26,477 bases of DNA from a virus. The position numbers and the translations under genes are program-made. The stretch spans positions 1 through 26,477 of the IMG/VR virus record IMGVR_UViG_3300032516_000169; one strand, written 5' to 3'. The notes under the pieces were generated by a model that was not told the DNA's origin, did not search any database, and was given only the letters and a program-made list of their open reading frames with translations. Below are positions 1 to 26,477 of the stretch, piece by piece. Positions within the stretch are counted from its first letter, which is position 1, and the number at the start of each line of letters is the position of its first letter.

Positions 1-45
1 TTGAGTGGTCTGCGTTTCCAGAGATTTCTTTGTGACTCGTTGCAT
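1..45 (-). CDS. Partial small protein, runs off left edge
   Basis: An ATG at 45-43 directly follows the stop codon of the next gene upstream (TAA then ATG) and stays open to the window edge, reading MQRVTKKSLETQTTQ. Only 15 codons are visible, so no function can be given. The adjacent stop-start arrangement matches the translational coupling seen throughout this strand. No clear Shine-Dalgarno is seen. Confidence 0.45.
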   Translation of the reverse strand, partial: MQRVTKKSLETQTTQ

Positions 46-300
46 TTACGCCGCCATTGCCACAGGTTCGTCTTCTTCGTCGTCCATACCGGCGATCAGC
101 GCATCGATGTCAACTTCGCCTTCAACTGCGCGGGCCTTGCGATTCAGATTGATAGTAGCCACCGTCATCGGACGCACCTCCCACAACGGACAGGCGCGAA
201 CACTGCAATCTTCAATCTGTTGCAGATAGGTGCCACCGGCCAAAGGATCATAGGTACAATCTTTACATTTGGCGCGTATCGCTTGCTTCAAAGATGCCAT
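46..300 (-). CDS. Small four-cysteine phage protein (MASLKQAIRAKCKDC family)
   Basis: 84 residues. The N-terminal half has four cysteines spaced like a small zinc-binding module: C12 and C15 (KCKDC), C32 and C37 (ACPLW). The second half is acidic (GMDDEEDEP). Short phage proteins with an N-terminal 'xxLxxAIxAKCxxC...CPLxxVRP' pattern are common in tailed phages; their function is not known, and zinc binding is inference. The start is supported by AGGAGC 6 nt upstream. It is the first gene behind the sigma70 promoter at 326-353, with a normal leader of about 19 nt. Confidence 0.8.
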   Translation of the reverse strand: MASLKQAIRAKCKDCTYDPLAGGTYLQQIEDCSVRACPLWEVRPMTVATINLNRKARAVEGEVDIDALIAGMDDEEDEPVAMAA

Positions 301-325
301 TTATAGCTCCTGCTGTGTAGCTTTT

Positions 326-353
326 ATTATAGCAGATTGGGCAAAGATGTCAA
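326..353 (-). promoter_or_regulatory. Sigma70 promoter for gene 46-300
   Basis: On the minus strand, TTGACA (353-348), a 16-nt spacer and TATAAT (331-326) match the bacterial sigma70 consensus exactly. The expected start is near 319, giving a leader with an AGGAGC ribosome site. Confidence 0.8.
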
Positions 354-393
354 CAAGGATATATCACATAGTTCTACTTGTTCACGCAAATTT

Positions 394-401
394 GATAAAT
401 A
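394..401 (+). promoter_or_regulatory. T4-like late promoter candidate of the GIY-YIG gene
   Basis: GATAAATA lies 5 nt before the ATG at 407 and differs by one base from the T4 late consensus TATAAATA. The same arrangement precedes the other two plus-strand endonucleases (3998 and 11621). It would give an almost leaderless transcript. AT-rich chance matches cannot be excluded. Confidence 0.4.
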
Positions 402-406
402 AGATT

Positions 407-1201
407 ATGACACAACCATTCACATATAGAATTCAGTTTATACCGACAGGCGAATATTATTACGGAGTCAGATATAGGAAAGGTTGTCAGCCATCCGATC
501 TTTGGAACAAATATTTTACCTCAAGCAAGAAGGTAAAAAATCTTATCAGAAAATTTGGAAAAGATTGCTTTACAATTGAGATACGAAAGACATTCAAATA
601 TCCAGAAGAAGCAATTCTTTGGGAACATCGGGTAAATCGTTATACAAAAGAATGGACGAACTACCTCAACGAATCTGATGCAAAACACCAAGGAAGCAAA
701 TATTCATCTTCCGGTGGATTAGTATCAAAAAATCAGAAATCTGGATTACATAATCCAAAGAAACCGTGGCTGAAAGATTCTACCAAGGTAGATAATATAA
801 AGCAGGGAAATCTAAAGGGCGGAAAGAAGACGGGCTCTATGCCGTGGTGGAATAATGGTGTAAGAGATACCAAATCAATAGAATGTCCCGGGGAAGGATG
901 GATTTCTGGTATGATGCCAAAGGGACATTATTGGAATAACGGAATGGAACAAAAGGTATCTAATCAATCACCGGGCAGTGATTGGGTTAGGGGCGGACTT
1001 AACAGAACCGTAAATGGTCGAGAATGGTGGAATAATGGAACAGAACAAAGGATGGTATTTGAACAGCCAGCCGCCGACTGGAATAGAGGTAAATTATCGG
1101 GATCCGCTGATTGGTGGAATAATGGAACAGAACAAACGAGGCAAAAAGAGTATCCTGGTCCGGGTTGGCAACGAGGAATGTTGAAAAAGATTATTCCTTA
1201 A
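407..1201 (+). CDS. GIY-YIG-type homing endonuclease with WNNG repeats
   Basis: 264 residues from the ATG at 407. The N-terminal ~90 residues resemble the phage variant of the GIY-YIG nuclease fold: YRI at 7-9, YYGVR at 18-22 with the expected arginine R22, a glutamate-bearing helix (EEAILWEHR, about 67-75) and a following asparagine in YLNES. Residues ~145-263 hold four tandem units of about 30 residues with the core (W/Y)WNNGxxQ...PGxxWxxG, probably DNA-binding modules. Such enzymes are stand-alone mobile genes that cut and invade related genomes. It is inserted on the opposite strand to its neighbours and its last 11 nt overlap the 3' end of gene 1191-1385. An upstream ATG at 347 also exists but 407 fits the domain start and the late-promoter-like element. 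Confidence 0.85.
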   Translation: MTQPFTYRIQFIPTGEYYYGVRYRKGCQPSDLWNKYFTSSKKVKNLIRKFGKDCFTIEIRKTFKYPEEAILWEHRVNRYTKEWTNYLNESDAKHQGSKYSSSGGLVSKNQKSGLHNPKKPWLKDSTKVDNIKQGNLKGGKKTGSMPWWNNGVRDTKSIECPGEGWISGMMPKGHYWNNGMEQKVSNQSPGSDWVRGGLNRTVNGREWWNNGTEQRMVFEQPAADWNRGKLSGSADWWNNGTEQTRQKEYPGPGWQRGMLKKIIP

Positions 1202-1385
1202 TCTTCATGATGGAGAACGCATAGAAGTCACCGTCGCTTTCGTGCGACACCACCTCCAATCCGTGTTGGGCAAGTTCCTTATCAACCGCTTCCATCACAT
1301 CGCTTGGATTTTCCTTCCAATCGCAGGAGAAACTGAAATTGCCCTCCATGTCTTTGTTAAACTTGACCTTTGCACCTTTACGCAT
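1191..1385 (-). CDS. Small conserved phage protein, unknown function
   Basis: 64 residues beginning MRKGAKVKFNKDMEG and ending FYAFSIMKIKE. The start at 1385 is chosen because AGGAG lies 7 nt upstream; another in-frame ATG at 1391 overlaps the previous stop (ATGA) but would leave only 1 nt to the same AGGAG. The composition is that of a compact alpha/beta protein. No motif is recognised. It is the last gene of an operon running from 2785 and meets the GIY-YIG gene tail to tail. Confidence 0.7.
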   Translation of the reverse strand: MRKGAKVKFNKDMEGNFSFSCDWKENPSDVMEAVDKELAQHGLEVVSHESDGDFYAFSIMKIKE

Positions 1386-1387
1386 AT

Positions 1388-1804
1388 TCATTCTCCTATC
1401 AATTTGTTTAGATGTGATGCGTGTTTTTCTAGTTGTGGGCGATAATATTCCGCCACCACCTGCAGCGACCCCGCCACCGCCGCCGCCACCGCCACCGCCA
1501 CCGCCACCGCGCGCCAGACCACCGCCGCCGACGATCTGTTGTACGCCGCCACCGCCGCCGGCGGCCAACATTTCCACCAAGACTCACGAAACTGATCTCC
1601 AGTTATCTCTCCATCAATGAAGTCAAATGCGGCTTGTTTGAAGTTGTTGCTTTCTTGGTTTGGATGTTTATCAATCACATCAGAAATAAACTTCTTTCGT
1701 AGATCGATTGGTAGTTGGGTGAATTTGGAGAAGTCGTTGGTTGTGTGAGCATTGATGAAATCATCCGCTGTGAATGTACCGTATTTGAGTGTATCAAAGA
1801 TCAT
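1388..1804 (-). CDS. Paralogue A of a duplicated phage gene, with GC-rich Ala/Val insert
   Basis: 138 residues. The first ~80 residues (MIFDTLKYGTFTADDF..., then FSKFTQLPIDLRKKFISDV) are nearly identical to the protein at 7607-7999, and the last ~17 (HASHLNKLIGE) are conserved too. Between them lies a low-complexity Ala/Val stretch (AVAVAVAVAAAVAG) encoded by GGTGGC repeats, far richer in GC than the rest of the window. Both flanks are in one frame, so this is an insert or expansion, not a frameshift. The ATG follows directly on the preceding stop (TAA-ATG). Function is unknown. Confidence 0.75.
   Translation of the reverse strand: MIFDTLKYGTFTADDFINAHTTNDFSKFTQLPIDLRKKFISDVIDKHPNQESNNFKQAAFDFIDGEITGDQFRESWWKCWPPAAVAAYNRSSAAVVWRAVAVAVAVAAAVAGSLQVVAEYYRPQLEKHASHLNKLIGE
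1457..1569. repeat. GC-rich (GGTGGC)n-type low-complexity tract
   Basis: About 110 nt made almost wholly of GGN/CCN triplets, including a run of alternating GGTGGC (minus strand) units. It lies inside gene 1388-1804, where it encodes alternating Val-Ala; another frame reads poly-glycine. A similar tract lies at 7681-7760 in the paralogous gene. Confidence 0.85.
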
Positions 1805-2173
1805 TTACGGGCATTCAGAAAATTTGGTTTCAGAAAGGATAGCCGGCTCAACGGGATCAAAGCGATCCAGCACGCGAATAACGCTGTCTGCAGCCTCTGG
1901 AATCACGAACGCAGTGAACTCACGCCCCTTTGGGGTCATACGGCCAGCATAGTAAAAATCAGCTGGTCGATCACCACTGTGCAATTGATCGCGCAGTGCA
2001 TTGACAAAACTGGTGTTGGCAAATCCTAGGACGAAGATCTGGGTAGGATCGCCCCACACCTTTGCATTCAGCCTGTCGATGTATTGGCCTCCACCGTGCT
2101 GGCCTTCGCACTCACGGTAGGTGAACGAGAGGTTGAAGATTTGGTTGCACTTGCCGCAACAGAACAGTTTCAT
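1805..2173 (-). CDS. Conserved phage protein with N-terminal CxxC-like zinc module
   Basis: 122 residues. The start MKLFCCGKCNQIFNL has cysteines at 5, 6 and 9 and another in YRECEGQHGG at about 22, which looks like a zinc ribbon. The middle (LNAKVWGD...VLGFANTSFVNALRDQ) matches the pattern of a phage family I recall in which GFxNxSF follows the ribbon. Function is unknown. It overlaps gene 2170-2382 by 4 nt (ATGA) and is followed without gap by gene 1388-1804. Confidence 0.75.
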   Translation of the reverse strand: MKLFCCGKCNQIFNLSFTYRECEGQHGGGQYIDRLNAKVWGDPTQIFVLGFANTSFVNALRDQLHSGDRPADFYYAGRMTPKGREFTAFVIPEAADSVIRVLDRFDPVEPAILSETKFSECP

Positions 2174-2382
2174 GATCTTACTCCATTCATCCAGTTGACA
2201 TGCGCGTTGTGAGTTTCGCAGATGGCATGTGCAACAGAATCGCCCACATTGAATGCAACCGCCTCTCGAACTTGGATTGACTTCTTGCTGAACTCAATCT
2301 TCAATTCGACTGTGTCAGCAGTATAGATGCTACCATTGTCCACAACCCACAGGCGCTTGGTGATTGGAAGTTTCTTGCTCAT
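2170..2382 (-). CDS. Small phage protein, unknown
   Basis: 70 residues, MSKKLPITKRLWVVDNGSIY..., predicted to be mostly beta strand followed by a helix (VGDSVAHAICETHNAHVNW). The protein is coupled by ATGA overlaps to both neighbours, so it belongs to the four-gene operon from the promoter at 2809-2837. No family recognised. Confidence 0.7.
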   Translation of the reverse strand: MSKKLPITKRLWVVDNGSIYTADTVELKIEFSKKSIQVREAVAFNVGDSVAHAICETHNAHVNWMNGVRS

Positions 2383-2585
2383 TCGTAGTCATCCAGTAAA
2401 TTGAGTTCGTCAGTCAGTTCCGTAACTTCCTGAATTTCGAGATCCTTTTCACGGGCAAATGCAAATTGCCGTTCATGCCCATGATGGTACGATGCCAACC
2501 CGACGTGTCTTTCTTGAATCAGGGTGTGCAGGCGGTTTGTAAGGTGTAGCACAATCGCATCACGCTGACCGGAAGTAATTTTCAT
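2379..2585 (-). CDS. Small helical phage protein, unknown
   Basis: 68 residues starting MKITSGQRDAIVLHLTNRL and ending in an acidic tail (ELTDELNLLDDYE). It is probably largely helical. Its start overlaps the stop of gene 2582-2785 and its stop overlaps the next start, the coupling typical of this operon. No recognised domain. Confidence 0.7.
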   Translation of the reverse strand: MKITSGQRDAIVLHLTNRLHTLIQERHVGLASYHHGHERQFAFAREKDLEIQEVTELTDELNLLDDYE

Positions 2586-2785
2586 TCAGCCTCCGCAGTC
2601 TCGGCCATTGCAGCAATCGGGAGATCAACGTCGCCGTAATCACGCCGGCCCGCTGCCAAACCATCAGCGAAGCCTTGATTGCTCTTGTGGTACAAATCCT
2701 GAGCAGGCAAAAGAACATCCTGATCTGCTGAATAAGCGCGACCATAAAAATATCCAATTGCGAATGCGATTGCGTAAGGGTTCAT
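2582..2785 (-). CDS. Small phage protein with hydrophobic N-terminus
   Basis: 67 residues. The N-terminus MNPYAIAFAIGYFYGRAY is apolar and glycine-rich (GYFYG), followed by FADGLAAGRRDYGDVDLP, a pattern I associate with a small phage protein family in which an IGYFYGR and a GLxAGRxDY motif co-occur. It may associate with the membrane, but this is inference. First gene behind a perfect sigma70 promoter; AAGGA precedes the start. Confidence 0.75.
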   Translation of the reverse strand: MNPYAIAFAIGYFYGRAYSADQDVLLPAQDLYHKSNQGFADGLAAGRRDYGDVDLPIAAMAETAEAE

Positions 2786-2808
2786 GGCGTATCCTTGTTA
2801 GTGCCCTT

Positions 2809-2837
2809 ATTATAAGGCAGGACCTATTCCTTGTCAA
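2809..2837 (-). promoter_or_regulatory. Consensus sigma70 promoter
   Basis: Minus strand TTGACA (2837-2832), 17-nt spacer, TATAAT (2814-2809). It drives the operon 2785 to 1191. The leader is about 17 nt with an AAGGA site. Confidence 0.85.
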
Positions 2838-2931
2838 CTAATTTTTGATAGAATGAGCGCACTGCCTTCTTGGCCTTTCTTCTAATACCGTATATTCCGC
2901 CGTGAACACCGTACACAGCTCTAACAACCAT
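2824..2931 (-). CDS. Possible 35-residue basic peptide
   Basis: A short frame reads MVVRAVYGVHGGIYG then IRRKAKKAVRSFYQKLVDKE. It is strongly basic in its second half, with plausible codon use, and follows gene 3000-3371 in the same direction. Its last codons overlap the -35 box of the promoter at 2809-2837. The ribosome site is weak (TTAGAAC), so this call is tentative. Confidence 0.4.
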   Translation of the reverse strand: MVVRAVYGVHGGIYGIRRKAKKAVRSFYQKLVDKE

Positions 2932-2954
2932 AGTTCTAATTTTTGAGCTATTAT

Positions 2955-2977
2955 CGATCGCCTTCAAAAGGCGATCG
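2955..2977. terminator. Perfect 8-bp hairpin
   Basis: CGATCGCC and GGCGATCG pair perfectly around a 7-nt loop. It lies just after the gene 3000-3371 on the minus strand. No clean U-run follows, so it may be a transcript-end or processing hairpin, not a classical terminator. Confidence 0.45.
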
Positions 2978-2999
2978 AAGGTTGGATTACGCTTACCCA

Positions 3000-3371
3000 C
3001 TACGGCTTCCGCTTCAACTTTTCGACCAACACAAGTTGAAGGATTTCGTTAGCAAGTTCGTCTTCACCCTGAAGCAGAGCATCAGACCCGAGTTTACGCA
3101 ACCCTTCCAGAATCTGATGAACACGGGCACCAACCTCAACCTTCTCATTCCGAAGGGTACGGAATTGATTTTCAATCTCTATTTCAGGCGCAGCATAAGC
3201 CGTAAAAAGGGATGGGCTGAAGGAAAAGGTTTGAGGTGATCCCACAACTTCGGAAGCATCCTTTGCTTCTTTCAGACCTAAGCCCGTAAGAGTACGGATA
3301 GCCTTGATGACCGCAACCTTGTTGAAATAAGTCTGCGGACAAACAATGGTGAAGGTAGTAGCAGTGGTCAT
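3000..3371 (-). CDS. Phage ribosomal protein bL12 C-terminal-domain-like protein
   Basis: 123 residues from the ATG at 3371, which overlaps the upstream stop (TAATG) and is preceded by GGTGA. Residues ~18-44 carry the bL12 (L7/L12) C-terminal-domain signature: [21 protein letters not shown]. In bL12 this helix-turn region binds translation factors EF-Tu and EF-G. The usual second half of the domain is replaced by an unrelated, probably helical segment ([30 protein letters not shown]). Ribosomal proteins encoded by phages are known from metagenomes. A role in redirecting translation factors is inference; alternatively it is a fold relative with no ribosome link. Confidence 0.75.
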
Positions 3372-3655
3372 TATTTCACCTGCCCCGGAACCCATTTCGG
3401 ATCCTTCTTGCCCACGGGTTGGTACAAATCCCAACCAATGAAGTAGATCGGAACAATCACGGTTTCGCAGAACACAATCGACCAGAAGATTGACCAACCC
3501 GAAATTTCGTATTGGATGTTCAAATTGCGCATCTCATCCTTGTTGACAATACCATAGGTACCGTAAGTGATGCCATCAATGGTTTTGTCATCAGCACCGC
3601 AGGCAGTAAGGGCCAAGCAGGAGACAAGGGCAAGAGCAAGGAGTGAATGTTTCAT
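3371..3655 (-). CDS. Phage outer-membrane/periplasmic lipoprotein
   Basis: 94 residues. A lipoprotein signal peptide is clear: [20 protein letters not shown] with lipobox LTAC, acylated Cys19. The mature part has [17 protein letters not shown], then NIQYEI and a long hydrophobic segment ([22 protein letters not shown]), ending polar. This layout (lipobox, short beta part, one membrane segment, 'QPVG' tail) matches small lipoproteins I recall from phages and enterobacterial prophages; function unknown. A Gram-negative host is suggested. It overlaps the bL12-like gene by the TAATG junction. Confidence 0.8.
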
Positions 3656-3664
3656 ATTGGTTCC

Positions 3665-3976
3665 TTAGTTGAGGATGAGGAAATGACTAACAATGTTTCC
3701 GGTACCGTTCAATTGTACATGAGCCTTAGCCCATTTGCCACCCTTCCAAACCTGATTATGAATAGAATGTTTAGAAGTAGGATGGTTGCCCTGACAATGC
3801 CCATCCTCGAGATGGTTAAAATCCCAACCATCCTTAGTCCAACGATACCACATTGTGGCACGAGGATGGAAGAGATCACCTACTTCGTTCTGAAGTGCAA
3901 CAAATCTCTCAGAAAGAAAGTTATCGAAATCTGCCTTAGACTTCGACGCTTGCTGTTGCCAATTATCCATAATCAT
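3665..3976 (-). CDS. Small Trp/His-rich phage protein, unknown
   Basis: 103 residues beginning MIMDNWQQQASKSKADFD. The middle (FHPRATMWYRWTKDGWDFNHLEDGHCQGNH) is rich in Trp and His. No domain recognised. A promoter TTGATT-N17-TAAAAT ends 5 nt before this ATG, so the transcript would be nearly leaderless; a second in-frame ATG lies at 3970. The promoter overlaps the start of the plus-strand endonuclease. Confidence 0.65.
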   Translation of the reverse strand: MIMDNWQQQASKSKADFDNFLSERFVALQNEVGDLFHPRATMWYRWTKDGWDFNHLEDGHCQGNHPTSKHSIHNQVWKGGKWAKAHVQLNGTGNIVSHFLILN

Positions 3977-3981
3977 GTCTC

Positions 3982-4010
3982 ATTTTAGCAGGGTATGCAT
4001 AAATAATCAA
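3982..4010 (-). promoter_or_regulatory. Sigma70-like promoter, leaderless spacing
   Basis: Minus strand TTGATT (4010-4005), 17 nt, TAAAAT (3987-3982), then GAGAC and the ATG at 3976. The start site would fall at or beside the A of the ATG. Confidence 0.6.
3998..4005 (+). promoter_or_regulatory. T4-like late promoter candidate of HNH gene
   Basis: CATAAATA, one mismatch to TATAAATA, ends 4 nt before the ATG at 4010. It overlaps the -35 region of the minus-strand promoter 3982-4010. Confidence 0.4.
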
Positions 4011-4666
4011 TGTTCAATAAATCCAAATATACCAAATGGTACCTATCAATTATTGATAAAGCTTCAAATAGAATTACAGATGAATATTGTGAAAATCATC
4101 ACATAACTCCAAAATGCTTAGGTGGTACAAACAATAGGGAAAATATAGTAAGGCTCACCGCAAGGGAGCATTATATCTGCCATCTCCTACTTACAAAAAT
4201 GGTGTCCGGTGAAGCAAGAAAGAAAATGGTATATGCCTTTTGGATTCTCTCTAACCGCACCTCTAATAAGAACTCACGAACCTATCAGTCGGCAAGAGAG
4301 GCTTTTTCCATTGTAATAAAACAAAGAAAGCATACCAATGAAAGTAAAAGAAAAATGAGCACTGCCCAAAAAGGGAAAACTATATCTTCGGAACAAAGGG
4401 AAAGACTTAGAGTCCTGAATACAGGAGTAACAAGAAACTTCTCCGATGAACACCGTGCTAACCTTAGTAAGGCAGGAAAAGGCCGTGTTATTACAGATGA
4501 GTGGAGAGCAAAAATCTCTGCAACCAATAAAGGGCAAGGTGCAGGAAGAAAACTCTCCGAAGAAACTAAGGCTAAACTTTCTCTTGCTCGGAGAGCGACT
4601 CTTGCAAGGAAAGCTTCTTCTGTAAGCGAATCCATGATTTGTAAAACACAGGACCCACATCCATAG
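4010..4666 (+). CDS. HNH homing endonuclease with NUMOD3 repeats
   Basis: 218 residues. The HNH core is at residues 28-58: ENHHITPKCLGG, then ENIVRLTAREHYICHLL, supplying H30/H31, N45 and H54/H58. From about residue 105 onward there are several NUMOD3-like modules (NESKRKMSTAQKG, SDEHRANLSKAGKG, TDEWRAKISATNKG, SEETKAKLSLARR), the DNA-recognition repeats of phage and intron endonucleases. It is a free-standing selfish gene on the strand opposite to its neighbours. Its 3' end overlaps the 3' end of gene 4572-4991 by 95 nt. No good Shine-Dalgarno is seen. Confidence 0.9.
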   Translation: MFNKSKYTKWYLSIIDKASNRITDEYCENHHITPKCLGGTNNRENIVRLTAREHYICHLLLTKMVSGEARKKMVYAFWILSNRTSNKNSRTYQSAREAFSIVIKQRKHTNESKRKMSTAQKGKTISSEQRERLRVLNTGVTRNFSDEHRANLSKAGKGRVITDEWRAKISATNKGQGAGRKLSEETKAKLSLARRATLARKASSVSESMICKTQDPHP

Positions 4667-4991
4667 AAACATAGTCGGATGACTGCATTCCTTGTTCGCT
4701 GTAGGAGATGTTCTCTACAGCCTTGATGCTGAATCCGGCAGCACGCATTCCTGTCTTGAATTCCTCCATCCATTGGCGATCAGTATAGATCAAACCATGC
4801 CCCGGAACATTCCACGAACCACGCGAGAAACCAAACGGATCAAAGTAAGCACAAAGCTCACCATGGAAAGGATCTTCAGGATAATAGTTCAGGCTGGAAT
4901 AACCAATGTCCAAACGATTGATGATGACGAGGCGCTGCTCTTCCGACCAGTGGCCTTTACCATCGGTATTGGCTTCGATGTTGACTTTCAT
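4572..4991 (-). CDS. Conserved phage protein (MKVNIEANTDGKG / YSEQGMQ family)
   Basis: 139 residues from ATG 4991. Conserved-looking segments are MKVNIEANTDGKGHWSEEQ, GELCAYFDPFGF, LIYTDRQWMEEF and ISYSEQGMQSSDYVSMDVG, a set I recall from a phage family of unknown function. The likely family end is near FYKSW; the last ~30 residues (QKKLSLQESLSEQEKV) are encoded by sequence that also codes for the end of the HNH gene on the other strand. This suggests that the endonuclease replaced the native end of the gene. Confidence 0.75.
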   Translation of the reverse strand: MKVNIEANTDGKGHWSEEQRLVIINRLDIGYSSLNYYPEDPFHGELCAYFDPFGFSRGSWNVPGHGLIYTDRQWMEEFKTGMRAAGFSIKAVENISYSEQGMQSSDYVSMDVGPVFYKSWIRLQKKLSLQESLSEQEKV

Positions 4992-4993
4992 GA

Positions 4994-5200
4994 TTAGGTA
5001 CACCTTCCTGAGTATTGAGCAACCATGTACCAATCCGGAGCCGTTGCATCCGTATTGTACTTTGCATTGTAGTCTTTGACATGCTTCTTAGCTTCCGCTT
5101 CGTCGTCAAAGTACAAGGTTTCGTCGATCCGTGATCCCCACCCGCGCTCATATTCAACGATATCAACGCGGTATGCTTTGGGAGGAGTTATTTGTGCCAT
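4994..5200 (-). CDS. Small phage protein, leaderless transcript
   Basis: 68 residues, MAQITPPKAYRVDIVEYERGWGSRIDE..., with a FDDEAEAKKHVKDYNAKYN helix near the middle. Probably a compact beta-beta-alpha protein; no family known to me. The -10 box TATAAT ends exactly 6 nt before the ATG, so the A of the start codon is the predicted +1. It is followed by gene 4572-4991 after 2 nt. Confidence 0.75.
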   Translation of the reverse strand: MAQITPPKAYRVDIVEYERGWGSRIDETLYFDDEAEAKKHVKDYNAKYNTDATAPDWYMVAQYSGRCT

Positions 5201-5206
5201 GCCCTT

Positions 5207-5234
5207 ATTATAGCAGCATTGTAGGTATAGTCAA
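5207..5234 (-). promoter_or_regulatory. Sigma70 promoter, leaderless spacing
   Basis: Minus strand TTGACT (5234-5229), 16-nt spacer, TATAAT (5212-5207). The ATG at 5200 is at predicted +1. It lies directly behind the terminator of the large RNA locus. Confidence 0.75.
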
Positions 5235-5254
5235 CAGGAATTTTACAAAGAGAA

Positions 5255-5291
5255 AAGCCTACCTGCTGGACGTTCCAGTCTTGGTAGGCTT
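5255..5291 (-). terminator. Intrinsic terminator of the large RNA locus
   Basis: On the minus strand AAGCCTACC pairs with GGTAGGCTT (9 bp), with a nested CTGGA/TCCAG stem, followed by TTTTCTCTTT. This is the strongest candidate end of the transcript that begins at the promoter 6448-6476. Confidence 0.75.
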
Positions 5292-5907
5292 CATTGTTTT
5301 CACGCTGTTGGCTTCCGGATGCAGTTGCCAATCCCCGCCTCGCACCTTCTATGGGTCGGTTGCTTACGCATCCTTCCCTCCAGTGTTCTCGAGACTACTT
5401 TATCTATAAATTATCATATAATTAATTCATCACCACCCGCGCCGGTCGCGTTACTGGGAGTGGACGGGTTTCTTAGGCCCTTCAAACAATTAGGTTATTA
5501 AAATTCACTTGAATATATCTCCACCATGCCGATGATTCGGGTTTGGTTTACTTCAATCTAAACACAATACGGTTCAGTGAATAGGGAGGATAACCGTTCA
5601 CACCGGCTTCCCGAACAATCCTACTACCTATCACCAGAACTTCGGGAGTATAAAACACCCGGCAGTTCCGACCGTTTCGTCCTTCCTGGACTGATCACTT
5701 GTGTACTTTCCGGCCGTACAGTAGGACCGGATCTACATGGGGCTTTGTGCCATTTACCCACACGATACACAGACAGGAATAAAATGCACCTGCTGCGGCA
5801 CCCTCTTTCGAGTTACCATGAGTGTTTTTCGACTCTCCAGTCTAGCCTGGGATCCTAACCACTGGCCAAAGAACGCTGGAAGGGCTTTCACCTTCTCATC
5901 CCCGCAT

Positions 5908-5935
5908 CTTTATAGAAAATAAATTTTCTATAAAG
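5908..5935. repeat. Perfect 12-bp inverted repeat
   Basis: Twelve bases from CTTTATAG... pair with their complement around a 4-nt loop. It is AT-rich and lies inside the large structured RNA near its 5' part; no T-run follows it, so it is more likely a structural arm than a terminator. Confidence 0.8.
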
Positions 5936-5988
5936 TTACATCCTGTGTCTTGGGTGGGGCAGGATGATACGCCTTTCGGCATAGTCAG

Positions 5989-6150
5989 TTATCCATTGAA
6001 TCCGAAAAGCGAATCGTACACGTCGAGTAAATCCTCATCCGATAGATTCGGTAAATCTTTGACGGTAGTTGGTGATGCAAATTCCAGATCTGAAAGATCT
6101 GCACCATCAGTGGCGGCGGCGCGAATCTTGTCTTCTATAAGTTGTCTCAT
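5989..6150 (-). CDS. 53-residue phage protein (LSDEDLLDVYDSLFGFNG)
   Basis: The frame starts MRQLIEDKIRAAATDGADLS and ends LSDEDLLDVYDSLFGFNG. AGGAA lies 5 nt before the ATG. The C-terminal 'LSDEELxDLYxxLFG' pattern recurs in small proteins of T4-like phages as far as I recall, which supports a real gene. It is acidic and helical; function unknown. It sits between two structured RNA blocks of one apparent transcript and is too short for ordinary gene-finding cut-offs. Confidence 0.75.
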   Translation of the reverse strand: MRQLIEDKIRAAATDGADLSDLEFASPTTVKDLPNLSDEDLLDVYDSLFGFNG

Positions 6151-6159
6151 CTTTCTTCC

Positions 6160-6441
6160 TTATTTATTACAAAATCCCTTGCTTTGGTCTTGAACCAAAC
6201 GATAGGCGGTCAGTCAAACATGCTTGCAGGGTTCTTCTAACGAATACCTTCAACCTACGCATCCCCATTCAAGGGCGTATAAGAAACTTATTGCTGACGA
6301 CTGAAAGGCTACTAATGTGCTGAGGTCTCAGTCCACCGATAACATCAGTCCTCTTCCAAAATGCAACGGAACTTGAAGAACACATGACTTTGCACCGCCA
6401 TATGCCTTCTCGCCAATCGCCAGCAATAAATTCCCTAACTT
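6160..6441 (-). ncRNA. Structured RNA domain at the 5' end of the transcript
   Basis: From the predicted start (~6441) to the gene at 6150 there is no convincing frame but much structure: TTATTGCTG (6429-6421) pairs with CAGCAATAA (6296-6288) to close a ~125-nt domain; inside it CTGATGT/ACATTAG (with one G-U) encloses CTGA-GACC-TCAG, and TCTTC/GAAGA forms another arm. Downstream are ACGCCC/GGG..GCGT and TTTGGT/ACCAAA hairpins. It could be a long leader controlling the 53-residue gene or the 5' part of the large RNA. Confidence 0.5.
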
Positions 6442-6447
6442 GATTCT

Positions 6448-6476
6448 ATTATGCGCTCTTTTATTTATACTGTCAA
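6448..6476 (-). promoter_or_regulatory. Sigma70 promoter of the structured RNA locus
   Basis: Minus strand TTGACA (6476-6471), 17-nt spacer, CATAAT (6453-6448). Predicted start near 6441, a dozen nt before the first long-range helix. Confidence 0.75.
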
Positions 6477-6480
6477 GCGG

Positions 6481-6702
6481 TTATTTCTTGTAGCAACCGT
6501 GAACTCGGGCAACAATGTAAGCACTTCCATCACCGCCGAGCAGCGCGCCACGCAATTTTTCACGTTGTTGTTCAGTCTGGCGAACAATGTCGGCCCTTGC
6601 ATTTTCACAGCTTTCTCTGCTGAAAAATTCTTGACTGATCGAAGTTCCACCCGACGAGCTTGTAAACCCAATCACCATAATAAGAATGAAAATGTCGCCC
6701 AT
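6481..6702 (-). CDS. Small exported or membrane-anchored protein
   Basis: 73 residues. The N-terminus MGDIFILIMVIGFTSSSGG is a short hydrophobic segment that can act as signal peptide or anchor. It is followed by FFSRESCENARADIVRQTEQQRE, a cysteine-containing helix, and ends with VHGCYKK; two cysteines could form a disulfide in the periplasm. I recall small phage proteins with SIxQEFxSxxSCExA patterns, function unknown. GGGG precedes the start. Confidence 0.7.
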   Translation of the reverse strand: MGDIFILIMVIGFTSSSGGTSISQEFFSRESCENARADIVRQTEQQREKLRGALLGGDGSAYIVARVHGCYKK

Positions 6703-6706
6703 GATA

Positions 6707-7123
6707 TTACCCCAATTGATAAGAAAATTCTTTTACCGCGGCGCGCTCAGCTTCGGTAAGTTTCAAAAAAGCATCCTTAGCAAGCCGAAGTCTTGTTTCA
6801 CGAGCCAAATTGTGCTCATGGAGCCGCTGAAGTCTTTCTTCTACCATTTCTAATTCCCACTCCTCAGTTTCATAAGTGAGTGTATCATCGATGACCACGT
6901 ACGGCCATGTTCCTTCCCTATCCCAATGTCCGTATTCAAAATGAACCGATGGACCAGTTGAGGTAAGAGTGATATTGGTAGCCACACCAAGCAATTGTGC
7001 CAATGCTGTGGCATCCATAATACGCTTAGGAACACTTTTTCTATATTCCTCTACCTGAAGCAATGCTGCGCGTGTTGCTTCAGCATTGCGCATTTCACGT
7101 TGTTCTTTGGTTTCTCTTGCCAT
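6707..7123 (-). CDS. Charged helical phage protein, unknown
   Basis: 138 residues, MARETKEQREMRNAEATRAA at the N-terminus. The first 35 and last 60 residues are charged helices suited to coiled coil; the centre (TNITLTSTGPSVHFEYGHWDREGTWPYVVIDD) looks like beta strands. No domain is recognised. It follows gene 7126-7437 with a 2-nt gap and is probably co-translated. Confidence 0.7.
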   Translation of the reverse strand: MARETKEQREMRNAEATRAALLQVEEYRKSVPKRIMDATALAQLLGVATNITLTSTGPSVHFEYGHWDREGTWPYVVIDDTLTYETEEWELEMVEERLQRLHEHNLARETRLRLAKDAFLKLTEAERAAVKEFSYQLG

Positions 7124-7125
7124 AG

Positions 7126-7437
7126 TTATATTTTACGTGATACCAGAGCATGAGTCAAGTCAATCCTTGCTAACTCTTCGGCAATAGCACGACAAGGATT
7201 CTCGCCCAGGTAGAGCCAGTTATCAACACCGCCGATTACCTTGCCCTTCTTATCCATCCGCGGAAAATATCCTTCACAGAGTTCATCAGTCATGGAAGAA
7301 AGGAAATCCTCAAGGCCAGCCTTACTGCCCCCACATTGGAAGAAGTATTTTTGCACACCATCATCCAACCGTGTGACTACAGTATGCAAGTATCCATCTT
7401 GTCCCTGATGCACCAAATAGATATATTTTTCCATCAT
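7126..7437 (-). CDS. Phage protein of unknown function
   Basis: 103 residues starting MMEKYIYLVHQGQDGYLHTV. The order beta-rich start, YFFQCGGSKAGLEDFL helix, then FPRMDKKGKVIGGVDNWLYLG suggests an alpha/beta fold. No family recognised. The start codons overlap the stop of gene 7434-7616. Confidence 0.65.
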   Translation of the reverse strand: MMEKYIYLVHQGQDGYLHTVVTRLDDGVQKYFFQCGGSKAGLEDFLSSMTDELCEGYFPRMDKKGKVIGGVDNWLYLGENPCRAIAEELARIDLTHALVSRKI

Positions 7438-7616
7438 GATAAATCTGTACTCCGTGCCTTTGTATAGTGTGCATTCAAATCCTCAAGTGTCCAACCGGTT
7501 TTATGAAGTTCATCATGTAGTGATTTATTGTTCCAAAACCTATGATAAATCTTCATAACATCGACTATTGGCACTCTTCGAAGAGCATTGTAGGTATCAT
7601 CTTCAGTCATTGACAT
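7434..7616 (-). CDS. EDTFRRLKR/HGWT paralogue 1 (divergent)
   Basis: 60 residues, MSMTEDDTYNALRRVPIVDV... with KTGWTLEDLNAHYTK. It is the most divergent of four small paralogues (also 8009, 8342, 8514) sharing 'M..EDTFRRLKR..F.E' at the start and 'L..HGWT.EEF' at the end. AAGGAG lies 8 nt before the ATG at 7616. Function unknown; the amphipathic helix-loop-helix pattern would suit a small protein inhibitor or adaptor, which is inference. Confidence 0.7.
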   Translation of the reverse strand: MSMTEDDTYNALRRVPIVDVMKIYHRFWNNKSLHDELHKTGWTLEDLNAHYTKARSTDLS

Positions 7617-7999
7617 GTTTCATACTCCTTTATCAACTTATTCAGATGTGATGCGTGTTGTTCGAAATATGGACGATAACGAGGCGCCGACGCCAGCCCC
7701 CGGCACGCCGGCGCCACCACTACGACTGCCGCCGCCACCACCGTAGCCGCCGCCCGCTGCCAATATTGATGGCAAGCATCACGAAACTGATTTCTGTCTA
7801 TCTTTCCATCTAAGAAATCAAATGCGGCTTGTTTGAAGTTGTTGCTTTCTTGGTTTGGATGTAAATCGATCACATCAGAAATAAACTTCTTTCGTAGATC
7901 GATTGGTAGTTGGGTGAATTTGGAGAAGTCGTTGGTTGTGTGAGCATTAATGAAATCATCTGCTGTGAATGTTCCATATTTGATTGTATCGAAGATCAT
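7607..7999 (-). CDS. Paralogue B of the 1388-1804 gene, with its own Ala/Val insert
   Basis: 130 residues. The N-terminal ~75 residues are almost identical to the product of 1388-1804 (FTADDFINAHTTNDFSKF, then IDLRKKFISDVIDLHPNQES). The end (EQHASHLNKLIKEYE) is conserved too. The segment between, AAATVVAAAVVVVAPACRG, is Ala/Val-rich and encoded by GC-rich triplets, but differs in sequence from copy A. So the flanks are under constraint while the insert drifts or expands. GAGGAAAA precedes the ATG. It sits inside the four-paralogue cluster. Confidence 0.75.
   Translation of the reverse strand: MIFDTIKYGTFTADDFINAHTTNDFSKFTQLPIDLRKKFISDVIDLHPNQESNNFKQAAFDFLDGKIDRNQFRDACHQYWQRAAATVVAAAVVVVAPACRGLASAPRYRPYFEQHASHLNKLIKEYETCQ
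7681..7760. repeat. GC-rich low-complexity tract in paralogue B
   Basis: About 80 nt dominated by GGC/GCC triplets inside gene 7607-7999, at the same place in the protein as the tract at 1457-1569 but with a different sequence. Confidence 0.7.
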
Positions 8000-8008
8000 A
8001 TATTTTCC

Positions 8009-8200
8009 TCAGCAGTTGGGATTTCGGTCGATGTCGTCCTGTAGTCCATCCACATATTCTTTATATGTCCATCCAAGCCGTCGAAGAAGTTTTATATCTG
8101 CGCCCATATTGCTTCTTCTTTTTCGAGCAGCCATGAGTTTACTATAGACTTCATTAAAGTCCAATCTTTTCAATCTTCTAAATGTATCTTCTTGAGTCAT
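8009..8200 (-). CDS. EDTFRRLKR/HGWT paralogue 2
   Basis: 63 residues, starting MTQEDTFRRLKRLDFNEVYS, later LLRRLGWTYKEYVDGLQDD. It shares start and end motifs with the genes at 7434, 8342 and 8514. The centre is basic (AARKRRSN). The structured RNA unit at 8217-8358 lies directly upstream and could be its leader; no strong ribosome site is seen. Function unknown. Confidence 0.75.
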   Translation of the reverse strand: MTQEDTFRRLKRLDFNEVYSKLMAARKRRSNMGADIKLLRRLGWTYKEYVDGLQDDIDRNPNC

Positions 8201-8216
8201 TATAATTTCTAAAAAT

Positions 8217-8358
8217 AGCAGTCGCGAATGAAAGAGGGGCTTTTCTTTACAATCGTATCATTCCACTGCCAGTGTTTTGGTTCTTACGGACTATAGGATG
8301 CCTCTCGGCAGACGCCCTTACACCACAACTACAAGAAGTGGCTACCGGCCGTCACACC
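8217..8358 (-). ncRNA. Structured RNA family member, unit F (dispersed copy)
   Basis: Same layout as the array at 10122-10641. On the minus strand: GTGT/ACAC closes the long 5' arm P0, which holds inner hairpins including a GCC-GAGA-GGC tetraloop; one nt; GGCAGT pairs with ACTGCT (P1, one G-U); single G; GAATGA/TCATTC (P2); an AAAGA/TCTTT hairpin (P3); GCG; then ATTTTT. The changes from the array units are compensatory. It overlaps the last 17 nt of gene 8342-8530 and ends 17 nt before gene 8009-8200. Confidence 0.7.
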
Positions 8359-8530
8359 TTTTCAATTCTTTCTCAAACTCCTCATAAGTCCATCCATGTT
8401 CCTCTAAGCAAGCAACCATTTTTTCATGCATGCTATTTCCTGGGAAACGATGGAACGATTTTTGGCAAGCTTCATAAAATGTGATACGCTTTAGCCTGCG
8501 AAATGTATCTTCTTCAGTCGAGGTTTGCAT
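8342..8530 (-). CDS. EDTFRRLKR/HGWT paralogue 3
   Basis: 62 residues, MQTSTEEDTFRRLKRITFYE and EEHGWTYEEFEKELKRCD. This is the best match to the consensus of the family. Its start overlaps gene 8514-8714 by 17 nt, and its stop lies within the 5' arm of RNA unit F, so translation of this gene could disturb the RNA fold. Function unknown. Confidence 0.75.
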   Translation of the reverse strand: MQTSTEEDTFRRLKRITFYEACQKSFHRFPGNSMHEKMVACLEEHGWTYEEFEKELKRCDGR

Positions 8531-8714
8531 AAGGTCCCATCCGTTCTCTTGCTTCCATTACGAATTCAAACCATGTCCAACCATGTAATTTCATAAACGG
8601 AATTCGTAATGATTGATCACGACTTATTTCGTCGCGCCACCATTGTCCATGAATCCGCAACATCTCATCAAAGCCCGGTCTTGCTAACCTCCTAAAGGTA
8701 TCATCCTCGGTCAT
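8514..8714 (-). CDS. EDTFRRLKR/HGWT paralogue 4
   Basis: 66 residues, MTEDDTFRRLARPGFDEMLR and MKLHGWTWFEFVMEARERMG. The first of the four paralogues in transcription order. The start is coupled to the stop of the DUF1289 gene (4-nt overlap). Family function unknown. Confidence 0.75.
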   Translation of the reverse strand: MTEDDTFRRLARPGFDEMLRIHGQWWRDEISRDQSLRIPFMKLHGWTWFEFVMEARERMGPYANLD

Positions 8715-8887
8715 ATTTCAAACGCCCGTTGTTTTGTATTGGTTATGACTTCTAATTTTTCCTGATTAGTCATTTCCGACCACCGTGCTATTTCTTCAAT
8801 CGTTCTGAAACATCCAACGCAATATCCCAGCCGAATACTCATATGGCAGATATTTATACACGGGCTTGGAATTTCATTCGGAGGCAT
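8711..8887 (-). CDS. DUF1289 family protein
   Basis: 58 residues from the ATG at 8887, which overlaps the upstream stop (TGATG). The DUF1289 signature is clear: PSPCINICHMSIRLGYCVGC with cysteines 10, 14, 23 and 26, followed by FRTIEEIARWSEMTNQEK. Bacterial members such as YdhL are small predicted metal- or Fe-S-binding proteins without proven activity. Here it is probably a captured host gene used as a small metal-binding adaptor; that role is inference. The length is normal for the family core. Confidence 0.85.
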   Translation of the reverse strand: MPPNEIPSPCINICHMSIRLGYCVGCFRTIEEIARWSEMTNQEKLEVITNTKQRAFEI

Positions 8888-9096
8888 CAATACCATCCAA
8901 GAATGTGAATTGTGGTCGTCCGTTTGCCATAATCAACAAGCATTCGTTGACGGATAGTTTCCCTGAGTTCAGTCGCATCAAGTGTATTGATATCACCGAT
9001 GTAGGGAACCTTGACAACGGTAAACGAACCATCATCGAAGTGTACTTCTGTACGGATCTTACCTTCGCCAAACATCTTCTTGATGAAATCAAACAT
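8887..9096 (-). CDS. Small phage protein, unknown
   Basis: 69 residues starting MFDFIKKMFGEGKIRTEVHF, with beta-strand pattern in the middle (DGSFTVVKVPYIGDI) and a helix (ATELRETIRQRML). It follows tRNA-Leu by 14 nt and overlaps the DUF1289 start. No family recognised. Confidence 0.7.
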   Translation of the reverse strand: MFDFIKKMFGEGKIRTEVHFDDGSFTVVKVPYIGDINTLDATELRETIRQRMLVDYGKRTTTIHILGWY

Positions 9097-9110
9097 AGCT
9101 TCTTTCTAAG

Positions 9111-9197
9111 TGGTGCGGGCCCCGGGACTCGAACCCGGATGGATTTCTCCGAGAGATTTTAAGTCTCTTGCGTCTGACCAGATTTCGCCAGGCCCGC
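9111..9197 (-). tRNA. tRNA-Leu(TAA)
   Basis: Class II tRNA of 87 nt: acceptor GCGGGCC/GGCCCGC, anticodon arm AGAGA-CTTAAAA-TCTCT with anticodon TAA, a long variable arm, a T arm CGGG-TTCGAGT-CCCG, discriminator A and an encoded CCA. Phage tRNAs commonly supplement codons rare in the host. Confidence 0.95.
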
Positions 9198-9233
9198 CTT
9201 CTCTGCTAATTCGATAATACGCTTGGTTTCCAT
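9159..9233 (-). pseudogene. Possible gene start interrupted by tRNA-Leu
   Basis: A frame reads METKRIIELAEKAGLAKSGQ and then stops inside the tRNA anticodon arm. The start resembles the N-terminus of many small phage proteins (RIIELAEKAGL), and it follows gene 9237-9410 by 3 nt as genes here do. It may be a gene remnant cut by the tRNA, or chance. Confidence 0.3.
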
Positions 9234-9236
9234 ATC

Positions 9237-9410
9237 TTACAAAGTCACATTCGGTAGGCCATGCTCGGCATTGATTTTCTTGCAGAGCTCAATAACCTCA
9301 CCCTTCGTGCTGTGGCGAGTCCGAATACCCTCGAACATCATGTAATGCTCACACTCGCATCCTGGATGCTGAATGTAACAATAATATGCCGACGGATATT
9401 TTTGAATCAT
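9237..9410 (-). CDS. Small cysteine-containing phage protein
   Basis: 57 residues: MIQKYPSAYYCYIQHPGCEC, then EHYMMFEGIRTRHSTKGEVI and a helix KKINAEHGLPNVTL. Cysteines at 11, 18 and 20 plus histidines could bind metal. AGGA lies 7 nt before the ATG. No family recognised. Confidence 0.7.
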   Translation of the reverse strand: MIQKYPSAYYCYIQHPGCECEHYMMFEGIRTRHSTKGEVIELCKKINAEHGLPNVTL

Positions 9411-9420
9411 CTCTATTCCT

Positions 9421-9451
9421 AAAAGATGGTAGGACTTACCAATTGCCTACC
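9421..9451 (-). terminator. GGTAGG/CCTACC hairpin with U-run
   Basis: On the minus strand GGTAGG and CCTACC pair around 12 nt, followed by ATCTTTT. It lies 30 nt after the SleB gene and is probably its terminator. The GGTAG/CTACC stem recalls P1 of the RNA family and the terminator at 5255. Confidence 0.5.
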
Positions 9452-9480
9452 ACCTGCGGTTTACTGCCTTCACACGGTCA

Positions 9481-10068
9481 TTACATTTTACGATCATTCT
9501 GGGCAACGGTCAAGCTGGCCTGCTTCTTCTTTTGAGGCTTATAGAATTTGTGCCCGTAGATTACAGCAGTCAATCTAAATTCCTTTGACCATTCTGGATA
9601 CTCATATCCAAGGGCTTCCATCGCCTCGGGCGCAAGATAATGTGTAGCACCCTTGGTCGGATCCGGAACCTTCTTCCTCATTACCGCTTGAGCAACTTCC
9701 ACAGCCTTGGGCCAAGCTTCAGCATCAATGATATTTTTATGCTTAGGTTCAATGTACAGACTCAGCGCAGCAGTCTTGAGCGCAGGGTTGTCATTAAAGA
9801 TGCTGTATTGTTTGGGGGCAAGAACTACGTCGCAAACCGTGCGGTCTACAGCACGATTCACAGCAGTGTAGGCCACTGCCACCTGGCCAATTTGAGGCTC
9901 CCCTCGAGCTTCGCCGTAGATCATAGTGGCGAGGCATTTTTCATCCTTTAGATTGTATTCTTCCACAATCGTAGGCTCACCAAAAATGATCTTACCCGTG
10001 ATAGGTGGTGTCATTGCTGGTGCTAGTATTGCTGGGGAAATGGCAAGTGATAGGAGTAAACATCTCAT
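9481..10068 (-). CDS. SleB-type cell wall hydrolase, exported
   Basis: 195 residues. An N-terminal signal-like segment (MRCLLLSLAISPAILAPA) is followed by a Hydrolase_2/SleB domain from ~40: CLATMIYGEARGEPQIGQVA with the likely catalytic E53, then VAYTAVNRA, VCDVVLAPKQYSIF and GATHYLAPEAM. SleB-family enzymes cut the glycan strands of peptidoglycan. Phage versions act in lysis or, when exported early, in wall remodelling. It is transcribed from its own sigma70 promoter, with the start codon at the predicted +1, and the RNA array lies just upstream. The C-terminus (YKPQKKKQASL) is basic. Confidence 0.85.
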   Translation of the reverse strand: MRCLLLSLAISPAILAPAMTPPITGKIIFGEPTIVEEYNLKDEKCLATMIYGEARGEPQIGQVAVAYTAVNRAVDRTVCDVVLAPKQYSIFNDNPALKTAALSLYIEPKHKNIIDAEAWPKAVEVAQAVMRKKVPDPTKGATHYLAPEAMEALGYEYPEWSKEFRLTAVIYGHKFYKPQKKKQASLTVAQNDRKM

Positions 10069-10074
10069 AGTCCT

Positions 10075-10103
10075 ATTATGCTACAATAGGATATAGATGT
10101 CAA
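10075..10103 (-). promoter_or_regulatory. Sigma70 promoter of SleB gene, leaderless spacing
   Basis: Minus strand TTGACA (10103-10098), 17 nt, CATAAT (10080-10075), then AGGACT and ATG at 10068. The A of the ATG is the predicted +1. Confidence 0.8.
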
Positions 10104-10121
10104 CAGGATAAAGATAAAAAT

Positions 10122-10199
10122 GGTAGTCGCGAAAGAAGTGTAGTTGCCACAAGGTGACCCGTAATAACCTTCCACTACCTGTGTGAATATTTCCCCACC
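10122..10199 (-). ncRNA. Structured RNA array unit 5 (78 nt)
   Basis: Minus-strand order: short arm P0 GTG..CAC with nested GAA/TTC; A; GGTAGT/ACTACC (P1); single G; GAAGG/CTTTC (P2, one G-U); inner GTCACC..GGCAAC region; GCG before P1 3' strand; then ATTTTT. It is the last and shortest unit, ending 19 nt before the -35 of the SleB promoter. Confidence 0.7.
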
Positions 10200-10201
10200 T
10201 T

Positions 10202-10288
10202 GATAATCGCGAAGAGTAGAGCGGCGCATGAACTTAATCAGCAGGGATTCTCTTCCATTACCAGTTATACTCCATACGGAGTATAACC
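10202..10288 (-). ncRNA. Structured RNA array unit 4 (87 nt)
   Basis: P0 is a strong 9-bp hairpin, GTTATACTC/GAGTATAAC, replacing the GTG/CAC of other units. Then T; GGTAAT/ATTATC (P1 with one G-U); G; GAAGAG/CTCTTC (P2); GCG. P1 and P2 bases differ from the neighbours on both strands, so pairing is conserved while sequence is not. Confidence 0.75.
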
Positions 10289-10296
10289 TAAAAGTT

Positions 10297-10402
10297 GGTA
10301 GTCGCGAATAGATGGAAGTCTCAAGTGTAGACCGATATTATATTCCACTACCAGTGTATATTTGAACGCCAGTCCACTACTCTGAATCATCAGACATACA
10401 CC
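10297..10402 (-). ncRNA. Structured RNA array unit 3 (106 nt)
   Basis: P0: GTGTAT/ATACAC with a nested TCTGA-TGAT-TCAGA hairpin; T; GGTAGT/ACTACC (P1); G; GAATA/TATTC (P2); GTCT/AGAC hairpin (P3); GCG; linker AACTTTTA. Confidence 0.75.
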
Positions 10403-10414
10403 TTTCTAAAAGTT

Positions 10415-10523
10415 GGCAATCACAGAGCAGTGGCTGGGTTCGGTCCGGCACCTTCCTACCGGGATAACCCGGGACACCTTTCCTTAAGCATACTCTTATT
10501 GCCTGTACCGGGAGCTCGGCACC
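10415..10523 (-). ncRNA. Structured RNA array unit 2 (109 nt)
   Basis: P0: GTGCCG/CGGTAC with one G-U; A; GGCAAT/ATTGCC (P1); A; AGAGTA/TGCTCT (P2 with one U-G); an inner CCGGG-TTAT-CCCGG hairpin; GTG in place of GCG. This is the most divergent unit, and both strands of each helix changed together. Confidence 0.75.
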
Positions 10524-10531
10524 TTAAAATT

Positions 10532-10641
10532 GGCAGTCGCGAAATCAGTGATGTCTCGGCCGCGGTATCCAACCCAAACTTAGTACGGGCCTCGCACCTA
10601 CAACATATAATCTCCACTACCCGTGCCTGGATGAGGGCACC
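10532..10641 (-). ncRNA. Structured RNA array unit 1 (110 nt)
   Basis: P0: GTGCC/GGCAC with a 7-nt loop; G; GGTAGT/ACTGCC (P1 with one U-G); G; GAGAT/ATTTC (P2 with one G-U); a large inner domain with GAGGCC and GGCC segments; GCG; linker AATTTTAA. First unit in transcription order. Confidence 0.75.
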
Positions 10642-10643
10642 TT

Positions 10644-10741
10644 TTTCCTAATGAACAGATTCTGCCGCATACCATCGTGAGATACAACATCTTAGTAGAG
10701 CGATCTGGAATAGCCCTGTTCCTCGGCCAGCGATTAGGAAA
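10644..10741 (-). ncRNA. Stem-closed element joining the gene end to the array
   Basis: TTTCCTAAT at the 3' end of gene 10734-10937 (10741-10733) pairs perfectly with ATTAGGAAA (10652-10644), enclosing ~80 nt with GGAA/TTCC and AGAT/ATCT hairpins. The stop codon is inside the stem. It lacks the P1/P2 motif of the array units. Confidence 0.45.
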
Positions 10742-10937
10742 TCTTTGAATTCGTCATCTTTGCTTTTAATTCCTCCAGATAGATAATACGGCCTTCGTAC
10801 CATTTAACGTGCCCAGGCTGCGCGAGCTGACGCTCACCCATCAAAAGACTAACCTTGCAATCATTGATTTCATCACTGAGTGCTCTGAAAATGGTCTCAG
10901 CCTCCTCATCCGTAACAATGAAATTAAAATGAATCAC
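10734..10937 (-). CDS. Small phage protein (HFNFIVTDEEAETIF family)
   Basis: 67 residues, MIHFNFIVTDEEAETIFRAL, then HVKWYEGRIIYLEELKAKM. This beta-strand plus two-helix layout with 'VTDEDAETIF' and 'YLExLKxKM' is one I recall in phages as a frequent hypothetical family. The start overlaps the upstream stop (ATGA). The RNA array follows directly. Confidence 0.75.
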   Translation of the reverse strand: MIHFNFIVTDEEAETIFRALSDEINDCKVSLLMGERQLAQPGHVKWYEGRIIYLEELKAKMTNSKIS

Positions 10938-11317
10938 TCTACCGGATCCTTAAAGTGTTTGATGTTATAAACCAGCACACCGGCCATGTTGGAGACTGAT
11001 TGCAGTATACACGCTTCTTCGGGCTTGTGTGCTTGGAGATAGATGTAGGCAGTATTCAAGTCACGGTAGATGCTCATCATCTCATTTGACAAATAATTCC
11101 ATTCCTCCTGCGTGTTACCCTCGGAAACTTTGCTCCGGATAGCAAATGTACGCTCTCGAATGTCCCCAAAGAAACCGGCCTCTTGAGCTCGCCCTGCATT
11201 ACTGAGCATCACCATGTATGCATAGACACCGGAGCCTACTTCAGTGATCATGCTTTCCATGCCGCGGATGATAGTGAGCTTACCGCGCTTAAATGCCATG
11301 TAGTCGTCGTGGTTCAT
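10934..11317 (-). CDS. Helical phage protein, unknown
   Basis: 127 residues from ATG 11317 (MNHDDYMAFKRGKLTIIRGM), just behind the stop of gene 11319-11564. An upstream in-frame start at 11374 would overlap that gene more, so 11317 is preferred. Almost wholly helical: MITEVGSGVYAYMVMLSNAG, EEWNYLSNEMMSIYRDLNTA. No family recognised. Confidence 0.65.
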   Translation of the reverse strand: MNHDDYMAFKRGKLTIIRGMESMITEVGSGVYAYMVMLSNAGRAQEAGFFGDIRERTFAIRSKVSEGNTQEEWNYLSNEMMSIYRDLNTAYIYLQAHKPEEACILQSVSNMAGVLVYNIKHFKDPVE

Positions 11318-11318
11318 A

Positions 11319-11564
11319 TTAGACAATCGAAAATGTAAGTTTCTTCTTCCCCATGAATTGAGCAAGGTGATCATTCACCCTCTCGCAGGCCCATTCGGCC
11401 TCCTCAACATCCTTGTAGGCACCATTCAATGTGCCTCTCACCCATTCGCTGTAGCGATAGAGAATGCCCTTCCATCCGCCGTTATTGTTGGAATAGCACA
11501 TATAGGTAATGTGCGTGGGTGTCTGCCACAGGTCAACTTCTTTGCACTTTAGGTTCATGCTCAT
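11319..11564 (-). CDS. Small phage protein, unknown
   Basis: 81 residues starting MSMNLKCKEVDLWQTPTHI. AAGGA lies 9 nt upstream of the ATG at 11564. The second half, YKDVEEAEWACERVNDHLAQ, is a helix typical of two-layer alpha/beta proteins. It heads an operon that ends in the RNA array. No convincing promoter was found; the plus-strand endonuclease gene starts ~70 nt upstream in divergent orientation. Confidence 0.65.
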   Translation of the reverse strand: MSMNLKCKEVDLWQTPTHITYMCYSNNNGGWKGILYRYSEWVRGTLNGAYKDVEEAEWACERVNDHLAQFMGKKKLTFSIV

Positions 11565-11620
11565 AAAACTGTTCCTTTCTATTTTGCATCAGCAATGTAA
11601 GTAGGCCGATGCTTACTCGA

Positions 11621-11628
11621 GATAAGTA
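11621..11628 (+). promoter_or_regulatory. T4-like late promoter candidate of HNH gene 3
   Basis: GATAAGTA, two mismatches to TATAAATA, ends 4 nt before the ATG at 11633, the same spacing as for the other endonuclease genes. Confidence 0.3.
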
Positions 11629-11632
11629 TAGC

Positions 11633-12358
11633 ATGTCAGAGAGAAAATGGTCAAATGGTGCAAGCAGAAATAATGGTAAACTCGGCGGGGAAATTATGCG
11701 TCAACGACGTATTTCCGAATATGAAGCAAATCCTAAAATGTGCAAAGGATGTCAGACTGTTTTAGTTTTCGGTAAGCATCATAATACATTCTGTTCTCAA
11801 TCGTGTTCTGGCAGGTATTTTGGGAAAATAAAATCCGATAACACCGTACCGAAACCTCGCACTTATCCTAAAAAGGATAGATCCCTTCGACCACCTTATT
11901 CCACTCTATATTCGTGTGTCTGTAAACACTGTGGATATAGCTGGCAGAATAGATACTCAAAGAAGTATTGTGTAGATCATGAGGATTTATACAGCCATAA
12001 TGGACGAGCACTATTTTGGTTTACATTCGGAATATCATCTTATCCAGACCTGTTTGATGGAGAACTTATTAGGCAGCACGGTATGCGTAGTAAAGAAAAT
12101 CCAAATGGTGTCACAAGAGATCACAGAGTAAGTGTAAATGAGGCAATAAGAAACGGATATGATCCGTATTATATTACTCATCCACTAAACTGTGAGCTTA
12201 TGTTGTTTGATGAAAACAACAAAAAGAATGTTACCAGCTCGATAACATATGAAGATCTTGTTAGGCAAGTAAAAGAATATGATAGGATGGTAGGCCCTGA
12301 AGGAGTCGAACCTTCGCCTGACGGTTATGAGCCGACTGCTATTACCACATTAGCTTAG
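11633..12358 (+). CDS. HNH-type homing endonuclease with zinc fingers
   Basis: 241 residues from ATG 11633 (an alternative ATG is at 11609). A first zinc module is MCKGCQTVL...TFCSQSC; a second is YSCVCKHCGYSW...KKYCVDH. The nuclease core at ~165-200 reads GVTRDHRVSVNEAIRNGYDP, ITHPLNCELM, DENNKKN, giving the DH-H-N pattern of this phage HNH group. The last ~24 residues (GPEGVEPSPDGYEPTAITT) are the antisense translation of tRNA-Met, and the stop codon lies within the tRNA gene. The natural end was probably lost on insertion beside the tRNA. Confidence 0.85.
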   Translation: MSERKWSNGASRNNGKLGGEIMRQRRISEYEANPKMCKGCQTVLVFGKHHNTFCSQSCSGRYFGKIKSDNTVPKPRTYPKKDRSLRPPYSTLYSCVCKHCGYSWQNRYSKKYCVDHEDLYSHNGRALFWFTFGISSYPDLFDGELIRQHGMRSKENPNGVTRDHRVSVNEAIRNGYDPYYITHPLNCELMLFDENNKKNVTSSITYEDLVRQVKEYDRMVGPEGVEPSPDGYEPTAITTLA

Positions 12359-12363
12359 GGCCC
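12288..12363 (-). tRNA. tRNA-Met(CAT) type
   Basis: 76 nt with encoded CCA. Acceptor GGGCCCT/AGGGCCT (first pair G-U), T arm GAAGG-TTCGACT-CCTTC, anticodon loop CTCATAA, anticodon CAT. One T-T mismatch is seen in the anticodon stem. With CAT it could be elongator Met or Ile2 (if lysidinylated); the starting G-U pair argues against a typical initiator, but is not decisive. Confidence 0.9.
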
Positions 12364-12383
12364 ACTATCCTATCACACTCTCT

Positions 12384-12581
12384 TCACGCACTACAGAAGA
12401 TTGCCCAGCAGTCGTATTCCGACGAGAAGAAGGCACCGCCCTCAATAAGTGCCTCGTTGAAATAGATGTGTTCATTATCCTCGCAGAAGAGCAAGATGTC
12501 GTGTTCAGCATTACATTCAATCTCAATGTTCTCATCGTGGAACACCTTCAGAATGGCGGCAATTTGTTTTCCGTTTGACAT
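12384..12581 (-). CDS. Small acidic phage protein, unknown
   Basis: 65 residues, MSNGKQIAAILKVFHDENIE, then acidic beta-like strands (LLFCEDNEHIYF) and YDCWAIFCSA. AAGGT precedes the ATG at 9 nt. It lies between gene 12583-12822 and tRNA-Met. No family recognised. Confidence 0.7.
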   Translation of the reverse strand: MSNGKQIAAILKVFHDENIEIECNAEHDILLFCEDNEHIYFNEALIEGGAFFSSEYDCWAIFCSA

Positions 12582-12582
12582 A

Positions 12583-12822
12583 TCAATACCTTAGGGTGAG
12601 TCCATGTTTATCTGCCAAAATCTGTGCAGCTGGAATATTATCAGCATCCCTTAGCAACACAATGAAATCAGACACATTGTTCCATTCGGCATTGGTAAAT
12701 CCTTCTACCGGTTGAAACTTTTGTGCCAACTTCAGTACATCAAGTTCATCGCGAAGAATACCATCCAACCTATCTTGTAATAGAGCGGAAGCAAAGAGTT
12801 TGACTTCTTCGAAGAGTCTCAT
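12583..12822 (-). CDS. Small phage protein, unknown
   Basis: 79 residues from ATG 12822 (MRLFEEVKLFASALLQDRLD), overlapping the upstream stop as ATGA. Probably all helical with a single VEGFTNAEWNNVSDFIVLL segment. No family recognised. Confidence 0.7.
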   Translation of the reverse strand: MRLFEEVKLFASALLQDRLDGILRDELDVLKLAQKFQPVEGFTNAEWNNVSDFIVLLRDADNIPAAQILADKHGLTLRY

Positions 12823-13046
12823 TTTGCCTTCGTCGCACGCTTCATTCCGCGGGCTTCCTCTTGGGCAACATACCAATAAAGCAACTTGGATTGAACTTGG
12901 TCGGCAACGCTTCCATATTCGGGATCATGCCTGAAGCGCAACTTGGTATCTGCCCAAGTCTTACGCTTTAGGAAAGCCTGGACTGCCGCACGATGCTCCT
13001 TGTTGGAAGGATCAAATGCGATAGTGACCGGATTCTTGAGTAGCAT
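12819..13046 (-). CDS. Conserved small phage protein (DPEYGSVADQVQSKLL family)
   Basis: 75 residues: MLLKNPVTIAFDPSNKEHRA, FLKRKTWADTKLRFRHDPEY, VQSKLLYWYVAQEEARG. The pattern 'KNPxTVxFxPxxxEHRxAVxxFxKRxxWxDxxxRF..DPEYGSVxxQVQxKLLxWY' is one I recall from several large phages; function is unknown. It starts 15 nt after the CCA end of tRNA-Arg, with AAGGA upstream. Confidence 0.8.
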   Translation of the reverse strand: MLLKNPVTIAFDPSNKEHRAAVQAFLKRKTWADTKLRFRHDPEYGSVADQVQSKLLYWYVAQEEARGMKRATKAK

Positions 13047-13060
13047 TTTAGTTCCTTGTT

Positions 13061-13137
13061 TGGTGCGACCGGAGGGATTCGAACCCCCGACCGATCGGGT
13101 AGAAGCCGATTGCTCTAATCCACTGAGCTACGGTCGC
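13061..13137 (-). tRNA. tRNA-Arg(TCT)
   Basis: 77 nt with encoded CCA: acceptor GCGACCG/CGGTCGC, D arm GCTC/GAGC, anticodon arm ATCGG-CTTCTAC-CCGAT with anticodon TCT, T arm GGGGG-TTCGAAT-CCCTC. Decodes AGA/AGG, codons often rare in Gram-negative hosts but common in phage. Confidence 0.95.
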
Positions 13138-13143
13138 AATTGT

Positions 13144-13245
13144 TTAGCTGAAGACGCCCGAGAGGATCTGAATGTAAGGAATCCACAAATGAATGCGAGT
13201 GGATTCATTGATCAGAAGATAGTCGAATCTGTCCTTGAGTGTCAT
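13144..13245 (-). CDS. 33-residue phage peptide
   Basis: MTLKDRFDYLLINESTRIHL ends WIPYIQILSGVFS. AAGGAG lies 6 nt before the ATG and a sigma70 promoter lies upstream, so expression is well supported. The C-terminal half is hydrophobic. It precedes tRNA-Arg by 6 nt and may serve as a translated leader to the tRNA transcript. Confidence 0.65.
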   Translation of the reverse strand: MTLKDRFDYLLINESTRIHLWIPYIQILSGVFS

Positions 13246-13265
13246 AATTAGCTCCTTAGTGTCTT

Positions 13266-13294
13266 ATTGTAGCAGCATTTAGCTACCAGGTCAA
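13266..13294 (-). promoter_or_regulatory. Sigma70 promoter of the tRNA-Arg operon
   Basis: Minus strand TTGACC (13294-13289), 17 nt, TACAAT (13271-13266). Confidence 0.7.
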
Positions 13295-13305
13295 CCTATT
13301 TAGTT

Positions 13306-13416
13306 ATGCCAAAATCAAGAATACGTAAAGAATACTCAAAGGACGAGACTTACAAAGCGATTAGGCGCATTCTAGAGAAAAGGGCACAGAAGCAGAGATC
13401 GAGATTTGAGCTCTGA
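13306..13416 (+). CDS. Possible 36-residue basic protein
   Basis: MPKSRIRKEYSKDETYKAIR continues to RRILEKRAQKQRSRFEL. It is strongly basic, reads like a real nucleic-acid-binding peptide, and starts with MPKSRIRK, a start seen in other small phage proteins. No Shine-Dalgarno is visible; it is divergent from the promoter 13266-13294 and ends before a hairpin. Confidence 0.45.
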   Translation: MPKSRIRKEYSKDETYKAIRRILEKRAQKQRSRFEL

Positions 13417-13452
13417 TTTTACCTCAAAAGGCGTTGTAAGTTGTTGATTTAT

Positions 13453-13473
13453 ATAGGGTAGAATTTACCCTAT
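13453..13473. terminator. Hairpin between convergent genes
   Basis: ATAGGGTA pairs with TACCCTAT around a 5-nt loop. It sits between the plus-strand peptide ending at 13416 and the minus-strand gene ending at 13501. No U-run, so factor-independent activity is uncertain. Confidence 0.45.
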
Positions 13474-13500
13474 CATCATCCTAAGGGGTAGGTAGTGAGA

Positions 13501-13704
13501 CTACAGATCACCACGCATATAACAGCCAAAACGATTGTTCAATTCGTCATTAGCCTCGTACCATTCGTTTGACATGAATTCGGAAAGCTCGATAGCTTCA
13601 GACGCTTGAATAAAGGCGCCGACTTCGTTTTCGGGAATGGAATACCAATGGCCGTTAGCATCCTTCTTCAGGACATTTTGGCGTGTTGCAAGTGTTGTGT
13701 TCAT
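13501..13704 (-). CDS. Small phage protein (DANGHWYSIPENEV family)
   Basis: 67 residues with the segment KKDANGHWYSIPENEVGAFI, a beta-hairpin followed by helices, which I recall in small proteins of large phages. Function unknown. It ends MRGDL. It follows gene 13745-13966 in the same direction. Confidence 0.7.
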   Translation of the reverse strand: MNTTLATRQNVLKKDANGHWYSIPENEVGAFIQASEAIELSEFMSNEWYEANDELNNRFGCYMRGDL

Positions 13705-13744
13705 GTTTGTATTTTAGTTGAATCAGTTAGGTTGAGCAATAGGG

Positions 13745-13966
13745 TTAGGGCTTACGATGGAACTTATTCCAGCGCACATAGCCAATCTTCTCACCGTTCT
13801 GTTTGATGGTGATCGGAATCCCAATTGCCCATGCAGCAGCAAAGATGGCAAGGAAACAACCAAACATCACCAGAAAATAGAAGCCGAAGAAGATGATGAA
13901 TGCCACTGCCAATAGACAGAAGAGCAATATCCCGGCCAATTTCAGCAGCGTTGAAAACCAAATCAT
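13745..13966 (-). CDS. Small membrane protein, two TM segments
   Basis: 73 residues. Two long apolar stretches, about 7-33 (LLKLAGILLFCLLAVAFIIF) and 34-52 (LVMFGCFLAIFAAAWAIGI), predict an inner-membrane hairpin, followed by a basic tail (KIGYVRWNKFHRKP) on the cytoplasmic side. Start overlaps the upstream stop (TAATG). Size and layout would suit a holin-like or superinfection-exclusion protein, but nothing specific supports either. Confidence 0.7.
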   Translation of the reverse strand: MIWFSTLLKLAGILLFCLLAVAFIIFFGFYFLVMFGCFLAIFAAAWAIGIPITIKQNGEKIGYVRWNKFHRKP

Positions 13967-14298
13967 TATCGTGCCTTTGTGGGAATAGCCAATGCCGCAT
14001 CAAAGTCGCGGATGACAAAGGCCTTGTTGAGGAAATCAATCGCATTGGCTTCGCTTTCGAATACAGGGTTTGCCCTATGAGGCAACGCTCTATATTGTGT
14101 CATGTAGGAAATTTGAATGAATTTGGGCCCGTAGACATTGACCACACCATCCAGAACTCCAGTGCCGGCAGCGACATCAGCAAAGAGTACCGAATAATGA
14201 TTACCAGCCTTGTTGACATCACCGCCGTAGGGGGTCGTAAGGCGATTGTCCCGAATGAAATCGGCAATCCGTTGGGCAAGTTCTTGTCGTGTGCTCAT
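13966..14298 (-). CDS. Conserved phage protein (GNHYSVLFADVAAGTGVL family)
   Basis: 110 residues. MSTRQELAQRIADFIRDNRL is a helix; then AGNHYSVLFADVAAGTGVLD, VVNVYGPKFIQISYMTQYRA and ESEANAIDFLNKAFV. This mix of motifs is one I recall from a phage family of unknown role. AAAGGAG lies 5 nt before the ATG. First gene behind a perfect sigma70 promoter. Confidence 0.75.
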   Translation of the reverse strand: MSTRQELAQRIADFIRDNRLTTPYGGDVNKAGNHYSVLFADVAAGTGVLDGVVNVYGPKFIQISYMTQYRALPHRANPVFESEANAIDFLNKAFVIRDFDAALAIPTKAR

Positions 14299-14318
14299 TT
14301 CGTCTCCTTTGAGCCACT

Positions 14319-14347
14319 ATTATAACAGCGGCACGACCACGTGTCAA
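14319..14347 (-). promoter_or_regulatory. Consensus sigma70 promoter
   Basis: Minus strand TTGACA (14347-14342), 17 nt, TATAAT (14324-14319). Leader ~14 nt with GGAG. Confidence 0.85.
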
Positions 14348-14358
14348 CTAAAAGATTT

Positions 14359-14461
14359 GGTAGAGTATCTCCTGAGGTGCTCGACTTTCACGCGCATTAT
14401 ACGCCATTAGCGTAGGAGATCAGTGCTTTGGATATCTTACCGCTTGTAACGATACCCTACC
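14359..14461 (-). ncRNA. Structured element with alternative stems
   Basis: On the minus strand GGTAGGGTATC pairs with GATACTCTACC (11 bp, one G-U) around ~80 nt, followed by AAATCTTTT. Inside, ATCTCCT (14420-14414 complement) can pair with AGGAGAT, which overlaps the inner edge of the outer stem, and ACGC/GCGT forms a hairpin. It ends the operon of gene 14467-14865, so it may be a large terminator; it lacks the conserved loop of the array family. Confidence 0.5.
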
Positions 14462-14466
14462 AGTCT

Positions 14467-14865
14467 TCAATGTAAAGTGCCCTTATTACCTGGATTGCCC
14501 TCAAACGAGTCATCCAGTGTATCATCGGCATCGTTTATGAGTTCACTGAAGCGTTCATTGATGCGTTGATATAAGGCATCCATAGCCTTCTTATCTTCGC
14601 GTTCATTGCGAAGCATCATCCGAATAATGTTGCGAGCATGTTCGGGTTCCAGGTCCTGAATGAGTTTCATCTCGCCTTGTTCAGTGGTCCAAACTTCATC
14701 ACGGTATTCTTTACCATCCAGGGCGGTATACATCTTGTGTTCCATCCACTGGACCAGGTAAGTATTGTCCTTGGTTTGAGCAACAGTAATGGCCCACTTA
14801 TCTTCGGCCATTAGTGGGTTGACAATGGCCTCGGCTTCTTCAATTGTTTTTACTTCAATCTTCAT
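14467..14865 (-). CDS. Conserved phage protein (DLEPEHARNIIRMMLR family)
   Basis: 132 residues. Recognisable segments are WTTEQGEMKLIQDLEPEHAR and NIIRMMLRNEREDKK, a pattern I have seen in proteins of large myoviruses; function unknown. The first ~70 residues are alpha/beta and the last ~50 helical and acidic (DADDTLDDSFEG). It lies 12 nt after gene 14878-15078. Confidence 0.75.
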   Translation of the reverse strand: MKIEVKTIEEAEAIVNPLMAEDKWAITVAQTKDNTYLVQWMEHKMYTALDGKEYRDEVWTTEQGEMKLIQDLEPEHARNIIRMMLRNEREDKKAMDALYQRINERFSELINDADDTLDDSFEGNPGNKGTLH

Positions 14866-14877
14866 TGGGGCCTCGGC

Positions 14878-15078
14878 TTATCTCTCATCTTTCATACGAT
14901 CGCGGATTGCATCAGCATAATCAATCCAACGATCTGTAATAAGATGGCCACCGGCATCATAAAGACCTCCGGGCGAACAATTACCATCACCGTCGTAATA
15001 GTCATCCTCGAAGTCTTCAAAGTCCGAGTCTTCAAAAGTGGGATCGTCTGAAACTGAGATTGGATTTAGTGTAGTCAT
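14878..15078 (-). CDS. Very acidic small protein, leaderless
   Basis: 66 residues with an Asp/Glu-rich stretch DDPTFEDSDFEDFEDDYYDG, followed by GGHLITDRWIDYADAIRDRM. Such acidic small phage proteins can mimic DNA or bind basic host proteins, but that is only a possibility here. TATAAT ends 5 nt before the ATG, so the transcript has essentially no leader. Confidence 0.75.
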   Translation of the reverse strand: MTTLNPISVSDDPTFEDSDFEDFEDDYYDGDGNCSPGGLYDAGGHLITDRWIDYADAIRDRMKDER

Positions 15079-15083
15079 GATTG

Positions 15084-15112
15084 ATTATATGTTGTGAGTG
15101 ATTTAGTGTCAA
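15084..15112 (-). promoter_or_regulatory. Consensus sigma70 promoter, leaderless spacing
   Basis: Minus strand TTGACA (15112-15107), 17 nt, TATAAT (15089-15084); ATG at 15078. Confidence 0.8.
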
Positions 15113-15263
15113 CAAGATAAATGATGATATGAAGATCGACCAAGACCAATGTTGACCATGGTTCTATGGCAACAATGTCATCCTATGAGGTGATTGATTT
15201 CAATTTGAGAAGGTTGGTAAGCGCATACTTTGGATGAAAATTGTAACAATTTGTAAGTAGGAA
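15113..15263. other. Gene-free spacer
   Basis: About 150 nt without a convincing frame on either strand. It has a partial repeat of GACCAAGACC/GTTGACC motifs and an AATTGTAACAATT palindrome, none of which I can assign. Confidence 0.4.
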
Positions 15264-15299
15264 GAAACTCTGATGAATCCTTATTCGTCAGAAAGTTTC
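15264..15299 (-). terminator. Strong hairpin overlapping gene end
   Basis: GAAACT/AGTTTC and CTGACGAAT/ATTCATCAG (one wobble) stack around a 4-nt loop. It covers the stop codon region of gene 15281-15790; downstream TTCCTAC is only weakly T-rich. Confidence 0.55.
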
Positions 15300-15790
15300 A
15301 CGGTTTTCAATTTTGTCGGAATCCGACCCTTTTCAATATCCTTTTCATCCTGCTCGCGGCTGTGTTTATCACACAGGGTCCTGATCCACCCGCCACTACG
15401 ACGCTCACCGGGAGACCCACAGACCTCGCAAGTTTGCGATGCCATTGCTTCGGCAAATGTTATATAGTTTTCTACTTCTTGCGATCCGCCATCAACGTAG
15501 AATCTAAGACCTCCAAATTTTTCCTTGACTTGCACTATGGTAGGAAGCTTTTCTAATTCATCAGCAACGGCCTTCTCCAAATCCAATAGCGACTGATTGA
15601 ATTTAGCACTTGGATTTTCTATCGCATATTTTAGGCGCGACTTGGCTACTCCAACCTTGTAGGATATTAGCCCGCAAAGAGTGTCAAAAATATTGTACCA
15701 GCCTTCACTGATACTCAGTTCAAAGTCTCCCGATTTTTGGAATAGCTCAGGCCATCGTTTGGCCAAATCTTCAAATTGTTGTTCAGTCAT
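15281..15790 (-). CDS. Conserved phage zinc-site protein (VKEKFGGLRFYV family)
   Basis: 169 residues. The C-terminal half has VQVKEKFGGLRFYVDGGSQE, then FAEAMASQTCEVCGSPGERR and WIRTLCDKHSREQ, a family found in many phages and prophages with a CxxCG...C..H zinc site. The N-terminal half is helical, with the SEGWYNIFDTLCGLI segment typical of the family. Function unknown. A weak promoter TAGACC-N17-TACAAT ends 5 nt before the ATG. Confidence 0.85.
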   Translation of the reverse strand: MTEQQFEDLAKRWPELFQKSGDFELSISEGWYNIFDTLCGLISYKVGVAKSRLKYAIENPSAKFNQSLLDLEKAVADELEKLPTIVQVKEKFGGLRFYVDGGSQEVENYITFAEAMASQTCEVCGSPGERRSGGWIRTLCDKHSREQDEKDIEKGRIPTKLKTVKLSDE

Positions 15791-15833
15791 AGTTTATTGT
15801 ATGATGTTGTATGTTATAGGTCTATAGACAAGA

Positions 15834-15908
15834 TTTTGGTACAAGATTCCTATGCAGGAATGCTATTTAGATTTCCAAATCTGAGATAGAAATCTGAGAT
15901 GGAAAATC
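15834..15908. repeat. Short tandem and inverted repeats
   Basis: The spacer holds two close copies of ATCTGAGAT(A/G)GAAA and complementary AGATTT/AAATCT segments, allowing several mutually exclusive small hairpins between genes 15281-15790 and 15909-16376. Confidence 0.4.
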
Positions 15909-16376
15909 TCAAATATAACGTGGACACAAGGAATTATATAAGGTTGTGTTTTTATCTACAGGAAACACTGTTTCCGCATTAGTAGGATACTCAAGTCCTC
16001 CTAACGGTTTCATTTCACGAGTAGGTTTTTGCTCTTTGAAATAATAGTCTACGACTGGGGCAGTCAATCCAGATTTACAATCTATCAATAGTGATTTTAC
16101 AACACTTTGAATGATCTGTTCTTTTCCATTTATCATCATTTTTGTAGGAAAATCATAGGAAAATAATAGATCGGCTGTGTTGTATTTCTTATCTTCAACA
16201 CCACTAATTGTTATTAGACTATTAGCATCAATGAAAGCTTTTATGCCAGGTATTTTAGATCCGGATATTGATTGCCAACTTATCTCTTTCCTTTTTACCA
16301 TTGCATCGCCGCCGGCAACGGCCAGAGAGAAAATAATAGATGATATTAGTGTAACAATAAGAAATATTTTTATCAC
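15909..16376 (-). CDS. Exported protein, GTG start
   Basis: 155 residues if started at the GTG at 16376, which overlaps the upstream stop as GTGA. That start puts the signal peptide at the very N-terminus (IKIFLIVTLISSIIFSLAVA). The mature part, VEDKKYNTADLLFSYDFPTK, LLIDCKSGLTAPVVDYYF and ...NSLCPRYI, has two cysteines and looks beta-rich, resembling small bacterial periplasmic proteins with a 'surface-adhesin-like' layout; function unknown. Confidence 0.7.
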   Translation of the reverse strand: MIKIFLIVTLISSIIFSLAVAGGDAMVKRKEISWQSISGSKIPGIKAFIDANSLITISGVEDKKYNTADLLFSYDFPTKMMINGKEQIIQSVVKSLLIDCKSGLTAPVVDYYFKEQKPTREMKPLGGLEYPTNAETVFPVDKNTTLYNSLCPRYI

Positions 16377-16591
16377 GTCGGTAATCTCCAATACGGTTCA
16401 ACCTTTGCCCCTTGGTACTTCAATGCGACCATCATTGCCTGTTCCTTATCTAATGATAACAGATAGACAATAAATTCATTTTGTGAGTATTTAACCCACC
16501 CATGTTCGTGATAATTCAGTTGTTCGTATAAGAAAACCTCAAAGTCATTGGAATTATCATATGGTATGAAAACAGCCGATAATTCTTTCAC
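16373..16591 (-). CDS. Small phage protein of the EQAxxLKL group, GTG start
   Basis: 72 residues starting KELSAVFIPYDNSND after a GTG at 16591. The C-terminal part LSLDKEQAMMVALKYQGAKV carries the loose motif 'h-D/P-E-x-A-x-x-h-x-L' repeated in neighbouring genes from 16613 to 18882. No function known. Confidence 0.6.
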   Translation of the reverse strand: MKELSAVFIPYDNSNDFEVFLYEQLNYHEHGWVKYSQNEFIVYLLSLDKEQAMMVALKYQGAKVEPYWRLPT

Positions 16592-16612
16592 TTATGTTAG
16601 AAACCTACATCG

Positions 16613-16828
16613 TTATGCCGTATTTACCTCTTTTTTACTAATGTGTGGTTTGATCAGAATATCAGGAAAGATGATCTTTAGTACGAGCAAATCTTCAGGA
16701 AGCAAATCGGAAATATATTTTGTCAAGTTATCGGAACAAGATAATCTATATCTAATTCCTCTTGAAAAGAGATGGTGTCCAACGTCAAGTGGATACATTG
16801 ACCACGGTTCGGTAATTTCGTATTTCAA
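16613..16828 (-). CDS. Small phage protein, TTG start likely
   Basis: 71 residues if started at TTG 16828, overlapping the upstream stop as TTGA (another TTG is at 16840; the first ATG would remove ~14 residues). It contains GIRYRLSCSDNLTKYI and LLPEDLLVLKIIFPDILIK, the operon's loose C-terminal motif. Function unknown; start uncertain. Confidence 0.5.
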   Translation of the reverse strand: MKYEITEPWSMYPLDVGHHLFSRGIRYRLSCSDNLTKYISDLLPEDLLVLKIIFPDILIKPHISKKEVNTA

Positions 16829-17130
16829 TCTAATATCCAAGAAAAATAACTGCGAACTTTATTCTGCAGCTTTAGAGAAGAACGATTCTGGATGATATCG
16901 ACACCATCAACAGATAATTTGATTGCTGATAATTCGTGTTCGTCTATCAATACTTTATAGGTCTTTTGGAGTTTACCAGATATACCGCTTGGATCAATGT
17001 ATCCATATTTTTTTAATTCTTCGGAGAAATCAGCGCCTAAGGTATAGGTAATACCCTGTTCGTCTAAATATTCGCCTAATGGGCGTCCAAAGGGAACAAA
17101 GGCTTGGACAAGTGTATAATATTGTTTCAT
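16825..17130 (-). CDS. Small phage protein, unknown
   Basis: 101 residues, MKQYYTLVQAFVPFGRPLGE, then LGADFSEELKKYGYIDPSG and LIDEHELSAIKLSVDGVDI with the loose operon motif. It overlaps both neighbours by 4 nt. No recognised family. Confidence 0.65.
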   Translation of the reverse strand: MKQYYTLVQAFVPFGRPLGEYLDEQGITYTLGADFSEELKKYGYIDPSGISGKLQKTYKVLIDEHELSAIKLSVDGVDIIQNRSSLKLQNKVRSYFSWILD

Positions 17131-17426
17131 TCGTCAAAGGGAATAGTTGCGTGGTGAACTTCCATGATCATATATCCATTACCATTGTCGGCCTCGTAAA
17201 TCATTTTGGTTTTACCATTTTGTACCTTATCGATATTTGTTGCTATGGTATGATCGATATCGCATCCAAGCAAAACTAACATCGTAGATTCTTCTTCGGT
17301 AACATCGGCCACATACAGATGGGAATGTGCCATAACAGGATCAAATTCTATATGACGAAACTGATCGAATTGCTCCTGGGAATGATTCATTGTTCTCCAG
17401 CGGCTAAGATCGAAGACAGTTATCAC
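17127..17426 (-). CDS. Small phage protein, GTG start
   Basis: 99 residues from a GTG at 17426 that overlaps the upstream stop (TAGTG). Contains VADVTEEESTMLVLLGCDID, again the operon motif, and YEADNGNGYMIMEVHHATI. Function unknown. Confidence 0.6.
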   Translation of the reverse strand: MITVFDLSRWRTMNHSQEQFDQFRHIEFDPVMAHSHLYVADVTEEESTMLVLLGCDIDHTIATNIDKVQNGKTKMIYEADNGNGYMIMEVHHATIPFDE

Positions 17427-17662
17427 TATTGTGGACCCATTTTTAGTATATCGAAGGTGATTTCAACATATTCCCAATTCCATTTTGCGTTTGGTGTGTA
17501 ATCTCTCGGATTACCTTTACGCAATACAAATCCAAGCCACACAACTATTGTTGGATCAGTTTTCATTCGTACAGGCATCCAGGCAAATTTCTTATGCCAT
17601 TTCGTTCGCTTCTCGAACCGATCCCGGAGCCTCTGCTCTTCAGTTAATATGGTAAATCTCAT
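17426..17662 (-). CDS. Conserved phage protein (KWHKKFAWMPVRM family)
   Basis: 78 residues. WHKKFAWMPVRMKTDPTIVV and WLGFVLRKG fit a phage family I recall in which 'WHxxFAWxPVxx...xWVWLExVxR' is followed by a Tyr/Trp-rich end (AKWNWEYVEI). It is basic in its first half. Function unknown. Coupled to both neighbours by overlaps. Confidence 0.7.
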   Translation of the reverse strand: MRFTILTEEQRLRDRFEKRTKWHKKFAWMPVRMKTDPTIVVWLGFVLRKGNPRDYTPNAKWNWEYVEITFDILKMGPQ

Positions 17663-17988
17663 GGCGTTGGCGGTTGCCCCATTGGAACATGAACCGTAAC
17701 CTTGATAGTATTCTTGTCGTGGAGTTCCTTCTCCTCGGCAAGCTCTTCCTCTGTGCGTTCACGGCGGATCTTGACAAACTTCATGCCAAGGCGGAAAGTA
17801 AGAGCAGCCTCTGGATCCATCTCAATGATCATTTGGCGATCAAGATACGGATCATTGGCATCCTCCGGTTTGTGGTCCACCGGACGCACTTCCTCGAGGA
17901 TGTTATATTCAGATTCATCCAGACGGCTAAGAACTTCACGGAACTTACGCTCATCTTTGGGGTCAAATGTCATTACATATTTCGTCAT
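17659..17988 (-). CDS. Small phage protein of the EAAxxFRL group
   Basis: 109 residues from ATG 17988, with GAG 7 nt upstream; a TTG at 18000 is an alternative. MTKYVMTFDPKDERKFREVL opens a ferredoxin-like looking beta-alpha pattern; IEMDPEAALTFRLGMKFVKI is the best example of the operon motif. The end is charged helix. Function unknown. Confidence 0.65.
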   Translation of the reverse strand: MTKYVMTFDPKDERKFREVLSRLDESEYNILEEVRPVDHKPEDANDPYLDRQMIIEMDPEAALTFRLGMKFVKIRRERTEEELAEEKELHDKNTIKVTVHVPMGQPPTP

Positions 17989-18021
17989 AGGGTTACTCAA
18001 GTTGATAGATTTAGTTTAGCA

Positions 18022-18267
18022 CTAATCGGCCATAAGATCAACTCGCTCGTTATAGGAATCAAGCTTCATCAATCCAATCAAATTAAACGACAATCTCATT
18101 GACATTGTTTCACCGTGTGTCAATCTTATGCTATATGTTATGCTTGGTTGATTAGGTCCCAAATCAATGCTAGTCAATGTATTCTTAATTCTATTAAATG
18201 ATAGATAATTAGAAAATCTCTCCTGATCTTCTGTTCTTATGCGAATAAAATACATGGATGATTTCAT
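18022..18267 (-). CDS. Small phage protein, operon-motif group
   Basis: 81 residues, MKSSMYFIRIRTEDQERFSN, then ITYSIRLTHGETMSMRLSFN. The order strand-helix-strand-helix matches its neighbours. Overlaps gene 18264-18500 by 4 nt. Function unknown. Confidence 0.65.
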   Translation of the reverse strand: MKSSMYFIRIRTEDQERFSNYLSFNRIKNTLTSIDLGPNQPSITYSIRLTHGETMSMRLSFNLIGLMKLDSYNERVDLMAD

Positions 18268-18500
18268 TGTGATTTATATTCTTCCAAAGAACCGTGTGGA
18301 AATTTTAGAAAAGCCGCCAATTTATCTTCATCATCTTTAATTTCAAATAATATCTTATAGTTGACTATATATTGAAAATGTTCATTATTTACGCCATAGA
18401 TACTAATTACCTTACATGGGGTAAATCCATATTCCAGAATAATTTCTTTGGCTACTTCTAAAGGAGCCCATGCTTCACATGTAATTGCTAAGGTTCTCAT
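18264..18500 (-). CDS. Small phage protein, operon-motif group
   Basis: 78 residues, MRTLAITCEAWAPLEVAKEI, LEYGFTPCKVISIYGV, then ILFEIKDDEDKLAAFLKFPH. Two beta-alpha units are apparent, consistent with a small ferredoxin-like (ACT/RRM-shaped) fold; this is only pattern reading. Coupled by ATGA overlaps. Confidence 0.65.
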   Translation of the reverse strand: MRTLAITCEAWAPLEVAKEIILEYGFTPCKVISIYGVNNEHFQYIVNYKILFEIKDDEDKLAAFLKFPHGSLEEYKSQ

Positions 18501-18712
18501 TTCTGTTTATAATCTGTCTGGAAATCCAACTTGTGCCTAAGCTTCACAGATAATGCCTGCTCTGGAGACACAATGACACCAAATCTAATAACCGTTTGTT
18601 TGGTAATCCAATCATAGTGTTCTTCATATCCAGGGAAGATTTTTTGCTCACGCAGCCACTCAAGTTCGGCTGCTTGATTTTCCTTGTTGACATGATAGAT
18701 TAGAGTAATCAT
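18497..18712 (-). CDS. Small phage protein, operon-motif group
   Basis: 71 residues, MITLIYHVNKENQAAELEWL, EQKIFPGYEEHYDWIT, then FGVIVSPEQALSVKLRHKLD. A clear member of the group sharing 'xxPEQAxxhKLxxx'. The start directly abuts the end of gene 18712-18882. Confidence 0.65.
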   Translation of the reverse strand: MITLIYHVNKENQAAELEWLREQKIFPGYEEHYDWITKQTVIRFGVIVSPEQALSVKLRHKLDFQTDYKQK

Positions 18713-18882
18713 TACCGTTTCCAGACATTTTTAGATCCAAATTTCAATTTTAGAAAAACTAAGTCTTCTTCGGGTACCTCAAGTATAACGAGAACCTTTC
18801 CACTACCGGGTGTAAAATGTGTTCCTATGATCTTAAGACTTTTATCCGACAGAAAAGTCGGATAATCATTCCTATCAATCAT
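18712..18882 (-). CDS. Small phage protein, operon-motif group
   Basis: 56 residues from ATG 18882 (MIDRNDYPTFLSDKSLKIIG), 4 nt after the stop of the DD-peptidase gene. LVILEVPEEDLVFLKLKFGS is the operon motif. An upstream start would overlap the peptidase gene in another frame and is rejected. Confidence 0.6.
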   Translation of the reverse strand: MIDRNDYPTFLSDKSLKIIGTHFTPGSGKVLVILEVPEEDLVFLKLKFGSKNVWKR

Positions 18883-18886
18883 CAAG

Positions 18887-19675
18887 TTAATTGCTATCAA
18901 GGCCTTTAACCAACCTTTCCATATCCGGAATGCGAGTCTTTGAATTCTTGCTTCCAAGCAATATGAGTATTCGTTGTCCGGCATTTGTATTTAGGATCAT
19001 AACAAGGCATCCACCTGCCGGTTTTGTATAACCAGTCTTGGATAATGAAATGTCAAGTGTATTTGTCAGTGGATTGGTGTTCTTTACCTTGATAGATTTA
19101 CCATTTGTATGAATTTCAATAAATGGCATACTGGATACATGTGTAATAACAGGATCTTGGGCTGCTACAATCATTAGTTTGAGAAGATCGTTAGCGGTGC
19201 TCGTATTCTCGGCTGAGAGCCCGGTAGGTTCCGAATAATGTGTACTGAACATTCCGAGTTCATTCGCACGGGCATTCATTTTATCGATACAATCTGGGAG
19301 ATTAGTACATAATACCTGAGCTGCAAGATTATCGGACTTCACCAGCGCCAACATCAATAGATCTCTGCGTGTTAGTGTTTTTACCTTCTTTGGAATACTA
19401 CTTTGAACTTCGCGCTTGGTAGGAATCTCGAGATCATCTTCGAGATTTTGTTCAGATGCGAGTAATCCAACCATTAGTTTACTAATAGAAGCAATAGGGA
19501 GTATTGCGTCCATATCGTGTTCTTTGAGCACCACGCCTGCCGAATCAGCAATGATATAACTCTTCGCACTAAATTCCGGAATAGGATATTTTTTCTTTTG
19601 CGGTTGTTTGACTCGTGCATCGGCAGTGCCTACCATGGCAAGTGTCAGAGCAAGAGTTGTAAGGAGAAATCTCAT
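18887..19675 (-). CDS. Periplasmic S11-type D-Ala-D-Ala carboxypeptidase/endopeptidase
   Basis: 262 residues. Signal peptide MRFLLTTLALTLAMVGTADA. All penicillin-binding catalytic motifs are present in order: SxxK as S63-I-S-K66 (ILPIASISKLM), SxN as S114-D-N116 (LVKSDNLAAQ) and KTG at 213-215 (SLSKTGYTKPAGG). The layout is that of small peptidase S11 enzymes (PbpG/DacA-like), which trim or open peptidoglycan cross-links in the periplasm; no C-terminal membrane anchor is seen. In a phage it could adjust the wall for late assembly, block superinfection, or aid lysis with the SleB enzyme. Its own perfect promoter gives a nearly leaderless mRNA. Confidence 0.9.
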   Translation of the reverse strand: MRFLLTTLALTLAMVGTADARVKQPQKKKYPIPEFSAKSYIIADSAGVVLKEHDMDAILPIASISKLMVGLLASEQNLEDDLEIPTKREVQSSIPKKVKTLTRRDLLMLALVKSDNLAAQVLCTNLPDCIDKMNARANELGMFSTHYSEPTGLSAENTSTANDLLKLMIVAAQDPVITHVSSMPFIEIHTNGKSIKVKNTNPLTNTLDISLSKTGYTKPAGGCLVMILNTNAGQRILILLGSKNSKTRIPDMERLVKGLDSN

Positions 19676-19680
19676 ATTTT

Positions 19681-19709
19681 ATTATACTAAAATATGATAG
19701 ATTTGTCAA
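19681..19709 (-). promoter_or_regulatory. Consensus sigma70 promoter of DD-peptidase
   Basis: Minus strand TTGACA (19709-19704), 17 nt, TATAAT (19686-19681), then 5 nt to ATG 19675. The promoter lies within the 3' end of gene 19687-20004. Confidence 0.8.
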
Positions 19710-20004
19710 ACGGCTTAATGAACAACGAATCCTTTAAATGGAATTCATCGTTTAGGCCAAGATTTCTTGTTATATCTGTGTCCCAGGTAGCAAGAATATT
19801 AGTTGATACAATATAGAAAACGGTAAGAGATTCAGAATCAAATATATACTCAATCGTCCTATCCACTATTAGATATGGTGAGACCTCAGTCGGTCGTTGT
19901 ATTAGGGTCCATATTTTTCCGGTGCATGAATAACGATCGAGTATTCTAAATTCCTCAATAGTGACTAGTGAATTATTCTTTAGGATAAGACTAATTTCTT
20001 TCAC
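19687..20004 (-). CDS. Phage protein of unknown function, GTG start
   Basis: 105 residues from a GTG at 20004 (KEISLILKNNSLVTIEEFRI). Beta-rich composition with IEYIFDSESLTVFYIVSTN. No ATG is available in frame near this position. Its tail overlaps the promoter of the peptidase gene. No family recognised. Confidence 0.6.
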   Translation of the reverse strand: MKEISLILKNNSLVTIEEFRILDRYSCTGKIWTLIQRPTEVSPYLIVDRTIEYIFDSESLTVFYIVSTNILATWDTDITRNLGLNDEFHLKDSLFIKPFDKSIIF

Positions 20005-20014
20005 TTCGCATCAT

Positions 20015-20398
20015 TTATCCTGTTATAAGACCTTGTTCTGACGATTGCCATAGTGGGCCGACAGAAACCCTGCCGTAGGTCTTTACTGGTGCTGTAAGTG
20101 TAGTTCCATCATCGAGCCTGAAACTAATATGACCGGCGCGATTATTATCGTACAGAAAATTATCTGTCACCATGACCATAAAGGTTCCCATAGTATTATC
20201 TACGAGTATCATATCTCTTGTGGTAAATTTTACACTTGCAGGATGTTCTGGATACCAATTGACGGAGATAATCCTGTCAAGGTCTGACCCAGTGACTTTG
20301 AAGTAGCTCGGAACGCCATTGGTAATTACGATGCCAACTATCCCCGAGCCATTGAATGGTGAACCTGGTAACGAAAGTATTGATGCGATAGTTGTCAT
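20015..20398 (-). CDS. Probable beta-rich late (virion?) protein
   Basis: 127 residues from ATG 20398. The text is beta-strand-like throughout: NGSGIVGIVITNGVPSYFKV, VNWYPEHPASVKFTTRDMIL, DNTMGTFMVMVTDNFLYDNN, AGHISFRLDDGTTLTAPVKT. This suggests an Ig-like or similar sandwich, and I recall similar sequences in T4-like phages of marine and freshwater bacteria. GATAAATA (late-promoter-like) ends 4 nt before the ATG, supporting late expression. A virion or decoration role is inference. Confidence 0.7.
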   Translation of the reverse strand: MTTIASILSLPGSPFNGSGIVGIVITNGVPSYFKVTGSDLDRIISVNWYPEHPASVKFTTRDMILVDNTMGTFMVMVTDNFLYDNNRAGHISFRLDDGTTLTAPVKTYGRVSVGPLWQSSEQGLITG

Positions 20399-20402
20399 CA
20401 AC

Positions 20403-20410
20403 TATTTATC
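20403..20410 (-). promoter_or_regulatory. T4-like late promoter candidate, leaderless spacing
   Basis: GATAAATA on the minus strand, then GTTG and the ATG at 20398. Same geometry as the endonuclease genes. Confidence 0.45.
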
Positions 20411-20421
20411 GCAAAAGGAAT

Positions 20422-20697
20422 CTATCTCCTATACTTGTCTTTTAGTTCATCCGAGATATACGAGATACGCATTTTTCCAGCAAGTGCTGGGTTCTGGAGT
20501 TTGATGAGCGAAGCAGTCACGGAATTGATTTTTCCAGAGACTCGTTTATAGTTCCAGTGAAGACCGTCATCGTCTTCTTCATATTCATCGTCGCACTTGA
20601 TAAGCCTAAAATCATCACCAAGCGCAGTGAGTTTACGGAGCTCTTTGTAATATTCATCTAATGTGAATAGAAATTCAACTAAGACAAATTCTTTCAT
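20422..20697 (-). CDS. Small phage protein, unknown
   Basis: 91 residues, MKEFVLVEFLFTLDEYYKEL, an acidic stretch (DDEYEEDDDGLHWNYK) and a helical end. The start overlaps the stop of gene 20694-21206 (ATGA). No family recognised. Confidence 0.65.
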   Translation of the reverse strand: MKEFVLVEFLFTLDEYYKELRKLTALGDDFRLIKCDDEYEEDDDGLHWNYKRVSGKINSVTASLIKLQNPALAGKMRISYISDELKDKYRR

Positions 20698-21206
20698 AGT
20701 TGTGTTTTACATGCTGAATTGAACTCAGCGAACTTGAAGTCTTTGAGGTCAAACACAACAACATATTTGGAGAAATCATTTCCTTCCCACGAAAATTTGA
20801 TTGTCTTTCCTTGTTTCATAGCAGCAATAAGAGAGGGTTGATCCACGGTATTAGAATAGAGTAATGAACCTTCGTGATACCATTTTTCATTCAATCCAGC
20901 GGTATTATCCACCGTAATATTTATTTCGTGCATTGGATTTACCATTAGCGGTCCGTTCCAAAACACAGCAATTATAGGAGAAGCATTTTCCTTGCTCTTT
21001 GTAGAGCAAACAAACCGAAGCCCGGCGGCAAAGTGGTAACCACTTTGCCGTGTCCTGGACATTATTCCACGGGCATACACATGATAGATATATCCGACGG
21101 TTTCTTTATTGGTATTAGATACCGTAGATAAGGACCATGCTGAACTTTGCCCCAATGAGGGAAATGAAGACATCGCAATAAGCATACCAGCAATAAAAGT
21201 TTTCAT
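20694..21206 (-). CDS. Exported phage protein with two cysteines
   Basis: 170 residues. Signal peptide MKTFIAGMLIAMSSFPSLGQ. The mature protein has GYHFAAGLRFVCSTKSKEN, PIIAVFWNGPLMVN, EKWYHEGSLLYSN, KTIKFSWEGNDFSKYVVVFD and ends FNSACKTQL; the two cysteines likely form a disulfide in the periplasm. The beta-rich pattern with 'FxWxG...VFDLxxF...C' resembles small secreted bacterial and phage proteins that I cannot name. Overlaps the next gene. Confidence 0.7.
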   Translation of the reverse strand: MKTFIAGMLIAMSSFPSLGQSSAWSLSTVSNTNKETVGYIYHVYARGIMSRTRQSGYHFAAGLRFVCSTKSKENASPIIAVFWNGPLMVNPMHEINITVDNTAGLNEKWYHEGSLLYSNTVDQPSLIAAMKQGKTIKFSWEGNDFSKYVVVFDLKDFKFAEFNSACKTQL

Positions 21207-21207
21207 A

Positions 21208-21236
21208 TTGGTTCCTAAGGTATTATAGTGTATAAT
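21208..21236 (+). promoter_or_regulatory. Possible sigma70 promoter for the plus-strand gene
   Basis: TTGGTT (21208-21213), 17 nt, TATAAT (21231-21236). A minus-strand TTGACA (21255-21250) with a weak -10 (TACACT, 21232-21227) overlaps it, so the two directions may compete. Confidence 0.4.
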
Positions 21237-21289
21237 TTATTACAAAATATGTCAATGGAATCAGGTAAATAACATAGCATTTAACATTT

Positions 21290-22348
21290 ATGTCACAGAA
21301 TATTTATATCCTCACAGATTCAAAAACTAAACCGCTTGCTGATCGTATTGGCAAGCAAATATCAGTGAATGGAATATTTGAATCTGAAGGGTTGGAACTA
21401 AATGAAACCGTATTATTCAATATGGCCAAAGAATGCCCGACCGAATATTTCTATGTCGTATTATCTTCAAAGGAAATAATCTTTTCCGAATCTGCGTTTA
21501 ACTTTAAACCTCCACACTGGGATAATGTTTATTTACATATGTGGAATAATGATCCAGTGGTAAGACTCTTTAATACCAAATTGGTAAAAAATAATCCATC
21601 TGCCTATACAGACAAAAAATTAATAGCAGGGGAGATAAAATTAAAGAAGATAATCAAACCTATGTTTGAATATCCTTTATTCGATATTATATTTCTAAGC
21701 TATGATGAATTCGCAGCAGATGAGAATTTTAAGAAATTAAAAACACGATTCCCGCGAGCTAAAAGAATAAATGGTGTAAAGGGTATTCGCGAAGCACATA
21801 AAGCCGCAGCAAAAATAGCTTCGACATCCATGTTTTATGTTGTTGATGCTGATGCTGAAATTAATCCTGCCTTTACTTTTAATTCACAACTCGAATACAT
21901 TAACATCAATACGGTGTATATTTGGCACTCAAAGAATCCAGTAAATAATTTAGAATATGGATATGGTGGAGTAAAATTATTCCCCACTCATGCTGTACTT
22001 TCATATACAGGTTCGGCCGTTGATTTCACTACCAGTGTGACTGATAATGTTAAGGTAATACCGGAAGTAGCAAATATCACCTGTTTTGATACTGATCCAT
22101 TCTCAGCATGGAGAAGCGCATTTAGAGAATGCGTTAAGTTATCAACAGGTATCATAAATGGACAACTTAGCCAAGAAACTAAGGAGAGACTTGATATCTG
22201 GTGTACGGTCGGAAATGGGGAATTTGGGGATTTTTCCATTGCTGGAGCCATTGAAGGTACAGCATTTGGCACCGCACATATAGGTCAACCGGATATGCTC
22301 CGGTTGATTAATGATTTTGAGTGGTTAGAAAAGAAGTTTAATTCTTAA
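21290..22348 (+). CDS. Glycosyltransferase-like phage protein
   Basis: 352 residues. The second half is distinctive: FDIIFLSYDEFAADENFKKL, ARFPRAKR-like segment (KTRFPRAKRINGVKGIREAH), MFYVVDADAEINPAF (a DxD-type acidic motif at the expected place), EYGYGGVKLFPTHAVL, CFDTDPFSAWRSAFRECVKL and RLDIWCTVGNGEFGDFSIAG. I recall this arrangement in T4-like cyanophages and pelagiphages, usually annotated as hypothetical or glycosyltransferase. It may modify virion, DNA or host surface sugars. Plus-strand, it converges on gene 22345-22680 with a 4-nt overlap. No good ribosome site was seen. Confidence 0.75.
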   Translation: MSQNIYILTDSKTKPLADRIGKQISVNGIFESEGLELNETVLFNMAKECPTEYFYVVLSSKEIIFSESAFNFKPPHWDNVYLHMWNNDPVVRLFNTKLVKNNPSAYTDKKLIAGEIKLKKIIKPMFEYPLFDIIFLSYDEFAADENFKKLKTRFPRAKRINGVKGIREAHKAAAKIASTSMFYVVDADAEINPAFTFNSQLEYININTVYIWHSKNPVNNLEYGYGGVKLFPTHAVLSYTGSAVDFTTSVTDNVKVIPEVANITCFDTDPFSAWRSAFRECVKLSTGIINGQLSQETKERLDIWCTVGNGEFGDFSIAGAIEGTAFGTAHIGQPDMLRLINDFEWLEKKFNS

Positions 22349-22680
22349 CAGAAAGTTCCGAGGATTTTTTCAACTGCCTCGTTAATATCCTTTTCAAGTA
22401 CATCAGTGTTAATAAATATCTTAACATCTCTCATCTTCTTAAATGAATCTTCCATAACATCCCAAGAAACATTTTTATTCATTGGAATTGGGTGCGTTAT
22501 TTCGTTTCCCTTAAGTTCAACAACATTCCCATCATAATACTGAACTAGAATTTGTTCAACATACTTGGCGGGTATTTCTTTAGCGTCAATCTCTTTTACA
22601 ATACGATCGAAGACAGAAGGTTTAGCAATTCTACTAATCGCTTTGTCAAGATTGAAACTTGTTGTCGTCTTTTTAGTCAT
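22345..22680 (-). CDS. Conserved T4-like phage protein, late-expressed
   Basis: 111 residues: KAISRIAKPSVFDRIVKEID, AKYVEQILVQYYDGNVVELK, HPIPMNKNVSWDVMEDSFKK, DVKIFINTDVLEKDI. This pattern is familiar from T4-like phages, where it is found near structural genes with no assigned function. An exact TATAAATA late promoter and a GGGAG ribosome site precede it. Confidence 0.75.
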   Translation of the reverse strand: MTKKTTTSFNLDKAISRIAKPSVFDRIVKEIDAKEIPAKYVEQILVQYYDGNVVELKGNEITHPIPMNKNVSWDVMEDSFKKMRDVKIFINTDVLEKDINEAVEKILGTFC

Positions 22681-22702
22681 TAGACATCTCCCGGCTACCT
22701 TC

Positions 22703-22710
22703 TATTTATA
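22703..22710 (-). promoter_or_regulatory. T4 late promoter, exact consensus
   Basis: TATAAATA on the minus strand, directly behind the terminator at 22714-22741, with a leader of ~17 nt before gene 22345-22680. Confidence 0.7.
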
Positions 22711-22713
22711 TGA

Positions 22714-22741
22714 AAAATGGCTGGGTTTAACCAGCCATTTT
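22714..22741. terminator. Intrinsic terminator, 11-bp stem
   Basis: AAAATGGCTGG/CCAGCCATTTT pair perfectly around 6 nt, with T-runs on both sides. It ends the gene at 22756 and could also stop plus-strand transcription past 22348. Confidence 0.85.
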
Positions 22742-22755
22742 ATGGTAGTACGGGT

Positions 22756-23481
22756 TTAGGCTGATGCCCTAGCTGCATCGCGCTTCAACTTTGCGGCAAC
22801 CTTAGCATCGAGAATAGTTTCAACCTTCTCAACCTTAGTTTCTGCTGCCTTACGTTGGTCGCGTTCTTTTCGCTTTGCCTTACGTTCTTCAAGCTTTTCG
22901 GCCTTTAGTTCATCTGGCGTTGTTGGACGGCCGCGACCTGGTTTCAATTCAGGTGCGAGTGCATATGCTTCTTCGCGTTTAGCAGATGCGTCAGCTTCTA
23001 ACAATTCAGCTTGGGTGATAAGACCCTTTGCGACACCTACAGGATCTCTCATTGCCGATGCCACGGTTTCTTCTACCGTTGTTAGAGAATCGCGAGCCTG
23101 TTTAGCTTTGTATTCTGCTACCTTGCCATCGATAGTAGCATTGATAAGTTCCAATGGTACTGCTTGACCTGGTAGTGGAAGCATCTTGATGTTTGATACA
23201 GGTTCCTTACGCAAAAATCCACGTTGGTGAAGAGCTGTTAGGCAATTCAATCCATCGGGGAATGTTCTACGATTCAGCACTTCATAGAAATCATTAGTTT
23301 CTACTGCTTCTCTACTATTTAGACATTGAATGAGGTAATCATGATAGCTGTCTGGAAGGCGTTCTGTTTCGACAATCAAGCAACTTGAATCATCATTTGG
23401 AAGCTTTCTAAATACAACGGCTACACGAACTCCGGTGTTGGCGAGTTGCCCCGCATGTTTTTTCAATCCTTCGATTGCCAT
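22756..23481 (-). CDS. Conserved phage protein with basic AT-hook-like tail
   Basis: 241 residues. The first ~110 residues form a compact domain: MAIEGLKKHAGQLANTGVRV, VFRKLPNDDSSCLIVETERL, DYLIQCLNSREAVETNDFYE, FPDGLNCLTALHQRGFLRKE. The C-terminal ~65 residues are Lys/Ala/Glu-rich, starting with LKPGRGRPTTP, which contains the AT-hook core GRGRP, and continuing as a charged helix like a histone-H1 tail. DNA binding or packaging is inferred from that tail. Good ribosome site AAGGAG. Likely a late or virion gene. Confidence 0.7.
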   Translation of the reverse strand: MAIEGLKKHAGQLANTGVRVAVVFRKLPNDDSSCLIVETERLPDSYHDYLIQCLNSREAVETNDFYEVLNRRTFPDGLNCLTALHQRGFLRKEPVSNIKMLPLPGQAVPLELINATIDGKVAEYKAKQARDSLTTVEETVASAMRDPVGVAKGLITQAELLEADASAKREEAYALAPELKPGRGRPTTPDELKAEKLEERKAKRKERDQRKAAETKVEKVETILDAKVAAKLKRDAARASA

Positions 23482-23492
23482 ATTTTCTCCTT

Positions 23493-23510
23493 AAAGGGCC
23501 GAAGCCCCTT
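23493..23510 (-). terminator. UUCG tetraloop hairpin between two genes
   Basis: AAGGGGC-TTCG-GCCCTTT forms 7 bp with one wobble and the very stable UUCG loop, between genes 23513-23812 and 22756-23481. No T-run follows; more likely an mRNA-stabilising intercistronic hairpin. Confidence 0.6.
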
Positions 23511-23512
23511 GA

Positions 23513-23812
23513 TTATGCTGCGGGTGTTTCTGCTGTGGCTGGTGCAGCGGCCTTTGCTTCTTCTTCTTTCTTCTGTGTGCTTTCAACATAAGCTAAGAAT
23601 CCCGATAGCTTGTTGTAAGCGTCGCCTACCTGTGAAAGTTCGCCGGCTTGGAATGCGCCGCGACGTGAAGCCAAATCAACAATACGAGCAAGGAGTTGAA
23701 GATCAGCAATAGTAAGCTGAACTGGTTCCATTGTTGTGGTTGTTGGTGCCTCTGGCGCTGCGGTAACTGCTGCTGGTGCTGCTGATGCAGCCTTTGTCTT
23801 CTTTGTTGCCAT
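23513..23812 (-). CDS. Conserved T4-like phage protein (ADLQLLARIVDLASRRGAF)
   Basis: 99 residues from ATG 23812 with GGAGAT upstream. The core MEPVQLTIADLQLLARIVDL, SRRGAFQAGELSQVG and YNKLSGFLAYVE is a helical hairpin that I recall as highly conserved in T4-like phages of cyanobacteria and other marine hosts. It is flanked by Ala/Pro/Thr-rich tails at both ends (AASAAPAAVTAAPEAPTTTT; AAAPATAETPAA). Function not established; expression late and abundant is suggested by strong signals. Confidence 0.8.
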   Translation of the reverse strand: MATKKTKAASAAPAAVTAAPEAPTTTTMEPVQLTIADLQLLARIVDLASRRGAFQAGELSQVGDAYNKLSGFLAYVESTQKKEEEAKAAAPATAETPAA

Positions 23813-23838
23813 TTTTATCTCCATGTATGGTTGGTTAG

Positions 23839-23869
23839 AGAGAATCATTCTCTGCTATGATTACTTATC
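23839..23869 (-). promoter_or_regulatory. Leader hairpin and late-promoter-like GATAAGTA
   Basis: GATAAGTA on the minus strand (23869-23862) precedes a leader with AGAGAA/TTCTCT around 3 nt (23853-23839), then GGAG and the ATG at 23812. The hairpin may guard the 5' end of the mRNA. Confidence 0.4.
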
Positions 23870-23943
23870 ATCTATACCAAAATATTCTGATTTTATTGGA
23901 CGAAAACCGGTTCTTTTTGATATTGTATAGGGTTATATCGTGA

Positions 23944-23970
23944 AGAAAGGGGCTCTTAGAGCCCCTTTCT
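23944..23970. terminator. Bidirectional terminator, 12-bp stem
   Basis: AGAAAGGGGCTC/GAGCCCCTTTCT pair perfectly around 3 nt. It follows the HNH gene 23991-24584. Confidence 0.85.
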
Positions 23971-23990
23971 ATGCTGCTTTAACGCAGGTT

Positions 23991-24584
23991 TTACTTCTTA
24001 CTATGACCATCAACGCCAGGTTGTGGCATCACCTTGATAAGATGTTCCGGCCAATCGATGTAAAAAGCCCACTCTGCATCACGAAGATGTATCGGCAAAG
24101 TCTTTCTCTTTGCTAAGATTTCGTAATACGTTGGCCTCTTTGGCATCTTCTTTGGAACGATCTTCGCATCATTACCCTTCTGGCTGTTACATTCCTTACA
24201 GGATGCACAGACGTTGGTCCAGGTAGTCTTACCACCAGATGACCGGGGTACGACGTGGTCAAGCGTCAATTCAGACAGCTTAACCTTGCCGTGTTGCTCC
24301 TTACATCTCCAGGTTGTTTGAAGTTGGCAAGTGAAATCATCACGAAGGTAGACGTTGGAACGACTATATTTCAGGTGCTTACTCCACTTGACCTGTTCCG
24401 TAGCAATGATGATTGAAGGGACTTTCATCTCCAGATGTTGTGATCTGATAGTCCAGTGCTCGTATTCTTTCAGGATACGAACCTTCTCAAGAAACACAAG
24501 ACGCATGGCCACTTGCCATGTTACCACAGAAAGCGGTACATGAGATAGTGGGGTGCCGTCAGCGTTTAGAAGTAAGGTATCCAT
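23991..24584 (-). CDS. HNH endonuclease (McrA-like HNH family)
   Basis: 197 residues. The N-terminal part (MDTLLLNADGTPLSHVPLSV, TWQVAMRLVFLEKV) and SRSNVYLRDDFTCQ are typical of the widespread bacterial/phage HNH family. The catalytic core is LTLDHVVPRSSGGKTTWTNV followed by CASCKECNSQKG (HNH: D-H at ~109-110, N of TNV, N of CNSQKG). The first zinc pair, normally CQYCG, here is CQLQTTWRC, a spaced variant. It lies on the coding strand of the region with its own terminator, so it may be a resident nuclease and not a homing gene. Confidence 0.85.
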   Translation of the reverse strand: MDTLLLNADGTPLSHVPLSVVTWQVAMRLVFLEKVRILKEYEHWTIRSQHLEMKVPSIIIATEQVKWSKHLKYSRSNVYLRDDFTCQLQTTWRCKEQHGKVKLSELTLDHVVPRSSGGKTTWTNVCASCKECNSQKGNDAKIVPKKMPKRPTYYEILAKRKTLPIHLRDAEWAFYIDWPEHLIKVMPQPGVDGHSKK

Positions 24585-24606
24585 AATTCACCATATTGTT
24601 GTATGC

Positions 24607-24621
24607 AGCCCGTCTTGGGCT
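24607..24621. terminator. Small hairpin between genes
   Basis: AGCCC/GGGCT around 5 nt, between gene 24626-24925 and the HNH gene. Weak, without T-run. Confidence 0.35.
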
Positions 24622-24625
24622 AGTG

Positions 24626-24925
24626 CTAGTTTACTTGAGACAGGCTCATGTCGTCAACTGATGTAAACCAATCTGCAAATTTTAGGTATTTTTGAAATTC
24701 GTCGGGAATTCCTTTGAGGCGCATTATGGTTGCATCCTCATCATTTACAAAATCTACACGAATAATATCATTCCATGCTGTTTTACCGCCGCCGTCTCCG
24801 GAAACTATAGCATATTTGATTTCGTTATTTCCTATCCTATCTGCCCAATCTTCAAAGAACATTCGAAGAACGTGTTTGTTATTTGGCGTAGCAATAAAAT
24901 GTAAATATATGGAAGATCGATACAT
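24626..24925 (-). CDS. Small phage protein, late-type
   Basis: 99 residues from ATG 24925 (MYRSSIYLHFIATPNNKHVL; the upstream TTG is rejected). Contains YAIVSGDGGGKTAWNDIIRV, where GDGGGKT recalls a P-loop but lacks the rest of an NTPase, and VDFVNDEDATIMRLKGIPDE, similar to the loose motif of the 16373-18882 genes. AAGGG lies 5 nt before the ATG; GATAAATA is at 24948-24941. Confidence 0.65.
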   Translation of the reverse strand: MYRSSIYLHFIATPNNKHVLRMFFEDWADRIGNNEIKYAIVSGDGGGKTAWNDIIRVDFVNDEDATIMRLKGIPDEFQKYLKFADWFTSVDDMSLSQVN

Positions 24926-24940
24926 CAAGGCCCTTTGATG

Positions 24941-24948
24941 TATTTATC
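24941..24948 (-). promoter_or_regulatory. T4-like late promoter candidate
   Basis: GATAAATA on the minus strand, 15 nt before the ATG at 24925, overlapping the last codon region of gene 24944-25219. Confidence 0.45.
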
Positions 24949-25219
24949 CTTCATTTGATAGTGTTAATAACTTTAGGTTTATTGCCCGAATTGCGGCTAA
25001 CGCATCACTCTTATATGCTTCCCGCTGTCGCACGTCGTTGTCGTCTGTACCTGCCCATAGTTCTTCAAAAATGCGGTCAAGCGGACCTTCCATCTTATGA
25101 AGAGTCTCTAAAGGAAGAGCTATTTCCTTCGCAGCCGATTCACCCATTCTATTACGGGCAATAGTTTTGGCAATGTATTCTATAAAATTATCATCTGTGG
25201 GAATAAAATATGTAGTCAT
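24944..25219 (-). CDS. Small helical phage protein, unknown
   Basis: 91 residues, MTTYFIPTDDNFIEYIAKTI, ESAAKEIALPLETLHKMEGP, ELWAGTDDNDVRQREAYKSD. Mostly helical. The start overlaps the stop of gene 25216-25356. No family recognised. Confidence 0.65.
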   Translation of the reverse strand: MTTYFIPTDDNFIEYIAKTIARNRMGESAAKEIALPLETLHKMEGPLDRIFEELWAGTDDNDVRQREAYKSDALAAIRAINLKLLTLSNEG

Positions 25220-25356
25220 TTTTTAGGAGTATGATCGACTAACCATTTAGTGATATTAATCGACACCACTGAAGCATTTCCAACAACAAAGGATGAAACT
25301 TCGTTCCAATTGAAAACTACATACAGAAAAATAATAGCAAAGATAAACGTTTTCAT
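25216..25356 (-). CDS. 46-residue signal/anchor protein
   Basis: MKTFIFAIIFLYVVFNWNEV is a signal-anchor segment; the rest (SSFVVGNASVVSINITKW, ending DHTPKK) is short and polar. AGGAAA precedes the ATG and its stop overlaps the next start (ATGA). It is probably a small membrane protein of unknown role. Confidence 0.7.
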   Translation of the reverse strand: MKTFIFAIIFLYVVFNWNEVSSFVVGNASVVSINITKWLVDHTPKK

Positions 25357-25364
25357 ATTTTCCT

Positions 25365-25928
25365 TTAGCAACTACAAGACAAGAATGTACCACGATCATC
25401 ATCCTCAATCTTTGTTCGTTTGATAATTTCGTATTTGTCCCAAAATTCATCCGGAATTGAATATCCTTCGAATGTACCGCCTCTAACAAGATAATCACCC
25501 GATGATAGATAATCATCAGCACCTTGCATGATTTCATCGTATGTAGAATCAATTCCTTCGGCGAAATCAGTGATCCACTTTTCTTCAGCTGGGTTACCTT
25601 TTAGCTTCATAAAGGTAGGTTCCATAGAAGCTAATGCTTCTTCCTTTTCAAATGCAGAATGTGTCCACTCGTGCCTAAGGCTAGTAATGGTATTTGGAAG
25701 GAGAAACATGTAAAACATCTCTCCTTGTTTGACCTTTTTACGAAGGAATGGATCAACAATGCCAATAATCTCAGCATTGGTACCAACGGTATAGGCATCA
25801 CCCGTAAATCCAATACGGGCACCCACATCCAAATCTTCCCCTGCGGTTACGGGAGCCACAGCGATATGAATCGCATCTCTATGTTGTGGTTCGGTGATTA
25901 GACTACCGAGTTTTGGAATCTTATCCAT
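25365..25928 (-). CDS. Conserved phage protein (PNTITSLRHEWTHSAF family)
   Basis: 187 residues. KLGSLITEPQHRDAIHIAVA, PVTAGEDLDVGARIGF, IIGIVDPFLRKKVKQGEMFY and PNTITSLRHEWTHSAFE form a pattern I recall as widespread in phages of several types and always hypothetical. The N-terminal half looks beta-rich; the C-terminal ~80 residues are more variable and end LSCSC. Function unknown, possibly virion-associated. Confidence 0.75.
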   Translation of the reverse strand: MDKIPKLGSLITEPQHRDAIHIAVAPVTAGEDLDVGARIGFTGDAYTVGTNAEIIGIVDPFLRKKVKQGEMFYMFLLPNTITSLRHEWTHSAFEKEEALASMEPTFMKLKGNPAEEKWITDFAEGIDSTYDEIMQGADDYLSSGDYLVRGGTFEGYSIPDEFWDKYEIIKRTKIEDDDRGTFLSCSC

Positions 25929-25943
25929 TGTTTTCTCTATATG

Positions 25944-26048
25944 TTAATAATCAGCGCTCTGTATTACGCTTGCAAAGCACGGATTTTCCGCCTTTTTACC
26001 GCAAGCAACCAACATTGCCGCAGTCAGTACACACAGAGCAAGGCGCAT
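25944..26048 (-). CDS. 34-residue lipoprotein
   Basis: MRLALCVLTAAMLVACGKKA carries a lipoprotein signal with lipobox LVAC, leaving a mature peptide of only ~19 residues (CGKKAENPCFASVIQSADY) with a second cysteine. It begins 2 nt after the stop of the VWA gene. Entericidin-like and lysis lipopeptides have this size, but no specific similarity is seen. Confidence 0.65.
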   Translation of the reverse strand: MRLALCVLTAAMLVACGKKAENPCFASVIQSADY

Positions 26049-26049
26049 G

Positions 26050-26477
26050 TTATTTCCTATTTTGTGGCGAATGACTATCCGGTTCATACCAGGCAGTCAT
26101 ACCAAAAGGTGCCACCAAACGATGGGCAGTATCGCCGTGAATCAGGAACAATGTGTCGCAATAGAGTTCATCACCCCAGCTACCACACGGATATCCGTCC
26201 GTCATCATAATGAATCGTTCCGGTTGAATGTCGTTGTCCTTCATGTACTTCCAATTGCACATGAAATCAGTGCCGCCGCCACCCTTGATGTCATATTCGT
26301 CAATCTCATCCAGGTTCTCTGGAGTGAACATCTGTTCATTGTAGACACGGGTGTCAAAGCACCAAACACGAAGTTTGAAATCCATGAATTGCTGCATGAT
26401 GCCTTTGACTTCACTGAGCAAATCGCGCAGCATCTCTTCAGACATGGAGCCAGAGCAGTCAATTGCAACGGCTGCTT
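26050..26477 (-). CDS. VWA-domain protein (DUF2201-like), C-terminal part
   Basis: The frame enters from the right edge as AAVAIDCSGSMSEEMLRDLL, which contains the MIDAS metal site DxSxS. It continues with LRVWCFDTRVYN, GGGGTDFMCNW (the second MIDAS threonine) and ERFIMMTDGYPCGSWGDELY (DGYP, third acidic position), ending near FGMTAWYEPDS. This is the von Willebrand A domain of the DUF2201/VWA-like peptidase family, which in bacteria and large phages is usually paired with a MoxR-type AAA+ ATPase to remodel or activate protein complexes. The N-terminal part and any ATPase partner lie outside the window. Confidence 0.85.
   Translation of the reverse strand, partial: AAVAIDCSGSMSEEMLRDLLSEVKGIMQQFMDFKLRVWCFDTRVYNEQMFTPENLDEIDEYDIKGGGGTDFMCNWKYMKDNDIQPERFIMMTDGYPCGSWGDELYCDTLFLIHGDTAHRLVAPFGMTAWYEPDSHSPQNRK

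Follow-up and report, generated by a model that had tools for sequence, protein, structure and literature searches.

A previously uncatalogued RNA of roughly 1,200 nucleotides from large T4-like phages contains a predicted internal hammerhead ribozyme

GOLLD, ROOL, and similar giant phage RNAs are widespread and, to our knowledge, their function is unknown. As described in PMC12286853, GOLLD (RF02032) is a phage RNA of ~800 or more nucleotides with a variable 5' part and a conserved 3' part, which is often located near tRNA genes and sometimes contains tRNAs in its linker, while ROOL (RF03087) is a large ornate RNA of phages and prophages that is also often found near tRNAs. Phages also carry type I hammerhead ribozymes, which have an open stem I, a CUGANGA/GAAA core, and an NUH cleavage site (Perreault et al. 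2011, PMC3088659), and gut phages carry theta ribozymes, self-cleaving RNAs with an HDV-like fold that are linked to tRNA sequences and have been proposed to act in tRNA 3'-trailer processing (PMC10879173). In a literature search with most subscription journals outside its coverage, no description of a giant phage RNA that contains a hammerhead was found.

The window analyzed here is the whole of a 26,477-nucleotide stretch of virus DNA (IMG/VR record IMGVR_UViG_3300032516_000169). Its minus strand encodes a structured RNA of ~1.19 kb, from about position 6441 to position 5247, which on the basis of its sequence and of comparison with homologues has its own promoter and terminator (Table 1). 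The explanation that we favor, with a probability of roughly 60%, is that this is a free-standing, modular noncoding RNA of ~1.2 kb from large T4-type phages that is processed by its own internal type I hammerhead. It is best read as a new class among the giant phage RNAs, similar in kind to GOLLD and ROOL but, by the tests available, a member of neither. The original prediction of a giant ornate RNA, possibly of a new class, at positions 5988 to 5245 is supported by the existence of homologues and by strong covariation among them. However, the predicted start was wrong, since the RNA begins near position 6441, which adds two conserved domains (6433 to 6283 and 6279 to 6172). The earlier bounds also left out the 53-amino-acid (aa) linker open reading frame (ORF), and both the 5' domains and the hammerhead at 5704 to 5562 had been overlooked.

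Table 1. Features of the RNA locus in the window
Feature	Positions	Strand	Basis
Predicted sigma-70-type promoter of the RNA gene, TTGACA-17-CATAAT	6448-6476	-	11 of 12 consensus matches
Domain M1: long closing helix P1 (GAAUUUAUUGCUGGCGA / UCGUCAGCAAUAAGUUUC) and internal hairpins	6283-6433	-	Covariation
Domain M3, tRNA-like: acceptor-like helix, T-arm GGUUCAAGACC, invariant GGGGAUGC, CCUGCAAGCAUG	6172-6279	-	Covariation
53-aa ORF in the linker after M3, with GGAAG Shine-Dalgarno-like sequence	5989-6150	-	ORF reading
Domain M4: GCC-GAAA-GGC hairpin, then AUCCUG..CCCACCCAAGA..CAGGAU	5940-5984	-	By-eye alignment
Linker domain, partly common to G010 and G009	5710-5934	-	Nucleotide comparison
Predicted type I hammerhead ribozyme	5562-5704	-	Comparison and covariation, eight distinct sequences
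Hammerhead core GUGAUCA, with C3G and G8C (consensus CUGANGA)	5692-5698	-	Alignment
Predicted self-cleavage site, A17 (5568) / U1.1 (5567)	5567-5568	-	Hammerhead numbering on the alignment
3' domain: GGAGAUAUAUUC (from 5522), hairpin GGGCC..CCCGUCCACU	5291-5566	-	Nucleotide comparison
Intrinsic terminator: hairpin AGCCUACC...GGUAGGCUUUUCUC (AGCCUACC...GGUAGGCU) and U tract	5247-5290 (hairpin 5290-5256)	-	Sequence
Promoter-like site of the next gene (4994-5200)	5207-5234	-	Promoter scan

Related phage contigs were first reached via a neighboring protein (6707 to 7123), and nucleotide comparison showed that the RNA itself, from window position 6442 down to 5205, is conserved and not just the genes. 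Further IMG/VR members were found with DNA patterns from the conserved parts, after which near-duplicates and chance matches were removed; L016, L044, L046, and L050 were excluded as members because reading of their sequences showed chance or unrelated pattern matches. IMG/VR yielded ten homologous loci from phages, the largest contig being 369 kb, and the final set consists of the window, G001 (17-kb contig), G003 (12 kb, cut at the contig end), G004 (25 kb), G005 (34 kb), G006 (210 kb), G007 (101 kb), G008 (49 kb), G009 (60 kb), G010 (369 kb), and G011 (54 kb). Several of these eleven members are closely related, and the covariation counts given below include shared ancestry. G006 and G010 encode the T4-type major capsid protein gp23, which places large T4-type phages among the bearers of the RNA. 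In the intact homologues, the 5' domain is always followed by the tRNA-like domain, then by the hammerhead, and then by the 3' domain; G009 begins at the tRNA-like part, and a recognizable hammerhead and 3' domain are absent from G011. When the RNAs of the window, G001, G006, and G010 were compared by blastn with 50,697 phage records, no relative was found; blastn with a 93-nucleotide (nt) M3 consensus gave chance-level hits only, and two exact-pattern scans of bacterial and archaeal genomes found none.

Promoters similar to that of the window precede the RNA homologues in G001, G004, G007, G008, G009, and G010, as read from their sequences, and the terminator hairpin and U tract are retained in eight relatives. 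The terminator that had been predicted at the end of positions 5988 to 5245 is the hairpin at 5290 to 5256; a simple terminator scan of the window did not list it, probably because the hairpin interior exceeds the loop limit. The presence of a promoter-like site for the next gene suggests that the RNA is a separate unit, and a gene related to this next gene is also found 3' of the RNA in the sequence of G007. A PHROGs and Pfam scan of ORFs and open frames in and beside positions 5131 to 6150, on both strands, gave nothing significant (the one TDBD match, at an E value of 0.009, was below its cut-off). The protein-coding explanation was rejected on this basis, and the earlier view that positions 5988 to 5245 contain no gene is borne out, with no family match in any scanned frame. 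The same stretch had been described as packed with structure, and it is indeed richly structured on the minus strand, and the predicted GNRA loops are present: GAAA in the hairpin of M4, GGAA in loop II of the hammerhead, and GUAA in the 3' element. However, its folding energy (z = -1.8 for the minus strand and -2.2 for the plus strand) is weak evidence when taken alone. Therefore, we tested the claim with homologues, and the case rests on these rather than on thermodynamics.

The compensatory changes that the original prediction looked for are present among the homologues. For M1, M3, and the hammerhead, covariation exceeds that of shuffle and slide controls, with slid structures 27 to 49% paired. 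In domain M1, 19 of 34 pairs are compensated and 93% of cells are paired (38 to 48% when slid), in an alignment of 11 sequences that counts both M1 copies of G010. These two copies are in tandem on the 369-kb contig (L051, about 8186 to 8484, minus strand), and the 5' modules thus appear to duplicate. In domain M3, 15 of 25 pairs are compensated and 96% of cells are paired, and RNAalifold, unaided, predicts the same helices. Across members, the M3 T-arm is GGUUCRAGACC, and M3 has a hairpin with the invariant loop CCUGCAAGCAU. An M3 covariance model (R1) gives the window, which is in its training set, a score of 89 bits and finds 11 of 11 members, ten of them being the training set and the eleventh nearly identical to one of these; beyond the members its scores are weak and, where the place was checked, fall on tRNA genes of these phages. 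Neither ARAGORN nor the Rfam tRNA model recognizes M3 as a tRNA cloverleaf with an anticodon.

An extra tRNA-like module, with a T-arm of the GGGGUUCGAAUCCCC type, can be read in the sequences of six relatives (G003 to G008) between M1 and M3. Related modules are present in G009 to G011, and the window and G001 are without it. (Alignment of the extra tRNA-like modules, of M4, and of some stretches of the 3' domain was by eye.) A kissing pair between this module (UGCAUCC) and M3 (GGAUGCA) is readable in several of G003 to G008, but it is not retained in G009 and G010 and is therefore not claimed. G005 and G006 (L040 and L041) have additional structured-looking units upstream of M1, and one such unit in G005 resembles a tRNA (GCGGUUCGAAUCCGC arm).

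M4 is common to the window, G001, G003, G004, G010, and G011, and its stem is UCCUG/CAGGA in some members and UCUGUG/CACAGA in others. The linker domain has 72% identity to G010 and 76% identity to G009 over adjoining stretches, and it contains a near-perfect AT-rich hairpin (palindrome) at 5908 to 5935. The 3' domain includes an element, GUCUCGAGAACACUGGAGGGAA...GAAGGUGCGAGGC, at 5395 to 5337; RNAalifold on the whole domain predicts little besides the terminator region and one hairpin, the sequences being too diverged for the alignment used. The ORFs in the linkers differ by phage. Those of the window, G008, and G010 are 53, 59, and 74 aa long, respectively, and that of G010 lies between M3 and the additional tRNA-like module; G005 has one of about 75 aa, G009 has two, and G011 has several. 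No relatives of the 53-aa ORF were found, nor was it matched to a PHROGs or Pfam family; the G001 homologue is without it, and the RNA there continues uninterrupted. The sole exception to the confinement of ORFs to linkers is in G003, in which an HNH homing endonuclease ORF (L038, about 11695 to 12163) interrupts the hammerhead GAAA and the contig ends inside the ORF. A self-splicing intron, which this G003 ORF suggested, was rejected because there is no intron model match and because the RNA is framed by a promoter and a terminator of its own.

Our explanation is weakened by G011, in which no hammerhead or 3' domain is recognizable, and by the position of ORFs between the domains, which leaves a chain of separate elements as a possibility. 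The locus would then be a polycistronic unit of small phage genes and independent tRNA-like and hairpin elements, with the hammerhead as an mRNA-processing element comparable to the short type I hammerheads located upstream of genes in other phages. The different linker ORFs of the window, G005, G008, G009, G010, and G011 are consistent with this, as are the nineteen other contigs whose short type I hammerheads share this stem I and the phage theta ribozymes that are tied to tRNA transcripts (PMC10879173). In G001, G004, G006, and G007, however, the RNA is complete with no identifiable inserted ORF in the module chain, which indicates that the RNA does not need one. Furthermore, the module order is conserved, loop III is not short but contains an insertion of 33 to 105 nt, and what lies directly downstream of the conserved 3' domain is a terminator, not a gene. 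We consider a polycistronic unit of this type to be quite improbable.

In the window, the predicted hammerhead has stem I ACACAA/UUGUGU, stem II GUCC-AGGAA-GGAC followed by GAAA, a stem III of only 5 bp (ACGGU/ACCGU) with a long insertion, and the cleavage-site triplet GUA. The window and the eight relatives with an intact middle all have stem I (R)CACAA/UUGUG(Y), the core, a short stem II with a mostly GNRA loop, GAAA, a stem III with the long insertion, UA, and then the other side of stem I, which is the element order of a type I hammerhead with three stems and an open stem I. The motif ACACAASTGATSAG has a single occurrence in the window, and none of 100 shuffles contains it. Eleven of 20 hammerhead pairs are compensated, 92.5% of cells are paired (27 to 47% when slid), and the covariation score was reached by 0 of 500 shuffles; stems I and II are 100% paired and stem III is 85% paired. 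The Rfam hammerhead models remained below threshold (best score among the relatives, 28.0 bits versus 48.5; none in the window), probably because of the long stem III insertion. The minimum-energy structure from unconstrained folding does not contain the hammerhead, so the assignment rests on comparison. Both of these results count against our explanation, as do the short stem III and the non-consensus core of the window.

In the active structure of the hammerhead, positions 3 and 8 are paired with each other. Seven distinct relatives have C-G here and the window has G-C, so that pairing is preserved. Seven loci have CUGAUGA as their core, G010 has CUGAAGA, and the window has GUGAUCA; position 7 is free to vary in the consensus, and the only change at positions 3 and 8 is the complementary double swap of the window. 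The full core CUGANGA...GAAA, A15.1-U16.1, and the NUH site are present in eight relative loci (seven distinct sequences), and U4, G5, A6, A9, G12, A13, A14, A15.1-U16.1, and an allowed H17 (A) are found in 8 of 8 distinct rows. An IMG/VR pattern scan that allowed C or G at positions 3 and 8, with the window outside the scan, matched 27 contigs, and among the matches listed all have the C3/G8 form and none a mixed form. The natural covariation of this pair described previously is U3-A8 (PMC3088659), and the same paper cites in vitro activity for covarying pairs at these positions; according to the title of Przybilski and Hammann (2007), which it also cites, exchanges of the 3-8 pair are tolerated depending on the surrounding elements. 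Compared with U3-A8, the full C3G/G8C inversion in the window is a further natural experiment on the hammerhead mechanism.

The fact that the core pair of the window is changed yet still paired could also be explained by a purely structural role, in which the hammerhead fold is a three-way junction within a giant RNA scaffold that undergoes little or no cleavage, or is rejoined after it, and the RNA stays intact, possibly as an oligomeric GOLLD/ROOL-like cage. GOLLD as presented in PMC12286853 is similar in size, phage context, and tRNA association and likewise has a variable 5' part and a modular build, and stem I could hold cleaved ends together. In contrast, the residues required for the chemistry (G5, A6, A9, G12, A13, A14, and H17) are invariant over diverged relatives, and retention of a cleavable NUH site would be unexpected in a junction that is only structural. 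The conservation of unpaired catalytic residues argues for real cleavage, and we regard the purely structural junction as unlikely.

We infer that the RNA, as a self-processed transcript, would be transcribed from its own promoter and would then fold domain by domain. The series would start with a 5' domain closed by a helix and would continue with at least one tRNA-like, T-loop-containing domain and with optional hairpin modules up to the conserved 3' domain. The hammerhead would cut the primary transcript once, most likely between 5568 and 5567. The tRNA-like domain would then be on the 5' piece (~870 nt) and the conserved 3' element on the 3' piece (~320 nt), and the pieces may stay together via stem I and the rest of the fold. 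Such a predicted cut site is a chemical handle that GOLLD and ROOL, as far as we have found, lack. Based on the size and modular build, one guess is that the processed RNA is a GOLLD/ROOL-like structural RNA particle acting during infection; long-range contacts uniting the domains into one particle were not found. Based on the tRNA-like domains, another reasonable guess is that it mimics a tRNA and interacts with host translation or with defenses that attack tRNAs, a link that is testable. A more specific proposal is that these are RNAs with a nuclease activity directed at themselves, in which tRNA-like beads are joined to the 3' domain through an active hammerhead and assemble, once self-cleaved, into a two-piece particle, with the C3-G8 pair inverted in one lineage; we put this forward tentatively, at somewhat less than even odds.

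The identity with GOLLD or ROOL that had been suggested for positions 5988 to 5245 was not upheld, since none of the giant-RNA families in Rfam 15 matches the window or the homologous loci. Direct searches of 11 records with the GOLLD model (416 positions) and the ROOL model gave no match at E ≤ 10, the ROOL search being one without a positive control, as it gave no signal in any control genome. In cmscan of the window and the homologous loci, GOLLD, ROOL, and the other Rfam models were all without a match on the RNA, including group I and group II intron and HEARO models; in the window, Rfam 15 detected only tRNA genes located elsewhere, with chance matches in the RNA region. A diverged GOLLD or ROOL would share the size range, phage origin, and tRNA proximity of this RNA, and its optional tRNA-like modules are reminiscent of the tRNAs that GOLLD has in its linkers (PMC12286853). 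Compared with GOLLD, however, this RNA has an internal hammerhead and the conserved motifs GGGGAUGC, CCUGCAAGCAUG, and GAGAACACUGGAGGGAA, and compared with ROOL it likewise has an internal ribozyme, while no hammerhead is mentioned in the passages of PMC12286853 that were consulted. Together with the lack of model matches, this makes descent from either family extremely improbable.

Unlike the phage type I hammerheads of PMC3088659, the one described here is embedded in a giant RNA, has a stem III that is interrupted by tens of nucleotides, and has a GUA-like rather than a GUC site. It also differs from the theta ribozymes in being a hammerhead within a large noncoding RNA whose tRNA-like domains are not called as tRNAs.

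Several other mobile or catalytic elements were observed in these contigs. Contig G009 has a group I intron (L052, 3545 to 3778, plus strand; Rfam, 54 bits) about 2 kb upstream of the RNA gene. The window has three probable homing endonuclease genes of HNH/NUMOD3 types (269 to 1201, 4010 to 4666, and 11609 to 12358), all of which are on the plus strand amid mostly minus-strand genes. The short type I hammerheads of the nineteen other phage contigs (L017 to L027 and L029 to L036) have the form ACACAACUGAUGAG...UC^UUGUGU and have the ACACAA/UUGUGU stem I in common with the hammerhead of the giant RNA. They are mostly located just upstream of genes, and L029, L030, and L032 have two each.

Follow-up and report, generated by a model that had tools for sequence, protein, structure and literature searches.

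A conserved phage RNA of modular build, with a hammerhead motif and a slot for passenger genes

Gene content, promoter, and terminator of the locus

The DNA analyzed here, referred to below as the window, is a virus record of 26,477 bases, and the locus under study lies on its minus strand. A short gene encoding 53 residues (ORF53) is situated there between two blocks of structured RNA, with a promoter upstream of the first block and an intrinsic terminator downstream of the second. The features are as follows.

6476-6448, minus strand: sigma70-type promoter, TTGACA-17-CATAAT, matching 11 of 12 consensus positions
6437-6413, minus strand: 5' arm of helix P1, pairing with 6304-6280 (covariation)
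6304-6280, minus strand: 3' arm of helix P1, pairing with 6437-6413 (covariation)
6176 to 6275, minus strand: tRNA-like domain D2, with outer stem 6275-6270/6181-6176, a long arm, and a T-arm at 6199-6183 with the loop UUCAAGA
6155 to 6160, minus strand: ribosome site of ORF53, AGGAAG, read from the sequence
6150-5989, minus strand: ORF53, 53 aa, ATG at 6150 and stop ending at 5989, in slot 2 between D2 and hairpin C
5948 to 5983, minus strand: hairpin C, a GCCGAAAGGC hairpin followed by a CCCACCCAAGA box, common to L073, L074, L079, and L221
5555 to 5709, minus strand: hammerhead module with three stems, core, and GAAA, from an alignment of members
5291-5247, minus strand: intrinsic terminator with a 9-bp stem (5291-5255) and a T tract, from sequence and recurrence in relatives
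4994-5200, minus strand: next gene, with its own promoter TTGACT-16-TATAAT at 5234-5207

A 241-aa protein of the window is about 31 to 47% identical to jumbo-phage proteins (for example, those of PA5oct and Atu_ph07) among the 20 matches listed, and closer relatives of this protein were found in 34 viral contigs, including records of 210 and 385 kb. Elsewhere in the window, two paralogous ORFs (1388-1804 and 7607-7999) both run into repetitive Ala/Val-rich tracts, and positions 1552-1807 are 89% identical to the second copy.

No DNA similarity to the window region was detected in 50,697 phage records. Ordered pieces of the 1.3-kb region were recovered in 4 of 39 records, which comprised those behind the 34 contigs plus five motif matches. 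A scan of viral contigs with the 5'-block motif GGGGATGN{17,44}CCTGCAAGCATG returned 19 stretches, 12 of which were loci of the same RNA and 7 of which were attributed to chance, and a scan with the hammerhead pattern contributed one further RNA (L119/L220) and the second half of a known one (L158, on the record of L081). A covariance model built on the shared 5' domain D2, designated R1, matched 14 of 36 records, corresponding to 12 distinct RNAs with the window counted. These members are WIN (the window), L072, L073, L074, L075, L079, L219, L220, L221, L222, L223, and L224; L079, L080, and L089 are identical across the 390 nt compared and were counted once. R1, run with stricter filters on nine named phages, matched none of them. 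A scan for CCGAAAGG/CCCACCCAAGA gave no new members and eight chance loci, and all ten loci from a scan of genome contigs were likewise chance. A 16-base motif of the 3' block found five loci with little matching beyond the motif in the record search and was set aside as chance. The viral contigs yielded no confirmed relative of either ORF53 or the downstream protein, and no description of the present RNA was found in open-licence PMC papers.

The initial annotation had called a near-perfect sigma70 promoter at 6448-6476 and had seen no other promoter ahead of the terminator. Both observations hold, as this is the sole promoter-like site (at least 9 of 12 positions) on the minus strand between 6490 and 5240, where one weak plus-strand site is also present. 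Loose promoter-like sites are frequent in shuffled sequence (1.9 ± 1.3 per shuffled region), so the weight of the site at 6476-6448 comes from how strong it is, where it lies, and the fact that it recurs in relatives. A promoter with at least 10 of 12 positions lies upstream of the RNA in 9 of the 12 members, with a distance to P1 of 10 to 15 nt in six members and of about 135 nt in L222 and L223; L220 is without an upstream promoter. Terminators were identified by rule in eight members, and L072 and L074 have terminator-like hairpins recognized by eye. L222 and L223 (= L095 and L093) likewise have a homolog of the next gene (4994-5200) downstream of the RNA.

The mRNA and the noncoding RNA had been proposed to share a transcript unless a separate start site lay just upstream of 5988 and a terminator between the two blocks. 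Neither a promoter nor a terminator was found between the blocks, the single match of the terminator scanner being a weak 5-bp stem within the 3' block. That ORF53 and the RNA form one transcription unit is supported by these comparisons, because the positions of promoter and terminator recur in relatives and internal promoters (at least 10 of 12 positions) behind D2 are absent in 11 of 12 members, the contig of L224 ending early. The primary RNA would start near 6441 and end at 5247, giving a length of about 1.2 kb. In L221, a 369-kb phage, a promoter-like site with 10 of 12 positions (TTGACA-17-TAAAGT) is located at +411 from the D2 motif, just ahead of the hammerhead, and the 3' part of the RNA may be made separately from it in that phage.

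Structured 5' domains and the gene slot

A long-range helix had been placed directly behind the promoter with a length of 9 bp; the helix itself stands, but it is considerably longer, with about 25 pairs in the window (P1, 6437-6413/6304-6280). Across nine members, 172 of 180 P1 cells are paired and both-sided changes occur in 9 of 20 columns; P1 was not found with the pattern used in L072, L220, and L221. The structure expected ahead of the short gene is borne out by the fold of the 5' block, which has a z score of -3.5, with none of 200 shuffles folding as well.

In 9 of the 12 members, the position of P1 is followed by TLS1, a tRNA-like module with a T-arm (listed by the rule of a 4-bp T-stem and a 7- to 8-nt loop), which is absent from the window, L079, and L220. 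Eight of these nine have a TLS1 outer stem of 8 to 9 pairs. The strand AAGTTCCTG (or a variant of it) is common to P1 and the TLS1 outer stem in L075, L219, L222, L223, and L224, so the two pairings are mutually exclusive. In relatives, AAGUUCCUG can pair either in P1 or in the TLS1 outer stem, and the RNA may thereby act as a co-transcriptional switch.

The second tRNA-like domain, D2, is present in all 12 members and has the acceptor-type stem, 5-bp T-arm, and 7-nt T-loop that characterize tRNA and tmRNA, here as an outer stem of 6 to 9 pairs and a T-loop of the form UUCRAGA, with a long arm between outer stem and T-arm. Both-sided changes occur in 15 of its 29 predicted pairs. The window D2 scores 85 bits with R1, whose D2 alignment sets the window outer stem one base off and so lowers the window pair count. 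R1 also weakly matches one true tRNA-Leu (18.5 bits, E of 0.03). ARAGORN and Rfam made no tRNA or tmRNA call on the tRNA-like parts.

Behind D2 is the slot that holds ORF53 in the window. The 53-residue gene and its good ribosome site (ATG at 6150, AGGAAG) had been recognized at the outset and are retained here; searches with ORF53 found no homolog, so its coding status rests on the ribosome site and on its fit to the insertion. ORFs of 44 to 129 aa occupy the slot in six of the 12 members (53 aa in the window, 129 plus 32 in L072, 44 in L073, 59 in L219, 58 in L220, and 75 or 84 in L223, the last without an evident ribosome site). The slot was counted as empty in the other six, a count that includes L221, where the script reported an ORF inside conserved RNA, and L224, where ORFs lie in and around an HNH insertion. 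The slot proteins are not clearly alike, the best pair having an E value of 0.02 across 10 residues. A related phage encodes, at another place, a protein with 70% identity to the 44-aa slot protein of L073. L073 has a further protein, of 48 aa, encoded between TLS1 and D2, for which a 45% relative occurs elsewhere in related phages; L221 also carries an ORF between TLS1 and D2, read from the sequence.

Two further comparisons delimit the inserted segment. The identity between L222 and L223 is 97.7% across the 386 nt that end at the slot and 78.7% beyond it, and the ORF is present in L223 only. The spacing between D2 and hairpin C is 16 to 19 nt in four gene-less members versus 195 nt in the window, where ORF53 accounts for 162. 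The reading in which ORF53 was inserted into a single long RNA of modular build, about 1.2 kb in length, was one of two offered initially and is supported because slots are empty in 6 of 12 members, because of the L222/L223 pair, and because of the D2-hairpin C spacing. The comparison with homologous loci lacking the gene, proposed at the same time, thus has its answer in six members that are gene-less and keep the chassis.

The other initial reading took the 5' block as a regulatory leader for the peptide. A cis-regulatory leader (riboswitch-like or an attenuator) for ORF53, with the 3' block as a separate RNA, would agree with the order of leader, ribosome site, and gene and with the good promoter. 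However, P1 and D2 are conserved where no gene or unrelated genes follow, and neither a promoter nor a terminator separates the two blocks, which makes this explanation very improbable.

The hammerhead and its inverted core pair

The 3' block of the window contains the parts of a hammerhead ribozyme.

5704-5699/5567-5562, minus strand: stem I, ACACAA/UUGUGU
5698-5692, minus strand: core GUGAUCA, with G3 at 5698 and C8 at 5693
5691-5688/5682-5679, minus strand: stem II, GUCC/GGAC
5678-5675, minus strand: GAAA
5675-5671/5573-5569, minus strand: stem III, ACGGU/ACCGU, with a 97-nt insert in the window
between 5568 and 5567, minus strand: predicted self-cleavage site, GUA/UUGUGU, at the NUH triplet position before stem I

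The arrangement of core CUGANGA, GAAA, and NUH with three stems is that of a hammerhead, and the window differs from it only at the compensated pair 3-8. In eight aligned members, all 128 pair cells form, and both-sided changes occur in 8 of 16 pairs (18 cells), with covariation in stems I, II, and III. Of 500 shuffles, none matched the alignment in pairing, in cell count, or in covariation score, one did so in the number of both-sided pairs, and 130 did so in the number of pair types. With the partner strand slid out of place, pairing was at most 51%. A strict descriptor recovered 8 of the 11 members known at that point, with no matches in 6 Mb of Markov sequence. The hammerhead is also present in the later members L220 and L219, the latter with one bulged base in stem II, and in L073 most of the 3' block is missing, the hammerhead included. 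In L224 (G045), near the contig end at 12163, a gene judged by eye to be of HNH type starts directly behind stem II and interrupts the ribozyme.

The Rfam hammerhead models gave scores below gathering (23.2 bits in L074 and L075 versus 48.5, with the wrong topology) and no match in the window. At gathering, Rfam also misses the compact phage hammerheads of L125 and L147, which makes it an insensitive test here. The 3' block alone folds with a z score of -2.0, with 1 of 20 shuffles as good. It also contains an AT-rich, near-perfect palindrome (window positions 5908-5935), by virtue of which the region matches itself on the opposite strand.

The core of the window reads GUGAUCA, compared with CUGANGA in the others, so that C3 is replaced by G and G8 by C. 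Pair 3-8 is C-G in seven of the eight aligned hammerheads and G-C in the window, and among 66 distinct descriptor matches the window alone has a pair other than C-G. No copy with a mismatched G/G or C/C at these positions was found in the 1.59 Mb of sequence examined. Bases 3 and 8 pair in the active hammerhead fold, and a natural covariation of C3-G8 to U3-A8 is on record (PMC3088659). In another hammerhead, C3G or G8C alone abolishes cleavage and the double mutant partly restores it (PMC11167929). No report of a natural G3-C8 hammerhead was found in open-licence papers. The G3-C8 pair of the window is a natural compensatory exchange in the predicted catalytic core, seen in one genome only, and the ribozyme that carries it should be active, perhaps more slowly. 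A working hammerhead with G3-C8 in nature would support the C3-G8 core pair with direct evidence from evolution.

The same two core changes could instead mark a degenerate remnant in the window genome, the RNA acting uncut. The minimum-energy fold of the module, which is not a hammerhead, is in keeping with such decay. The module has a z score of only -1.66, with 12 of 200 shuffles folding as well; its centroid fold is the hammerhead, with stems I and II complete and four of the stem III pairs formed. Loss of the hammerhead in L224 and L073 points the same way. Yet the two changes compensate exactly, and the remaining core positions and the stems are intact, so that a remnant appears quite unlikely.

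An active hammerhead would cut the transcript between 5568 and 5567, giving a 5' RNA of about 870 nt and a 3' RNA of about 320 nt. The 5' RNA would comprise P1, D2, and ORF53, with its 3' end within the ribozyme structure, and the 3' RNA would end in the terminator hairpin. ORF53, as the passenger of the slot, would be translated from the primary RNA or from the 5' cleaved RNA. With a hammerhead present, the 3' RNA probably does not stay joined to the mRNA part for long.

Relation to known RNA systems and interpretation

Searches of Rfam at gathering and at E values of up to 10 returned no credible family for the RNA; a match to nuoG in L219 (E of 0.0011, 25.8 bits, below the gathering score of 33) was mostly sequence. 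GOLLD and ROOL are, like the present RNA, very large structured RNAs of phages and prophages, and their Rfam models gave no match at E values of up to 10 in the window and up to 5 in L072 to L075. GOLLD can hold tRNAs in a linker, and GOLLD and ROOL are often near tRNA islands, whereas the tRNA-like parts of the present RNA are not tRNAs by ARAGORN and its slots hold genes; the word "hammerhead" is absent from the main text of the GOLLD/ROOL paper (PMC12286853).

The tRNA-like domain of the present RNA shares a layout with tmRNA, which consists of a tRNA-like outer stem and a T-arm, has no D stem, and carries one long arm. The ORF of tmRNA lies inside the tRNA-like fold, whereas the present ORF lies outside it, and ARAGORN identified no tmRNA. 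Optional, interchangeable ORFs in a structured RNA are also a feature of group I and group II introns and of HEARO, which carry ORFs in peripheral loops, and the HNH gene of L224 adds to this likeness. In contrast to those elements, no split gene was seen around the present RNA, and no Rfam match to group I or group II introns or to HEARO was found.

Intergenic hammerheads of phages have the same core, three stems, and NUH site, and stem I is CACAA/UUGUG in the copies found with that pattern. The present module differs from them in the large structured insert of stem III, in place of a small loop, in its position inside a giant RNA, and in the G3-C8 pair of the window. Such compact hammerheads were common in the phage contigs, with at least one in 52 of 73 newly fetched loci and two or more in 25. 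They form arrays on the same strand, with a spacing of a few hundred to about 1,300 nt, of four copies each in L121, L143, L169, and L178 and of three each in L115, L122, L128, L161, L167, and L182. In L125 and L147, ORFs apparently lie between compact hammerheads.

These arrays bear on the possibility that the structured blocks are mRNA processing signals, with host RNase P cutting the tRNA-like domains and the hammerhead cutting itself to release the slot genes as short, end-protected mRNAs, as in tRNA punctuation or intergenic hammerheads in operons. The abundance of compact hammerheads and their placement between genes in L125 and L147 are consistent with processing, as are the triple hammerheads that flank ardA in Agrobacterium (PMC3088659). 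Within the present RNA, a tRNA-like outer stem and T-arm lie directly 5' of the slot, and related phages encode, at other places, relatives of the 44-aa and 48-aa proteins inserted in L073. Against this, D2 is kept in the gene-less half of the members, most of which also keep the hammerhead and terminator, and the conservation of P1 and the 3' domain exceeds what processing needs. The processing explanation is unlikely, although the abundance of compact hammerheads in phage contigs means that it has to be taken seriously. Since the chassis persists in half of the members with no gene in the slot, a functional phage RNA with passenger genes is preferred to a cassette that serves processing alone.

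Judged by the comparisons above, the locus encodes a genuine phage RNA that is conserved, modular, and equipped with a hammerhead. The most probable reading, and one in which we have reasonable confidence, is that of a transcription unit of a jumbo-phage lineage consisting of a modular, self-cutting RNA of about 1.2 kb, with ORF53 as the passenger of a slot. From 5' to 3', the predicted RNA would contain P1, TLS1 (in most relatives; lost in the window), D2, the gene slot, the hammerhead, the 3' domain, and the terminator. The initial annotation had the transcription unit right, offered the insertion as one of its two alternatives, and overlooked the hammerhead and the tRNA-like domain.

A broader proposal, which we put forward tentatively, is that members represent a new class of giant phage RNA, in which phage genes come and go on a self-cleaving, tRNA-mimicking chassis and the hammerhead would part the coding and noncoding functions of a shared transcript, with a possible co-transcriptional switch and, in the window, an inverted G3-C8 core. 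GOLLD, ROOL, and similarly large RNAs of phages have no known function. A family whose RNA brings its own cleavage site, includes tRNA-like domains, and occurs in nature with a gene or without one would lend itself to clean experiments, in which the RNA could be compared cut and uncut, with and without its passenger, and with and without its tRNA-like part.
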